Source of the DNA: Latilactobacillus sakei
GTDB taxonomy: Bacteria > Bacillota > Bacilli > Lactobacillales > Lactobacillaceae
Assembly (NCBI GenBank): GCA_002953655.1
Contig: CP025839.1
Coordinates: 1,736,001 to 1,800,000 of the forward strand
Length of the DNA: 64,000 nucleotides
Reading direction: 5' to 3'
Part shown: one piece after another, positions 1-64,000 of the stretch
Position numbering within the stretch: position 1 is the first letter of the stretch
How the letters are laid out: each line of letters begins with the position of its first letter
Notes under the pieces: generated by a model
Database searches by the model: none
What the model was told of the DNA's origin: nothing
The model's input: only the letters and a program-made list of their open reading frames with translations
Translations under genes and position numbers: made by a program

Positions 1-1068
1 AGCATCTTGTAATTGATTATTAGTGAATATTTTTTCGACGGTCATTTGGTTCATCGTCAACGTCCCAGTTTTATCAGACGCAATAATATCCGTACTCCCT
101 AGTGTTTCTACTGCAGGTAACTTACGAACAATAGCCTTTCTTTTAACCATCTTCTGCGTTCCTAAAGCAAGGATAATCGTCACAATTGCAGGTAGGCCTT
201 CCGGAATCGCTGCGACCGCTAACGAAATAGCGGTTAATAACATGTTAATTGGCGATTGTGCGTGACGTAAGTATCCCACCACAAAAACAATTGCGGCAAT
301 AATTAAAATCATAATCGTCAAACTCTTACCTAATTGACTCAAGTTCATCTGTAATGGGGTCGTTGTTTCGTCGGCTTGGTTGAGCATCCCAGCAATTTTA
401 CCAACTTCGGTCTGCATCCCAGTCCCCGTCACAACCCCAACACCTCGACCATAAGTAACGTTACTATTCATAAACGCCATATTGGTCCGATCACCAATCC
501 CACTTTCTGGATCAGTCAGGGTATCAACGGTCTTATCAACTGGGACGGATTCCCCAGTTAAAGCGGACTCTTCGATTTTCAAAGCAGCTGATTCAAGTAA
601 GCGAAGATCTGCTGGCACAATATCGCCGGCTTCTAGCAACACGATATCGCCAACCACGAGTTCTTCACTCTTAATCGTCACGATTTCGCCATCTCGTCGA
701 ACGTGTGCATCAGGTGTCGCCATTTCTTTTAAGGCGTCAATTGCTTGTTCCGCCTTCGCTTCTTGGAAAACCCCAAAAATCGCATTTAGAATCACCACGG
801 CTAAAATAATGAACGCATCTGGCCATTCGTGTGCTAAAAAGCCCGCGATCATCGCTGCGACTAATAACACAATAATCATAAAATCTTTAAACTGCTCTAA
901 AAAACGAATCGCTAAACTTTTGCGTTTCTTTTCAGTTAATTGATTTCGACCATTTTCTGCCAAACGTTTTTCAACCTGTTCTTGGGTTAACCCTTGTGGC
1001 GTTGTGGCGAGCGCTTTAAGTGTTGCATCTGTTGATTGTGTAAAAAATGTGGTTTGTTTATCGACCAT
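1..1068 (-). CDS. Cation-transporting P-type ATPase (type II), N-terminal part, cut by window edge
   Basis: Membrane pump of the P2A/PMR1-like class that moves a divalent cation (Ca2+ or Mn2+) at the cost of ATP. The first 356 codons are visible; the reading frame is open to base 1 and the nucleotide-binding half lies outside the window. Visible landmarks are the N-terminal cation-ATPase domain, membrane helices near residues 55-90, the actuator motif LTGES, the PEGLP membrane motif and the phosphorylation motif DKTGTLT near residue 332. The ATG start follows a good AGGAGG ribosome site. The leader carries a yybP-ykoY Mn2+ riboswitch with a terminator, and P-type ATPases under this riboswitch in other Firmicutes are Mn2+ exporters, so Mn2+ export is the favoured role. 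That substrate is inferred from the leader, not from the protein. Confidence 0.93.
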   Translation of the reverse strand, partial: MVDKQTTFFTQSTDATLKALATTPQGLTQEQVEKRLAENGRNQLTEKKRKSLAIRFLEQFKDFMIIVLLVAAMIAGFLAHEWPDAFIILAVVILNAIFGVFQEAKAEQAIDALKEMATPDAHVRRDGEIVTIKSEELVVGDIVLLEAGDIVPADLRLLESAALKIEESALTGESVPVDKTVDTLTDPESGIGDRTNMAFMNSNVTYGRGVGVVTGTGMQTEVGKIAGMLNQADETTTPLQMNLSQLGKSLTIMILIIAAIVFVVGYLRHAQSPINMLLTAISLAVAAIPEGLPAIVTIILALGTQKMVKRKAIVRKLPAVETLGSTDIIASDKTGTLTMNQMTVEKIFTNNQLQDA

Positions 1069-1101
1069 TACCTTGCCTCCTATAAATTTGATTTTGGGGG
1101 T

Positions 1102-1222
1102 AAAAAAAGAGACCTACAGGAATTCTAAAAATCCCTATAAGTCTCACTAATTAAGATAACACCAGAATATTGCCTTGTTGGTGGCGTTATCGCAGACAAG
1201 CTGCCAGTTACTCCCTTATCGT
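1102..1222 (-). ncRNA. yybP-ykoY (Mn2+) riboswitch with intrinsic terminator
   Basis: The leader of the P-type ATPase gene contains, on the minus strand, the conserved core AAGGGAGTAA near 1207-1218, close to the family consensus AAGGGGAGUAG. A P3-like stem follows, GATAACGCC pairing with GGTGTTATC. Next comes a terminator hairpin of about 14 pairs (GAGAC...GTCTC, 1109-1145) followed by seven T residues. This is the arrangement of the manganese-sensing yybP-ykoY riboswitch acting by transcription antitermination. Assignment is by motif recognition; a covariance-model scan was not possible. Confidence 0.85.
1109..1145 (-). terminator. Riboswitch-controlled terminator before the ATPase gene
   Basis: GAGACTTATAGGG pairs with CCTGTAGGTCTC (with G-T pairs) and is followed by T7. 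It lies between the riboswitch core and the ATPase start codon, so it must be bypassed for the gene to be expressed. Confidence 0.8.
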
Positions 1223-1229
1223 TAACCTC

Positions 1230-1259
1230 ATTATAAGGTATAGACAATCTAAAAGGCAA
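1230..1259 (-). promoter_or_regulatory. Promoter of the ATPase riboswitch transcript
   Basis: -35 TTGCCT (1254-1259) and -10 TATAAT (1230-1235) with an 18-nt spacer, just upstream of the riboswitch core. The short distance to the aptamer fits a riboswitch leader. Confidence 0.7.
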
Positions 1260-1301
1260 GTAAATAGTTATTTTAATAACTAAGTCGTCTTACGAGCCTA
1301 G

Positions 1302-1328
1302 GCTCAAAAGCTAACCACTGACAACGCA
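1302..1328 (-). repeat. Truncated copy of the 3'-UTR hairpin element (copy C)
   Basis: On the minus strand this reads as the first 27 nt of a type-A hairpin element (TGCGTTGTCAGTGGTTAGC then TTTTGAG) and then departs into unrelated sequence. The 3' half with the GCACGTTTAA end is missing. It lies about 40 bp upstream of the ATPase promoter. Confidence 0.65.
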
Positions 1329-1331
1329 GGC

Positions 1332-1397
1332 TAAACGTGTTCTGTAACCCATATCCTTCCGGTGAACCCAGAGGATATAACTAGGGTTACGGTACAC
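1332..1397 (-). repeat. 3'-UTR hairpin element, short variant (copy B)
   Basis: A 66-nt imperfect hairpin in tandem with copy A. GTGTACCGTAACCC at the 5' end pairs with GGGTTACAGAACAC near the 3' end, and TATATCC pairs with GGATAT inside. The 3' end ACACGTTTAG matches the GCACGTTTAA end of the other copies although the stem sequence differs. Confidence 0.65.
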
Positions 1398-1405
1398 TCT
1401 GTTTT

Positions 1406-1520
1406 TAAACGTGCTTTTGTCAGTAGCATTCTGTGCTTTGCTAAACTTATCAAACCGGTGATTTCATCACCAATTCGCTAAGTTCTGCAAATGCTCAAAA
1501 GCTAACCACTGACAACGCAC
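1406..1520 (-). repeat. 3'-UTR hairpin element behind nadE (copy A)
   Basis: About 115 nt, starting 6 nt after the nadE stop codon in the sense orientation. The outer stem pairs GTGCGTTGTCAGT with ACTGACAAAAGCAC and the apical hairpin is GGTGAT/ATCACC. It is nearly identical in sequence to two copies at 57543-57658 and 57791-57906, over 55 kb away. No protein is encoded. See the finding on this family. Confidence 0.8.
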
Positions 1521-1526
1521 TCTGTT

Positions 1527-2354
1527 TTATTGCCAGAATGTGTCGTAGATTGTTATTGGTAAATGACGCTTGTGGGCTGTTTTCTTGTACCAGTTTTCAA
1601 TCTTCGTTGCGGCTTCTTCACTGACTTGACGACCTTCTAAATAGTCGTCGATTTGATCATATGTGACGCCCAATGCTAACTCATCTGGTAATGCCGGACG
1701 GTCTTCTTCAAGATCCGCCGTTGGTACTTTTTCATAAAGATGTTTAGGCGCACCGAGTTCAGCTAACATGGCCTTACCTTGACGCTTATTGAGTCTGAAG
1801 ATTGGCACCAAATCAGCACCGCCATCACCAAACTTCGTATAAAAACCAGTAATTGATTCGGCGGAGTGATCCGTTCCCAAAACAGCGCCACTATTTTCAC
1901 CAGCGATGCCATATTGCGCAATCATCCGCACGCGGGCTTTAATATTGCCCTTATTGAAGTCACTGACAGTTACCCCGGTTTCCGCAAGGGATTGGACCAT
2001 CGCGTCCACTGAGCCCTTAATATTGACCCGTTTGACTTGATCAGCTGCCATAAATTCGATTGCGGCCATCGCATCCGATTCGTCGGCTTGTTCCCCATAA
2101 GGTAACCGCACTGCGATAAATTGGTAACTTTCATCGCCAGTTTCAGCCCGCATCTCTTGCATGGCTTTTTCAGCCAATGCGCCCACTAAAGTTGAATCTT
2201 GGCCGCCCGAAATACCTAAGACATAGGTTTTTAAGAATGTATTTTTCTTTAGATAAGCCTTCATAAAATCAACCGAGCGGCGGATTTCTTTAGCAGGATC
2301 AATCGTTGGTTGGGTTTTTAAGGCTGCAATAATTTCTGCTTGTAAAGCGTTCAT
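1527..2354 (-). CDS. nadE: NH3-dependent NAD+ synthetase
   Basis: Cytoplasmic enzyme that amidates nicotinic acid adenine dinucleotide to NAD+ using ATP and ammonia, the last step of NAD synthesis. The 275 residues match the single-domain ammonia-dependent form; there is no nitrilase (glutaminase) domain. The PP-loop SGGQDS is at residues 49-54, and a downstream GTDHSAE segment fits the deamido-NAD/ATP site of the family. The ATG is preceded by AAAGGAG. The gene lies 31 bp behind pncB on the same strand, forming a two-gene nicotinate salvage operon. Its 3' untranslated region consists of hairpin elements A and B instead of an ordinary terminator. Confidence 0.96.
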
Positions 2355-2385
2355 TTGCCAGATACTCCTTTAAAAATAATCGATT

Positions 2386-3849
2386 CTAATGCATTAAATT
2401 AACGTCTTCTCTGACTTTGCGAATTGAATTCATCTTATTATCCCAAGTCCGTTGTGATAAATCGACTGGGTAATCTTGTGGATTCAAGTCCCGTTTGTAT
2501 TCATCCCACAGTGAATCAAGATTTTCAGCACAGAACTTCTTAATCGCTGCTAGTTCGGGTAACGTATAGACCCGTTTACCATTTTCAAAAATGGTTCGTA
2601 AGATTGGCCGGGCATTGAAGTCAGTCACCGTCTTATTGATATACGTGTAATTAGGATGGAACATGTAAATCGTATCTTGTTCAAGTGGATCTTCATCCCA
2701 TAATGTGATGTAGTCCCCTTCTGATTTACCGTCAACTTGTTTGGTAATTCGCCAAACTTGCTTACGGCCTGGTGTTGAAACTTTTTCGGCATTACTTGAT
2801 AATTTAATCGTATCGACCATCTTACCATCTGAATTCTCAATTGAAACCAGCTTATAAACTGCGCCCAAAGCTGGTTGATCGTAAGCGGTAATTAACTTCG
2901 TCCCAACGCCCCAAACATCGATTTTAGCTTCTTGCATCTTCAAGTTTTGGATTGTCTTTTCATCTAAATCGTTAGAAGCGTAGATTTTAGCATCCGTGAA
3001 GCCCGCTTCATCCAATTGTTGGCGCACACGCTTAGATATATAGGCCATATCGCCACTATCAATCCGCACGCCTTGGAAATTAATCCGGCTACCGAATTCG
3101 CGCGCCACCCGAATCGCACTTGGCACACCACTTTTCAAAGTATCATAAGTATCCACAAGGAAGACACAGTCCCGATGTGTTTCAGCATAGGCCCGGAACG
3201 CTTCGTAATCGTTACGATAGGCTTGGACTAAAGAATGCGCATGCGTCCCACTTGCTGGAATTCCGAAAATTTTAGAAGCTCGCACATTACTGGTTGCATC
3301 AAAGCCACCGATATAAGCAGCGCGTGTGCCCCATAAAGCAGCGTCCATTTCTTGGGCCCGGCGTGTCCCGAATTCTAAGACAGGATCCTTGCCGACCACT
3401 GATTTGATCCGTGCTGCTTTAGTCGCAATCAATGTTTGATAATTGACAATATTTAATAGCGCTGTTTCAATCAATTGACATTGGGCGAGCGGCCCTTCCA
3501 CTTGCATAATCGGTTCGTTGCCAAAGACCAATTCGCCTTCAACTGCTGAGCGAATCGTTAAATCAAAATCTAATTCTGCTAGATACGTCAAAAAATCTTC
3601 AGGATAACCGACTTCATCCCGTAAATAAGCTAAATCGCTCTCGGTAAAGCGGAGATTCTCAAGATAATTAACGATATGTTCTAAGCCAGCAAAAATAGCA
3701 TACCCATTTTCAAAAGGTAATTTTCTGAAATAGCATTCGAAAACCGCTGTCCGATTATGGAGTCCCTTTTTAAAATAAGTTAACATCATATTGAGCTGAT
3801 ACAAGTCTGTATGTAACAACAAACTATCATCAGGATATAATTTTTGCAT
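2386..3849 (-). CDS. pncB: Nicotinate phosphoribosyltransferase
   Basis: Joins nicotinate and PRPP to give nicotinate mononucleotide, the entry step of NAD salvage. At 487 residues it has the length of Gram-positive PncB. Visible family features are the N-terminal LLHTDLYQLNM, the central SGTHAHS segment with the conserved histidine near residue 200, and the RIDSGD phosphate-binding segment. The ATG is preceded by TTAGGAG. It is the first gene of a pncB-nadE operon, and lactobacilli depend on such salvage because they usually lack de novo NAD synthesis. It is divergent from the glycosyltransferase gene at 3948, with overlapping promoters in the 98-bp gap. Confidence 0.96.
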   Translation of the reverse strand: MQKLYPDDSLLLHTDLYQLNMMLTYFKKGLHNRTAVFECYFRKLPFENGYAIFAGLEHIVNYLENLRFTESDLAYLRDEVGYPEDFLTYLAELDFDLTIRSAVEGELVFGNEPIMQVEGPLAQCQLIETALLNIVNYQTLIATKAARIKSVVGKDPVLEFGTRRAQEMDAALWGTRAAYIGGFDATSNVRASKIFGIPASGTHAHSLVQAYRNDYEAFRAYAETHRDCVFLVDTYDTLKSGVPSAIRVAREFGSRINFQGVRIDSGDMAYISKRVRQQLDEAGFTDAKIYASNDLDEKTIQNLKMQEAKIDVWGVGTKLITAYDQPALGAVYKLVSIENSDGKMVDTIKLSSNAEKVSTPGRKQVWRITKQVDGKSEGDYITLWDEDPLEQDTIYMFHPNYTYINKTVTDFNARPILRTIFENGKRVYTLPELAAIKKFCAENLDSLWDEYKRDLNPQDYPVDLSQRTWDNKMNSIRKVREDVNLMH

Positions 3850-3867
3850 GTCGCACTCCTAATTAGA

Positions 3868-3920
3868 GATATATTTGGTATACTTAGTTGAAGCTATTAT
3901 ACAATAAAACAGCGAGTTCT
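3868..3920. promoter_or_regulatory. Divergent promoter region between pncB and the TagA-family gene
   Basis: The 98-bp gap holds a TATAAT-like -10 on the minus strand (toward pncB) and, on the plus strand, TTGGTA followed 17 nt later by TATACA. The -35 for pncB is poor. Exact starts cannot be fixed from sequence alone. Confidence 0.4.
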
Positions 3921-3947
3921 GCATAATTTCGAGAAGGAGTTTTACAA

Positions 3948-4676
3948 ATGCAATTTCCGACAGTCTCAGTTTTAAATATTCCTTTTATTAACACTACTAA
4001 CCAAGCATTTATTGCGCAACTTTCAAAAGACTTAGCCGCTAACGAAAACCGATTTATCGTTACTGCTAATCCAGAGATTGCCCTCTATGCTACTAAACAT
4101 ACCGATTACTTCCAAACGATTAGCCAAGCCGATTACATTACACCAGACGGTATTGGTATTCTTAAAGGCGCCACAATGTTAGGTACACCACTTACCGAAC
4201 GAATTACCGGTTTTGATACGATGACAGCCTTATTCGAAATTGCCAATCAAAATAGCTATAGCGTTTATTTACTTGGGGCTAAGGAAGAAGTTTTACAAGC
4301 CGCTTGCCAAAACGTTGCAAACCAATATCCTAACGTCACTATCGTCGGCCAACATAACGGTTATTTTGACGACCAAGAAGAACAAAAGATTGTTGCCGAT
4401 ATCGAACGAACACAACCTAATATCATCTTAGCAGCACTCGGCTTCCCCAAACAAGAAACCTTTATCGCAGCTAATCGTCACAAAGTTAACGCCATTTGGA
4501 TGGGCGTTGGTGGTAGCTTCGATGTTTTATCGGGAACTGTGAGCCGGGCCCCAAAAATCTGGCAAAAAATGCACTTAGAATGGTTCTATCGCTTTGCATC
4601 ACATCCAAGTCGCTTGAACCGCTTTCCAGCGCTTATTGAATACATGCGCTTGGTTAAAAAAGAAAAGAGAAACTAA
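3948..4676 (+). CDS. WecG/TagA/CpsF family glycosyltransferase
   Basis: GT26-family enzyme, 242 residues, the usual size. Members transfer N-acetylmannosamine or a related sugar to undecaprenyl-PP-linked GlcNAc, the second step in building wall teichoic acid linkage units or capsule. Family motifs are ANPEIA, TPDGIG(I), GFPKQE and GVGGSFDVLSG. The ATG follows GAAGGAG. The C-terminus is basic, as in TagA proteins that sit on the membrane. It is transcribed towards the minus-strand polysaccharide block and shares a terminator with it, so it is probably functionally linked to that block. The exact sugar donor cannot be read from sequence. Confidence 0.9.
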   Translation: MQFPTVSVLNIPFINTTNQAFIAQLSKDLAANENRFIVTANPEIALYATKHTDYFQTISQADYITPDGIGILKGATMLGTPLTERITGFDTMTALFEIANQNSYSVYLLGAKEEVLQAACQNVANQYPNVTIVGQHNGYFDDQEEQKIVADIERTQPNIILAALGFPKQETFIAANRHKVNAIWMGVGGSFDVLSGTVSRAPKIWQKMHLEWFYRFASHPSRLNRFPALIEYMRLVKKEKRN

Positions 4677-4721
4677 AAAAGCATTGCAGACAAAATTAAT
4701 TTTGTCTGCAATGCCTTTTTT
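4675..4721. terminator. Bidirectional terminator
   Basis: A perfect 15-bp stem GCATTGCAGACAAAA / TTTTGTCTGCAATGC with a TTAA loop, flanked by A6 and T7. It ends both the plus-strand TagA-family gene and the minus-strand polysaccharide block. Confidence 0.92.
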
Positions 4722-5673
4722 ATTTTGATAATCGTTTCAATGTGCGACTATACTGTATTTTTTCTAAATAGTACTGTCTCACATTGCCATCACTCAACAA
4801 GATACCCAGAAACTGGAGTCCCTTCCCAATTGATTTCGTCTTTTTAACAGTGCTCAATAAATTAATATTAGCGTTAAAACGGTCTTTTTGGTGTTGATCG
4901 TAAAATCCTTTTTCAGTTAGGTAAGCTTCCAGTTTCGCTTTGATGTCGTCATCGCTAGCTGTCAATCTAAACTCGGTAGTTTGACGTAAAAAGCCAGAAA
5001 TTAGAAAGGTTTTTAACATGTCACTTTGCGTCATACTATTTTGTCTAATCCGATAACGCATCAACGGTTCATTAGTCACACCTATTTGCTGACCCGCTGC
5101 GGTCATTCGTAGCCATAAATCATAATCTTCACAGGCGATTAGTTGTTCCTGATAGCCACCAACTGTTTCAAAAGCTGCTTTTTTCCCCAGAACACTCGGA
5201 TGAACAATGAAATTATCATATTGTAATAACTCATGAACGGCAACTGCTGATTCAACCATTTGTGGATGATGCCCAATCTCATCATTAGCTTCATCAATTA
5301 GAATCGATGATGATGCAATGACATCCAATTGTCGTTGTTGCAATAAATCAAATTCAGTCGTCAGTCGTTCCGGCACAGCAATATCATCAGCATCCATTCG
5401 TGCGATATAATCGCCTCGACTTGCTTTCAAGCCCCGATTTAAACTAGATGCTAGCCCTAAGTTATGTTCGTTGCTGATTAAAACAATCCGTGACTCTTCT
5501 TTGGCATATTCATTTAAAACAGCTGTCAATGCCTGATTATCAGGATTATCCAAAACGATGATAAACTCAAAATTTTGATAAGACTGCTTCAGAATTGATT
5601 CAATTGACTGGCGTAATTCCGTTTCTTTTTCATTATAAACGGCCATCACAATACTAATTAATGGTGTTTCCAT
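4720..5673 (-). CDS. Family 2 glycosyltransferase
   Basis: 317-residue GT-A fold glycosyltransferase, predicted to be cytoplasmic or membrane-associated, adding a sugar to the lipid-linked polysaccharide precursor. The N-terminal SIVMAVYNE and IIVLDNPDN segments form the nucleotide-sugar fold, and ARMDADD near residues 91-97 supplies the metal-binding DxD. No membrane segment is obvious. The ATG follows AAGGAG. It is the last gene of the minus-strand block, 20 bp behind the GT4 gene. Donor and acceptor are unknown. Confidence 0.88.
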   Translation of the reverse strand: METPLISIVMAVYNEKETELRQSIESILKQSYQNFEFIIVLDNPDNQALTAVLNEYAKEESRIVLISNEHNLGLASSLNRGLKASRGDYIARMDADDIAVPERLTTEFDLLQQRQLDVIASSSILIDEANDEIGHHPQMVESAVAVHELLQYDNFIVHPSVLGKKAAFETVGGYQEQLIACEDYDLWLRMTAAGQQIGVTNEPLMRYRIRQNSMTQSDMLKTFLISGFLRQTTEFRLTASDDDIKAKLEAYLTEKGFYDQHQKDRFNANINLLSTVKKTKSIGKGLQFLGILLSDGNVRQYYLEKIQYSRTLKRLSK

Positions 5674-5693
5674 AGTAATCTCCTTGTTGATGC

Positions 5694-6770
5694 CTACAAT
5701 TGTGCATACAAATCATGCATCAAAATCGCTAACTGGCGTGTTGAAAATGATTCACTAACATGCTTATTAAACGCTAAGCCCATGCTAACTAACTGGTTAT
5801 TTTGATAAGCAGCGTAAGCTTCATTTAACGCTTTAACATATCCTTGTAAGCCTAAGCTATCCACAACCCAACCATATTCAGGGCTATCCACAATTACCTT
5901 GCTATCGCCGACATCGGTCGTAATGGCAGGAACACCATAATTACCAGATTCTAACAAGACGGTTGGGAACCCTTCGTGAATTGACGATAAAACTGATAAA
6001 TCAGCATGTCGATAAAAGTGGGCCACATCCGATTGAAAACCGTCAAAATGAACCTTATCAGTTATTTGATAATCTGTTGCTAGCTTTTTAAACTCGGTTT
6101 CTAGTTCGCCATCACCAATCAGGTGTAGTTGATATTCGAAATCAACATTTGCTAACGCTTCTAACAATAGCTGTTGGTGTTTTTGCGCTGTTAGTCTGGC
6201 GACACAAATCATTGTAAATTGCGGTTGCTTAACTGGCGTCGGTACTTCTGAACTAAATTCAATGGCATTAAAAATGGTTGTCATCTTATTCGTATCGATA
6301 CCTTGTTGCACCAAGCTGTTTCTAAACCGTTCGGCGATTAGATAGATATGATCCGCTTTTTTAAGTACCCAGAGACTTAACGGCAATAAAATCTTGCCTT
6401 TAAACCCTTTATTCAGATAATCAATCTTAGGTAACGTGTGCAATGTCAACGTCCACTTCGCCGTAATTCGTTTCCGAATTAACGCCAAGAAGAGATTAGA
6501 CCGTGGTCCATGCGTATGCACGACATCAATATTTTCAGAATTGATATGCGCTGCTAGTTGTTTCAAAAAATGCGGGGTTAACGTCTTTGGCTGTTCAAAC
6601 ACTTCAACCGGTAATTGATTAGCGCGCGCTAGTTCTGCAACCGGGCCATCTTCAAAAACTAATAAAGAAGGCTCGTCTTTACCAAGTGCGATCATTGCCT
6701 TCATTAAACCGATAATATGTGAGCGACCACCGCCCGTTTCATTCCCTGCGTTTACAAAAAGAACCTTCAC
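5694..6770 (-). CDS. Family 4 glycosyltransferase
   Basis: 358-residue GT-B retaining glycosyltransferase. The N-terminal glycine-rich loop NAGNETGGGRSH binds the acceptor side, and the C-terminal Rossmann domain shows FTMICVARLTAQKHQ and the family signature SIHEGFPTVLLESG (EX7E) near residue 270. The start is GTG, preceded by AAAAGGTG. It lies between tagD and the GT2 gene with short gaps, consistent with one operon. It is a putative polysaccharide chain glycosyltransferase of unknown specificity. Confidence 0.88.
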   Translation of the reverse strand: MKVLFVNAGNETGGGRSHIIGLMKAMIALGKDEPSLLVFEDGPVAELARANQLPVEVFEQPKTLTPHFLKQLAAHINSENIDVVHTHGPRSNLFLALIRKRITAKWTLTLHTLPKIDYLNKGFKGKILLPLSLWVLKKADHIYLIAERFRNSLVQQGIDTNKMTTIFNAIEFSSEVPTPVKQPQFTMICVARLTAQKHQQLLLEALANVDFEYQLHLIGDGELETEFKKLATDYQITDKVHFDGFQSDVAHFYRHADLSVLSSIHEGFPTVLLESGNYGVPAITTDVGDSKVIVDSPEYGWVVDSLGLQGYVKALNEAYAAYQNNQLVSMGLAFNKHVSESFSTRQLAILMHDLYAQL

Positions 6771-6792
6771 GTAATCACCTTTTCATTCTAAT

Positions 6793-7179
6793 TTAGTTTT
6801 CTAAATCTTGCTTAATTTGTGTCGTTGAAATACCTGTTGTCCGCGGAAGATAGATGACTTCACAATAATCCTTTAAGAAATCAAACTTCCCTTTCCAATC
6901 ATCGCCCATTACAAAAATATCAATATCGTATTTTTGAACATCTTTAATTTTTTGTTCCCAATCTTTTTCAGGAATTACCTTATCAACATATCGAATGGCT
7001 TCGAGAATATATTTGCGATGTTCATATGAATGGTAAGCTTCTTTATGCTTTTCAGCATTAAATTCGTCCGTTGATAAGCCGACAATTAATTCATCGCCTA
7101 ATTGGCTGGCACGTTCTAAGAGATGAACATGACCCCAGTGTAATAGATCAAAGGTACCGTAAGTTAAAACTTTTGTCAT
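6793..7179 (-). CDS. tagD: Glycerol-3-phosphate cytidylyltransferase
   Basis: Makes CDP-glycerol from CTP and glycerol-3-phosphate, the donor for poly(glycerol phosphate) wall polymers. The 128 residues match TagD. The nucleotidyltransferase motifs are [11 protein letters not shown] (HxGH near residue 14) and RTTGISTT near the C-terminus. The ATG follows AAAGGATG, and the stop of the flippase gene is only 6 bp upstream. It supplies substrate for the TagB/F-like protein two genes upstream, indicating that the polymer made here carries glycerol phosphate. Confidence 0.95.
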
Positions 7180-7185
7180 TTTAAA

Positions 7186-8601
7186 TCATCCTTTCTTAAG
7201 GCGCATCAAATCTTGCCGGACACGTGTGTTTAATCCAATTAATAATATCATGAATAAAAGGCCAACGATAATCGTTTGAACGACGAGATCAAAGAATAAA
7301 CTACCGAGGTTGATTGGAATATGCAAGCCAATTAATAACGTTAAGCCAAATATTAGCCAGTACTTCCAATGTTCATGCCACAGGAATTTAAAATCTAAGT
7401 GCCCTCGTACTAACCAAATCCGCATCCCACAAACCAATAATTCGGTCAGGACAATAATGGTTGTCCCACCATTAGCCCCAAAGCGACCGGCGAATACGAA
7501 ATTCCCAATTAGGGAGAAGACCGCGCCAACTAAGTATGGAATCGCGACAATTCGGTACATTCCTTTTGATAGCGCAAATTGATTGGCATAAATACCACCA
7601 TAAGGAATGATCACCACAAGTAAACTAACCCAAAAGAAATTATCCGTCATTGCTTGATAGCGACTACCGAAAAACCAAACGATAAATTTGTTAGCATTGA
7701 CCATCAACGCACTCGTGAATAGCAAGCCGAGTATCAAAGTATAGTCCAACGAGACTTTCAATAAATTCTGAATTTGATTTTCATCTGCTTCTTCGCTGTC
7801 CATCTTAGCCATAATTGGCATTAAAACAATTGTCACTGATCCCAACAACTGTACAACTGCCCGCGCCATGGTTTGCGTCTGAGCATAATACGTTAATTGG
7901 ACTGAACCCGCTAATAATCCAATAATGGTTTGGTCAAAGCTCGTATAAAATTGCGCAGCAACTGAAGGAATGGTGACGGTAATTGATTCTTTCAAATATT
8001 GCTTAGAAAAATGAATTCGTCCAAATTTAAATTGGGGAATTTCTGTTTTAATCCCTAACCAGAAGACAAAATTAGCTAAATAAGTAATACTATTGATTAA
8101 TAAATAAATCCAAAGATCTTGTTCACTGTGTACAAAAATAAAAATCGTAGCCACTAATGTTAATTTGATAATTGTATTTCGCATGACCACTGTTTTAACT
8201 TGACCACGACCAATGTAAAACCAAGAAATATCCAAAACATAGCCGATTAAAAACGGAATTTCAATTAGAAAATAGAATTTATAACTCATGAATAAGCAGA
8301 CAACCACAATATAACTAATAATCACGATTAAACCACTAAAAAGTTGCAGACCCCATAGTTTTTTGAAATTTTCTTCAAGATTTTCTTTTGTCGATTGGGC
8401 AATTACTCGGACACCCACCTGGTTCATTCCCATCAGAATGATAAAGCTCAAGAAAACTGGAATCGAGTTAACGTAGGAATTAATGCCTAACGCTTCTTTG
8501 CCTAATACCCGCGCCACGTATGGTGTTGTAACAAAAGGTAGTACAATGATCAGCAACTGATAAACAGCATTATAAATGATATTTGTTGAGGCTTTTTTCA
8601 T
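7186..8601 (-). CDS. Wzx-type polysaccharide flippase (MATE/MVF superfamily)
   Basis: 471-residue integral membrane protein with about 12-14 hydrophobic helices, read as the lipid-linked repeat-unit flippase of a Wzx/Wzy pathway. The N-terminal segment IIYNAVYQLLIIVLPFVTTPYVARVLG is cut short here as LPFVTTPYVARVLG and is typical of polysaccharide biosynthesis proteins, as is the VRVIAQ region. The ATG lies one base after the stop of the preceding gene, so translation is probably coupled. Confidence 0.88.
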   Translation of the reverse strand: MKKASTNIIYNAVYQLLIIVLPFVTTPYVARVLGKEALGINSYVNSIPVFLSFIILMGMNQVGVRVIAQSTKENLEENFKKLWGLQLFSGLIVIISYIVVVCLFMSYKFYFLIEIPFLIGYVLDISWFYIGRGQVKTVVMRNTIIKLTLVATIFIFVHSEQDLWIYLLINSITYLANFVFWLGIKTEIPQFKFGRIHFSKQYLKESITVTIPSVAAQFYTSFDQTIIGLLAGSVQLTYYAQTQTMARAVVQLLGSVTIVLMPIMAKMDSEEADENQIQNLLKVSLDYTLILGLLFTSALMVNANKFIVWFFGSRYQAMTDNFFWVSLLVVIIPYGGIYANQFALSKGMYRIVAIPYLVGAVFSLIGNFVFAGRFGANGGTTIIVLTELLVCGMRIWLVRGHLDFKFLWHEHWKYWLIFGLTLLIGLHIPINLGSLFFDLVVQTIIVGLLFMILLIGLNTRVRQDLMRLKKG

Positions 8602-8602
8602 A

Positions 8603-9748
8603 CTAAACTTTCCAAACTTCCTGAATTATTTTTTGCGTCGCCGAACCATCGGTGTTCGCATTGTGTAACTGATTAAATGCTTTTGTCGTTTGTGTCGTTA
8701 ACCCTTGACTAAGCAATGTATACAGGTCTTGATTATCTGTTACTAATGGCCCTGGGATAAAGGCTTGGTAGTCAAAATAAAAGCCCCGTAAAATAGCCTG
8801 ATATTTATCCAAATCATACGCGTAAAAAACAATCGGTTTTTCCAATAACGCATAATCAAAGAAAACAGATGAATAATCAGTCATTAAAACATCGGCTGCT
8901 AGATACAACTCTTCGATACTTGCGTAGTGATTGACATTATGCACATGTGGATAAGCCGCAATGTCTGGCATTTGTTCCGCCACGTTTGGATGCAAGCGAA
9001 TTAACAAGTCATATTGATTACCCAATTGTGCTTCAAATTGCTCTAAATCTAACGCTAATTTAAACGTAGGTTCATCATCTCGAAAAGTAGGTGCATATAA
9101 AATAGTTTTGCGTGTTGCATCTAATTGTAGTTTCGCTTTCAAACTAGCTACCAATTCATGATCATCTTTATGCTTCGCTAAATAATCATTCCGTGGTAAC
9201 CCATAGCTCATAATCTTAGTTTGCTTTAAATTAAATGCTCGTTCATACAACCAATTATCTTCAGGTGCATTAGACACAAAGTAGTCCCAGTTAAGGGGTT
9301 CTCTTGCCGTCAAGCGTTTGAAGTCATTATCATCTGGTAAATCATTGCCAATGTGCTTAAGCGGCGTACCATGCCAAGTTTGCACAAAAACCCCATTTTT
9401 ATGGGGTTTTAGACGGAATGGAAAGTTAATATCCATAATCCAATATTTAGCACGCGCAAGCGCCTTTAAATAGGCCTTCTCGTGTCTGGCAACAAATTGG
9501 ATATTAATACCCGGATATTGGGCCTTAACTGCTTGTCGCGCTTGTTCGTCATTTAAAACAATAATATAGTTACCGTTAGGGAATTTCTCAATCAAACCTT
9601 CAAAGAGGGCTTTGGGATTACCTGAGAATGATTTTCCAAAAAAAGAATTGATAAAAAATGTGTCGTCTGACATTGGTGTGACTAATTTAATCAAACCAAA
9701 CCAAATACGATGATATAAAACTGCTTTAACTGTTGCGATAGCCGTCAT
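8603..9748 (-). CDS. TagB/TagF-like CDP-glycerol glycerophosphotransferase
   Basis: 381-residue member of the Glyphos_transf family, which transfers glycerol phosphate from CDP-glycerol to a lipid-linked acceptor at the inner membrane face. Diagnostic pieces are WHGTPLK at residues 125-131 and the C-terminal MTDYSSVFFDYALL, both part of the active site in TagF. It is shorter than full TagF polymerases and could be a primase (TagB-like) or side-group transferase. The start overlaps the preceding gene by 23 bp. Together with tagD it implies glycerol phosphate in the polymer. Confidence 0.9.
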   Translation of the reverse strand: MTAIATVKAVLYHRIWFGLIKLVTPMSDDTFFINSFFGKSFSGNPKALFEGLIEKFPNGNYIIVLNDEQARQAVKAQYPGINIQFVARHEKAYLKALARAKYWIMDINFPFRLKPHKNGVFVQTWHGTPLKHIGNDLPDDNDFKRLTAREPLNWDYFVSNAPEDNWLYERAFNLKQTKIMSYGLPRNDYLAKHKDDHELVASLKAKLQLDATRKTILYAPTFRDDEPTFKLALDLEQFEAQLGNQYDLLIRLHPNVAEQMPDIAAYPHVHNVNHYASIEELYLAADVLMTDYSSVFFDYALLEKPIVFYAYDLDKYQAILRGFYFDYQAFIPGPLVTDNQDLYTLLSQGLTTQTTKAFNQLHNANTDGSATQKIIQEVWKV

Positions 9749-11285
9749 GCTTTTTAAGTCCTCTCGTTGTCACTAATGCGTATCCTAATGCAAAGGCTAG
9801 AATAATCGTATCCGCTAAGAAATCCATTACATTACCACTGAATGCGGATAGCACAATGATTAATCCTGAGCCAAATAATAAACTCACTTCAAAGAAAGTT
9901 GCCTTTTTACCTAGCACACGAATTACTTCGTATAAACAATATAGCAGTACAAAGACGTAAGGCATGATTAATAGTAAGACGCCGATGAAGCCCATTGAAT
10001 ACCATTGTGAGATAAAGTCTTGCTCTAAATTGGCAATGTGGTTCATCCGAGTATAAGAAATCCCGAACCAATTATTTAATGGATCGTTATTAACGGATTT
10101 AGCACGATTTAGCATTGCTTCTTCGACCTTGCGGTAATTTAAGCGATCACCAACTGGCCATTTCATTACTTGATACCAGAATTGTGGATCATCACGATAT
10201 GAGTAGCCACCCATCACAAATCTCGCATTTAATGAATAATCACGATAATGATTTTTGATATATCTCATCAAAGGCGTTTCTTTACGATGGTCAATTTGAT
10301 TGCCAGATTGTTCTTGCTCTTTTTCTTTTTCAGCTTCTAATTCTTTTTTCTTTTCTTTTTGTTCTTTCTTAGTACCATCTTGTGTCTTTTGAACCGCTGT
10401 ATCGGTCGTTGTCCGATTAAACATTGGTGACATCGGTAAAATAGCACCACCAACCAACGTTAGGGCTGCAAATGTTGCAAATAAACTAACCTTGAACTTA
10501 AATTCTTTAAATAGCAAGCTGTAAATCAAATATAAGATGATATAACCGGCTAATACAACGAAGAACCCTAATGATGCGGTCTTCGTCCCGAGCATTAACA
10601 TTGCAAACATTTGAACTGTTGCTAGTGCGATACTCTTTAAATCTAGTTTTTCAACCAAATAATAAAGAACCATCGGTGTCAATAATACTTCGACTGCCGA
10701 AACTGCGTTAGCGTAATAGAAAAAGCCTTTTGACGCTAAGCCGTAATAAGACCATTGTTGGCCGCCACCAAACCATGAAAAAATATTTCCTTGAATCCAG
10801 CCACCACCATACGATGATAAGCTAATTTTGAATAAGTTCGTAATCACAATACTGCCAGAAATAATCCAGGCTAAGAACTTAATCACTTTATTAAACGTAG
10901 CTCTAGTTACCTGAACCTGTGTTGTCACAAATAAGACAACTAATGGGATTACCATTCTAATCCAGTAGAAGATTTCCCCCACCGTTGAGTAACCCAAGTC
11001 GATTGGGCTGGTTGATTTAAAATGTCGTGTAAATATCAAATGTAAGACTAAATAAACAACTAGAATAGCCGTATAAAGCCCCGCAAATCGATTCGCCTTA
11101 TTATGACGGCTACTCCAAATATAAAGCCCCGTAATAATCGCTACGAGAAAAATTCTAATCAAGGTTGCTGGTGAAAATGGTACCCAATTTGTAACTGGTG
11201 GTACGTATAAAAAATAGATATCCAAAAATGGTTGCAGCAGCACTAATAAAATTAGTGATTTTTTTGTATATTCTTTAAAGTTCAC
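9726..11285 (-). CDS. Wzy-like polysaccharide polymerase / O-antigen ligase family membrane protein
   Basis: 519-residue multi-pass membrane protein, the probable repeat-unit polymerase of the cluster. About ten hydrophobic helices surround a large hydrophilic region of roughly 130 residues in the second half, as in O-antigen ligase/Wzy proteins. Unusually, that region begins with a highly charged Lys/Glu/Gln-rich stretch of about 30 residues, probably an extracytoplasmic coil. The start is GTG, preceded by GGAGGAATA. It overlaps the next gene by 23 bp. The assignment rests on topology and context because Wzy proteins have weak sequence signatures. Confidence 0.75.
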   Translation of the reverse strand: MNFKEYTKKSLILLVLLQPFLDIYFLYVPPVTNWVPFSPATLIRIFLVAIITGLYIWSSRHNKANRFAGLYTAILVVYLVLHLIFTRHFKSTSPIDLGYSTVGEIFYWIRMVIPLVVLFVTTQVQVTRATFNKVIKFLAWIISGSIVITNLFKISLSSYGGGWIQGNIFSWFGGGQQWSYYGLASKGFFYYANAVSAVEVLLTPMVLYYLVEKLDLKSIALATVQMFAMLMLGTKTASLGFFVVLAGYIILYLIYSLLFKEFKFKVSLFATFAALTLVGGAILPMSPMFNRTTTDTAVQKTQDGTKKEQKEKKKELEAEKEKEQEQSGNQIDHRKETPLMRYIKNHYRDYSLNARFVMGGYSYRDDPQFWYQVMKWPVGDRLNYRKVEEAMLNRAKSVNNDPLNNWFGISYTRMNHIANLEQDFISQWYSMGFIGVLLLIMPYVFVLLYCLYEVIRVLGKKATFFEVSLLFGSGLIIVLSAFSGNVMDFLADTIILAFALGYALVTTRGLKKHDGYRNS

Positions 11286-11303
11286 GGACTTATTCCTCCA
11301 AGA

Positions 11304-12179
11304 TTAATGATTCAATATATATTGATAGAACGTATCAGCTTTTTCTTGATTCTCTTTTGAAAACTTGTTCGTTAATTTATGCATGCTTGATAAGGTTACT
11401 ATTTCTTGATAGCGTTGCTCATCAAACGGTTCGAATAACACCTTTCCCATAAGGTGCGGTTCAACGTTACTCAACCGTGGTAACTTTGCGTATTCCGCAG
11501 TTAAGTGATCACAAGCAATTGTTAAAAAGACATGAAACATAAAATAATTATCTAACGTATCATGTGTCTGCCAATAATTATATAATAAATCTCGCGTTAA
11601 TACTAAGATAGGGTGGTTAGTGTCACTATGAATGAACCAACTCGAAGCAGCAATTGCCCGATTTTGTTGTTGTGTATTGCTGTAGAAAAAGAGTGGTGCA
11701 TCAAAAACATAACCCGGGAAATTAGTCCCCGTAAAATAAACTGTACTATCAATCCAAGTGCCACCATGTTTCGTTAACAGCGCCACCCGTACTAGATCGG
11801 ATAGGTGCGCATAAGGAATTAGCCCTGCATCAATTTTAGCCTGCAGGAATGTTGGAAAGGTAATAAAGTCGCTTAAATTTGCTAACGTTATGATTTGCAC
11901 CCGTTGTTTTGGATATAGTCTTTTAATCGTTTCGATATTATGTCTAACCAATGGTGGTGCATCTTCAATGCCTTGGAACCAACAAATCCAAATGATGTTA
12001 TTTTTTTCGCTGCTTGTCGGTTGTACTTGATATTGATCAAGAAATGCTCCGGCTTCTTTTTTTAACTTAACATACGTTAAGGCATCTGCAACCGGCGTTT
12101 GCTTATTCTTTAAGTAGAAGTTAATAAAGCTTGGAGAAAGTAGGGTCGTCACATAATTCAATCTCTTTTTTAAATTCAT
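11304..12179 (-). CDS. Capsular polysaccharide synthesis-type glycosyltransferase
   Basis: 291 residues, resembling capsular polysaccharide synthesis / glycosyltransferase DXD-sugar-binding proteins. Typical segments are IIWICWFQGIEDAPPLVR, LIPYAHLSDLVRVALLTKHGG and GGTWIDSTVYF, the last holding the acidic nucleotide-sugar site. The chosen ATG (codon 11 of the longer open frame) is preceded by GGCGGGA and avoids overlap with the gene before it. The upstream in-frame ATG would add 10 residues. Probably cytosolic, adding one sugar to the repeat unit. Confidence 0.82.
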   Translation of the reverse strand: MNLKKRLNYVTTLLSPSFINFYLKNKQTPVADALTYVKLKKEAGAFLDQYQVQPTSSEKNNIIWICWFQGIEDAPPLVRHNIETIKRLYPKQRVQIITLANLSDFITFPTFLQAKIDAGLIPYAHLSDLVRVALLTKHGGTWIDSTVYFTGTNFPGYVFDAPLFFYSNTQQQNRAIAASSWFIHSDTNHPILVLTRDLLYNYWQTHDTLDNYFMFHVFLTIACDHLTAEYAKLPRLSNVEPHLMGKVLFEPFDEQRYQEIVTLSSMHKLTNKFSKENQEKADTFYQYILNH

Positions 12180-12189
12180 TTTATCCCGC

Positions 12190-13731
12190 CTATTTATTTT
12201 GACTATCAACTTTTAAAACTTGAGAAAACATTTCTGCGTTACTATTCGTATTCTTTTCAATTAAGCGCCACTTAGCATATGGGACTAACTTGCCCCCTAC
12301 TGTTTGAATTTTATAATACCCGCGATAGCTATTATCAGTAGCTTGTGGATGAACCGCCCAGTAATATTGATTATACGGTACCTCTAGATATAAACGATAA
12401 TCTTTAGGCGTGTTATGTTTTTCCTGATAGATCATAAAATCATTTTTGATACGACTTGCATGACCAATTCGTGTTGCTAAGCCCGCATAGAAAATAACAA
12501 TCATTACCATCATGATTCTGATAATAGGTAAACTAAACTTAACAGCATTCAATTCGTTGCATAGGGTAACTACTAGCAAACACAAACAGAAATAACTTGC
12601 AAATGCCCCTCGAGGGCCAAACGGTGTAACTACAAAGAATGGCACAATTAAAACAATAGCAGCTGCAATTAATGCAATATATTCAATATGGTGGGTTTCA
12701 AGGGATAACTTGGCCATTTCAATTACAATGACGAATAAGAATAAGATTGATAATAGACATGATACCAAGTAGCGATGACTAAAATTCTTAAAAAAAGTAT
12801 TAAACAAAATATAATGATATTCTGTAAAAGCAATCAAGACACTCAACTCTAGATAAGAAACTACCGCCCCCCACTTATTACCCGAACGCTTTTGGAGATT
12901 TTTAATAATTAAGTAACCCAGAATGACAGTCAGTAACACTGTAATAATTGGATTATCAATCAAGAGATAAAAATCCATTTGTTGTGCAATAATATGATAA
13001 ACCTTAGTCAATGAAAAACTTGTTTCCCGGTAACTGTCATGATGTAATAATATATTTAAATAAGCTTTATTGGAAAACATTAAAATGCCACCAATATAGG
13101 TGCCAATGAAATTAGCAATCACTAGGTAGTTTTTCCGTTTTTGAAATAACATGTATCCCATCAAGATGGTACTAATCGCTAAATTCAATAATGTGACGTG
13201 TTCGACAAAGAAACAACTAATGATTGAAAGAATCACTATCAAAATACTGTAACGTAAATATTTTGCTGCTTGCCAATCAGCATAGTGATACTTCACTAAA
13301 TTAACGATGATTAACGGATAAATCAGTGAAGCCATGTAGTTAAAGAAACCAGCATTCCATCCTAAAATCTGCGCAAATAACTCTGTACTCATTGTCAACA
13401 TTAAAATAAGAATTAATAACGTGTTTCTTTCTAATTGCCTGACGTTACTGATTAAACGTGCACCCAAATAGACAACCAGCGTTGTAATACCCGCATAACT
13501 TAAAACTTTAAAAATCGCACTGTGGCTAGCCATAATAATTAAACTATTGCCCGCATAGCGCCCATCGTAATTTAAGAATCGACCTGATCCAAAATAGTCT
13601 CTTAGGGTCGTTACACCCCAGTTTAAGTCATCTCCCGTTAATGGGAAATTAATGGATAGGTAACCAAAAAAAATAAAAACTAGTATAAAAAAACCGTATT
13701 TTTTTATCATTCTATTTTTTTGAACTGTCAT
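12190..13731 (-). CDS. Polytopic membrane protein (DUF6056-like)
   Basis: 513-residue membrane protein with about 11-12 predicted helices. The N-terminal extracytoplasmic piece FPLTGDDLNWG followed by GRYAGN resembles GT-C-like DUF6056 proteins found in polysaccharide loci; the acidic DD pair after helix 1 is where GT-C enzymes keep a catalytic aspartate. ATG at 13731 was chosen because GGAAGGA precedes it; the longer frame adds 15 residues without a ribosome site. It may decorate the polymer outside the cell. The function is unproven. Confidence 0.7.
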   Translation of the reverse strand: MTVQKNRMIKKYGFFILVFIFFGYLSINFPLTGDDLNWGVTTLRDYFGSGRFLNYDGRYAGNSLIIMASHSAIFKVLSYAGITTLVVYLGARLISNVRQLERNTLLILILMLTMSTELFAQILGWNAGFFNYMASLIYPLIIVNLVKYHYADWQAAKYLRYSILIVILSIISCFFVEHVTLLNLAISTILMGYMLFQKRKNYLVIANFIGTYIGGILMFSNKAYLNILLHHDSYRETSFSLTKVYHIIAQQMDFYLLIDNPIITVLLTVILGYLIIKNLQKRSGNKWGAVVSYLELSVLIAFTEYHYILFNTFFKNFSHRYLVSCLLSILFLFVIVIEMAKLSLETHHIEYIALIAAAIVLIVPFFVVTPFGPRGAFASYFCLCLLVVTLCNELNAVKFSLPIIRIMMVMIVIFYAGLATRIGHASRIKNDFMIYQEKHNTPKDYRLYLEVPYNQYYWAVHPQATDNSYRGYYKIQTVGGKLVPYAKWRLIEKNTNSNAEMFSQVLKVDSQNK

Positions 13732-13817
13732 TTTAAAGCATCCTTCCAAGTAATAAAACCGGTAGTACAATTGCATCTAACCTCTATTTTATTACTATAT
13801 CCTCTTTTAGAGTCATT

Positions 13818-15236
13818 TTATAACGTTTTTTGCTTTAAACTAGACTTCTCATAGACTGTTGTCCAACCAACGGCAGCCAACATAATAAACGCTGGTATAA
13901 TGAAAAATCGATATCTAGACTGAATCTCTATTAATAAATGAACCATAAAATAACCAATAATCATCAACTTTAATAAATAGCCATCCGTCCATGTTTCACG
14001 CCATTTAAATAGTCCTAATAAAGCACTTGCTACAATAAAAATATAGAACAAAAACTGAACCGTATTCAACCAATTTTTAATCTTTAAGGATAACTTAACA
14101 TTGTCTGCCATCCCCCACATCAAGGCATCATCTCGAGCAGTCCACATTTTCTTACTTTTATTAAACATCAGATTAACTAACTTAGGTTTATCCTGAATTC
14201 TTTCTTTAATAATCTCCTTACCCATTTTATCTCGTTTTGCACCAAGTGGATAACGATTCATTAAAGTCAAATCCGTCGCAGAATAACTCCCAACAGTTTC
14301 TTCATTTAAGCCTAATACAAATTTCCAAGTTGGATTTCTATTTTCCAATGGGTATTCGGATAAGTGCGTTACTTGTAAAGCGCTATTTACTAAAAACAAC
14401 ATCAAAAAATAAGCTAAAATGCTAGTGGTAACTCTTCCGAGTGATTTTAAAATATTTTTCCGATCCGGTGCCAACAACCATTTTGTAATTTCAAAACAGA
14501 CAAGTGCAATAATCAGTAATATCCCTAACGGTCGCATAGTATTCCCAAGTGCTAATAAAACACCCGCAATTACTTTAATCCATAATTGATCATGTTTTAA
14601 GTAAAGATAGATTGCTAAATAAATCAAAAAAGTCGCTAGAAATTGATTCGTTAAAACACCTGTCATATAAATATACGCTGGATAAAATAGCAATAACGTA
14701 TACACAATACGACCCGTTATTTCTTTAAAGTGTAGGTTAATAATCTTATACCCAACAAATGCAATTCCGTAATTTAGAAGGATGTTAATTATCTGTAGAA
14801 TAAGCACATTCTGACCAAATATTTTGATGATCAATGCTTGAAAATAAACAAAGCCTAACTGATACGGCCAACTTTGGAAGTAACTTTCTTTTAGAAATGA
14901 AAGATCCCCCTGTGTCGCCAATATCGCGGCATTGTGCATCATTTGAAAGTCCGAGCTTGGTGCAGTCGGGACCTTAATCAACCAACCGATTCTGACTAGT
15001 ATCGCCATTCCCGTTACAACTATAAAGAATATTTTTTTACTGGTTATCTTAGTCAATCCAATTAGTGCCAAAATGATTAATATGTAAAAAACAATCGCAA
15101 CAATCATTAATTTAGAATTAGATAGGTAATTACCAGTAACTAAATTACTGATTGAGTAGTACGTAATAAAAGCAAAGATGCTTACCAAAAACACTGTATA
15201 AACACCTTTTACAAAGCCGTTCATAAATTTCTGCAC
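13818..15236 (-). CDS. GT-C-like membrane glycosyltransferase
   Basis: 472-residue protein with about 11 hydrophobic helices. The first large loop carries APSSDFQMMHNAA, giving the Asp expected of ArnT/PMT-like GT39 or GT83 enzymes, followed by SWPYQLGFVYFQALIIKIFG, a common arrangement there. Such enzymes take sugars from polyprenyl-phosphate donors on the outer membrane face. The GTG start has TAGGAGGT eight bases upstream. It heads the run of core polymer genes; the 190-bp gap upstream contains a terminator for the amidase gene. Confidence 0.75.
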   Translation of the reverse strand: MQKFMNGFVKGVYTVFLVSIFAFITYYSISNLVTGNYLSNSKLMIVAIVFYILIILALIGLTKITSKKIFFIVVTGMAILVRIGWLIKVPTAPSSDFQMMHNAAILATQGDLSFLKESYFQSWPYQLGFVYFQALIIKIFGQNVLILQIINILLNYGIAFVGYKIINLHFKEITGRIVYTLLLFYPAYIYMTGVLTNQFLATFLIYLAIYLYLKHDQLWIKVIAGVLLALGNTMRPLGILLIIALVCFEITKWLLAPDRKNILKSLGRVTTSILAYFLMLFLVNSALQVTHLSEYPLENRNPTWKFVLGLNEETVGSYSATDLTLMNRYPLGAKRDKMGKEIIKERIQDKPKLVNLMFNKSKKMWTARDDALMWGMADNVKLSLKIKNWLNTVQFLFYIFIVASALLGLFKWRETWTDGYLLKLMIIGYFMVHLLIEIQSRYRFFIIPAFIMLAAVGWTTVYEKSSLKQKTL

Positions 15237-15362
15237 TAAAGATACCTCCTAAACATAATATTTTTAATTTTATCACATATTTATCCAATAATATTAAATA
15301 TCCTGTTATTCTTAGTATTCGCTTAGAGTAACTTTTAAAGAACCACCTTCAATATCAATAAC

Positions 15363-15414
15363 AAAAAAACTTTCAAAAAACATAATCACAAACGTGAATT
15401 ATATCTCCTGAAAG
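15363..15414 (-). terminator. Terminator after the amidase gene
   Basis: The outer stem AACTTTCA/TGAAAGTT encloses ATAATTCAC/GTGATTAT and is followed by T7 on the minus strand. It separates the amidase unit from the GT-C gene downstream. Confidence 0.65.
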
Positions 15415-15426
15415 TTCTAGTTAAAA

Positions 15427-17793
15427 TTATTGCACACCATATTTAACGTCATGTGCGAATTGTGCACGGCTAATGCCCATTTGGGCTAAGTAGCCGTAAG
15501 GATCCACATGATCAACTTCACGATAAGCATATGAAATCCATTCATGTGTCTTAACACCATTACCACTTGCATCCAATTGCTTAGGAATACCCGCTTCATC
15601 AGCCAATAGTCTTAACAACCAGATATAAGCTTTGTAATCTTTTTGGAATTTAGCTTTATTATTAGTTCTTGCTAATTCAACTTGTGCAAAGGCCTTGCTG
15701 TTCCCTGTAGGGCCGCAACCCCAGCTCATTTCACCAACAGGTGCTGTTTGAACGATCCGGCCACCATCACCGACCCAATGTGTCACATAAGCACTTGTCC
15801 AGTTATTTTGCATATAAGTAATTGCATGTTCTAAAGCATCTGGATCTGTTTCTGAACCAACACTCCCAGATTCATGCGCTACGATAAATTGTCCTGAGGT
15901 TTCATTATGTGGCAAACCAGCGATGTATCGTTGTTCAACATGAAAAGCGCGTTGTGCTGTATCGCTAGCCTTAACAAATTCATTACCACCAACCGCATAC
16001 CAAACGGTACCCGTTTTATCAGTCATCTTTTGTGAAACGTGCCATTCACTGTTAACAGCCAATTTCTTAACTTTTTGACCTCTTGAGTTAATTGTTTCCG
16101 CACCTGATTTATTGATAATGACAACAGCATCGTTCATTGGTTCAGTCTTACTAAAGATATTTTCGCCTTCGATTAAGACGTCAGCAGCTGCGATATATTG
16201 TTTATCAGCTACTTGATACCAATAATCACCAAAGATATCTTGCGCTTTCTTACTGATACTCCATCTTGTTAAGTTGGCTAAATTCCGAGAACTCTTACCA
16301 TTAACGTCGATTAAGTCTGTTCCTTTAGTATTAATAACTGTCCCGATTGCTCTATAGTCAACACTTGAAACAATTAACGGATCACCAACACTGTAAACAT
16401 CTCTTTTAGCAATATATTGCTTGTCTGCTACTTGATACCAGATAGCACCACTACTGTCTTTAGCGGTTTGATGTGTCCGCCAGCCTGATTTAAAGCCTAA
16501 TGTCCGACCAAACGTGCCATCAGTATTCATGATACGTGCACCATTGTGATTTTTAACCTGGATTACCTGGTTACTAATTGTTTTGGTGTCTGTTAGAACG
16601 TCAGCCTTTTTAAACTTAACGTCACTTGCCTTAAGGTAGTTTTCGTTCCCGACTTTATACCATTGGTCTCCAAAGATATCAACCGCAACAGCTGATACTT
16701 TCCAAGCTGAACCGTTATTTAATTTTCTTAAAGCGGCTTTGTGGGAATTAATTAGCTCACTGCCACCTACTTTATTAACCGTTGCAACCCCTCTTAGCGG
16801 TTGTTCACTCGTAAAGTAGGCTGCGCCTTCAACATAGACATCTTTTGATGAAATAAATTGACCGCCAGCAACTTGGTACCAAGCAACACCACTAGCATCA
16901 TAGACAACGTAGCTGGTCCGCCAAGCTGATTGATAAGGTAACACGCGACCTTTCTTACCATCACTATCAGTGATGGTGCTGCCTTTAGTGTTCTTGATAT
17001 AAATGATTGTTTTAGGAATTATTTTGCCACCTGTAAAAACATTTTGAGCCATTGTAACGTCTTCTGCTTTTACATAACCGTCAGTTGAAACTCTGTACCA
17101 AACATCCCCAAACACATCAATCATTTTATAGGAAATATGCCATGCGGTTTGATACTTAAGCGTTTGTGCAGTTTGATTGAGGCTGTTAGTGACAACTGTT
17201 CCCTTAGTATTCTTAACAGTTGCAACACCGTCATAAGCACTACCACTGACAAAGAACGCAGCACCAGAAAGGTAACTATCCGTCCCCTTTACGTACTGAT
17301 TATTGGCAACCTGATACCACGTTGTCCCTGTGCTATCAACGGCTTTTTTAGAAACGCGCCAAGCAGTTTTGAAAGCTAATGTCCGGGTATATTGGCCAGT
17401 TGCATTATCTAAAATTTTAGTGCCTTGGCGATTCTTAATGGTAATCACACCACGAAAATCCGTCGCATTCGTTAATTTCAAACTAGCTGCTGTGGCTTTT
17501 TCAGCACTTACTGGCGCAGCTGATTCAACTTTACTGCTACTTTGACTATTAATTGTTTGTGGTTGTTTACTAGCAGAGGCTTGCGGTGCTTTACTTTCTT
17601 GAACACTGGCTACACTGCTGCTTTGACTACTCATTTGGCTACTACTTGCAACATTAGGCGTAGCAACACTTGTATTTTGTGTTGTACTTTTAGTTGTGTT
17701 AGCAGTTTCAGCAAAAGCAGGTGTATTAATCAATATTTGTGACAATACCACCGAAGAGATTGTTAAATTTTTAAGTAATCGACTCTTTTTCAA
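15427..17793 (-). CDS. Secreted N-acetylmuramoyl-L-alanine amidase with seven SH3/SLAP-like repeats
   Basis: 788-residue exported cell-wall protein. Its signal peptide ends near AFAETA and is followed by a Ser/Thr/Gln-rich spacer. Seven repeats of about 72 residues come next, each ending in a WYxV...Y(V/I)xxxDV pattern, probably for wall binding, and then a C-terminal Amidase_2 domain. The zinc-site candidates are the His in VAHESG, a THWVGDGGRIVQ strand and DHVDPYGY. The enzyme should cleave the MurNAc-L-Ala bond. A TTG start at 17793 was chosen: TTGGGGGA precedes it, it lies 2 bp after the lipoprotein stop, and the protein then begins MKKSRLLKN. The ATG at 17814 would place seven residues over the upstream gene. 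Confidence 0.88.
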   Translation of the reverse strand: MKKSRLLKNLTISSVVLSQILINTPAFAETANTTKSTTQNTSVATPNVASSSQMSSQSSSVASVQESKAPQASASKQPQTINSQSSSKVESAAPVSAEKATAASLKLTNATDFRGVITIKNRQGTKILDNATGQYTRTLAFKTAWRVSKKAVDSTGTTWYQVANNQYVKGTDSYLSGAAFFVSGSAYDGVATVKNTKGTVVTNSLNQTAQTLKYQTAWHISYKMIDVFGDVWYRVSTDGYVKAEDVTMAQNVFTGGKIIPKTIIYIKNTKGSTITDSDGKKGRVLPYQSAWRTSYVVYDASGVAWYQVAGGQFISSKDVYVEGAAYFTSEQPLRGVATVNKVGGSELINSHKAALRKLNNGSAWKVSAVAVDIFGDQWYKVGNENYLKASDVKFKKADVLTDTKTISNQVIQVKNHNGARIMNTDGTFGRTLGFKSGWRTHQTAKDSSGAIWYQVADKQYIAKRDVYSVGDPLIVSSVDYRAIGTVINTKGTDLIDVNGKSSRNLANLTRWSISKKAQDIFGDYWYQVADKQYIAAADVLIEGENIFSKTEPMNDAVVIINKSGAETINSRGQKVKKLAVNSEWHVSQKMTDKTGTVWYAVGGNEFVKASDTAQRAFHVEQRYIAGLPHNETSGQFIVAHESGSVGSETDPDALEHAITYMQNNWTSAYVTHWVGDGGRIVQTAPVGEMSWGCGPTGNSKAFAQVELARTNNKAKFQKDYKAYIWLLRLLADEAGIPKQLDASGNGVKTHEWISYAYREVDHVDPYGYLAQMGISRAQFAHDVKYGVQ

Positions 17794-17795
17794 AA

Positions 17796-18242
17796 TTATT
17801 CCCCCAATTTCCAATCAATCATCCCATCATTATAATGTGATCTATCTTTAAATTTTAAAGTTACCGTTTGATCGTTAGAACTCTTCTTAGAAACATGAAT
17901 CGTTTGTTTAACCTTCACCCAATCAGGCCCCTCTGAAACAATACTGTAAGTCCCTTTGTTTGTCATACCACTTGCTGATGAAACCTGTTTTAAGGTGCCA
18001 TCAGGACGATATGTCATTTTAGTATCTTCACTTGCCCAAGTTCCTACTAAAGAGTACTTAAACTTCTGATCAGATTCCTTGACACTGGTCTGCTTTTTGC
18101 TACTTGTACTAGACTTTGCCTTTTTAACAACACTTGTCTTAGTCTTATCCGATGTATCACTCGTCTTATCGTGGCCGTTATTACATCCCGCTAAGACTAG
18201 TAAACAAACACTACTTGTCATTGCATACACTATTTTTTTCAC
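17796..18242 (-). CDS. Small lipoprotein of unknown function
   Basis: 148 residues with a type II signal peptide and lipobox VLAGC (cysteine near residue 20), so it is predicted to be lipid-anchored on the outer membrane face. A Ser/Thr/Lys-rich linker is followed by a small domain of about 75 residues starting YSLVGTWASEDTKMTYRPDG, resembling lipocalin-like or DUF-type domains of Gram-positive lipoproteins. GTG start with GGGGGGAT upstream. The amidase gene begins 2 bp after its stop, so the two are likely co-translated. The specific role is not recognisable. Confidence 0.8.
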   Translation of the reverse strand: MKKIVYAMTSSVCLLVLAGCNNGHDKTSDTSDKTKTSVVKKAKSSTSSKKQTSVKESDQKFKYSLVGTWASEDTKMTYRPDGTLKQVSSASGMTNKGTYSIVSEGPDWVKVKQTIHVSKKSSNDQTVTLKFKDRSHYNDGMIDWKLGE

Positions 18243-18314
18243 AGTATCCCCCCAAAAAAATAATTATCCTTTACGATTTTAACACAAATAATTTGACAAT
18301 TATATAAACCACCT

Positions 18315-19859
18315 TTACTTTTTCTTAAATAAATAATACGTAAAAGCGTGCTCATCAAACTGACTATGTTGTGCTATTTTTCGATAATGTGATAGTACAT
18401 TATCAGCAACACCCTGCCGATAATCTTGATTAGTTGGTAAGCGTAACACGACAAAATTAACTTTCTTTTGTGCAATTAGCCTATTCTGAGTATCCAATAT
18501 TTCAGGCAACTGATTGTGCGGAATATTATTAGTCATAAAGTACTTAGTCGTCGGTAAGACACCACTTGCTCGGTAGAAGCCCATATCTAAATTTCGGTAA
18601 TTCAATAACGTCTGATCATGACTCTTATTGATAATTTCAGCAAAATTTTGTTGTGCTGTTTGATAAACATTAGTTTTTTCACCATTTTTATCAATATGAA
18701 CGGTTTGATTATTAGGGAATATCCTTGATTCATTAATATTTGTGTTGCTACCGATAACCATCATTAAGCCTAAACAGCCCAGAAATATACAAATAGGTAA
18801 AGATAATTCTTCAATTTTATGACTTGCTACCTTAATAAGATAGATTAGTGGCAATACCATAAAAGCCATTAGCGGCAACATCACATAGCCCAACCTTAAC
18901 CCCAGTAAAACAGTCACAACCATTGAAATATAAACTGTACAGTAGATAAATTTAATATATATATCTTCAAAAAGACCATTACCAACTAAGATAACAACCA
19001 AACCAATAATGAGCATACCGTATAACAACCAAGACTTATTGACTGTTTGCATGTAATAAACGACGCTGGCAATCATTTTATGAAAGATATCAACATGTTT
19101 CCCATCATATAAATTCGTATTGGCATAGAAATAATTAAAATATAAATCATATAGTGCATTCTGCGATTTAAAGTAGAGTAAGACGATTGCTGAAACTCCG
19201 ACACTCCCCAATAAAATCATTGACCAACTCTGCCACAATGCTCGCCATTTCCGTAGCATTATCAAACTAATTGATAATGCTAAGAAAAATCCCAGATAAC
19301 CACCAATTAACGTGTACTTAGCCCATAAAACGCACCCAAATAACACCCCACTCATTAAATAATCTAATTTACTTAATCCAAAATTTTGATGTGCCAATTT
19401 AACCAATAAATAAAAAAGATAGATGGTCGTAGGCATCATTAACTCTTCAACACTCCCCCCCTTACTGAAGGTTGGCGACATAAATAAAAGACTTGGTACA
19501 ATAATCACACTCAGTAAGGCATGTGTCTTTTTCAAATAATACCGTGCAATCTTATAAATCAGCAATAATGAACAACAGAACAATACTGATTCAATCAAAT
19601 AAACACCAAAGTAAGATTTGGCAGTAATCAAATCTGCTAATAGATAGATTAAATATAAAACCGGCCCTTTTTGCTCAAAGAGATCTTTATACGGTATTAG
19701 TCCATGATGCCAGCCTTTACCGACCGTCAAAAAACAGTTTAAATCCACCCAATCATTTTGATAATATAGCGGTGATGATTTTGTTACAAACAGCATGACC
19801 AATAATGAATAGGCCAATATAAAAATAATCGGCCAGTTCTTCTTTACATAATGGCGCAT
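18315..19859 (-). CDS. GT39/ArnT-like membrane glycosyltransferase
   Basis: 514-residue polytopic protein with about 11 helices and a C-terminal hydrophilic tail of about 130 residues. After helix 1 it reads DWVDLNCFLTVGKGW and then GLIPYKDLFEQKGPVLYLIY, the pattern of PMT/ArnT-type enzymes that move a sugar from a polyprenyl phosphate to an acceptor outside the cell. The ATG follows TGGGGGAAA. It stands between the lipoprotein-amidase pair and the LtaS-like gene, so it may glycosylate a teichoic or related polymer. The acceptor is inferred only from context. Confidence 0.75.
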   Translation of the reverse strand: MRHYVKKNWPIIFILAYSLLVMLFVTKSSPLYYQNDWVDLNCFLTVGKGWHHGLIPYKDLFEQKGPVLYLIYLLADLITAKSYFGVYLIESVLFCCSLLLIYKIARYYLKKTHALLSVIIVPSLLFMSPTFSKGGSVEELMMPTTIYLFYLLVKLAHQNFGLSKLDYLMSGVLFGCVLWAKYTLIGGYLGFFLALSISLIMLRKWRALWQSWSMILLGSVGVSAIVLLYFKSQNALYDLYFNYFYANTNLYDGKHVDIFHKMIASVVYYMQTVNKSWLLYGMLIIGLVVILVGNGLFEDIYIKFIYCTVYISMVVTVLLGLRLGYVMLPLMAFMVLPLIYLIKVASHKIEELSLPICIFLGCLGLMMVIGSNTNINESRIFPNNQTVHIDKNGEKTNVYQTAQQNFAEIINKSHDQTLLNYRNLDMGFYRASGVLPTTKYFMTNNIPHNQLPEILDTQNRLIAQKKVNFVVLRLPTNQDYRQGVADNVLSHYRKIAQHSQFDEHAFTYYLFKKK

Positions 19860-19877
19860 TGTTTTCCCCCACTCCCA

Positions 19878-19922
19878 TAAAATAAAGACCCTAGAATTTT
19901 TAACATCTACGGCCTTTATTGA
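19878..19922 (-). terminator. Terminator after the LtaS-like gene
   Basis: AATAAAG pairs with CTTTATT with a broken inner stem, followed by TTTT on the minus strand, just past the stop of the LtaS-family gene. The stem is interrupted, so termination may be partial. Confidence 0.5.
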
Positions 19923-19933
19923 TTTTCGAAAAA

Positions 19934-22234
19934 CTAATCACTTACTTTTTCGTGTAATCGATAATATTCAACTTTTTTCAGATTATCATAAGTCTTCTTG
20001 TCTTTACCAGTTAAAGATTTAACATATTTATTGCCCACTTTATACTTATTTTCACCGATAACACTAATTTTGTTCTCGGTATTTTGTAAGTATTGCATGT
20101 ATGAATCGCCCTTAAGGCCGGCTTGCTTAAAGAATTCTGGTAATAGGTACATCGGTGAGAAGTCCTTACCTTGCCCTACAAAATCATTCTTTAAAACTTT
20201 TTTAGCGCCCTTATTGGCCCACATCACATATGGCGTTTGATAATAATTCTGATAACCTTGAGCAGTCCCCAAGTTTAAATCGATATTTAACATCTTATAA
20301 ACACTATTTTGTTCCCCCAACCAAGGATTATGATCTCCGTAGAACATAATAACAGTTGGTTTATCATTCTTAAATGAGTTCGTTAATTCTTCAATTGCTT
20401 CACTCGTCTTCTTAATGCCTGCCAAATAATTGTTAATAATCGCATAGTCGGCTTGATTATACCCATCTTGCCATTTTAATAGTGGTGTTCCAGTATATTT
20501 ATTTGCATATGGCCCATGGTTTTGATAGGTCACTGACAAGTTAAAGTAAGGTTTTTTACTCTTTTCTGAGAAGCTATGAATTGATTTGAAGAAGGTCTTG
20601 TCCGGTACAATAAATTGATTGTACTTATTATAGTAATTTTCCATATATTTAAAATCAGAAATCCCTAAGACCGGATCAACATTTCTTCGATTATAAAACC
20701 AACCATACATTGGATGTAGGGCTTGGGTTTGATAGCCTTGGTTCTTGAAATACCAAGCAAAAGAGTCTGTATTATGGTTAAAGTTTTGTAATTTACTATA
20801 CCCCGTAACCGTCTTTCTTTCGGTATCAATTGTCCCACCCGCAAAGATATTCGTTACTAAATGTCCAGAGATCGATTCTTTTTCGACATTCTTCAAACCT
20901 GCATAAACTGATGGATCAATTTCTAATTGTGGATACTTAGAAAAATCGTTATAGGCCTCCATCATTATCATAATAACATTAACTTTCTTTTTATCAGGAA
21001 TGTTCTGTGATTTATATTGATCTAACAATGCCTTTGCTTCTGCTTTATTATAGCCTTCTGGTTTAGATACACCGGTGCTTTCAATACTATGCGCAAAAGC
21101 GTACGGGAAACCACGTGTCATATACTGACTAGTAGCTTTCCAAATATTACCATACTTAACATACGCTGCCTTACCATACGTATCTGGGTTAAATAGCTCA
21201 CTTTTCCCCCACGTAAAGGTTAATAGCAGCACCAGAACCAAACCAACTATTCTAAATTGGAATTTCATGACTGGTTTAAAGTAGTTCCGTAACATGATTA
21301 AGACCGTTATGAAGAGTAAAATTAGTACAACATGCTTCCAAGTTAATTGAATGGCGTATTTTTGTGACATTTTTGAAGCTTCAGAAACAAGTTGTAAATC
21401 TGCAAATTGAACAGCGTCATCTCTAAACATTAATTTATAATGATTAGCAATGCCTAAACCGACAAATATCAAAGCATTTAACCCTGTTCCTAACCAAATA
21501 CGTCCTAATAGGAAATAGAGCGCTAATCCTACCAATACTGGCGCTAGACAATTTAACATCAATAGATGACCGTCCATCAAAACGTCTTTCACCATTGGGA
21601 AAGAATACTTGTAACCCCCAACGATAACTGATGCCATCCCGATAAAGATACTGATACCAACGACTAACATCATTTGGACGAACCAATACAGTAGCATATT
21701 CGTTATGGTTTTAAATGCAATACCGTTATTAAACACAACGTATTTATTTTTAAATTTACCGTTTTTGAAGATAAAAGATAGATCACCAAAATAAGTTTTT
21801 TCGGTTAAATCTTGCTTACTTGTTGCTGACGTTGGTGTCCAATTCCCTTCTTGATCAACTGCTAAACCGTCTATTTTTACACGACCAGAGTCGATAACTT
21901 CTCGGGGAATGAACAGACTCATCAAGAAATTAGGACTCTGCCCGACGATGGTCTTAGGCCTATTATCACTCAACAAAATAAGATTTTTTACCTTAAATCG
22001 ATTTTTAAAACGATCTAACTCGTCCGGTGTTATATGTACTTTATCTAAAAAACGCCAATAATTCTGAAAATAACGTTCTTTTTTTTGAATTCTAAGTACT
22101 AACAATAAGCTTAAATAAAAATGGTAGAAACCCACATACCATAATTTTCTAATATGTCGTCGGACCATAAATTTAGTGAAAGCTTTATCCAATGCTTTAC
22201 TTTGAAAAACATTTTCCCATTGATAAATATCCAT
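19934..22234 (-). CDS. LTA synthase family (sulfatase-fold) polyglycerolphosphate/phosphoglycerol transferase
   Basis: 766 residues, longer than standard LtaS (about 640-700). An N-terminal region of about 185 residues precedes five membrane helices, and the C-terminal half is an extracellular sulfatase fold. Metal and catalytic candidates are the Glu in MIMMEAYNDF, the Thr in AGGTIDTE (position of the LtaS catalytic Thr), NHGPY, and YGDHNPW with its Asp-His pair. Such enzymes move phosphoglycerol from phosphatidylglycerol to a polymer outside the cell. The N-terminal extension is not part of canonical LtaS. ATG follows AAAGGAGAG. Context suggests modification of the adjacent cluster's polymer, not housekeeping LTA synthesis. 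Confidence 0.85.
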   Translation of the reverse strand: MDIYQWENVFQSKALDKAFTKFMVRRHIRKLWYVGFYHFYLSLLLVLRIQKKERYFQNYWRFLDKVHITPDELDRFKNRFKVKNLILLSDNRPKTIVGQSPNFLMSLFIPREVIDSGRVKIDGLAVDQEGNWTPTSATSKQDLTEKTYFGDLSFIFKNGKFKNKYVVFNNGIAFKTITNMLLYWFVQMMLVVGISIFIGMASVIVGGYKYSFPMVKDVLMDGHLLMLNCLAPVLVGLALYFLLGRIWLGTGLNALIFVGLGIANHYKLMFRDDAVQFADLQLVSEASKMSQKYAIQLTWKHVVLILLFITVLIMLRNYFKPVMKFQFRIVGLVLVLLLTFTWGKSELFNPDTYGKAAYVKYGNIWKATSQYMTRGFPYAFAHSIESTGVSKPEGYNKAEAKALLDQYKSQNIPDKKKVNVIMIMMEAYNDFSKYPQLEIDPSVYAGLKNVEKESISGHLVTNIFAGGTIDTERKTVTGYSKLQNFNHNTDSFAWYFKNQGYQTQALHPMYGWFYNRRNVDPVLGISDFKYMENYYNKYNQFIVPDKTFFKSIHSFSEKSKKPYFNLSVTYQNHGPYANKYTGTPLLKWQDGYNQADYAIINNYLAGIKKTSEAIEELTNSFKNDKPTVIMFYGDHNPWLGEQNSVYKMLNIDLNLGTAQGYQNYYQTPYVMWANKGAKKVLKNDFVGQGKDFSPMYLLPEFFKQAGLKGDSYMQYLQNTENKISVIGENKYKVGNKYVKSLTGKDKKTYDNLKKVEYYRLHEKVSD

Positions 22235-22296
22235 TCAACTTCTCTCCTTTACATACTTATTAATATTACATCTACGATATCTGATATACAATATGC

Positions 22297-22352
22297 AAAT
22301 AAAAAAGGAAGCCGACAGCAGCTTTATTATCTACTGTCGGCTTCCTTTTTAC
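22297..22352 (-). terminator. Terminator after nagR (works on both strands)
   Basis: AAGGAAGCCGACAG pairs with CTGTCGGCTTCCTT; A and T runs flank it on both sides. It immediately follows the nagR stop, isolating the nag operon from the LtaS-like gene. Confidence 0.9.
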
Positions 22353-22355
22353 AGT

Positions 22356-23057
22356 TTATCTTTCCAAATAAAATTCAAATCGTTCGCCGACATATTGTGT
22401 GCGGACGTATTCAAATGGGGTGCCGTCGTTTAAGAAGGATACTTGGCGCAAGCGTAAGATTGAGCCGTTGCGCTTGATGTCCAAGTATTCGGCAATTCGT
22501 TCTGAGGCGAGTTGCGCCGAAACGGTTTGTTGCGCGCCGCCCATTTGGTAGCCGCCTTTTTCTTCCAGCGTCTTATAAAAAGAACTAGTGATTTCAGCTT
22601 TACTGAAATCAGCGACTAATGATTGTGGCACTGTGGCCACTTCAAAACAAATGGGGACATTATCCGCGTAACGAATCCGTTCCATCCGTAGCACTTGTTC
22701 ACCGTCTTTTAGTTGGAGCTTTTCAGCCTCACTTAGAGATGGATTAGCAATGTGAAAAGAAATCGTCTTGCTAGATGGCGTTTTACCTTGGGCCGTCATT
22801 AAATCTGTAAAACTGGTTACCCCGGACATTTTTTCTTGGACTTTTCGGTTAGCGACGTAAGTCCCAGCACCAATTCGGCGTTCCAAAATGCCTTCATCAA
22901 CCAACGTCTGGACGGCTTGTCTAAGCGTCATCCGCGAGACTTCAAAGTTTAATGCGAGTTCACGTTCTGAAGGGATCCGATCCCCAATCGACCACTTGCC
23001 GGCTTCAATATCTTTTTTAAGTTGATTATGAATTTGAATATAAACAGGTGATTCCAT
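22356..23057 (-). CDS. nagR: GntR/HutC-family regulator of amino sugar use
   Basis: 233-residue transcription factor: N-terminal winged helix (GDRIPSERELALNFEVSRMTLRQAVQTL, truncated here to the signature SERELALNFEVSRMTLRQ, residues 26-43) and a C-terminal UTRA ligand domain (IRYADNVPICFE, ending FEYVRTQYVGERFEF). NagR/YvoA relatives bind GlcN6P or GlcNAc6P and repress nag genes. It lies 18 bp behind nagA, and a dre-type operator TGGTATAGACCA is embedded in the nagA promoter, which supports autoregulation of the pair. The ATG follows TAGGAGTG. Confidence 0.9.
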   Translation of the reverse strand: MESPVYIQIHNQLKKDIEAGKWSIGDRIPSERELALNFEVSRMTLRQAVQTLVDEGILERRIGAGTYVANRKVQEKMSGVTSFTDLMTAQGKTPSSKTISFHIANPSLSEAEKLQLKDGEQVLRMERIRYADNVPICFEVATVPQSLVADFSKAEITSSFYKTLEEKGGYQMGGAQQTVSAQLASERIAEYLDIKRNGSILRLRQVSFLNDGTPFEYVRTQYVGERFEFYLER

Positions 23058-23075
23058 GGGTCACACTCCTATTGA

Positions 23076-24215
23076 TTAATGTTGGTAACCTTGGCCGAAG
23101 CTGTAAGTTGCCACTAAGTTTTGTTGTTGGTCCAAGACGTTTAAATCAGCATCGCGGCCAACTTCTAATTTACCTTTTTGTGTTAGGCCGAATTCTTCAG
23201 CTTGGTTAACACTTGACATCATAACGGCTTCAAATTTATCACAGCCCGTGAAGGTTTGGATATTCTTGAAGGCATCGATGTAAGTCAAGACAGAACCAGC
23301 TAATGTGCCGTCTTCTAAACGTGCTTGTTTGTCTTTAACGATTACTTTTTGGCCGCCTAATTCACTTTCGCCTTCAGCAATCCCTTTGGCACGCATTGAG
23401 TCAGTTACTAAATCGATGCGTTCTGCGCCTTTTTGTTCATAAGCTAATTTAATCATATCTGGTACGATATGGAAACCGTCTGCGATTAATTCAGCGTACA
23501 TATTGTCTTCTAACATCGCATGGCCTGTTACACCAGGTTCGCGGTGCTTAAATTCACGTTGCGCATTGTATAAATGCGTAACGTGCGTTGCTTTACTTTC
23601 AATCATTTGTTCCCGTGTGGCATTACTATGACCAACAGAAGGCACGATGTTGTGTGCTAAACAGTAGTCTTCGAAGGCTTTTGAACCAGGATCTTCTGGT
23701 GCGTAAGTAATTAAACGAACGCGATTGCCTGATAATTTGTTCCATTCGTCTAATAAGTCAACGTCTGGATCTTTGATAAATTGTTCAGGTTGGGCACCCT
23801 TAAAGATTGGGGCGATAAATGGCCCTTCTAGATGGACACCTTGGATTAATGGGTTCTTTTCAGCAGCGTCTTTAACCCCACGCATGGCATTGGCAATATT
23901 TTCATTTGATTGCGTCATTGTTGTTGCAAATAAAGTTGTGACACCTTCGTTTTGCATCATCTTCGTTGCCATTTCGTCGATTTGGTTAGCATCGCCATCC
24001 ATTGCATCGAAACCGTAACCACCATGACAGTGAACGTCGATGAAGCCAGGAATGATAGTTTGACCTTTCATATCTTGGATTTCTTCGCCAGCTTGTGCTT
24101 TGTAGTCAAACATTGGGCCAACAGCTAAAATTTGTTTGTCAAAACGAATATAGCCGTCTTCAATAACGTCATCACCAGTATAGATTACTGCATGTTTTAA
24201 AACTTTGATTGTCAT
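23076..24215 (-). CDS. nagA: N-acetylglucosamine-6-phosphate deacetylase
   Basis: Converts GlcNAc-6-P to GlcN-6-P and acetate, feeding recycled wall sugar or chitin sugar into glycolysis and wall synthesis. It has 379 residues, the usual length. Amidohydrolase motifs are PGFIDVHCHGGYGFD near residue 58, HLEGPF with the metal Glu, GHSNAT, HLYNAQ and the catalytic Asp in LVTDSMRA. ATG follows GAGGTGG. First gene of nagA-nagR; expression is probably relieved when NagR binds amino sugar phosphate. Confidence 0.96.
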   Translation of the reverse strand: MTIKVLKHAVIYTGDDVIEDGYIRFDKQILAVGPMFDYKAQAGEEIQDMKGQTIIPGFIDVHCHGGYGFDAMDGDANQIDEMATKMMQNEGVTTLFATTMTQSNENIANAMRGVKDAAEKNPLIQGVHLEGPFIAPIFKGAQPEQFIKDPDVDLLDEWNKLSGNRVRLITYAPEDPGSKAFEDYCLAHNIVPSVGHSNATREQMIESKATHVTHLYNAQREFKHREPGVTGHAMLEDNMYAELIADGFHIVPDMIKLAYEQKGAERIDLVTDSMRAKGIAEGESELGGQKVIVKDKQARLEDGTLAGSVLTYIDAFKNIQTFTGCDKFEAVMMSSVNQAEEFGLTQKGKLEVGRDADLNVLDQQQNLVATYSFGQGYQH

Positions 24216-24247
24216 TATCCATCCACCTCTATTATTAAATTACTTCC

Positions 24248-24276
24248 AGTATAAATGGTATAGACCAAAAATGCAA
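24248..24276 (-). promoter_or_regulatory. nagA promoter with embedded NagR (dre-type) operator
   Basis: Minus strand: -35 TTGCAT (24271-24276), 17-nt spacer, -10 TATACT (24248-24253). The spacer contains TGGTATAGACCA (24256-24267 on the plus strand), one base from the palindrome TGGTCTAGACCA known for NagR/DasR proteins. A repressor there would block RNA polymerase directly. Confidence 0.85.
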
Positions 24277-24293
24277 GGCACTCAGCGTGATCT

Positions 24294-24324
24294 TTGAACC
24301 GTTTTCTTAAAAATTTGGTATACT
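24294..24324 (+). promoter_or_regulatory. Putative promoter of the Gfo/Idh/MocA gene
   Basis: TTGAAC (24294-24299) and TATACT (24319-24324) with a 19-nt spacer, 32 bp before the start codon. The spacer is longer than ideal. It is divergent from nagA. Confidence 0.5.
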
Positions 24325-24356
24325 ATCCTTATCAACTACTGTGAGGAGTTTTAAGG

Positions 24357-25277
24357 ATGTTAAAAATTGGGGTTATCGGTTTAGGCAACATCGCGCAAAA
24401 AGCATATTTACCAGTAATGGCACAATGGCAAGATCAAGTTAACTGGGTTTTATGTTCTCGTCAGCCTACTAAGCTCGCACAATTACAGGCCCAATATCAC
24501 TTTAGCGATGGTTGCCTTTCTTTTGAAGCCCTCTTGGCAAAATCATTGGATGCCGTTTTTATCCATACACCTACTAATACCCATTATACACTTGTTAAGC
24601 AAGCACTCTCACATGGATTACACGTTTTTGTTGATAAACCGCTCAGCGAGAACCCACTGGAAGTCGCTGAACTCTATAAATTAGCCGCACAACAAGGGCT
24701 ATTATTAACGGTCGGCTTTAACCGCCGCTTTGTGCCGCAATTAGAAAAATTAAAAAGCATCCCTAATAAGCAACTGATCAACGTTACGAAAACACGCGTT
24801 GATACACGGCAACCAGCCGCTTTTGCGATTTACGATTTAATGATTCATACTATTGATACAGCCCTTTATTTAGCCAATGACGTTGGTTTGAGCTATAACG
24901 TGCAAACGTATTGTAAACAGGATGCCAACCAACAATTACAAGTCGCCCAATTGACCGTTGAAACGGCCAGCCAACTCATCACTGCGACGTTAAATATGCA
25001 AGGTGGCACTAACCAAGAAATCGCTAGTCTTCAAAGTCCGCACGGCTTGTTCACCGTGGATAACCTGACACAATATACCGCCAAGACGGCAACCGATAAC
25101 CGGCAACAACAACCCGCAGACTGGGAACCAACATTAGTTACTCGTGGCTTTGACCCAATGATCAAGGCCTTTATTACAGCCTTACAAACAAATGGTGAAA
25201 ACCCCGTCTCACCTGCCAGTAGCTTATTAACACATCAGTTATGTCATACGATGTGCAGACAAGCACAACGTCGTTAA
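24357..25277 (+). CDS. Gfo/Idh/MocA family oxidoreductase
   Basis: 306-residue NAD(P)-dependent oxidoreductase. The N-terminal Rossmann fold starts KIGVIGLGNIAQKAYLP (GxGxxA-type loop at residues 7-12); the sugar-dehydrogenase signature DKPLSENP with its Lys is near residue 93, and the substrate domain carries IYDLMIHTID in place of the usual GG.-D.H pattern. The substrate is unknown; relatives oxidise sugars, inositol or modified amino sugars. ATG follows GAGGAGT. A strong terminator follows. Divergence from nagA makes a link to amino sugars possible but unproven. Confidence 0.88.
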   Translation: MLKIGVIGLGNIAQKAYLPVMAQWQDQVNWVLCSRQPTKLAQLQAQYHFSDGCLSFEALLAKSLDAVFIHTPTNTHYTLVKQALSHGLHVFVDKPLSENPLEVAELYKLAAQQGLLLTVGFNRRFVPQLEKLKSIPNKQLINVTKTRVDTRQPAAFAIYDLMIHTIDTALYLANDVGLSYNVQTYCKQDANQQLQVAQLTVETASQLITATLNMQGGTNQEIASLQSPHGLFTVDNLTQYTAKTATDNRQQQPADWEPTLVTRGFDPMIKAFITALQTNGENPVSPASSLLTHQLCHTMCRQAQRR

Positions 25278-25298
25278 AAATAGGCCAGCTCATGGCAT

Positions 25299-25346
25299 AA
25301 AAAAAGAGGTCAAACAAAAATCACTTTTGTTTGACCTCTTTTTTAG
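25299..25346 (+). terminator. Terminator after the oxidoreductase gene
   Basis: AAAAAAGAGGTCAAACAAAA pairs with TTTTGTTTGACCTC, then T6. The symmetrical flanks allow it to act on both strands. Confidence 0.9.
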
Positions 25347-25348
25347 GC

Positions 25349-25468
25349 TTAAACGTGCTTTTCAAAACTGCCTTTTCCGGTTAACTACAAAATGAGCAGT
25401 ATGGCTAAAACCTGCCATACTGCTCATTTTTAGGTTAATCCTCAAAGTCAAATCGTTCGAGTCCGCAC
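25349..25468 (-). repeat. 3'-UTR hairpin element behind proC (copy D)
   Basis: About 120 nt beginning 1 nt after the proC stop codon, sense orientation. It begins GTGCGGACTCG, carries the family motif GACTTTGAGGATTA and ends CAGTTTTGAAAAGCACGTTTAA, like copy 3 at 57667. Its apical part is a near-perfect hairpin AATGAGCAGTATGG / CCATACTGCTCATT (25389-25432) followed by Ts, which can serve as an intrinsic terminator. Confidence 0.75.
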
Positions 25469-25469
25469 G

Positions 25470-26276
25470 CTATTTTTGGCTTTCCAAGTCTTTTTCAATT
25501 GTTGCGTCAATGCCTTTGACGACTGCTGACATTAGACCTGCTTCTTCCATTGCCAATAAGCCAGCAACAGTTGTGCCACCTGGTGATGATACTTTGTCGA
25601 TCAAGTCCCATGGTGAATCGTCACTCATCAGAACGTTTTGAGCGCTCCCTAAAACAGCTTGGGCTGCGATTTCAGTGGCCGCTTTCTTGGTTAAACCGTG
25701 TTTAACACCAGCCCGTGCCATTGAATCGATGAATAAGTAAACAAAAGCTGGTGAACTACCAGCAAGTGCGCTGAAAGTTGTGAAGTCTTTTTCACCAATT
25801 TCAACAACGCCACCTAATTGTGACAAGACATCCTTCACGCTGTTCAATTGATCAGCGCTCACTTGTTCATTACCGACAACGGCTGTGATACCAGCGCGGT
25901 TAGCAACGTTGACGTTGGGCATAATCCGCAAAATAGGCAGGTTATCCGCGTCCACTTGTTGGCTTAATTTAGCCAATGAAAGACCGGCTGCCATTGAAAC
26001 CATTAATGGTTGCTTTTCTTTAAAAGCAGCGCCTGTTTCTTCTAGAATAAGTGGCACAATATATGGTTTAACCGCCAAGAAGACAATATCAGCTTGTGCG
26101 ACTACCGCGATGTTATCTGCCACTGGTGTAATGTGTTGTTCAGCCGCAAATGCTTCATAATTTGCCGGATGAGCCCCGTGGACCAAAATATCCGTTGTTG
26201 CGATCTGATCGGCTTTAACTAAGCCTTTAATCATTGCTTGTGCCATATTACCGACACCAATAAAACCAATTTTCAT
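25470..26276 (-). CDS. proC: Pyrroline-5-carboxylate reductase
   Basis: Last step of proline synthesis: NAD(P)H-dependent reduction of pyrroline-5-carboxylate. 268 residues from the chosen start. It has an N-terminal Rossmann loop GFIGVGNMAQAMI, the VFLAVKP segment, and the C-terminal substrate signature SPAFVYLFIDSMARAGVKHGL plus SPGGTTVAGL. ATG at 26276 was chosen because AAGGGGTGGCAG precedes it and it gives the family N-terminus; an upstream in-frame ATG adds 19 non-conserved residues. Its 3' end runs into hairpin element D. Confidence 0.95.
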   Translation of the reverse strand: MKIGFIGVGNMAQAMIKGLVKADQIATTDILVHGAHPANYEAFAAEQHITPVADNIAVVAQADIVFLAVKPYIVPLILEETGAAFKEKQPLMVSMAAGLSLAKLSQQVDADNLPILRIMPNVNVANRAGITAVVGNEQVSADQLNSVKDVLSQLGGVVEIGEKDFTTFSALAGSSPAFVYLFIDSMARAGVKHGLTKKAATEIAAQAVLGSAQNVLMSDDSPWDLIDKVSSPGGTTVAGLLAMEEAGLMSAVVKGIDATIEKDLESQK

Positions 26277-26350
26277 TCTGCCACCCCTTTTTTGTATTGA
26301 ATCAAGGATACCGAAAGACAGTGTTAAAGTCAATTAACACCTTAGCTATC

Positions 26351-26398
26351 CAAAAAACAGCGATTAGCAAAACTAATTTTTGCTAGTCGCTGTTTTAT
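26351..26398 (-). terminator. Terminator after the sortase gene
   Basis: AACAGCGACTAGCAAAA pairs with TTTTGCTAATCGCTGTT, followed by T6 on the minus strand. It begins right at the sortase stop codon. Confidence 0.85.
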
Positions 26399-27076
26399 TT
26401 AGAATGGTGTTAAAGTTTTAGCTGATGCCTTCGTTGTTTTAACCAATTCACCCACAACGACTGTTCGCTCATAAGTCTGACCGTTAACTATCTCGCCATC
26501 AGGATCACAGGTGTACAAAGTTACTAGCCGTTTTTGCCGGACATCATCCAAAATAGCTACTTGGTTGGCCTTAACTGTTTTGCGACGGATGACACGATAG
26601 GTATAAACCTGCTTCGTATCGGTCAAATAAATCGCGGCGCCCACTTTCGTTTGACTAAGTGGTGAAAACAAAACATTTTCCTGGGCAATATCGTGACTAC
26701 TCAAAACATAGTTCCGCTTACCCATTGTCTGTCCCTGTTTATTGGTAACCGCCGCCTTTAGCATATTATCGTGCCCGTTGGTTTGACCAATGCCTTTGAT
26801 AATCGGCAATTTAATGCCCACTGAAGGAATTGCCAACTTACCAACCGTAATCCCCCGCGTATCTTCATCCCAATAAGTTGGTTGCGGCGCGTTATCGTCT
26901 GCCACTTTTTTAGTCTGGACCGGTCGCACTTTGACGGTTCGTGCGTGGGCGATATTTTGCGTCAACTGATCATGCCGATACTTTTGGACGCCCATTAAGT
27001 CTAGAAAAAGACAAAGTGATACTATAAAAAGCCAACGAACCCATTTCGCTGCAGGGTGCTTTTGTTGTCCTTTCAT
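26399..27076 (-). CDS. Class A-like sortase
   Basis: 225-residue membrane-anchored transpeptidase that links surface proteins to the cell wall. An N-terminal signal-anchor helix (WLFIVSLCLFLDLMGV, residues 15-30) is followed by the beta-barrel. Catalytic candidates are the His in VLSSHDIA, the Cys in VTLYTCDPDG and the Arg in TYERTVVVGE. Note YTC with SSHD rather than the more common SGHD. The ATG follows AGGAGG. The surface-protein gene 34 bp upstream on the same strand has a C-terminal LLQTG sorting signal, so the pair may be enzyme and dedicated substrate. Confidence 0.92.
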   Translation of the reverse strand: MKGQQKHPAAKWVRWLFIVSLCLFLDLMGVQKYRHDQLTQNIAHARTVKVRPVQTKKVADDNAPQPTYWDEDTRGITVGKLAIPSVGIKLPIIKGIGQTNGHDNMLKAAVTNKQGQTMGKRNYVLSSHDIAQENVLFSPLSQTKVGAAIYLTDTKQVYTYRVIRRKTVKANQVAILDDVRQKRLVTLYTCDPDGEIVNGQTYERTVVVGELVKTTKASAKTLTPF

Positions 27077-27110
27077 CCCCTTATCTCCTCCTTATAAAAT
27101 TTTGCTGAAC

Positions 27111-28346
27111 CTAGAAGCGTTTCCCGAAAACAAATAAGCCAGAAAGACTCGCTACGATACCCGCAAAAATAGTCGCAATGGTCATTCCATGATTATCTTG
27201 ACCCGTTTGAAGTAAGGTGGTTGGTTTGTTGCCTTTTTCAGCCGTTACAGGTTTGGTTTTATCAGCACTATTAGTCGTGGTCCCTTGATGATTAGTAACA
27301 TTAACCGTGCCGTTAGCTGAATGACTTGTCGAACCGGCACCATTGGAAGTTGTGGCCCCCGGTGTCTTATGAGTTGATGTGCTTTGGTCTGAAGAACTCA
27401 TGCTACTTGAACCAGTTGTGTGGCTTGTGATATCGCTGCTTGAGCCACTATTTGATGAACTATTTGAATTACTTGATTCTTGACTTGATGACTCACTGCT
27501 TGATTCGCTGTTTGATGAACTGTTTGAGTCACTTGATTCTTGACTTGATGACTCACTGCTTGATTCGCCGTTTGATGAACTGTTTGAGTCACTTGATTCT
27601 TGACTTGATGACTCACTACTTGATTCGCTGTTTGATGAACTGTTTGAATTACTTGATTCTTGATTTGATGATTCGCTGTTTGATGAACTATTTGAATTAT
27701 TCGATTCGCTACCTGAGTTATTATTTGTTAGATGGTGTTTACCATTAACAAGGTAATCAATATGATTTAATGCATCATTAATAGTACCTGTGCTTTTACC
27801 ATCAATTTCCGTTGTAATATTAATATAACCAAGAGGCTTTACGACTTCATTCCCTTGAGAATAATTCGTAACATACATTCCTTTATTGGTACCTAAAGTA
27901 CTTGTCCCCATATACGCATTACCATTGGTCCAAACTGCTACCGTATGTGAACCATCAGATTCATATCTCTCTAAAGAAATCGCTTCACAAATTTGACCAC
28001 CGTTTTCAGAATCTTCCATAAAGAAACTAATATTAACTTTAAATTTACCATCATCGGTCACAAATTTCTCTTCATGTTCTCCGGGCCATCCAGCTCCAAT
28101 TTCAGCACCATTAAGATTAGCACTTTTTACATTAAGCACGTAATCACCTAGGTATTTATCATAAACACTATTTTCTACATTTCCGCTGACATTTATCGGC
28201 GTTTGTGTTGCAACCGCATCTACATGTTGTGCCGTCGTTGCCATCATCGCCGTTGTTGTACTCCCAAAGAGTGCAACTGCCGCCATTGATGTGAATAGTG
28301 TCCGTTTCCCCATTGTTTGGAACCCTTGTGTTTTCTTAAACTTCAT
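27111..28346 (-). CDS. Cell-wall-anchored Ser-rich repeat surface protein with LLQTG motif
   Basis: 411 residues. A long signal peptide with a hydrophobic core (TSMAAVALFG) ends near residue 44. An N-terminal domain of about 160 residues has no family I can name. A Ser/Asn/Glu/Gln-rich stalk (about residues 207-310) has a 20-residue repeat, then a Thr-rich spacer. The C-terminal sorting signal is LLQTG at residues 378-382, a hydrophobic helix and the tail GKRF. LLQTG departs from canonical LPxTG. ATG follows AGGGGAG. The adjacent sortase and divergent XRE regulator make a compact surface-protein locus. The N-terminal domain may be the ligand-binding part. Confidence 0.88.
   Translation of the reverse strand: MKFKKTQGFQTMGKRTLFTSMAAVALFGSTTTAMMATTAQHVDAVATQTPINVSGNVENSVYDKYLGDYVLNVKSANLNGAEIGAGWPGEHEEKFVTDDGKFKVNISFFMEDSENGGQICEAISLERYESDGSHTVAVWTNGNAYMGTSTLGTNKGMYVTNYSQGNEVVKPLGYINITTEIDGKSTGTINDALNHIDYLVNGKHHLTNNNSGSESNNSNSSSNSESSNQESSNSNSSSNSESSSESSSQESSDSNSSSNGESSSESSSQESSDSNSSSNSESSSESSSQESSNSNSSSNSGSSSDITSHTTGSSSMSSSDQSTSTHKTPGATTSNGAGSTSHSANGTVNVTNHQGTTTNSADKTKPVTAEKGNKPTTLLQTGQDNHGMTIATIFAGIVASLSGLFVFGKRF
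27461..27690 (-). repeat. 60-bp tandem repeat encoding the Ser-rich stalk
   Basis: Roughly 3.5 copies with an exact 60-bp period; three consecutive units differ at only a few bases, and flanking partial units are more diverged. Each unit encodes a 20-residue Ser/Glu/Asp/Asn block. The high identity makes copy-number change by slippage or recombination likely. Confidence 0.85.
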
Positions 28347-28579
28347 CTTTAAATCTCCCCTTAATTTTTAGATGTTAAATACCTCACTACCTAATCAACA
28401 AACTAGATACGTCATTACCTTGAATCTTTATTTTTCACAATACTCCCCCAGTCCTGTATTCTTTAAACAAACACATTATACCATTATAGTTTTACTAAAA
28501 CTAGAACTATATGTTGTTATGCAATTCAAAGATTTCCTTTATTGTCATTATTAGACAACTGTTGGAGGTCCTTAATTAA

Positions 28580-28915
28580 ATGGATAAAAAATACAATATT
28601 GGTACTCATATTCGAGATAGACGTAAATTTTTAGGAATGTCTCAAGAAAAATTGGCCGAGCTCAGTAAACTATCGGTCAACTATATCTCGCGCCTTGAAT
28701 TAGCTAAGGACACGAACCTAAGCATCAATGCATTAATTGCGATTTCAACAGCACTAGACGTCAATGTTTCAGAGCTGTTACTAACTGACGCCCAAAAATC
28801 GACTGAGTTGCCCTATTATCTAAAAAAACTTATCGACGAATTACTAACATTTGATGCTGATGAGGCAAACGAAATCAGTGAATTACTATTATCACTTGTT
28901 AGACGAATGAAATAA
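28580..28915 (+). CDS. XRE-family transcriptional regulator
   Basis: 111-residue DNA-binding protein. The N-terminal helix-turn-helix covers about residues 8-62 (IRDRRKFLGMSQEKLAEL, then SVNYISRLE); the C-terminal 45 residues are acidic and may dimerise. The ATG follows TTGGAGG. It is divergent from the surface-protein/sortase pair across a 233-bp AT-rich gap, so it is a candidate regulator of that pair. A hairpin terminator follows. Confidence 0.9.
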   Translation: MDKKYNIGTHIRDRRKFLGMSQEKLAELSKLSVNYISRLELAKDTNLSINALIAISTALDVNVSELLLTDAQKSTELPYYLKKLIDELLTFDADEANEISELLLSLVRRMK

Positions 28916-28920
28916 ATAAC

Positions 28921-28957
28921 AAAAAAGCTGGTGAAAATTAATTCATCGGCCTTTTTT
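28921..28957 (+). terminator. Terminator after the XRE gene
   Basis: GCTGGTGAA pairs with TTCATCGGC (two G-T pairs), flanked by A6 and T6, 5 bp after the stop codon. Confidence 0.75.
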
Positions 28958-29163
28958 GTTACCTATTATCTTCTCTCAAAACCATTCTTTAAATTAATAC
29001 TCTCCCTTGGCTATACATGGGCCCATGAAGTTTATAAGGCACACGACGGACTATTAGTCGGATTTCCTTTAACCTCTTCAGATTCGAGTTCTGGGGCTTA
29101 CCTGAAGCGCGATTAAATCATCTTTTTTACCTTAAAACTCAGAACTGCTATCAATAATCCGCG
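28958..29163. other. Non-coding stretch between two terminators
   Basis: About 200 bp bounded by the XRE terminator and a second plus-strand terminator at 29164-29198. One 61-codon frame begins at a GTG inside the first terminator and has no ribosome site; I do not accept it as a gene. It may be a relic or a small RNA. Nothing recognisable. Confidence 0.4.
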
Positions 29164-29198
29164 CACGCTTATTCTATAAATGAATAAAGCGTGTTTTT
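29164..29198 (+). terminator. Hairpin with T-run, plus strand
   Basis: ACGCTTATTC pairs with GAATAAAGCGT (one-base bulge), followed by T7. It terminates whatever is transcribed from 28958-29163 on the plus strand, or acts as a backup for the XRE gene. Confidence 0.6.
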
Positions 29199-29208
29199 TT
29201 ACTCACAA

Positions 29209-29238
29209 AAAAAGCGGACCGACAATTGTCGGTCCGCT
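29209..29238 (-). terminator. Terminator of the tRNA-Tyr/tRNA-Gln unit
   Basis: Perfect 14-bp inverted repeat AAGCGGACCGACAA / TTGTCGGTCCGCTT, followed by T7 on the minus strand, just past tRNA-Gln. Confidence 0.9.
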
Positions 29239-29252
29239 TACCTGATAAATTA

Positions 29253-29324
29253 TTGGGCTAGCTGGATTCGAACCAGCGCATGACAGGATCAAAACCTGTT
29301 GCCTTACCGCTTGGCCATAGCCCA
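29253..29324 (-). tRNA. tRNA-Gln (anticodon TTG)
   Basis: 72-nt cloverleaf. Acceptor stem TGGGCTA/TAGCCCA, anticodon loop with TTG, T arm CTGGTTCGAATCCAG, discriminator A. The CCA end is not encoded. Confidence 0.95.
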
Positions 29325-29330
29325 ATCAAG

Positions 29331-29411
29331 TGGAGGAGAGTGGATTCGAACCACCGAACCCGAAGGAGCGGATTTACAGTCCGCCGCGTTTAGCCACTTC
29401 GCTACTCCTCC
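29331..29411 (-). tRNA. tRNA-Tyr (anticodon GTA)
   Basis: 81-nt class II tRNA. Acceptor stem GGAGGAG/CTCCTCC, anticodon stem CGGACTGTAAATCCG with GTA, a long variable arm (CTCCTTCGGG) and T arm GTGGTTCGAATCCAC. It is 6 nt upstream of tRNA-Gln in one transcript. Confidence 0.95.
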
Positions 29412-29446
29412 ATATGTCTGTCTCATCTCATCGATTCAACTATATT

Positions 29447-29475
29447 AGTTTACAAAATTTCCAGACAAAAATCAA
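29447..29475 (-). promoter_or_regulatory. Promoter of the tRNA-Tyr/Gln unit
   Basis: -35 TTGATT (29470-29475), 17-nt spacer, -10 TAAACT (29447-29452) on the minus strand, 35 bp before tRNA-Tyr. Confidence 0.6.
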
Positions 29476-29536
29476 CCCTAAAATGCAAAAAAAACCTCGA
29501 TTATTGTATAAATAACCAAGATTTCTTTTAATTGAT

Positions 29537-30997
29537 TTAGTCAACGCCTTCCATTAACTTGTGAATTGGTTTCACGAAGAAAATTAAGACGATCCCGAAG
29601 ATCGCACTAACGATCCCGATGCCTAAGAAATATTTAATTTCAGTTTGTGGTGAGTATAAACGAACTAACTGTGCGTTGACCGCTTGGCCAGCAGCATCAG
29701 CTAAGAACCACATACTCATCATTTGTGATCTGAACGCTTTTGGTGCTAATTTGGTTGTAATCGAAAGGCCGATTGGTGAGATTAACATTTCAGCAATTTC
29801 AACAATTAACCATGAACCGATTAACCAGAAAGGACTAACACGCCCTGTCGTACCGTGTAATAATCCAGGAAGGGCCATAAACATGTATGATAATCCAGCG
29901 AAGATTAAACCAACCGCGAACTTACCGGGTGCTGAAGGTTGTTTCTTCCATGTACTCCATAACCAAACGAATAATGGTGTTAAAAGCATGATGAACAATG
30001 GATTTAATGATTGGAAGTTAGAAGCAGCTAAGTGCCAACCCCCAATATGCAAGATTGTTCGATCTTCAGCAAATAATGCTAAGACCACTGAACCTGATTC
30101 TTCAATACCCCAGAAAACAGCAGCAGCGATGAAGAGCGGAATATAAGCTAAAACGCGTGAACGTTCTTTTTTAGTAATTTTTTTGCTTGAAAGCATGTTG
30201 TAGAAGTAAATAATTGGAAGTGCAATTGCCACAATTGAGATAATTAAAACAATATTATCAATATTTAAGTTATTTGTTAGTTGTAAAGCAGTAATCCCAA
30301 GTGCAATAACGACTAAGCCGATAATCACTTTAATGATAATCCCTCTTAATTCGTCCGCTGCAATTGGATCGTTTGGTTTGGCATTTTCTTTGCTAAATTG
30401 TGAACGTCCTCGGTAATATTGAATAAGACCAAAGAACATCCCGATTGCTGCTAATGAGAACCCTAAATGGAAATTAACTTGTTGGCCGATTGTACCAACA
30501 ATCCATGGTGCTACGAATGACCCCAAGTTAATCCCGAAAACAAACATACTGAAACCAGCATCACGTCGACGGTCATTCTCACTGTACAAGCCACCAACCA
30601 TTTCGGAAACATTGGGTTTCAATAGCCCCGTTCCGACAACAATCAAACCAATTGAAATAAATAAAGCCGTTGCGCCCATCGGTACCGCTAGTACGATATG
30701 GCCCAACATGATGAAGAACCCACCGATGAAGACGGTCTTAAAGCTACCCCAGATTCGATCACTCAACCAACCGCCAACAACACTGGCTAGGTAAACCATC
30801 GAACCATAGATCGCCATCACTGACATTGCGGTTGCCTTGTCAAAGCCAAGACCACCTTTATCTAAAGCAAAATACATATAGAATAGTAAAATTGCACGCA
30901 TCCCGTAATAACTAAATCGTTCCCACATTTCTGTGAAGAATAACGTCGATAGGCCGTGCGGTTGACCAAAGAATGTCTTTTCATGTTTTTCTTCCAT
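29537..30997 (-). CDS. dtpT: POT-family di-/tripeptide proton symporter
   Basis: 486-residue inner-membrane transporter with 12-14 helices, importing di- and tripeptides with protons. The N-terminus FFGQPHGLSTLFFTEMWERFSYYGMRAILL is cut here to FTEMWERFSYYGMRAILL, containing the POT proton/peptide motif ExxERFxYYG. VGGWLSDRIWG and FSMFVFGINLGSF are further POT signatures. It fits the nutrition of a peptide-dependent LAB. The gene has an upstream promoter and an inverted repeat in its leader. ATG follows a weak GGGGT site. Confidence 0.95.
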   Translation of the reverse strand: MEEKHEKTFFGQPHGLSTLFFTEMWERFSYYGMRAILLFYMYFALDKGGLGFDKATAMSVMAIYGSMVYLASVVGGWLSDRIWGSFKTVFIGGFFIMLGHIVLAVPMGATALFISIGLIVVGTGLLKPNVSEMVGGLYSENDRRRDAGFSMFVFGINLGSFVAPWIVGTIGQQVNFHLGFSLAAIGMFFGLIQYYRGRSQFSKENAKPNDPIAADELRGIIIKVIIGLVVIALGITALQLTNNLNIDNIVLIISIVAIALPIIYFYNMLSSKKITKKERSRVLAYIPLFIAAAVFWGIEESGSVVLALFAEDRTILHIGGWHLAASNFQSLNPLFIMLLTPLFVWLWSTWKKQPSAPGKFAVGLIFAGLSYMFMALPGLLHGTTGRVSPFWLIGSWLIVEIAEMLISPIGLSITTKLAPKAFRSQMMSMWFLADAAGQAVNAQLVRLYSPQTEIKYFLGIGIVSAIFGIVLIFFVKPIHKLMEGVD

Positions 30998-31061
30998 TGT
31001 AATACCCCACTTTAAAACTTTATTATTTTTGAAACTAGGAATTGACAGCTATTAAGATAGG

Positions 31062-31080
31062 GATTTCAATAGTTGAAATC
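31062..31080. promoter_or_regulatory. Inverted repeat in the dtpT leader
   Basis: GATTTCAA-TAG-TTGAAATC, perfect 8-bp arms, lying between the predicted dtpT promoter and start codon. Possible operator or leader hairpin; the regulator is unknown. Confidence 0.45.
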
Positions 31081-31129
31081 GGCACTATACAAGAACTCTC
31101 TTATCATTCGCTTAGAATCTATAAATGCC

Positions 31130-31158
31130 ATTATAATCTTATTTTAATGTTAAAGCAA
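31130..31158 (-). promoter_or_regulatory. Predicted dtpT promoter
   Basis: -35 TTGCTT (31153-31158), 17-nt spacer, -10 TATAAT (31130-31135) on the minus strand. Implies a leader of about 125 nt. The remaining 260 bp up to the NUDIX gene is AT-rich and shows nothing else I can name. Confidence 0.65.
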
Positions 31159-31422
31159 TTCTTTTTTTTAATTTTTATGCACTTTACGATCAATTTTCAA
31201 ATCATTTTTCACTTATGTCTTCTAGAAATTTAATGATTAATATTAGCCACTTTCAGCTATTTTCAGACACTATTTTCTCAGCAAATAAAGGCGCATTAAT
31301 GTTAAATTATTGCATTCATTATTATTACGATGACTATAGTCTGATTTAAGTATCGTTTTAAATATCAAACATACCTCCAACCTTTGTAGTACAATGATTA
31401 GATAGAAAGTAGGTCGAACATT

Positions 31423-32007
31423 ATGGCGCAACTCAAATTAGTGACACTTAAGAAATTATTAGCGGATCGGTGGCTGAATTATTATGAAGCAACTTATCAA
31501 AATTCCAAACAAGAAGAGATTAATTATCATTTTGTCAGTCGTGAAGCCAATCTAACAACTGACAACCTTAAGCATCCTGTGACGGCTTCTGCGGTCACCA
31601 TGTTTTGCCTTAATCGTGATCATAGTCAAGTCTTATTACTACGTCAATTCAGGCTCCCTCTCAACGACTATGTCTATGGTAATTCAGCTGGTTTAATTGA
31701 ACCTGGTGAAACAGTCGAACAAGCCATTGAACGTGAACTCGTCGAAGAAACAGGCTATCAAGGTGTTCATATTGATCAAATCTTTAATCCTAGCTATTCT
31801 ACGCCGGGCATTACAGATGGCGCCATCACTTTAGCCATCTGTACAATTGATCAAATCCCTTCTCAAAATACGGCTTTAGAATCCGCTGAAGAATTGACTA
31901 GCATTTGGGTTGATAAAAAACAAGCTGCTGAAATATTAGCAAGCGGTAAGATATCAGGCCGAACACAACTGCTATTATGGCAATGGGTTAATAATCGCTT
32001 AAACTAA
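31423..32007 (+). CDS. NUDIX hydrolase, ADP-ribose pyrophosphatase-like
   Basis: 194 residues. The NUDIX box is GLIEPGETVEQAIERELVEETGY (quoted ends: GLIEPGE and RELVEETGY), about residues 88-110, matching GX5EX7REUXEEXGU. The flanking VLLLRQFRLPLNDYVYGNSAG and NPSYSTPGI pieces are typical of ADP-ribose/sugar-nucleotide pyrophosphatases (NudF-like). It would hydrolyse a nucleoside diphosphate linked to another group; the true substrate is open. ATG follows AAAGTAGG. A single-gene unit with its own terminator. Confidence 0.92.
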   Translation: MAQLKLVTLKKLLADRWLNYYEATYQNSKQEEINYHFVSREANLTTDNLKHPVTASAVTMFCLNRDHSQVLLLRQFRLPLNDYVYGNSAGLIEPGETVEQAIERELVEETGYQGVHIDQIFNPSYSTPGITDGAITLAICTIDQIPSQNTALESAEELTSIWVDKKQAAEILASGKISGRTQLLLWQWVNNRLN

Positions 32008-32050
32008 AATAAGACGTTGTTTCCATTTGGAAGCAACGTCTTATTTTTTA
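32008..32050 (+). terminator. Terminator after the NUDIX gene
   Basis: AATAAGACGTTG pairs with CAACGTCTTATT around a further pairing core, then T6. Confidence 0.88.
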
Positions 32051-32068
32051 TCCTATTAAGCGGTAATA

Positions 32069-32105
32069 AAAAAGCATTGTTAGTCTTAATGACTGACAAT
32101 GCTTA
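32069..32105 (-). terminator. Terminator of the rRNA-tRNA operon
   Basis: AGCATTGTCAGTC pairs with GACTAACAATGCT, followed by T7 on the minus strand, 27 bp beyond tRNA-Thr. Confidence 0.88.
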
Positions 32106-32131
32106 ACAAGAATCACATGCATAACACTTAG

Positions 32132-32204
32132 TGCCGGCTGCAGGAGTCGAACCTGTGACCCTCGGTTTACGATACCGATGCTCTACCAACTGAGCTAAGC
32201 CGGC
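32132..32204 (-). tRNA. tRNA-Thr (anticodon CGT)
   Basis: 73 nt. Acceptor GCCGGCT/AGCCGGC, D arm GCTCAGTTGGTAGAGC, anticodon stem TCGGT/ACCGA with CGT, T arm CAGGTTCGACTCCTG. Last tRNA of the rRNA operon. Confidence 0.93.
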
Positions 32205-32212
32205 ATAAAAGA

Positions 32213-32284
32213 TGACCCGTACGGGATTTGAACCCATGATACCGCCGTGAAAGGGCGGTGTCTTAACCACTTGACCAACGGGCC
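32213..32284 (-). tRNA. tRNA-Glu (anticodon TTC)
   Basis: 72 nt. Acceptor GGCCCGT/ACGGGTC, anticodon stem CCGCC/GGCGG with loop CTTTCAC, T arm ATGGGTTCAAATCCCGT. Confidence 0.94.
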
Positions 32285-32328
32285 GAAAATAAAAAACGAT
32301 TGAAGGGTCTCAACCGCTCATTTTATTA

Positions 32329-32401
32329 CTCCGGTTGTCAGGCTCGAACTGACGACATCATGATTAACAGTCATGCGCTCTACCAACTGAGCTAAACCGG
32401 A
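32329..32401 (-). tRNA. tRNA-Asn (anticodon GTT)
   Basis: 73 nt. Acceptor TCCGGTT/AACCGGA, anticodon stem CATGA/TCATG with loop CTGTTAA, T arm GTCAGTTCGAGCCTGAC, discriminator G. Confidence 0.94.
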
Positions 32402-32406
32402 ATCAA

Positions 32407-32523
32407 GCGTGGCAACGTCCTATCCTCGCAGGTAGTTTCCCACCAACTACTATCGGCGCTAAGAAGCTTAACTACTGTGTTCGACATGGGAACAGGTGTA
32501 TCCTTCTTGCTATCGCCACCACA
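32407..32523 (-). rRNA. rrf: 5S ribosomal RNA
   Basis: About 117 nt. Begins TGTGGTGGCGATAGC, contains the conserved CCCATGTCGAACACAG and closes with GTTGCCACGC pairing with the 5' end. tRNA-Asn follows 5 nt later. Confidence 0.95.
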
Positions 32524-32612
32524 CTATTTTGTGCTTACGCACTGAGAAGAACTTCGTTCTCTCAAAACTGCATAATAAGTAATATTTCATTTCAAAAGCC
32601 AAACATTGCACC

Positions 32613-37330
<4,718 letters not shown>

Positions 37331-37482
37331 AAAGTTTGTAGCTCTTGTTTTGTTACTTAATTTATTTGCTAGCGAAATTGACTTCGCAAATATGTTGTGC
37401 CCTAAAAGGGCGACCCTACACATTTGGTTTATCAAAACTTTGTTCAGTTTTCAAAGATCTACTGTGTTGAAACAGCTTAATT

Positions 37483-37512
37483 AATATACCATTTATAACA
37501 ACCGATTGTCAA
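37483..37512 (-). promoter_or_regulatory. rRNA operon promoter P2
   Basis: -35 TTGACA (37507-37512), 18-nt spacer, -10 TATATT (37483-37488), about 150 bp before 16S. Confidence 0.75.
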
Positions 37513-37606
37513 GAACTTTATTAATATTTTTTGAATAAATATTCAAAAGCAATTTCTAATGTTGCTCGTAATCGTTGTGGCTTTTATCTCGCTGACAACA
37601 TAGACT

Positions 37607-37635
37607 ACTATATCAGCTATCTATTCATTCGTCAA
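37607..37635 (-). promoter_or_regulatory. rRNA operon promoter P1
   Basis: -35 TTGACG (37630-37635), 17-nt spacer, -10 TATAGT (37607-37612). Tandem with P2, about 120 bp apart, as in Bacillus-type rrn operons. The rest of the 430-bp gap to lysS is AT-rich leader with no gene. Confidence 0.7.
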
Positions 37636-37764
37636 CTTTATTTATTCATCTTTATTTCAGAACTTTCAACGTCTAAATAATCCAATTTATCCGGTATTTT
37701 ATACAGAACATGAACAATTATCCAAAACCAGTCACCATATGACAGTTATCCCGAAAATTGCACA

Positions 37765-37792
37765 AAAAAAACGCCTTTTCAGGCGTTTAATT
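37765..37792 (-). terminator. Terminator after lysS
   Basis: AACGCCTG-AAA-AGGCGTT followed by T8 on the minus strand, 8 bp beyond the lysS stop codon. Confidence 0.9.
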
Positions 37793-37796
37793 TTTT

Positions 37797-39329
<1,533 letters not shown>

Positions 39330-39389
39330 TTACTTTCAATTATCTACTCTTGTTGATTTTAACATGAAACTAGGCAATTAAGTATCCCC

Positions 39390-40376
39390 TTATGCCATTC
39401 TTGCTTCAGTTTCTTCAACAAAACGGTCTAAAATATCGCCAACCGCTTGTTCTGTTTCAACTTCATTAACTGCCGCTTTTGTCTTAGCAGCGCGTGGAAT
39501 CCCCTTGAGGTAGTAAGCAGCTTGTTGTCTAAATTCACGACAAGCAACATTTTCGCCTTTTAATTCGACTAACCGATGTAACTGGAGCTTAGCTGTGGCG
39601 ATTTTTTCTCTTGGTGTTGGTTCTGCAATCAATTCACCGCTGCGCAAATAGGTTTCAACTTGACGTAAAATCCAAGGGTTCCCTAAAGCAGCGCGGCCAA
39701 TCATGACAGCGTCGGCACCGACTTCATCCAACATGCGCTTAGCATCTTGTGGTGTGCGGACATCCCCGTTACCCATAAATGGAATCTTCAATTCAGCTTT
39801 GACTTGCTTCAAAATGTCCCAGTCTGCTTGACCGGTATACATTTGTTTACGAGTCCGACCGTGCATAGCAAGTGCTGACGCACCAGCGCGTTCGGCAGCA
39901 AGGGCGTTTTGAACAGCAAAGATGTGATCTTCGTCCCAACCAGTCCGCATTTTGACTGTCACTGGCTTTTTAACAGCGTCGGTCACATATGAAACCATTT
40001 CGTAAACCTTGTTTGGATCTAATAACCAACGCGCACCAGCGTCTGTTTTCACGACTTTGTTCACGGGACAGCCCATGTTAATGTCGATGATGTCAGCTTG
40101 TGTGTGTTGGTCTACAAATTTAGCAGCCTCTACTAATGTGTCTTTTGAGCCACCAAAAATCTGGATGCTCACTGGATGTTCGTTTGGATCGACGAACATC
40201 ATGCCCATTGTTTTTTTGTTATTGTGCATAATCCCGCGGTCACTAATCATTTCACAGACGACTAATCCTGCGCCAAATTCCTTTGCAGTCACGCGAAATG
40301 CCGCGTTTGTAATACCAGCCATTGGTGCGACGACTACTTGATTTGGAATCGTCACGTCTCCTATTTGCCATGTCAT
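39390..40376 (-). CDS. dusB: tRNA-dihydrouridine synthase (DusB type)
   Basis: FMN- and NADPH-dependent reduction of uridine in the tRNA D loop. 328 residues. TIM barrel with VAPMAGITNAAFR, DINMGCPVNKVVK (catalytic Cys near residue 102), VKMRTGWD, ALAMHGRTR and GNGDV, followed by a C-terminal helical tRNA-binding domain (CREFRQQAAYYLKG). Weak ribosome site (GAAGGGAA) before ATG. Located between hslO and lysS. Confidence 0.95.
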   Translation of the reverse strand: MTWQIGDVTIPNQVVVAPMAGITNAAFRVTAKEFGAGLVVCEMISDRGIMHNNKKTMGMMFVDPNEHPVSIQIFGGSKDTLVEAAKFVDQHTQADIIDINMGCPVNKVVKTDAGARWLLDPNKVYEMVSYVTDAVKKPVTVKMRTGWDEDHIFAVQNALAAERAGASALAMHGRTRKQMYTGQADWDILKQVKAELKIPFMGNGDVRTPQDAKRMLDEVGADAVMIGRAALGNPWILRQVETYLRSGELIAEPTPREKIATAKLQLHRLVELKGENVACREFRQQAAYYLKGIPRAAKTKAAVNEVETEQAVGDILDRFVEETEARMA

Positions 40377-40459
40377 AATGCCAACCCATTCCCTTCGTGT
40401 CTTTCGACAATATCCAAGCTATCATAGCAAAAAATTATCTTTCAGGCAAAAATTCCGTC

Positions 40460-41338
40460 CTATTGTTCTGCTAAGATAGCTTTCAAATCTGCTTCACTAA
40501 ATTGATATTGTTTGCCACAAAACCGACATGTTGCTTCGGCACCGTGATCTTCTTCAATTAATTGTTTTAAATCTTGGGGCGCAATTGAACTGAGTGCTTT
40601 AGCAAATCGTTCCTTAGAACAATCACATTCGTATTTAACCGGTAATTCTTCCAATGTCTTCATTGGTAATTCGCCAACAATTTCGGTGATGATTTCTTCA
40701 GGGGTCATCCCTTGTTGCAATAATTCTGAAACAAGTGGCATTTCTTGTAGTCGTGCTTCTAATACGTCAATCAAGCGATCATCTGCGCCTGGTAAGATTT
40801 GAATCATAAAACCACCGGCAACGCCGATTGTGCTATCTTCATTGACAAAGACTGAAACGCCAACTGCTGATGGTGTTTGTTCTGATTTTGCTAAGTAGTA
40901 AGTAAAATCTTCACCTAATTCACCGGAAACTAATGGCACTTGCCCCGTGAAGGGTTCTTTAAGGCCGAGATCTTTAGTGACGCTTAACGTCCCCGTTGTC
41001 CCGACGCCGGCTTTAACATCAATCTTATTTTTCTCATTTGAAGGTAAGTTAACGTGGGGGTTCGTAACATAACCCTTAACCGTCCCTTGCGCGTTACCGT
41101 CAACTACGATTTTTCCGACAGGGCCATCGCCATCAACCTTAACCGTCATCTTAGTGTCGCCTTTTAAACCCGCAGCACTTAATAGTAATGTCCCAACAAT
41201 CGTCCGACCAAAAGCGGCTGATGATGTAGGCCATGTATCATGTTTTTCTTGTGCTTCTGTGACAACTTGTGTGGCATTTACAGCATAAGCCCGTAATTGG
41301 CCATCTTCTGATACTTGTTTGACTAAATAATCCTTCAT
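40460..41338 (-). CDS. hslO: Redox-regulated chaperone Hsp33
   Basis: Cytosolic holdase activated when oxidised. 292 residues. The N-terminal core is followed by a zinc-binding C-terminal switch with CDC (ECDCSKERFAKAL) and CRFC (ATCRFCGKQY), all four cysteines present. ATG follows AGAGGTAG. A terminator for ftsH precedes it, so it probably has its own promoter in the 72-bp gap. Confidence 0.96.
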   Translation of the reverse strand: MKDYLVKQVSEDGQLRAYAVNATQVVTEAQEKHDTWPTSSAAFGRTIVGTLLLSAAGLKGDTKMTVKVDGDGPVGKIVVDGNAQGTVKGYVTNPHVNLPSNEKNKIDVKAGVGTTGTLSVTKDLGLKEPFTGQVPLVSGELGEDFTYYLAKSEQTPSAVGVSVFVNEDSTIGVAGGFMIQILPGADDRLIDVLEARLQEMPLVSELLQQGMTPEEIITEIVGELPMKTLEELPVKYECDCSKERFAKALSSIAPQDLKQLIEEDHGAEATCRFCGKQYQFSEADLKAILAEQ

Positions 41339-41365
41339 TATGCTACCTCTTTATTTATTTGATAC

Positions 41366-41398
41366 AAAAAGGTCGACCACTAATCGTGTCGACCTTTT
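41366..41398 (-). terminator. Terminator after ftsH
   Basis: AAAAGGTCGAC pairs with GTCGACCTTTT, then T on the minus strand. Lies between ftsH and hslO and is nearly symmetrical. Confidence 0.8.
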
Positions 41399-41410
41399 CA
41401 TTATAACCGA

Positions 41411-43507
41411 TTATGCATTATCGTTTGAGTCATCATTAGTTGGTTTTGAATCAGCAGTATCGTCCGCAACTTCTGTTGTTTCTGAATCAGCTTGTTCAGC
41501 CTCTAATTCTGAGTCAGTTTTTTCTGCTTCTTTTGCTTCAAGTGCTTTTTTAGCTTCTTCAAAAGTAGCTGCTTTTTCACTTGGGAATTCTTCAGCATTC
41601 TTTTCAGGCATCTTACCATCATTGAATAAGCTTAAGATTTCTTTTTCGTTTAATGTTTCATACTTCAATAACATTTCAGCAATCAACTTGTGTTGTTCAC
41701 GGTGTGCTTGAATAATTTCAGTTGCTTGTTGATGTGCTTCGTCGATTAAACGACGAACTTCGCTATCAATTGCAGCGGCCGTTGCTTCAGAAAAGGCTGG
41801 GCCTTGACCGTAAGCAGCCCCGACGAATGGTTGGCCTTCTTTTTCAAGGGCCACCGTTCCTAATTTTTCAGTCATCCCGTAATGGGTAACCATGCCACGT
41901 GCAATCTCGGTTGCTTGTTCGAAATCGTTTGAAGCACCGGTTGATTGAGAGTTGAAGATAATTTCTTCAGCTGTCCGACCACCCATTAAACCAGTCATTT
42001 GTTCCGTCAATTCTTTCTTACTCATCAAGAATTGATCGGTCTTAGGTAACATGATGGCATATCCGCCAGCACGCCCACGTGGTACAATCGTGACCTTCCG
42101 AACGACACGTGAATCACTTAATACTAAACCGATAATTGCATGACCAGCTTCGTGATAAGCCACTGTTTCACGTTCTTTAGGATTGATAACACGATCGCGC
42201 TTAGCAGGACCGGCAATTACCCGATCTTCGGCTTCATCAACATCAGAAGCATCGATATCTTTCTTACTACGACGCGCTGCCACAAGGGCTGCTTCGTTTA
42301 ATAAGTTTTCAAGGTCAGCACCCACAAAACCTGGTGTTTGTTGGGCAATTTCTTTTAAATCAACGTCGTCTGCTAATGGTTTGTTCTTGGCATGAACTTT
42401 CAAGATAGCTTCACGGCCCTTAACGTCTGGACGACCGACAAGGATCTTCCGGTCAAAACGACCTGGACGTAAGAGGGCTGGATCTAAGACATCTGAACGG
42501 TTAGTAGCAGCGATGACAATCACGCCTTCGTTCCCTGAGAAACCATCCATTTCAACTAACATTTGGTTTAATGTTTGTTCACGTTCATCGTGGCCGCCAC
42601 CCATCCCGGCACCACGTTGACGCCCAACAGCATCAATTTCATCAATAAAGATGATTGATGGTGCTGATTTCTTAGCTTGTTCGAATAAATCACGAACACG
42701 GCTAGCACCAACACCGACAAACATTTCAACGAAATCAGAACCAGAGATTGAGAAGAACGGTACACCCGCTTCACCAGCAACGGCTTTCGCTAATAATGTT
42801 TTACCAGTACCTGGAGGTCCTTCGAGTAATACCCCGGCTGGAATCCGTGCGCCTAATGCCGCAAACTTACGAGGGTCTTTCAAGAATTCGACAACTTCGA
42901 CCAATTCTTGTTTTTCCTCTTCAGCGCCAGCAACATCAGAGAAGCGGACTTTATTCGCACCCTTATCCGCTTTTTGCGCTTTGGATTTACCAAAGTTCAT
43001 CATCCGGCCGCCTTGGCCACCGCCTTGACCTGCTTGACCCATCATCATGTAGAATAAACCGAACATAATAATTAGTGGCAAGATTAGGCTTAAGATGCTA
43101 ACCCACCAACCAGATTGTGGTTCTTGCATTGTTTCAATCTTTGTTTTGTTTTGGTTAGCTAAATTCGTAATGGCACTAACTTGTGAATCACTTTGTAATA
43201 AAGTGGTTGTAAAGTGTGTCACTTTCTTATTTTTTGATTGTGAACCAAAAAATGTTGATTTAGGCTGTTCGTCCTTTTGTGCTTTACGATATTCCCCTGA
43301 AATTTTATAAATACCATTTGTTGGTTGAATTGAGAACGATTTAACCTTATCTGTTTTCAACTCACTTAAAAAAGTACTTGATTGAACTTCCTTAGACTCT
43401 GATCCGCCATTGCCATTCATGAAGAATGAAAATACACCGACTAAAGCCACTAGGATAATAATGTAAAACAGACTATTACTGAACAGTCTATTCTTCTTGT
43501 TGTTCAT
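41411..43507 (-). CDS. ftsH: ATP-dependent zinc metalloprotease FtsH
   Basis: Membrane-bound AAA+ protease for quality control. 698 residues from the chosen start. Helices at 12-30 and about 136-156 bracket an extracytoplasmic domain. Walker A GPPGTGKT is at 230-237, Walker B IIFIDEID near 285, the zinc site HEAGH at 452-456. The last 60 residues are Glu/Asp/Ala-rich and look disordered. ATG at 43507 was chosen because CAGGAGGT precedes it; the longer frame starts without a ribosome site. Follows hpt in the same direction, the conserved tilS-hpt-ftsH order. Confidence 0.97.
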
Positions 43508-43595
43508 ACGTGACCTCCTGAAGCTTCTCATCATTTGTGACACTGTGTCCTTTTGACACTGTTAAACTATAACATATCTGACTTTCATTGACCAT

Positions 43596-44141
43596 TTATT
43601 TACCCGAATAAATTTCCGGTTTCAAAACGCCAATTGTGCCCATATTACGGTAACGTTCGGCATAATCTAAACCGTATCCAACAACGAATTCATTTGGCAC
43701 TTCCATCCCAACATAATCCGAATGAACTGGCACAACTCTACGACTTGGTTTGTCCATTAAAGTGCAAACTTTAATCGAATTAGCTTGGCGCGTCTTCAAG
43801 ATCGCCATCAAATAATTCAACGTCCGCCCCGTGTCGACAATATCTTCAACAATAATAATGTCACGTCCTTGAACGCTCGTATCGAGATCCTTGATAATCT
43901 TTACTTCGCCAGATGAAATCGTGCCATCACCGTAACTTGAAACATCCATAAAATCAATTTCAACGTGTAAATCAATTTCCCGAATTAGATCGGTCATAAA
44001 GACAATGGCGCCTTTTAAAATCCCAATCATTAATGGGTTTTTACCTTGGTAATCTGCCGTAATTTGCTTGCCCAATTTTTCATTGACCCGTTGGATGTCT
44101 TCTCTGGTGTATAAAATACGTTCGATATCTTGTTCTAACAT
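43596..44141 (-). CDS. hpt: Hypoxanthine-guanine phosphoribosyltransferase
   Basis: Purine salvage: hypoxanthine or guanine plus PRPP to IMP or GMP. 181 residues from the chosen start. PRPP loop [18 protein letters not shown]-terminal [13 protein letters not shown] and the base-binding [13 protein letters not shown] are present. ATG at 44141 was chosen because TGGAGG lies 8-9 bases upstream; the open frame runs 43 codons further and overlaps tilS. Downstream partner of tilS. Confidence 0.95.
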
Positions 44142-44181
44142 TGAGCTAGCCTCCATTTTTTTAGTAAAGCCTGAATATTCT

Positions 44182-45561
44182 TTATTCATTTGCATAACAT
44201 AGTACGTACCGTATTTTACCAGTTTGTTCGTGATTAAACAATGCTGAAACTCTAAATTCAGGATGACCAATCAGCGTTTCTTGCGACCACACGCCCCAAC
44301 TATTCAGGCGCTTTTCCTGGGGGACCTTCAAGTCAATAAAAAGGCGCTTAAGGGTTTTATGGTGGGTTTTATCAATCATAATTGCATCGGTTAACTGACA
44401 TGGTTTGGCAACGATTGGCCATTGCTCAGCTGCTAGCCAGATCAATTGTTGACCCGATAGTTTACGGGGCAAATGGTTAATTTCGAAAATCCCAATTTGT
44501 TCGTTATTTGGAAGTACGCACCAGTGATTCAGCGTTAGTGTTCGACTTTTTTCAGCTTTCACCATGACGTCATCGTTGGTTAATTGCCCAATTCGGAAAC
44601 GCTCATAGGTTTTAGTCAACACCACACCCTGACCAAGCGCTAACTGACCTTGTGGTTTAGTCGTTGATTGCACTAATTGGTGGAGCTGTTGTAACTGCGT
44701 TTCTTTGAGCGGACTGATAGGCGCGAAATATTGTTTAATAATAAGTTGCCAGATGGCTGTCTGTTGTGCTGTCGGCAATGTTTTAATCGCCTTGAGCTGA
44801 CCACTAACAACTTTGTCGGTGATCTTCAAATCTAGCAATGGTAATAACGCCGTCGTCAACTGTGCTTGTTGTGCCAATAAAGCCGTTAATTGCCGGCTGA
44901 AGCGATTAGCATTTTGTAATACGTGCTTATTTTCTTGTTTTAAAAAAGGCACCAACGTATGGCGAACCCGATTCCGCAAGACAGTCGTCTCATAGTTTGT
45001 CTGATCTTCAAAAGACGTGATGTTATTGGCTAAGGCATAGTCACGCAAATCCTGCTTAGCAAACGGTAATAAGGGTCTAATCAACATTCCTTGGGCAAAC
45101 GGCCGCTGAATTTGAATGCCCCGCATTTCGTGTAGTTCACCACTACGAATAAATTTCATCATCAGGGTTTCTAATTGGTCATCGCCGTGATGCGCCGTGA
45201 CGAGATAATCTGCCTTTTCAGTGGTCATTAGCTGTTCAAAAAATTGATATCTAAATGCCCGGGCGGCCGCTTCGATTCCCGTTTGTGGGTGTTGTTTAAG
45301 CGGCCAATGCGCCACTTGCAGTGGTAGTTCATTTTCCAGACAGAATTGCCGTAAATAAGCTTCTTCTGTCACACTTTCTGCGCGTAACTCATGATTGACG
45401 TGGGCAACAACCAACCGGGGCTTAAGTGCTACAGGTAAGCGTTGCAAAAGGGTCAGCAAAACCATCGAGTCAACACCAGTTGACGTCGCCACGATGACTT
45501 TGGCGCCGGCTGGCCAAAAATGGTAGCGGTGCATCTCGTTTTGAAAAGCTTGTTCTAGCAT
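44182..45561 (-). CDS. tilS: tRNA(Ile)-lysidine synthetase
   Basis: Converts C34 of tRNA-Ile(CAU) to lysidine using ATP, essential for reading AUA. 459 residues. N-terminal PP-ATPase with [14 protein letters not shown]: the usual SGGxDS loop reads STGVDS here, a variant I believe other lactobacilli share. [15 protein letters not shown] and [15 protein letters not shown] follow, then the C-terminal TilS domain. ATG follows GAAGGAG. Precedes hpt. Confidence 0.95.
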
Positions 45562-45584
45562 CTTAATTCTCCTTCAAATGAATA

Positions 45585-45632
45585 GAGGTTGGGTCAAAAG
45601 TTTAATCACTAAACTTAAAACCCAACCTCTAT
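45585..45632. repeat. Strong hairpin between yabR and tilS
   Basis: GAGGTTGGGT pairs with ACCCAACCTC, enclosing AAGTTTA/TAAACTT. No T run on either strand, so it is probably an mRNA stability or processing hairpin instead of a full terminator. Confidence 0.6.
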
Positions 45633-45644
45633 CATGATTTTTGA

Positions 45645-46088
45645 TTAACTACGACGACCGCCACGGCCCCCACGTTTACCTTCTGTATTGCGTTTAATAG
45701 TAGACAAACGATCTTCACTATCTTTTAAGAAGCCTGATAGTAAATCGTCAAAGCCTTCTTTCTTAGGCGCGCTTGTATGTTCAGGTTTACGATACCCACC
45801 GCGATTGTTATTTGGACGACTAGATTGTGGCCGAGTATGCTCTTGCACCTTAGGTTGATCAACCGCTTTTCGAATGGATAATCCGATTTTTCCGTTTTGA
45901 TCTGACATCACCTTCACAGTCACTTCGTCCCCAACTGTTAAGACATCGTGAATATCCTTGATATAACTATCAGAAACTTCACTGATGTGGACTAATCCGG
46001 TCTTGCCTTCTCCTAAATCAACGAAAGCGCCAAAATTCGTAATACCTGTTACCTTACCAGGAACTTTTGAACCAACTTCAACTGCCAT
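45645..46088 (-). CDS. yabR: S1-domain RNA-binding protein (YabR-like)
   Basis: 147 residues. An S1 domain at residues 4-73 (VGSKVPGKVTGITNFGAFVDL, quoted in part: GITNFGAFVDLGEGKTGLVH) is followed by a basic, disordered tail ending in GRGGRRS. Similar to YabR and polynucleotide phosphorylase S1 domains; role in translation or RNA binding is presumed. ATG follows AGGAGGACG. Lies in the conserved divIC-yabR-tilS order, with its own probable promoter. Confidence 0.92.
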   Translation of the reverse strand: MAVEVGSKVPGKVTGITNFGAFVDLGEGKTGLVHISEVSDSYIKDIHDVLTVGDEVTVKVMSDQNGKIGLSIRKAVDQPKVQEHTRPQSSRPNNNRGGYRKPEHTSAPKKEGFDDLLSGFLKDSEDRLSTIKRNTEGKRGGRGGRRS

Positions 46089-46155
46089 ATAAAACTACGT
46101 CCTCCTAAATGGTCGTTTGAACTCGTCAAACTTTTAATCACAAACTTGTGATATT

Positions 46156-46205
46156 TAATAAAATAAGTATAGCACGCTTTACCCTTGAAACAAGGCTGTA
46201 AAGCG
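46156..46205 (-). promoter_or_regulatory. Hairpin and probable promoter before yabR
   Basis: CGCTTTA...CCTTG-TTT-CAAGG-TAAAGCG forms a hairpin after divIC. Its right arm overlaps TTGTTT-16 nt-TATACT on the minus strand, a plausible yabR promoter. Terminator and promoter functions may overlap here. Confidence 0.45.
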
Positions 46206-46208
46206 AAA

Positions 46209-46607
46209 TTATTTTTGTTGTTCGTTTAAATTTGGTGCCTTATCTTGGGGCAAACTATAGATTGTTTCACCCTTCTTTGAATAATAGTATTTATAGCGAA
46301 TGTACTTCGCTAAATAGTCATCATTATGTAACTGAGAAACTTGTACCTTTAAATCCGCTTCTTTGGCCTTGGCCTTTTTTAAGGATTGTTTTTTAGCAAC
46401 TGTTTGTTTCTCAATTAATGCCAGAGAATGGTGGGTTTGCAGGATTTGAATGCCGCAAACACTAAAAAGAATTAACGCAATCATCCCGAGCGCTAATAAT
46501 CGACGTTTATGAACCGTCCGTGTTCGTTTTGATTTTTGTTCAACCTTCTGTTTAGCTGCCTGTTGTTTCGTATAGGCATTTTCAATCTTCGTTATCTTAC
46601 GACTCAC
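46209..46607 (-). CDS. divIC: Cell division protein DivIC (FtsB-like septum initiator)
   Basis: Single-pass membrane protein of the FtsL/DivIB/DivIC divisome subcomplex. 132 residues: basic cytoplasmic N-terminus, helix at about 38-56 (LLALGMIALILFSVCGIQIL), then an extracytoplasmic coiled coil (KKAKAKEADLKVQVSQLHND) and YIRYKYYYSKKGE typical of the family. GTG at 46607 was chosen because GGAGGGG precedes it; a longer frame adds 6 residues over that site. Confidence 0.93.
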   Translation of the reverse strand: MSRKITKIENAYTKQQAAKQKVEQKSKRTRTVHKRRLLALGMIALILFSVCGIQILQTHHSLALIEKQTVAKKQSLKKAKAKEADLKVQVSQLHNDDYLAKYIRYKYYYSKKGETIYSLPQDKAPNLNEQQK

Positions 46608-46684
46608 GCTAGCCCCTCCAATCACTGGTTGTAATCCCTTTATTATAGCAAGTTATCAAAAACAACGTCAACCAATATCATTAA

Positions 46685-46744
46685 AATAGGCGATATTAGT
46701 GATTATCCTTAACAAACTGGACTAAACCACTAATATCGCCTATT
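46685..46744. repeat. Perfect 17-bp inverted repeat between rqcP and divIC
   Basis: AATAGGCGATATTAGTG and its exact reverse complement, separated by 26 bp. On the minus strand it is followed by TTTTAAT. It could be a terminator with a large loop, or an mRNA hairpin. Confidence 0.7.
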
Positions 46745-46752
46745 AAAAGACC

Positions 46753-47019
46753 TTATTCAAAATTTTCTGCAACCTTAGTTTCAAGGATTTCGTACATTTC
46801 TGCTGCATCGCTCTTCTTGGTTGTTTCGATAATTTGTGTAATCTTGACAATCATCGTTTTATTACCAAAACCAATTTCCAATTTATCGCCGACAACCACG
46901 TTACTTGAAGACTTTGCTTGCCGATCATTAATTAAAATCCGGCCTTTATCTGCAATTTCCTTTGCAACTGAACGTCGTTTAATAATCCGTGATACTTTTA
47001 AAAACTTATCTAATCTCAT
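46753..47019 (-). CDS. rqcP: S4-domain RNA-binding protein RqcP (Hsp15-like)
   Basis: 88 residues with an S4 domain from residue 1 ([21 protein letters not shown]) and [22 protein letters not shown]. subtilis RqcP (YabO) acts with RqcH in tagging peptides on stalled 50S ribosomes with alanine. ATG follows AAAGGTAGGCG. Located, as in other Firmicutes, between the YabM-like flippase gene and divIC. Confidence 0.93.
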
Positions 47020-47028
47020 TAGTGTCGC

Positions 47029-48612
47029 CTACCTTTTTAATTTTTGTGCTAGTTTCAGCAATTGTTTACCACCGGGTATCGTTAACCATTCCCGAATCGA
47101 GAATAATTGCCATGCTAAAGCAAGGCCGATAAAGATGGGCACCCCGACTGCAATCCCAATACCAGCGCCTAAAACAGCTTGGCCCCTTGAGACCAGACTA
47201 GGTTGAATAACAGTTACCACAAAGCGAACCGCTACCGCCATGATGCCACAGATCAAAACCAATTTACCTGTAAAATGTTGGCCATCTAGGGCCTCTCGTA
47301 CCAATTCCGGAGATTGCCGCAAGATTAAGGCTAACACAACCCCTAAGCTAATAACAGTCCCCACGCTCGCACCCACAATTTGGTAGTGTTGTACCAACCA
47401 TTGATTAATGACCACTTTGACGAAAAGGCCGATTAATAGCGCAATTGTCGTCTTATGGAACTGATCCAAACTCTGCAAAACACTATTGCAGGCATTGATC
47501 AGCGCAATAATTACGATACTTAGCATGTACCACACTAAGGCTTTGTTCCCATCTGCATCCCCAAACAACAAGTAGTTCACTTGTGGCATGAGAATCATCA
47601 AACCAGTCGTTGCCGCCGCCGAGAGGCCTAAACTGATATGAATCAATGATTCAGCGACTTGTTGGAACTGATGATCTTGTTGTTGTTGTCGTGCCCGCGA
47701 GAGACTTGGAATCAAAGTCGATGAAAAAGCCATTGAGATGACTAAGCCTAACTGTACGAGCGGCTGGCCCCGATCAAATATCCCTTTAAGGTTTTTAGCA
47801 AGATCCTCAGTTAAGCCACTGGCCACTAAGCCTTTTTTAACCGTAAATGAATCAACCAACTGTAGTAACACTATTAATGAAGCAAACAGACAAATCGAGC
47901 CACCTTCTATTAATAAGCGTTTAGCCAATGAACGGTACGCACCTAAGTTAATGCCCTTTGGTTTTGTCCCTCTGAGCACAAAAGCTTTTTCCGCCGGTTT
48001 CAATAAAGCGACGGTCGCTACCAGCCCCCCGAAAAAGGCGCCGGACATCGCCCAGGTGCCCATTTCATAAACAGACCAGTGTAGCTTCAATGATAACCAC
48101 GCCGCCAGGATAATCACAACCACGCGAACGAGTTGTTCGGCCACTTGCGAGGTCGCCGTCGGAACCATGTTGAAGATCCCTTGGAAATACCCTCGTGTGA
48201 CCGCTAAAAACGGCATCAGTAAAAACATATACGACACCATTCTAATGATTGGTGCCAATTCAGCATCCGCCATGGCCACTGCAATGGCTGGTGCTTGATA
48301 TTGCAAATAGAAAAAGATCAGTGCCCCGAATAATCCTAATAGCGCAAATGACCGCCGTAAAATCTGGGTTTGCTCAGCCGGAGCCGTTTCTTCAGCCACA
48401 ATTTTAGAAATATAAACTGGGAACCCACTTAACGCAAAGGTCATCCCAATCCCATAGATAGGGTAAACTTGCTGATAAACGTAAAACCCAGTATTGCCAA
48501 CCATATTTTGAAATGGGATCCGATAGACCGCACTCAATATTTTGGCAACAAAGGAAGCAATTGATAAGACAACGGCCCCCTTCATTAAATGTTGCATCTG
48601 TTTATTTTGCAT
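47029..48612 (-). CDS. Polysaccharide flippase-like membrane protein (YabM/SpoVB/MurJ group)
   Basis: 527 residues, about 14 helices. N-terminal GAVVLSIASFVAKILSAVYRIPFQ and GNTGFYVYQQVYPIYG are signatures of the YabM/SpoVB group within the MVF superfamily, which includes lipid II flippases (MurJ, YtgP). Placement in the mfd-yabM-yabO(rqcP)-divIC order favours YabM. It likely moves a lipid-linked wall precursor; whether it is the main MurJ cannot be judged. ATG follows GGAGGGA. Confidence 0.9.
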   Translation of the reverse strand: MQNKQMQHLMKGAVVLSIASFVAKILSAVYRIPFQNMVGNTGFYVYQQVYPIYGIGMTFALSGFPVYISKIVAEETAPAEQTQILRRSFALLGLFGALIFFYLQYQAPAIAVAMADAELAPIIRMVSYMFLLMPFLAVTRGYFQGIFNMVPTATSQVAEQLVRVVVIILAAWLSLKLHWSVYEMGTWAMSGAFFGGLVATVALLKPAEKAFVLRGTKPKGINLGAYRSLAKRLLIEGGSICLFASLIVLLQLVDSFTVKKGLVASGLTEDLAKNLKGIFDRGQPLVQLGLVISMAFSSTLIPSLSRARQQQQDHQFQQVAESLIHISLGLSAAATTGLMILMPQVNYLLFGDADGNKALVWYMLSIVIIALINACNSVLQSLDQFHKTTIALLIGLFVKVVINQWLVQHYQIVGASVGTVISLGVVLALILRQSPELVREALDGQHFTGKLVLICGIMAVAVRFVVTVIQPSLVSRGQAVLGAGIGIAVGVPIFIGLALAWQLFSIREWLTIPGGKQLLKLAQKLKR

Positions 48613-48648
48613 CGAATCCCTCCGATAATCGCTACCAATAACTAGCGG

Positions 48649-51600
48649 TTATTTTGCCAACTGCTGCTTTTCGATTTCAACGAGTGTTTCCACAAAAATC
48701 GCCAATTCACGTAACCAATCGCCAGTCTTCATCTTAGGTTGGATAATTAACGTCACACTTAATTTTTCTTGTTCGAACCCCACCGTGGCCTTCAAACGGG
48801 TTGCTGACAAGGCTTCAAAAATCTGCTCGCCAGAAACTAAGCGACTGCCTTTTGGTGATAAGACAACTTGAAGCTTGTCTTTGACTTGCTTAATCGTTTC
48901 GATTAGGGCATCATCGGCATTCATTTTTAATTGACCGATTGTTAAGAGATGGGCGACTTGAACCGGGTAATCCCCAAAGCGATCAATTAAATCGCTCTGG
49001 ATTTCTGTAAAGGCCGCTTCTGTATCCATTTGGCGAATTCGTTTGTAAATTTCAATTTTTTGCCGTTGATCATTGATATAATCATCCGGCAAGTAAGCTT
49101 CGAGCTTCAAATCAATCTCGGCGTTAGTCTTAGCTGCCACTTTCTTACCTTGTTTCTTAGCGACCGCTTCACTGAGCATTTGTGAGTATAAATCAAACCC
49201 GACTGAATCGATAAAGCCGTGTTGTTGTTTACCTAATAAGTTACCGGCGCCTCGAATTGATAAATCACGCATCGCAATTTTGAAGCCAGAACCCAACTCG
49301 GTAAAGTCTTTAATAGCTTGCAGACGTTTCTCGCTGACTTCAGTCAATACCTTATCCGGTTTATACATAAAGTACCCATAAGCGACCCGACTACTCCGGC
49401 CAATCCGCCCCCGTAATTGATACAGTTGGGACAAGCCGTAATGATCAGCATCTTCGACAATCATCGTATTAACGTTGGGCATATCAACCCCGGTTTCAAT
49501 AATCGTCGTTGTGACTAACACATCGTACTTCCCCTGAACAAAGTCGTAAATGACCCCTTCTAGTTGGGCCTCTGTCATTTGCCCATGCGCATAGCCGACA
49601 GTTGCTTCTGGCACAAGCGCTTGAATCTCATCGACGGTTTGTTCAATATCACTAACGCGATTATGCAGATAAAAGACTTGACCATTACGTTCCAGTTCCC
49701 GTTCAATCGCTTCTCGCATCGCACCGAAATTTTGTTCCATCACATAAGTTTGAATCGGATACCGGTTAGTCGGGGGCGTTTCAATAACCGAAAGATCCCG
49801 CACACCCAACATCGACATGTGTAACGTCCGCGGAATCGGGGTTGCCGTTAAGGTTAACACATCAACTTGTGCTTTTAATTGTTTAAGTCGTTCCTTATGT
49901 TTAACCCCAAACCGTTGTTCTTCATCGACGATTAATAGGCCCAGATCCTTGAAGACCACATCTTTTGATAATAACCGATGCGTTCCAATGACGATATCCA
50001 CTTGCCCTTTTTCTAAACCTTTAAGCGTGGCCGTCACTTCTTTACGCGTCTTAAAGCGGGATAATAACCCAATTTCTACTGGAAAATCCGCAAACCGCGC
50101 TAACATATTCTCGTAATGTTGTTGCGCCAAAATCGTGGTCGGAACTAGGAAAGCAACCTGTTTACCAGCCGCAACTGCTTTAAACGCAGCGCGTAAGGCA
50201 ACTTCGGTTTTCCCAAAGCCCACATCGCCGACTAGTAAACGGTCCATTGGCCGAACTTTTTCCATATCGTGCTTAATCTCAGCTGTACTGCGTAATTGAT
50301 CATCCGTTTCTGGGTACGCAAATTGATTTTCAAAATCAGCTTGTAATTGATCATCTTTAGGAAAGGCATAACCCTTTTCGGCTTCCCGTTGCGCGTACAA
50401 TTCGATTAAATCATCCGCTATATCTTCAATTTTAGCGGAAACCTTACTCTTCGTCTTTTGCCATTCCGCGCCACCTAATTTATTAATCTTAGGTGTTTTG
50501 GATTCGGCTGAGACGTATTTTTGCACCATGTCCAATTGCGTCACCGGGATGAATAACTTCCCATTATCTCGATACAAGATGGTAATGTAATCCTGATGGA
50601 CACCGTCAACTTCTAAGGTCTCCATCCCAACGTATTCACCAATCCCGTGATTGACATGCACGACATAATCGCCCGGTTTTAATTCGCTATAACTCTTTAA
50701 GCGTTCCGCATTGGCTAACGTTTGCCGGCGCACCTTCTTTTTGGGGGCGGTATTAAATAATTCTTTTTCAGTCAGAACGACTAATTTTAAATCTGGTAAC
50801 TCAAAACCATTTTGCAATGACCCTTGGACAATTTGAATCTGCCCCGCCACCAATTTGGTTTTGGTCGTGACCGTCGCTTCAATCTCAAAATCGTGGAAGG
50901 TTTGGTCAATCTTCTTCACCCGTTTGGCATCTGATACTAAAACAACGACAGTTTGCTGTTGCTTTTGCCAACGACTCATTTCCGTTTTTAATAAAGGCAT
51001 TTGGCTAAAGAATTGCTGGACATTCCGCGTGGGCATATTGCCTAACGTATCCAATTTTAATTGTCCCATTCCCTTTTGGAATAAGGATAAATATAAATGG
51101 GCGTGTTGATCTTGCTTCATTAAACTGTGGACATCAACCAATAGTTTTTGCGCCGGTAATAACCGGCGACTGCCTAACATCTCAGTCTGCCAATTAGCGG
51201 CTTCTTCCGCTAAGACGCGTTGGGTTTCTTGAATGCGGGGGTAATCATCAAAAATCACTAACCCACTATTCTTAAAGTAATCAATTAAACTCGTATGATC
51301 GGGGTAAAGATAATCGACAAAAAGCGCCAAATTTTCAAAACGCTCGCCCGCCAACAACCGACTAATCGGGGTTTCAAAGTTCACGGCTAACGCCTTTTGA
51401 TCATCTTTGACCGTTAGCTTAGCTGCTGCTTGCTGATAATCGACTTGCAGTGCTTCTCCGGCCATTTCAAGTTGTGCCGTATTCGCTAATAAATCGGTTG
51501 CTGGCATGAGGTCGACACTCTCGAGATTTTCAATGCTCCGTTGCGTATCAGCCTCAAATGAACGGATTGCATCAACCTCTGTATCAAAGAGTTCAATCCG

Positions 51601-52170
51601 AACCGGATTTTCCGTATCGAGGGGGAAGATATCAATAATATCTCCCCGCATTGCGAACTCGCCAGGTTTTCCCACTAATTTATCGCGGTGATAGCCCATT
51701 TCGGCCAATTGAGCGCCCAAGATTTTCGGATCAACTTCGCCACCCATTTTGATTTGGGTCTGACTATCGCGCCATTGTCGTACGGTTGGCAATAACCGTC
51801 GCATCCCTGCAACTGACGTCACAACAATCCCTTTTTTACCGGTTGCCAAAAAGCTCAACGTTCGGACACGTTCAGCTCTTGATTCTGGCGAACTAACCGC
51901 CATTTCAGCTGCCATCACTTCTTCAACCGGAAAGGTATAAATTTGGTCCCCATTTAACTGGTTAGCTAAATCCTCAGCCACCTGATTAGCTTGAAACATA
52001 TTACTTTCAATGATCAATAATGGTTGGCGCTGTTGTTTATAAATCGTCGCCAAAAAAAGCGTCTTGGCTGAGCCTGAAAGCCCAGTCAGCAATTGTCTGA
52101 CGCCTGGCTTTTGATTTTCTAATACGGATTGCACTTGCTGGGTATCACCCAGCATTGAAATTAAATCCAT
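48649..52170 (-). CDS. mfd: Transcription-repair coupling factor Mfd
   Basis: Removes RNA polymerase stalled at DNA lesions and recruits UvrA. 1173 residues, full length. Order: UvrB-like N-terminal modules, RNA-polymerase-interacting (CarD-like) domain at DYVVHVNHGIGEYVGMETL (near residue 500), helicase with GDVGFGKTEVALR, DEEQRFG in motif II, TATPIPRTLHMS, then the C-terminal TRCF domain. ATG follows AAGGGACC. Followed by the flippase gene after 36 bp. Confidence 0.97.
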   Translation of the reverse strand: MDLISMLGDTQQVQSVLENQKPGVRQLLTGLSGSAKTLFLATIYKQQRQPLLIIESNMFQANQVAEDLANQLNGDQIYTFPVEEVMAAEMAVSSPESRAERVRTLSFLATGKKGIVVTSVAGMRRLLPTVRQWRDSQTQIKMGGEVDPKILGAQLAEMGYHRDKLVGKPGEFAMRGDIIDIFPLDTENPVRIELFDTEVDAIRSFEADTQRSIENLESVDLMPATDLLANTAQLEMAGEALQVDYQQAAAKLTVKDDQKALAVNFETPISRLLAGERFENLALFVDYLYPDHTSLIDYFKNSGLVIFDDYPRIQETQRVLAEEAANWQTEMLGSRRLLPAQKLLVDVHSLMKQDQHAHLYLSLFQKGMGQLKLDTLGNMPTRNVQQFFSQMPLLKTEMSRWQKQQQTVVVLVSDAKRVKKIDQTFHDFEIEATVTTKTKLVAGQIQIVQGSLQNGFELPDLKLVVLTEKELFNTAPKKKVRRQTLANAERLKSYSELKPGDYVVHVNHGIGEYVGMETLEVDGVHQDYITILYRDNGKLFIPVTQLDMVQKYVSAESKTPKINKLGGAEWQKTKSKVSAKIEDIADDLIELYAQREAEKGYAFPKDDQLQADFENQFAYPETDDQLRSTAEIKHDMEKVRPMDRLLVGDVGFGKTEVALRAAFKAVAAGKQVAFLVPTTILAQQHYENMLARFADFPVEIGLLSRFKTRKEVTATLKGLEKGQVDIVIGTHRLLSKDVVFKDLGLLIVDEEQRFGVKHKERLKQLKAQVDVLTLTATPIPRTLHMSMLGVRDLSVIETPPTNRYPIQTYVMEQNFGAMREAIERELERNGQVFYLHNRVSDIEQTVDEIQALVPEATVGYAHGQMTEAQLEGVIYDFVQGKYDVLVTTTIIETGVDMPNVNTMIVEDADHYGLSQLYQLRGRIGRSSRVAYGYFMYKPDKVLTEVSEKRLQAIKDFTELGSGFKIAMRDLSIRGAGNLLGKQQHGFIDSVGFDLYSQMLSEAVAKKQGKKVAAKTNAEIDLKLEAYLPDDYINDQRQKIEIYKRIRQMDTEAAFTEIQSDLIDRFGDYPVQVAHLLTIGQLKMNADDALIETIKQVKDKLQVVLSPKGSRLVSGEQIFEALSATRLKATVGFEQEKLSVTLIIQPKMKTGDWLRELAIFVETLVEIEKQQLAK

Positions 52171-52211
52171 TCAAAAGGTCCCTTACTTTCTTGAAATTTG
52201 TGACTGCTAGA

Positions 52212-52245
52212 AATTAGCGATATCGCCTACTGGCGCACGCTAATT
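52212..52245. repeat. Hairpin between pth and mfd
   Basis: AATTAGCG/CGCTAATT outer arms enclosing CGCC/GGCG. It overlaps the pth stop codon region. No T run on either side; probably an mRNA processing or partial termination hairpin. Confidence 0.5.
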
Positions 52246-52797
52246 AAATTTATTCATCGTTTTCATGAAATCGTCGTTTTGACACCAATCATCGATTGCT
52301 TCGCAAGCTTGATCAATCGCTTGATTAATCACTGGTGCGCCATCTTTATCAAATGGTGTTAGGACCCAATTGACCACCGTACTTTTTTGCGGATGTTGAA
52401 TCCCGATTTTAAGGCGCTTGAAGGTCTGGCTCTTCGTGTGCGCAATAATACTTTTAATGCCGTTATGACCACCTGCTGAGCCCTTTTGACGGAGGCGCAA
52501 TTTGCCCATCGTTAAATCCATATCATCTTGGATGACTAATAATTCATCAATTCCAACTTGATAGTAGCTCATCAAAGGCCCAACTGAACGACCAGAGTCA
52601 TTCATAAATGTTAGCGGTTTAACTAACAGGATGGTTTCACCTTCGTATTTGAAGCTACCATATTCGGCCTCAAAATCATGTTTATTGAGTGTTACGTTGT
52701 ATTTTTCACATAATTGGTCGATTACCATAAAGCCAATATTATGTTTCGTTTTAGCATATTTACTGCCCGGATTCCCCAAACCAACGATCATCTTCAT
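52240..52797 (-). CDS. pth: Peptidyl-tRNA hydrolase
   Basis: Frees tRNA from prematurely released peptidyl-tRNA. 185 residues from the chosen start. N-terminal MIVGLGNPGSKYAKTKHNIGF with the catalytic His, then KPLTFMNDSG, DDMDLTMGKLRLRQKGSAGGHNG. ATG at 52797 was chosen because GAAGAGGT precedes it; the longer frame adds 13 acidic residues. In the conserved pth-mfd order. Confidence 0.96.
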   Translation of the reverse strand: MKMIVGLGNPGSKYAKTKHNIGFMVIDQLCEKYNVTLNKHDFEAEYGSFKYEGETILLVKPLTFMNDSGRSVGPLMSYYQVGIDELLVIQDDMDLTMGKLRLRQKGSAGGHNGIKSIIAHTKSQTFKRLKIGIQHPQKSTVVNWVLTPFDKDGAPVINQAIDQACEAIDDWCQNDDFMKTMNKFN

Positions 52798-52928
52798 TTG
52801 TCTTACCTCTTCTTCAAAATCGCCGTTATAACGCAAAAATACTGAGAAGTTGCTCTCCCCAGTCGACGTTTGTTATTGCTGTTTATTATACCATACCCCA
52901 TTTTCTTTCTATATTAGGAAATAAATAG

Positions 52929-54005
<1,077 letters not shown>

Positions 54006-54023
54006 TCTCAATTATGGCTAATT

Positions 54024-54064
54024 AAAAAGGTCCGGACAAAGTTAACTTTGTCCGGACCTTTTTT
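54024..54064. terminator. Bidirectional terminator of ldhL and marR
   Basis: Perfect 17-bp stem AAGGTCCGGACAAAGTT / AACTTTGTCCGGACCTT between A and T runs. It faces both the plus-strand ldhL and the minus-strand MarR-family gene. Confidence 0.93.
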
Positions 54065-54088
54065 AGCTACATAAAATCTGCTCGCTTT

Positions 54089-54508
54089 TTAGTTCGCTTG
54101 TTCTAAGGTATGATTGACCATTGTCATCAAATTAATATCATGGTCTTTAAGTTGTGCATCCCAAGTGAGTAATTCCGACTTAATCGACTCATAGATTTTA
54201 ACCCCTTCAGGTGTCGCATTGACCCGCATTAAGCGTTGGTCATCTTGTTCGCCGCGTACCTTGTAAATCAGCTGCTTAGACTGTAAGAGATTTAACTTTC
54301 TCGACACCGCTGGTAATGACGTTTTGAAGAAAATTGCCAATTCACTTGGTGATTTTCTTTCTTCTTCAATAATTTGTTCAATCACTAAGAATTGTTCAAA
54401 ACTAACATCATACTTACGGCTAATTGTATTTAGTTTGGCTGCGATTTGCTGTAATTTTGAGTACCATTCCCCTAACAATTGCATTCTTGTGTCTGCTTTA
54501 TCGACCAT
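54089..54508 (-). CDS. MarR-family transcriptional regulator
   Basis: 139 residues. Winged helix at about residues 45-105 (SPSELAIFFKTSLPAVSRKLNLL and QLIYKVRGEQDDQRLMRV), flanked by dimerisation helices. ATG follows ATAGGAGGTAAG. Targets are unknown; the 659-bp AT-rich gap upstream, with TGTTAA/TTAACA palindromes, is a candidate binding region, and the divergent L,D-transpeptidase gene a candidate target. Confidence 0.9.
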   Translation of the reverse strand: MVDKADTRMQLLGEWYSKLQQIAAKLNTISRKYDVSFEQFLVIEQIIEEERKSPSELAIFFKTSLPAVSRKLNLLQSKQLIYKVRGEQDDQRLMRVNATPEGVKIYESIKSELLTWDAQLKDHDINLMTMVNHTLEQAN

Positions 54509-55167
54509 TATCTTACCTCCTATATAAATTAGTATTTTTTAATTTTTCGCTGTACATATACGGCATATACCATTTTGAATTCCATTATCTATTCAGCCCC
54601 GATAATTAGTTACCGAAATACCTATGTATAAAATATTAATTATGATTAAAATATTTAATATTTATTTTCACACTTCATTTATAGCTATTTCCCTTCTGAA
54701 AATCGCAGTGTCCAGATTTTTCAGAATCGCTAAACTGCTTATCTAGAGCCTTTTTAATATTGTTAACAACACTTATCATATCGCAATACTATATCGTTGA
54801 CAATAGTTAATTGTTAAAATATTAACACAAAATATTAATAGCATTAATATGTTTATTTATTTTTTATTCTATCATTCGAAATTTCTTCACAAACATCATC
54901 TCTACTTATCAAGGTATTAGTTTCTACTGTGAAATCAGAGCGAGACCACTTTTATCCTAATAACCATTCATCCGATTTTAATAATTGCGCCTACCCCCAT
55001 TAGATTGTTAAGCCCTTTAGCTGTTGTTCCTTAAAATTATCTAATAATCAAGCTTTCATATTTCTTTTTAAGCCGCTTTCTAGTATGCTTACTATTAGTT
55101 AACGTCCTTTGTAATTAAAAACTATTTAGGGTATGATTAATCTATCAGAAAGATTGGAGTTGATGTT
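54509..55167. other. 659-bp AT-rich intergenic region
   Basis: No convincing gene. It is very AT-rich with many AATATTAA-type motifs, TTGTTAACAA (54760-54769) and a TGTTAA-N4-TTAACA palindrome (54812-54827). A plus-strand promoter, TTGACA (54797-54802) and TATTAA (54820-54825) with 17-nt spacing, overlaps the palindrome. It could drive the downstream gene with a long leader of about 330 nt, or a small RNA. Confidence 0.5.
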
Positions 55168-56547
55168 GTGAAGGTTTCAAAGAAAACTTATACCGCTTTG
55201 GGCATCGCAGCCGTTATTTTAATCGGTGGTTATTCGGCCATGAGTTTCCACTACAACAAAGTATTTTTACCAAACACGGTAGTTGCTGGCACCAACATTA
55301 GCGGTAAGTCCCCTGCCGAAGCTAACGACGCATTACTCAAGCAAGTCAATCACCAAAAGTTTACATTAAAAGAAGATCAAGCCACGCGTTTATCTTTTAC
55401 CGCCAAGGAAGCTGGCTTTAGTCATAACTTCCAACCCCTTTTGAAGAAGATTCAAGCTTCACAAAACGGTTGGACTTGGCTTGGTCATCAGTTAAGCAAT
55501 CCAAAGAAATTGCAATCTGAAAATGCCCTTATTTTAAATCAACAAACTTTTAAGCAATTCACAGACCAAACAGTTGCCAAGCTAAATACTAATCGTACGG
55601 CTTCTAAGAATGCGACGATTAAGTTAGTTAATGAAAATTTTGAGATTATTAAAGAAGTCAATGGTAATCAAATTGATCAGGCGAAATTCGCCAAAACAAT
55701 CAATACAGCCATTAACCAAGGGAAGACTACGATTAATTTAAAGCAGGACTATACTGTGCCAACTATTAAATCAACCGATTCAGCGCTTCAAAAAACAGCC
55801 CAGAAAATGGCGACGATTAGTAATGAAAAAATTCATTATTCAGTCAACGGTAACGAATTTACAGTTCCTAAGGCCACTATTCAAGGTTGGCTAGTCAATA
55901 ATGATGGTGCGGTATCACTTAATAAAACCGCCGTTTCCAACTACGTTTACCAACTCAAGACAAAATATGATACCTACGATAAACCATTAACTTTTAAATC
56001 AACCAAACAAGGAACAGTGACTGTGCCTGCTGGCATTTACGGCTGGAGCATTTCTCCGGCTGATGAAATCACTGCCCTCATGAAAGAAGTCCCTGAAGGC
56101 AAAGACTTCTCGCGAACTGCCGTTATCCGCGGTTCCGGTATGGCCCAAAAAGATCGCAGTGTTGGTTCAACCTACATTGAAATCGATAAAAAAGCGCAAC
56201 ATATGTGGCTCTATCAAAACGGTAAAGTCACAATCCAAACCGATGTCGTGACAGCACGACCACCCCAAACAACGCCAAGTGGTGTTTGGAGTATTTGGAA
56301 GAAAGAACGAAATGCTACTTTAAAAGGAACCAACTTTGACGGTGTTAGTGAGTACGCTAGTCCTGTTAACTACTGGATGCCAATCGACGAAACCGGCGTT
56401 GGTATTCACGATTCGCCATGGCAACCTAAATATGGTGGTACTTGGTATCAAGAACATGGCTCACACGGCTGTATCAATACCCCACCAACCATTATGGCCC
56501 AACTTTACAATACCGTTAGTGAAGGTATTCCAGTGGTTGTCATCTAA
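55168..56547 (+). CDS. L,D-transpeptidase (YkuD fold) with peptidoglycan-binding-like domains
   Basis: 459 residues. An N-terminal signal-anchor helix (ALGIAAVILIGGYSAMSFHY) precedes two PG_binding_4-like domains (about 45-300) and a C-terminal YkuD domain. The catalytic Cys is in HGSHGCINTPP near residue 435 and an invariant His in GVGIHDSP. It would cross-link or modify peptidoglycan stem peptides outside the cell. The start is GTG, with TTGGAG upstream. A terminator follows. Divergent from the MarR-family gene over a long AT-rich gap. Confidence 0.93.
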   Translation: MKVSKKTYTALGIAAVILIGGYSAMSFHYNKVFLPNTVVAGTNISGKSPAEANDALLKQVNHQKFTLKEDQATRLSFTAKEAGFSHNFQPLLKKIQASQNGWTWLGHQLSNPKKLQSENALILNQQTFKQFTDQTVAKLNTNRTASKNATIKLVNENFEIIKEVNGNQIDQAKFAKTINTAINQGKTTINLKQDYTVPTIKSTDSALQKTAQKMATISNEKIHYSVNGNEFTVPKATIQGWLVNNDGAVSLNKTAVSNYVYQLKTKYDTYDKPLTFKSTKQGTVTVPAGIYGWSISPADEITALMKEVPEGKDFSRTAVIRGSGMAQKDRSVGSTYIEIDKKAQHMWLYQNGKVTIQTDVVTARPPQTTPSGVWSIWKKERNATLKGTNFDGVSEYASPVNYWMPIDETGVGIHDSPWQPKYGGTWYQEHGSHGCINTPPTIMAQLYNTVSEGIPVVVI

Positions 56548-56556
56548 AACAACTTA

Positions 56557-56606
56557 AAAAAGGTCCTAAAAAGCAATTCATGCGATTGTCTTTTTAGGGC
56601 CTTTTT
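56557..56606 (+). terminator. Terminator after the L,D-transpeptidase gene
   Basis: AAAAAGGTCCTAAAAAG pairs with CTTTTTAGGGCCTTTTT around a 16-nt loop. Confidence 0.85.
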
Positions 56607-56728
56607 GAATCTCATTAATATTTAATTGTTTTTTCGCCAAGTCGAAAAACTAGTTATTTTAATTAAGGCAATGGTATGCTATGATTACATCAGTATATGA
56701 GAGAATTTTAATCTAAGGAGAAATGCTT

Positions 56729-57409
56729 ATGTTAATCAAATCCCTAGTGTTACCCAAAGAACGTCTAACCACAATTGAAGAATCCGTGACCCTCGAAGAG
56801 GCCTTAACCATTTTGGAAGATTCCGGTTACCGTTGTGTGCCGGTTTTAGATGCCAGTGGTAAGATCTTCCGTGGCAATATTTATAAAATGCACATCTACC
56901 GGCATAAATCTCAAGGAGGCGACATGCAATTGCCCGTTACCAGCCTCTTGAAGAATATGACAAAGTATATTCCGGTTGATGCGCCATTTTTCAAGGTCTT
57001 CTTCAACATCAAGGATTTACCTTACATCGCCGTCTTAGATGAAGACAGTAATTTCTTTGGTATTTTAACGCACAGTACCCTCCTTAACATGCTTTCAGAA
57101 GCTTGGAACTTAGAACTCAGTAGTTATGTACTCACGGTCCTTTCGGCCGGTGAACAAGGGGATTTGGTTGCCATGTCGAAAATTATCGCTAAGTACACCT
57201 CAATTGCTAGCTGCATGACCTTAGATGCTAAACAAGACGAATTCGTTCGGCGAACACTCTTCACACTGCCTAGCGGCTTAGATATCGAAATCCTTAAAAA
57301 AATTACCAATAAGCTTGAGAAAAAAGGGTTTAAAGTGCCCGAAATCGATGACTTACAATCAGGTAAAGTTCTTCGTAACGATTCTGACGAAATTGAAAAC
57401 GTGATTTAA
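56729..57409 (+). CDS. cbpA: CBS-domain protein, probable cyclic-di-AMP-binding protein CbpA
   Basis: 226 residues. Two N-terminal CBS motifs (VTLEEALTILEDSGYRCVPVLDASGKI; quoted in part as EDSGYRCVPVLDASG, and LPYIAVLDEDSNFFGILTHSTLL) are followed by an ACT-like C-terminal domain of about 90 residues. This layout matches CbpA, which binds c-di-AMP in Listeria and LAB; the effector target is not known from sequence. The second ATG (56729) was chosen because AAGGAG is 8 bases before it; the first would be 2 bases away. Its 3' end is followed by four tandem hairpin elements. Confidence 0.85.
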   Translation: MLIKSLVLPKERLTTIEESVTLEEALTILEDSGYRCVPVLDASGKIFRGNIYKMHIYRHKSQGGDMQLPVTSLLKNMTKYIPVDAPFFKVFFNIKDLPYIAVLDEDSNFFGILTHSTLLNMLSEAWNLELSSYVLTVLSAGEQGDLVAMSKIIAKYTSIASCMTLDAKQDEFVRRTLFTLPSGLDIEILKKITNKLEKKGFKVPEIDDLQSGKVLRNDSDEIENVI

Positions 57410-57419
57410 ATTAAAAGAA

Positions 57420-57535
57420 GTACGTTTCAGGCAGTTATATTGTAGCGATTTAGCCTAATCCCGTGAATAAGTGATATGGTCGATTGTTTACGAGACGTAG
57501 CTAACTGCAACAATATGCCTGAAAAAGCACATTAA
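57420..57535 (+). repeat. 3'-UTR hairpin element, tandem copy 1
   Basis: About 115 nt starting 10 nt after the CBS-gene stop codon. GTACGTTTCAGGC pairs with GCCTGAAAAAGCAC; ATATTGT pairs with ACAATAT; GTGAATA pairs with TGTTTAC. Ends GCACATTAAA. Stem sequence differs from copies 2-4 but pairing is kept. Confidence 0.75.
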
Positions 57536-57542
57536 AGAGGAA

Positions 57543-57658
57543 GTGCGTTATCAGTGCTTAGCTTTTGAGCATTTGCAGAACTTAGCGAATTGGCGATGAA
57601 ATCACCGGTTTGATAAGTTTAGCAAAGCGCCGAAAGCTACTGACAAAAGCACGTTTAA
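57543..57658 (+). repeat. 3'-UTR hairpin element, tandem copy 2
   Basis: Type-A sequence, nearly identical to copy A behind nadE. GTGCGTTATCAGT pairs with ACTGACAAAAGCAC; apical GGCGAT/ATCACC; ends GCACGTTTAA. Confidence 0.8.
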
Positions 57659-57666
57659 GAAAAGAA

Positions 57667-57783
57667 GTGCGTTTGAAACGGTTGGACTTTGAGCATTAGC
57701 ACAGCTCGGTGAATAACTGCTGTAGGCAGTTGTTTGACGAGTGACGCTAAGCGCAGAAGTCAGTTTCAAAAAGCACGTTTAAA
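57667..57783 (+). repeat. 3'-UTR hairpin element, tandem copy 3
   Basis: GTGCGTTTGAAAC pairs with GTTTCAAAAAGCAC; inner AGCTCG/CGAG and apical AACTGC-TGTA-GGCAGTT. Contains GACTTTGAGCATTA, shared with copy D behind proC. Ends GCACGTTTAA. Confidence 0.78.
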
Positions 57784-57790
57784 AAACAAA

Positions 57791-57906
57791 GTGCGTTGTC
57801 AGTGCTTAGCTTTTGAGCATTTGCAGAACTTGGCGAATTGGTGATGAAATCACCGGTTTGATAAGTTTAGCAAAGCACAGAAAGTTACTGACAAAAGCAC
57901 GTTTAA
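57791..57906 (+). repeat. 3'-UTR hairpin element, tandem copy 4
   Basis: Type-A sequence, differing from copy 2 and from copy A at only a few positions. GTGCGTTGTCAGT pairs with ACTGACAAAAGCAC; apical GGTGAT/ATCACC; ends GCACGTTTAA. A conventional terminator follows at 57927. Confidence 0.8.
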
Positions 57907-57926
57907 CCCATCAATGTTCGAATAGT

Positions 57927-57975
57927 AAAAACGGCGCTAAAGACAAAATCACTTTTGTCCTAGCGCCGTTTTTTT
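57927..57975. terminator. Bidirectional terminator
   Basis: AAAACGGCGCTA pairs with TAGCGCCGTTTT, enclosing GACAAAA/TTTTGTC, then T7. Ends the CBS-gene/hairpin-array transcript and, on the other strand, queT. Confidence 0.92.
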
Positions 57976-57979
57976 GCTA

Positions 57980-58501
57980 TTATATTTGTCGTTCAAAATG
58001 TAAAACTTGGTCAATCGCATACATAATCGGTGCGGTAATTGTCATGATAACGGCTTCTGAAATCGCCAACGTAGCATAGGTTGGCCAGAATGGTACTTGT
58101 GTTTTAGCTGTTGAACCGGTTAAAACAATCATCCAAGCAATCATGAACATCGATACCGTGAATAAGATGATATTGACTAACATCTTTTGCCACGTTTTCT
58201 GCAGATGGGGCATTACCAGTGTTAGCACTAATAACGCCAACAAGGTTTGGCCGCCACCAAATAAGGTATCCAGAATTTTATTTTCAGAGCTAAAGAAGAA
58301 ATTGAAGACGAGCACGCCGCCAAAGACACCCCATAAATATTTTTTATTGAAGACCACCAGATGGTTTAAGCCTTCTGACACCCGGAACTGAATGGGACTA
58401 GAAGCAAGGCCTAGCACCCCTGGAAATAGTGATAATACGACATATAACGCAGCCACTAATCCGTTTAAGATCACACTCCGCAAACGATTTTGATTGGTCA
58501 T
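57980..58501 (-). CDS. queT: Queuosine precursor ECF transporter S component QueT
   Basis: 173-residue membrane protein with five to six helices (AALYVVLSLFPGVLG, GGVLVFNFFFS, TLLALLVLTLVMP and others). The N-terminal LRSVILNGLVAALYVVLS and SPIQFRVSEGLNHL are typical of the QueT family. It captures a queuosine precursor and depends on a shared ECF energising module encoded elsewhere. A preQ1-I riboswitch directly precedes its ribosome site, which supports the substrate. ATG follows AGGAGGA. Confidence 0.93.
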   Translation of the reverse strand: MTNQNRLRSVILNGLVAALYVVLSLFPGVLGLASSPIQFRVSEGLNHLVVFNKKYLWGVFGGVLVFNFFFSSENKILDTLFGGGQTLLALLVLTLVMPHLQKTWQKMLVNIILFTVSMFMIAWMIVLTGSTAKTQVPFWPTYATLAISEAVIMTITAPIMYAIDQVLHFERQI

Positions 58502-58510
58502 TTAATAATC

Positions 58511-58550
58511 CTCCTAGTTTTTTAGCGTGGGATGGTTACGAACCACGTTT
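58511..58550 (-). ncRNA. preQ1-I riboswitch controlling queT translation
   Basis: On the minus strand: P1 stem ACGTGG.../CCCACG with loop GTTCGTAACCAT, then the A-rich tail CTAAAAAACTA running directly into GGAGG. This is the compact H-type pseudoknot layout of preQ1-I. Because the tail abuts the Shine-Dalgarno, ligand binding should block ribosome access. Confidence 0.88.
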
Positions 58551-58570
58551 TTTCAATGCGATTACTATCA

Positions 58571-58600
58571 TAGCACATCTGAACGTTCGATACCAAAAAG
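58571..58600 (-). promoter_or_regulatory. Promoter of queT
   Basis: TTGGTA followed after 18 nt by TATGAT on the minus strand, with an extended -10 TGC before TATGAT. It lies just downstream of the mazF terminator and just upstream of the riboswitch. Confidence 0.6.
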
Positions 58601-58630
58601 AAAGAGCCTCAGGTACCTGCCCTGTGGCTC
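58593..58630 (-). terminator. Terminator after mazF
   Basis: GAGCC-A-CAGG pairs with CCTG-A-GGCTC, followed by TTTCTTTTT on the minus strand, 18 bp past the mazF stop. Confidence 0.85.
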
Positions 58631-58647
58631 TTGCACTAACTTATGTA

Positions 58648-59013
58648 TTAAGGATTCAAAACAGGTTGGAGCCCAACGCTAATCGTTAACGCGCGATCAA
58701 CTTGGCGCATCTTCTCAGCAACCAAATGCGTCACTTTGTCCTTAAGACGTTGTTTATCAATCGTCCGGACTTGTTCCAACAAGATGACAGAATCCCGCTC
58801 GACCCCATTGGCCTTGGCTGTGATACCGACATGCGTTGGCAACTTTGGCTTTTGAATCTTCGCCGTAATAGCTGCCACGATTACTGTTGGACTGTGATGA
58901 TTACCCACGTCATTTTGAATAATTAACACGGGGCGCATCCCACCCTGTTCTGATCCTACTACTGGTGATAAATCTGCATAATAAATATCACCGCGTTGTA
59001 TCAATTCTCCCAC
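58648..59013 (-). CDS. mazF: MazF/PemK-family endoribonuclease toxin
   Basis: 121 residues, the size of MazF. N-terminal [29 protein letters not shown] is the family signature (quoted in part: [19 protein letters not shown]), with RGD and SEQGG at the RNA-binding/catalytic surface; [20 protein letters not shown] follows. It cleaves mRNA at short motifs when freed. GTG start after GGAGGGA, 14 bp behind the antitoxin gene. The alr-mazE-mazF order is widespread in Firmicutes. Confidence 0.95.
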
Positions 59014-59027
59014 TTCTATCCCTCCAA

Positions 59028-59294
59028 TTAGGATAAATCAACTGTGCGAATGCGGGCGTATGCCTCACTTTCACATGCATTGAATTCAGCGGCGATTTGA
59101 CTATTAAGATTGGCCATTTCGACATAGCCGTTAATGACGTTATCAACCTTGGTTTGCCGGGTTGCCATAAATTCATGAATGGCATCTTGAATCAAATCAT
59201 TCTCATCAAGGCCGTAAACCTCGCAACAGGTTTTAATCTCTTGTACTAATTTAACGTCTAAGTTAACGGATAATTGTTCGTGGTTAGCTTCCAT
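59028..59294 (-). CDS. mazE: MazE-like antitoxin (ribbon-helix-helix)
   Basis: 88 residues. N-terminal [28 protein letters not shown] (quoted in part: [17 protein letters not shown]) forms an RHH DNA-binding fold like B. subtilis EndoAI. The C-terminal half is acidic, as needed to occupy the MazF groove. The second ATG was chosen because GGAGG is 9 bases away; the first, two codons earlier, is only 3 bases away. Upstream of mazF on the same strand and downstream of alr. Confidence 0.88.
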
Positions 59295-59375
59295 CTTCAT
59301 CAGCCTCCGAAATCAACACTTTTTAACCTGTATTTATCCTAACACAGAAATGAAGATAAGCAAAATTGTTAAGCG

Positions 59376-60518
59376 CTAGTCTTCATTCAATCCGGTATAA
59401 ACACGGGGAATCCGATCTGATAAATCACAAATAATTTCATAATGAATTGTATCGGCATACTCAGCCAGCTCTTGTAGCGTGATTTCATCGTCGCCACTCT
59501 TACCAACAAAGACTACTTTCGTACCGACTGGATAACGTTTTGGTAAACGAATCATCATTTGATCCATACAGATGCGGCCCACAATTTCACACCGTTGGCC
59601 ATCCACCAAAACAGTTGACCCAGACATTCGTCTCAACCAGCCGTCAGCATACCCCATTGGAATTGTGCCAACCCATTCACCCTCAGACGCTTCATAAGTC
59701 GCACCGTAGCCAATTTTACTACCAGCTGCGACTTGTTTAACAAAGACTAGTTCCGATTCAATCCCAAGCGCCGGCTTCAGCGGATAGGGTAAATCCGGGA
59801 TGGCCGCACCCGAAGGATTGAGGCCATATAGACTAATGCCCATCCGAATAACATTGCCATTACATGCCGCATGCCATAAACTAGTTGCTGAGTTAGAAAC
59901 ATGGACAAATCTAGGTTTTTTAGGCAAAACGGCCACTAATTGATTAAAACGGGCGCTCTGTTCCTTAAAATAAGTATCATCAGGATCGTCGGCTGTGGCA
60001 AAGTGCGTGAATACCCCTTCAAAATCGAAGTATTCAGGATGTGCTTTCATAAACGCATCAGCTGCTAGTAATTCAGCTTCGTCTCTAAAACCAATCCGTC
60101 CCATACCACTATCAATGCCTAAGTGGATGTGAAGCGGATGGAAATAAGGCACTCGCTGTGCAATTTCAGCCGCTTCTTGCAACCATTCAAGCGATCCAAC
60201 GGTCAATGAGATTTGATTAGCAGCGGCTAATTCAATTTCGCTAGGTTGGGTGATTCCGAGAACCAAGATGGGTTCTGTAAAATTAGCCTGACGCAACGCC
60301 AATGCTTCATCTAATAACGCCACACAAAAGCCTGACGCACCTGCCGCTTGTGCGACCTCAGCCACAGGAATCAACCCGTGCCCATAAGCATTAGCCTTCA
60401 ATACTGGAAAAATAACAGTATCTGTCCCTTCAAGATGTTTTAATTCGTTTTGAATATTTTCATAAATTGCATTTTGATCAACTAAAATGCGCGTTGGTCG
60501 TAAGTAGCCGACTGTCAT
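59376..60518 (-). CDS. alr: Alanine racemase
   Basis: PLP-dependent interconversion of L- and D-alanine for peptidoglycan and teichoic acid. 380 residues. PLP-lysine motif FPVLKANAYGHGLIP near residue 39, HIGIDSGMGRIGF (read here as HLGIDSGMGRIGF), and the C-terminal catalytic Tyr region SKIGYGATY with CMDQMMIRLP. ATG follows AAAGAGGT. The acpS-alr pair is 3 bp apart, a conserved Firmicutes arrangement. Confidence 0.97.
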   Translation of the reverse strand: MTVGYLRPTRILVDQNAIYENIQNELKHLEGTDTVIFPVLKANAYGHGLIPVAEVAQAAGASGFCVALLDEALALRQANFTEPILVLGITQPSEIELAAANQISLTVGSLEWLQEAAEIAQRVPYFHPLHIHLGIDSGMGRIGFRDEAELLAADAFMKAHPEYFDFEGVFTHFATADDPDDTYFKEQSARFNQLVAVLPKKPRFVHVSNSATSLWHAACNGNVIRMGISLYGLNPSGAAIPDLPYPLKPALGIESELVFVKQVAAGSKIGYGATYEASEGEWVGTIPMGYADGWLRRMSGSTVLVDGQRCEIVGRICMDQMMIRLPKRYPVGTKVVFVGKSGDDEITLQELAEYADTIHYEIICDLSDRIPRVYTGLNED

Positions 60519-60521
60519 GTC

Positions 60522-60875
60522 TTAACCTCTTTCCAAAATAACTTCTGCAATCACGAGGGTTGCTGTATGTGAAAGCGAAACGTGAACCGCCCCATCAAAT
60601 AAATCCTGTTTGATGTAAGGTTTACCTTGCGGATCATTCAGCGTTTCCACCGCTTGGAGTTTCACCTGACCAATCCCCGTACCGTAGGCCTTACTAAAGG
60701 CTTCCTTAACGGCAAAGCGGCCAGCTAAAAACTCTAGTGCTCGCCGCCCCGTATAATGATTGAACAGTTCGAATTCGGTTGCCGTTAATACTTTTTCAGC
60801 AAAACGACTATTTTTTGCTTGTGCCTTTTCAAATCGATCGATTTCAGCTAAATCAATTCCTAATCCAACTATCAC
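60522..60875 (-). CDS. acpS: Holo-[acyl-carrier-protein] synthase
   Basis: Transfers phosphopantetheine from CoA to ACP. 117 residues from the chosen start. N-terminal GIDLAEIDRFEKA with the Mg2+ Asp, and LAGRFAVKEAFSKAYGTGIG, then VSLSHT. GTG at 60875 was chosen because TAGGGGC precedes it and it gives the family length; a longer frame adds 14 residues with no match to AcpS. Translationally close to alr (3 bp). Confidence 0.95.
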   Translation of the reverse strand: MIVGLGIDLAEIDRFEKAQAKNSRFAEKVLTATEFELFNHYTGRRALEFLAGRFAVKEAFSKAYGTGIGQVKLQAVETLNDPQGKPYIKQDLFDGAVHVSLSHTATLVIAEVILERG

Positions 60876-60965
60876 AATATTCGCCCCTAGTTGCCTATTT
60901 TCTATTAAGTTTACCACAAAGCAGATGCGGAAAAAACTTACAGCTCTGTCACATCATGATATGAA

Positions 60966-61000
60966 AATAGCGTCCCACCAAAATTGGTAGGACGCTATTA
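60966..61000 (-). terminator. Terminator after cshA
   Basis: AATAGCGTCC pairs with GGACGCTATT, then TTTT on the minus strand, just past the helicase stop codon. Confidence 0.85.
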
Positions 61001-61008
61001 AACGTTAA

Positions 61009-62601
61009 TTATTTATCGTTTGTCCGAATCGTGAAGTTCCGTTTTGAACGGCCATCAGTCTTCTTACGGCTGTCGCCGCGATTGTCGTTGCTACGACGTT
61101 TGCTGCTATCACCGTTACTGCTGCTACGACGGCCATCTTTGCTGCTGTCGTTACCACGACGTTTGCCATCGCCATTACTACGACGGTTACCACCACGATA
61201 ACCACCGCCGTTACCGCCACGACGATTGCCGCTATTACCACCACGACTGCCGCCGCGGTTTCCGCCACGATTGCCACCCTTTTTACGTGAAGGTAATGGA
61301 CGTTCTGGTGTGATCTTAACTGGAACGGCTTCTTTACTGATTGTCTTCAAAAGAACTGAAGCTAATTCAACGTCTGAGAATTGTTTTAATAATTCTTCAG
61401 CTTCTTCGTTGTATTTAGCTAATTGGCCTTTTTCAATCATTGAGTTGATATCAGCAACAGCAGCTGCTAATTGACCCTTGAAGGCTTCTTTTTCTGAAGG
61501 TGGTTGTAAAGGTAACATCCGTTTCTTCGTTAATTCTTCGATAATCCGTAAGTATTCCATTTCGTTTGGTGTCACGAAAGTTACTGAAACACCTGATTTA
61601 CCGGCACGGCCAGTACGGCCAATACGATGAACATAACTGTCTGGATCTTGAGGAATATCGTAGTTATAAACATGCGTTACACCAGAGATATCAAGTCCAC
61701 GAGCAGCAACGTCGGTTGCAACTAAGACATCCAAACGGCCAGCCTTAAATGATTTCAAGACGCTCATCCGTTTTTGTTGTGATAAATCACCGTGAATCCC
61801 TTCAGCATTGTAGCCACGAGCCTTCAGACCGCGTGTTAATTCATCAACACGACGTTTTGTCCGGCCGAAAATCAATGTTAATTCTGGTGATTGAACATCG
61901 AATAAACGGGTCATAATGTCGAATTTTTCAAAGTCTTTAGCACGAACATAATATTGATCGATTAAGTCAGCCGTTAATTCTTTTGACTTCACTTTGATCA
62001 TTTCTGGATTTGTCATAAAGCTCTTACCGATCTTCATGATTGGCGCTGGTAATGTTGCTGAGAATAATAATGTTTGACGTTTTTCAGGTACTTGTTTGAT
62101 GATACTTTCGATATCATCCACAAAACCCATGTCTAACATTTCATCAGCTTCATCTAAAACTAATGTTTTAACGTGATCTAATTTAACAGTCCGACGATTG
62201 ATATGATCCAATAGACGACCTGGTGTCCCAACAAGAATTTGTGGGTGATCTTTTAATGAACGAATTTGACGGCGAATATCAGCACCACCATAAACAACTT
62301 GAACCTTAGCTTTACGGTCGCGACCTAAACGATAAAGTTCTTCTTGTGTTTGGATGGCCAATTCACGTGTTGGTGAAATGATTAATGCTTGGATATCCGG
62401 GTTATCTAAATCTAAGTTTTGTAAGATTGGTAAACCGAAAGCAGCTGTTTTACCAGTCCCTGTTTGAGCTTGGCCGATAACGTCCTTGCCAGCTAATGCC
62501 AAAGGAATTGTTTCCCCTTGGATTGGTGTTGCTTCTTCAAAGCCTGCGCGGCTAATTGCTTTCATGATTGGTTCTGATAGTCCTAATTCTGAGAATTTCA
62601 A
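61009..62601 (-). CDS. cshA: DEAD-box RNA helicase CshA
   Basis: ATP-dependent RNA helicase of the degradosome and ribosome assembly. 530 residues. Q motif (FSELGLSEPIMKAI), AQTGTGKT near residue 48, DEAD (VLDEADEMLDMGF), SAT, then HRIGRTGRAG in the second RecA domain. The C-terminal 100 residues are Gly/Arg/Asn/Ser-rich (RGGNRGG-type) and should bind RNA. TTG at 62601 was chosen because AAGGAGG precedes it; the longer frame adds 19 residues without a ribosome site. The 216-bp gap to murF holds no gene. Confidence 0.96.
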   Translation of the reverse strand: MKFSELGLSEPIMKAISRAGFEEATPIQGETIPLALAGKDVIGQAQTGTGKTAAFGLPILQNLDLDNPDIQALIISPTRELAIQTQEELYRLGRDRKAKVQVVYGGADIRRQIRSLKDHPQILVGTPGRLLDHINRRTVKLDHVKTLVLDEADEMLDMGFVDDIESIIKQVPEKRQTLLFSATLPAPIMKIGKSFMTNPEMIKVKSKELTADLIDQYYVRAKDFEKFDIMTRLFDVQSPELTLIFGRTKRRVDELTRGLKARGYNAEGIHGDLSQQKRMSVLKSFKAGRLDVLVATDVAARGLDISGVTHVYNYDIPQDPDSYVHRIGRTGRAGKSGVSVTFVTPNEMEYLRIIEELTKKRMLPLQPPSEKEAFKGQLAAAVADINSMIEKGQLAKYNEEAEELLKQFSDVELASVLLKTISKEAVPVKITPERPLPSRKKGGNRGGNRGGSRGGNSGNRRGGNGGGYRGGNRRSNGDGKRRGNDSSKDGRRSSSNGDSSKRRSNDNRGDSRKKTDGRSKRNFTIRTNDK

Positions 62602-62874
62602 ATAGTGTTCCTCCTTGTTTTGTAAAAAACATGCCATTACAAAACAGGTCCACTTCATCAGTTACACCATTTTCAAAAATCTGTCTTGTAATATAATTGT
62701 TTTCAAGAGCCCTTTTCATTAAAAAAGCTCCTTAATAGCTTATCACGCTCACCATTAATTAGCAAACGGAATTAACCCGATTATGGGCCTTATTCATTAT
62801 TTTATGGCTTTAATTAGTCGCACGAACCCGACTCTACCGCCGTAAATGTATCAGCTAAAATTCTTTTTAACTTG

Positions 62875-64000
62875 TTAATCGTTCTCAACCGTCAAAGCGG
62901 CCACCACTTTTTCTAAATGTAAACCATGACTGGCCTTTAAGACGACTAGGTCCGTGGGTTGGATGGTTGCTGCTAAAGCCGCAATTAATTCCGGCTGCTG
63001 TGTTTTTTCAAAGTAGTGTAGTTGGTCAGTGGGATAAACCGTTGCGAGTTTATCAAATAAAGGTTTGATTTCTGTCCCGAATAGATAAACTTCTTGAATT
63101 TCAGCAGGATTCAAGACCGTTGCCAAACTCTCATGGAGCTTCTTGCTAGCCGTTCCGAGTTCCAACATATCCCCTAAGACGGCGATTCGACGGCCATCAG
63201 TTTCAAAATGACTAAAGTTCCGCAACACTTCGATAGCCGCTGTTGGGTTTGAGTTATAAACATCGCTCAACATTCTTTGGCCCGCAGTACCGACCAACCA
63301 TTCTGTTCGATTACGCGTCACTTCAAAATTAGCTAATGCCTTACTCATCACTTCGGGTTTAATGTGATAATGTTGCCCAATTAAAATAGCGGCTAAAGCG
63401 TTATTGACGTTGTACGCACCCATCATTGGAATTTCAAAAGCGACATCTGGCCAAGCGTTCAACTTAAATTGCGTCTTCGTTTCACCAGCACGAACTTGAA
63501 TTGGATAGAGGGTATTAGTTGTCGCACTCCCAAAAGTTTCACATTCCAAATCACCAACACGCTCGTTTAAGAGTGGTTCATCACCATCATAAACTAGTAA
63601 GCCGTCTTCTTTTAAGAAGTCGGTGATTTCCATCTTGGCATCGGCAATCTTATCCCGTGTCTTGAAAAATTCAATATGGGCTTCGCCAATCATAGTAATG
63701 GCCGCCACATCTGGCATCGCAATTTCACTCAAAGCATGCAATTGGCCAGGGCGATCCATCCCCATTTCAATGACAAGAATTTCAGTATTGGCTTCCATTG
63801 ATAAGATTGTCTGTGGGACACCAATCTCGTTATTAAAGTTCGCTTGTGTTTTATGGATATTATACTGACTACCCAATACAGCGGCCGTCATATCTTTAGT
63901 GGTCGTTTTCCCATTACTCCCAGTAATCGCCACCACCTTCGGATTAATCTTTAGTAAGTACCGTTTAGCCAATTGTTGATACGCTGCTAGCGGATCTTTC
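62875..64000 (-). CDS. murF: UDP-N-acetylmuramoyl-tripeptide--D-alanyl-D-alanine ligase, cut by window edge
   Basis: Adds D-Ala-D-Ala to UDP-MurNAc-tripeptide, the last cytoplasmic step of the peptidoglycan precursor. The visible 375 codons cover the central ATPase and the C-terminal domain: ITGSNGKTTTKDM (P-loop), TQANFNNEIGVP, EMGMDRPGQL, YNSNPTA and GDMLELG. The frame is open to base 64000 (reading KDPLAAYQQLAKRYLL), so the N-terminal substrate domain lies outside. With cshA downstream this is the common murF-cshA-acpS-alr order of Firmicutes. Confidence 0.96.
   Translation of the reverse strand, partial: KDPLAAYQQLAKRYLLKINPKVVAITGSNGKTTTKDMTAAVLGSQYNIHKTQANFNNEIGVPQTILSMEANTEILVIEMGMDRPGQLHALSEIAMPDVAAITMIGEAHIEFFKTRDKIADAKMEITDFLKEDGLLVYDGDEPLLNERVGDLECETFGSATTNTLYPIQVRAGETKTQFKLNAWPDVAFEIPMMGAYNVNNALAAILIGQHYHIKPEVMSKALANFEVTRNRTEWLVGTAGQRMLSDVYNSNPTAAIEVLRNFSHFETDGRRIAVLGDMLELGTASKKLHESLATVLNPAEIQEVYLFGTEIKPLFDKLATVYPTDQLHYFEKTQQPELIAALAATIQPTDLVVLKASHGLHLEKVVAALTVEND

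Follow-up and report, generated by a model that had tools for sequence, protein, structure and literature searches.

The four hairpin units behind the cbpA gene in the window (the whole stretch of 64,000 nucleotides of Latilactobacillus sakei analysed here) belong to a previously uncatalogued RNA family, which is confined to Lactobacillaceae in the genomes sampled. The family is large, with more than 100 copies in some genomes and members in 23 genera of lactobacilli, and combines unusually strong covariation with a fixed position relative to stop codons. Interspersed structured repeats of bacterial 3' UTRs are a kind already known; what is new is a Lactobacillaceae family within that kind.

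The array behind cbpA and other copies in the window

The cbpA gene (56723-57409, + strand) encodes a cyclic di-AMP-binding CBS protein. Its identity, first proposed as cbpA-like, is confirmed by the curated model NF038387 (score 361 bits, cut-off 150), and the closest named cbpA is from L. fuchuensis (96%). The TAA stop codon (57407-57409) lies 8 nt before an array of four units on the + strand, each forming one hairpin as had been described, with a length of 119-120 nt per unit instead of the earlier estimate of about 115 nt, linkers of 3-5 nt and a period of 123-124 nt. Unit 1 (57418-57537) is the most divergent, with stem A TTTCAGGC/GCCTGAAA. Unit 2 (57541-57659) is of the ATCAGT subfamily and is 94% like unit 4, unit 3 (57665-57783) is of the TTTGAAAC/GTTTCAAA subfamily and is 96% like a copy at genome position 86392, and unit 4 (57789-57907) is of the GTCAGT/ACTGAC subfamily. 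All four outer stem pairs quoted in the preliminary description were found. The end pattern of the element occurs three times in the window (0.00 expected). The ends of unit 1 depart from the near-constant form, being degenerate: it begins with GTACGTT and finishes with AAAGCACATTAAA. Hairpin folding of units 1 to 4 gave z-scores of -4.5, -5.3, -5.8 and -6.5, and none of 200 dinucleotide shuffles folded as well in any unit. The MFE structure of the whole array pairs units 2 and 4 together around unit 3; as the energy model does not distinguish this from separate hairpins, it carries no inference on the independence of the units. An intrinsic terminator with 13-bp perfect arms and a T run (57927-57973, strand ".") follows 19 nt 3' of the array, so that the array occupies the 3' UTR, with the cbpA stop codon on one side and the terminator on the other.

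Three further traces of the element are found in the window. A single copy (1404-1522, - strand) starts 4 nt past the nadE stop codon and is 93-95% identical to units 2 and 4 (95% to unit 4), as had been noticed. This likeness was taken earlier as a sign of recent spread, a claim that has to be weakened: the same subfamilies occupy both loci in a 95%-identical sister genome (G005), so much of the likeness is older than this strain. The first base of a divergent single copy (25348-25470, - strand) is the last base of the proC TAG stop codon. A remnant of the element start (52228-52249, - strand) lies directly at a stop codon, and the corresponding site in the sister genome holds an intact copy and a deleted copy. 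Elsewhere in the window, a PreQ1 riboswitch (RF00522; 58508-58552, - strand) precedes a gene that faces cbpA and encodes a 173-aa membrane protein, probably a queuosine-precursor transporter.

Copy number and range of the family

Within the 2.10-Mb genome that contains the window, a BLAST search returned 49 matches, and a covariance model built from 22 copies (R1) returned 136. After copies from a deeper scan were added and antisense duplicates removed, the tally was 142 copies at 90 places, comprising 58 single, 18 double, 8 triple and 6 fourfold arrays. A multi-genus covariance model (R2) was used for the family-wide survey, in which the element was present in 171 of 301 Lactobacillaceae genomes and in 23 of 40 genera, many genomes of the 301 being without it. 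Further copies are thus found throughout Lactobacillaceae. In the rest of the phylum, R2 found no member in a sample of 248 genomes, and R1 gave a single marginal match outside Lactobacillaceae (E 4.6e-4), seen once. The element had no match in phages, and among plasmids was found only in those of L. curvatus (CP117684.1, NZ_CP016468.1 and NZ_CP031004.1), which offer a possible route from strain to strain.

Membership of an Rfam family was rejected, since neither the window copies nor twelve loci from other genera and species scored above the gathering threshold in Rfam 15; a permissive Rfam scan of the array gave matches at chance level only. Searches of the openly accessible literature and of Rfam found no description of a Lactobacillus repeat of this kind.

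Position relative to genes and proposed function

The placement of the element is strongly polar, a feature that goes beyond what had been described. In the genome of the window, 65 of 90 arrays (72%) have their start no more than 12 nt from a stop codon on the same strand, where 8.8 are expected if position and orientation are randomised within these gaps (20,000 draws, maximum 22). The mirror arrangement is seen for one array (p 1.8e-18). Element and stop codon overlap by one base in 15 of the 65 stop-proximal arrays, the third position of the codon being also where the element starts. With a strict finder, terminators were located 3' of 24 of the 65 and 5' of none. About a quarter of the arrays in this genome are not behind a stop codon, and about nine lie directly past a terminator. 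The proportion behind a stop codon among arrays sampled in other genomes was 22 of 22 (G008), 7 of 16 (G020), 6 of 13 (G094), 2 of 7 (G147) and 3 of 10 (G069), and the remaining arrays were farther off, on the opposite strand or directly past the T run of a terminator. Many copies in G020 (loci L298, L299, L301-L303 and L307) are of the last sort, following the T run of an intrinsic terminator and not a stop codon; such copies may be absent from the upstream mRNA.

On this evidence there is roughly an even chance that the element is a Lactobacillaceae-specific structured 3'-UTR element that would act in cis on termination and 3'-end decay in the manner of REP sequences, its copies being non-autonomous mobile DNA. 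Structure, strand, position, range within the family and the make-up of arrays from unlike units are established by the analysis, and function and mode of movement are proposed on that basis. Judging from their position and the terminators, arrays would be transcribed within the 3' UTR. At 0-8 nt past a stop codon, the first stem falls within the stretch that the terminating ribosome covers. REPs less than 16 nt from a stop codon lower translation, and do so only at that closeness (PMC12306157, citing an earlier study). This geometry, together with the REP effect, is why a REP-like action is held to be the most likely. The hairpin in the mRNA may act in cis as REP sequences do within about 15 nt of the stop codon, meeting the decay machinery as well as the ribosome at termination and thereby tuning translation output and the stability or processing of the mRNA at its 3' end. 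A common factor may bind the constant motifs of the internal loop, and copies may have spread by some mobile route and been kept where a sense hairpin follows a stop codon. The element is not essential, as the copy number at a locus changes between 95%-identical genomes and many Lactobacillaceae are without the family; it is probably a shared layer of control at message ends in these bacteria. The effect of stop-proximal repeats on translation and mRNA decay is an old question, which the family makes directly testable in tractable lactobacilli.

The same placement can be read as target choice. A purely selfish repeat, whose folded strand (RNA or lagging-strand single-stranded DNA) is the substrate of a mobility enzyme and whose structure is kept for movement only, could insert behind TAA or TAG with A-rich sequence or beside hairpins. 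The left flank of the elements is indeed A-rich, TGA is avoided before arrays (0 of 65 against 30 of 278, p 0.002), and some copies stand behind terminators. However, orientation tracks the gene and not replication: with the origin assumed near the contig start, 21 of the 65 stop-proximal arrays run against the assumed replication direction and still follow their gene, which also led to the rejection of the idea that insertion biased towards one replication strand had set the orientation. A selfish structure is possible and is ranked after REP-like action.

Array dynamics and mobility

Further evidence on a selfish origin comes from the arrays themselves, which are not duplicative in the simple sense. 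A unit is no closer to its neighbour than two units picked at random are to each other (likeness 0.582 against 0.576), and 0 of 44 adjacent pairs reach at least 85%. Arrays have therefore not grown by the copying of neighbours, or such copies are lost at once, and tandem duplication of one unit was rejected as the source of arrays. The selfish reading accommodates this well, as if each unit had arrived separately at one spot, and linkers within arrays resemble the gap between stop codon and element. Units two apart (i, i+2) are near-identical in 4 of 16 cases (Fisher p 0.004), which suggests occasional duplication of two-unit blocks. Near-identical units were seen never to adjoin but to alternate in an ABAB-like manner (L132 7291-7784, units 2 and 4 of the window, L140 2501-2863), which would fit duplication of two-unit blocks or an instability of identical neighbours.

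The sister genome G005 allowed 36 arrays to be mapped. Most array positions are shared between the two genomes and unit numbers differ: the cbpA array has two units there (of the GTCAGT and TTTGAAAC types) against four here, and the nadE site has two against one. That most positions are common to a 95%-identical genome means that active movement is rare, which counts against a purely selfish repeat. Clean empty sites between the two genomes were sought and rejected, as nearly all apparent ones keep end remnants or centre-deleted hairpins. Solo ends and centre-deleted mini-hairpins, with the outer arms joined, are the common forms of remnant (L127 near 9244-9290; G005 338937-339054; L126 11182-11301 and its G005 counterpart). 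Two hybrid copies (L013 and L023, genome positions 94014-94132 and 1696112-1696229) carry 5' and 3' arms from different subfamilies, so that the outer stem is broken, and point to recombination between copies and subfamilies.

A selfish repeat is further weakened by the lack of the usual enzymes in the genome of the window, despite its near-identical dispersed copies. The Y1/RAYT transposase domain PF01797 is absent from this genome, with positive controls detected, and RAYT/Y1 was ruled out as the mobiliser on this ground. Reverse transcriptase (PF00078) is likewise absent from it (G000) and from G002, G005, G008, G020 and G069, all of which carry the element; absent from most of the element-rich genomes tested, it was rejected as the mobiliser, and an element mobilised by a group II intron or retron was excluded by the same absence. 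In the element-bearing genome G147 (G147:C1), about 20 reverse-transcriptase matches were seen, many equal in score and group II intron-like; G094, a genus-mate that is likewise element-rich, has one. Arrays of unlike units in genomes missing the usual transposases raise the question of how such repeats spread.

Comparison with known repeats

Like REPs, the element is an interspersed palindromic repeat of 3' UTRs with a stop-proximal share; a share of E. coli REPs lies within 15 nt of the stop codon and lowers translation (PMC12306157), and here 65 of 90 arrays lie within 12 nt. Unlike REP/BIME sequences, it is a single interrupted hairpin of 119-124 nt, where a REP has 20-40 nt, and its arrays run head-to-tail on the sense strand, where BIMEs alternate in orientation. 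The 72% of arrays that are stop-proximal, the constant internal motifs and the lack of a RAYT-type transposase in the genome also separate it from REPs. The place of the element, and probably its action, are thus REP-like, but by size and by enzyme it is no member of the REP/RAYT group.

ERIC, BOX and the E. faecalis repeat Efa-1 (EFAR) are intergenic stem-loop repeats of about 100-165 nt with many copies per genome (PMC2267715). The element shares the intergenic position, the stem-loops and the copy number with them; they are set apart by description only, strict gene-sense placement and arrays of unlike units being features of the element that their descriptions do not contain. In the same repeat survey, L. 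johnsonii had only a coding-region family, Lac-1 (PMC2267715). The L17 downstream element (RF01708) is a structured RNA of Lactobacillales 3' UTRs for which G.U pairs gave evidence for the sense strand (PMC2864571), but it belongs to one gene (L17) and is no repeat, whereas the present element is repeated and without an Rfam match.

MITEs are also small, present in many copies and without coding capacity. The element may differ from them in its termini, where inverted repetition is clear for 4-5 nt and no further (GTG(C)/(G)CAC), and in showing no clear target duplication; words shared across the element junction slightly exceed those in shuffles (4.63 against 4.15), a comparison confounded by remnant neighbours. 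A covarying structure also fills the whole length of the element, unlike in MITEs. An intrinsic terminator was considered and rejected, as the element ends with CACGTTTAA, which fails the U-run criterion, and separate terminators lie downstream.

Architecture and selection on structure

The consensus opens at its 5' end with GAGTGYG and stem A (7-10 bp). A CGGKTA bulge, present only on the 5' side, comes next and leads into stem B (6-7 bp), after which stand TGAGCATTAAC, a very variable stem C and GTTAAGCGCAG; B', A' and ACACGTTTAA complete the unit. The constant motifs are the CGGKTA bulge and the TGAGCATTAAC / GTTAAGCGCAG loop, and they are also found in distant genera. Near-constant sequence is restricted to unpaired or loop-flanking positions, and the stems between them vary freely. 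Even the closing pairs covary among genera (GAGTG/CAC, GAGAG/CTC, GAGCG/CGC, GAGGG/CCC), so that conservation of sequence is highest at unpaired positions, and paired positions vary freely.

Such a pattern would suit a unit that is bound by an RNA-binding protein or regulatory RNA dedicated to it in Lactobacillaceae, with a regulon of some 70-90 messages and a hairpin that does little by itself. The 26 host genes that were typed include four for aminoacyl-tRNA synthetases, in keeping with this proposal. However, the host genes are mostly core genes of a general kind (groEL, glmS, glmM, thrS, serS, tyrS, leuS, purB, nrdE, rplL, nadE, cbpA and an acyl carrier protein gene), copy numbers per locus drift fast and no factor was identified. 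A dedicated trans-acting factor is judged improbable and is ranked below both REP-like action and a selfish structure. Also unlikely is a Lactobacillaceae post-transcriptional system in which one trans-acting factor would recognise a common RNA module that follows the stop codon in about 70-90 core genes, delivered as arrays of unlike units by a mobility that recognises stop codons or message ends.

The preliminary description held that the stems covary and that pairing is conserved, and the covariation proved statistically overwhelming. Of the three outcomes which that description named as refuting (missing covariation, no copies in related genomes, a match to a known repeat family), none was observed. 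In a set of 94 distinct copies drawn from many genera, pairing held in 94.1% of cells, covariation was 0.830, and 40 of 43 pairs had double changes; the alignment had been fitted to the model and includes, among 97 rows, about four that match in antisense. Controls in which the partner was slid by 1-3 columns gave 34-41% paired and covariation of 0.079-0.100. An unfitted MAFFT alignment of 22 copies from the genome of the window gave 96.4% paired and 0.590, against 30-42% and 0.04-0.11 for slid controls.

Selection on RNA or on a cruciform had been proposed, and of the two a single-stranded sense RNA is favoured by the sense, stop-anchored placement and by an excess of G.U over A.C. Among 128 copies of the genome, with pairs picked by Watson-Crick cells alone, departures from Watson-Crick pairing comprised 154 G.U and 54 A.C (p 2.5e-12, a value that overstates independence as the copies are related). 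The excess points to selection that acts on a single strand, namely the sense one. Neither a cruciform nor the opposite strand would yield it, although part of it could stem from C-to-T mutation that is linked to transcription and falls on the sense strand. The test is better evidence for the strand than for RNA, since a sense single-stranded DNA hairpin would likewise tolerate G.T. Template-switch (quasipalindrome) correction can change both arms together without selection, and hybrid copies with mismatched arms exist, but covariation arising from such correction or from selection on a DNA cruciform is highly improbable: correction would erase the non-complementary bulge and internal loops that are kept in all genera seen, the G.U over A.C excess is strand-biased, and placement is polar relative to genes.
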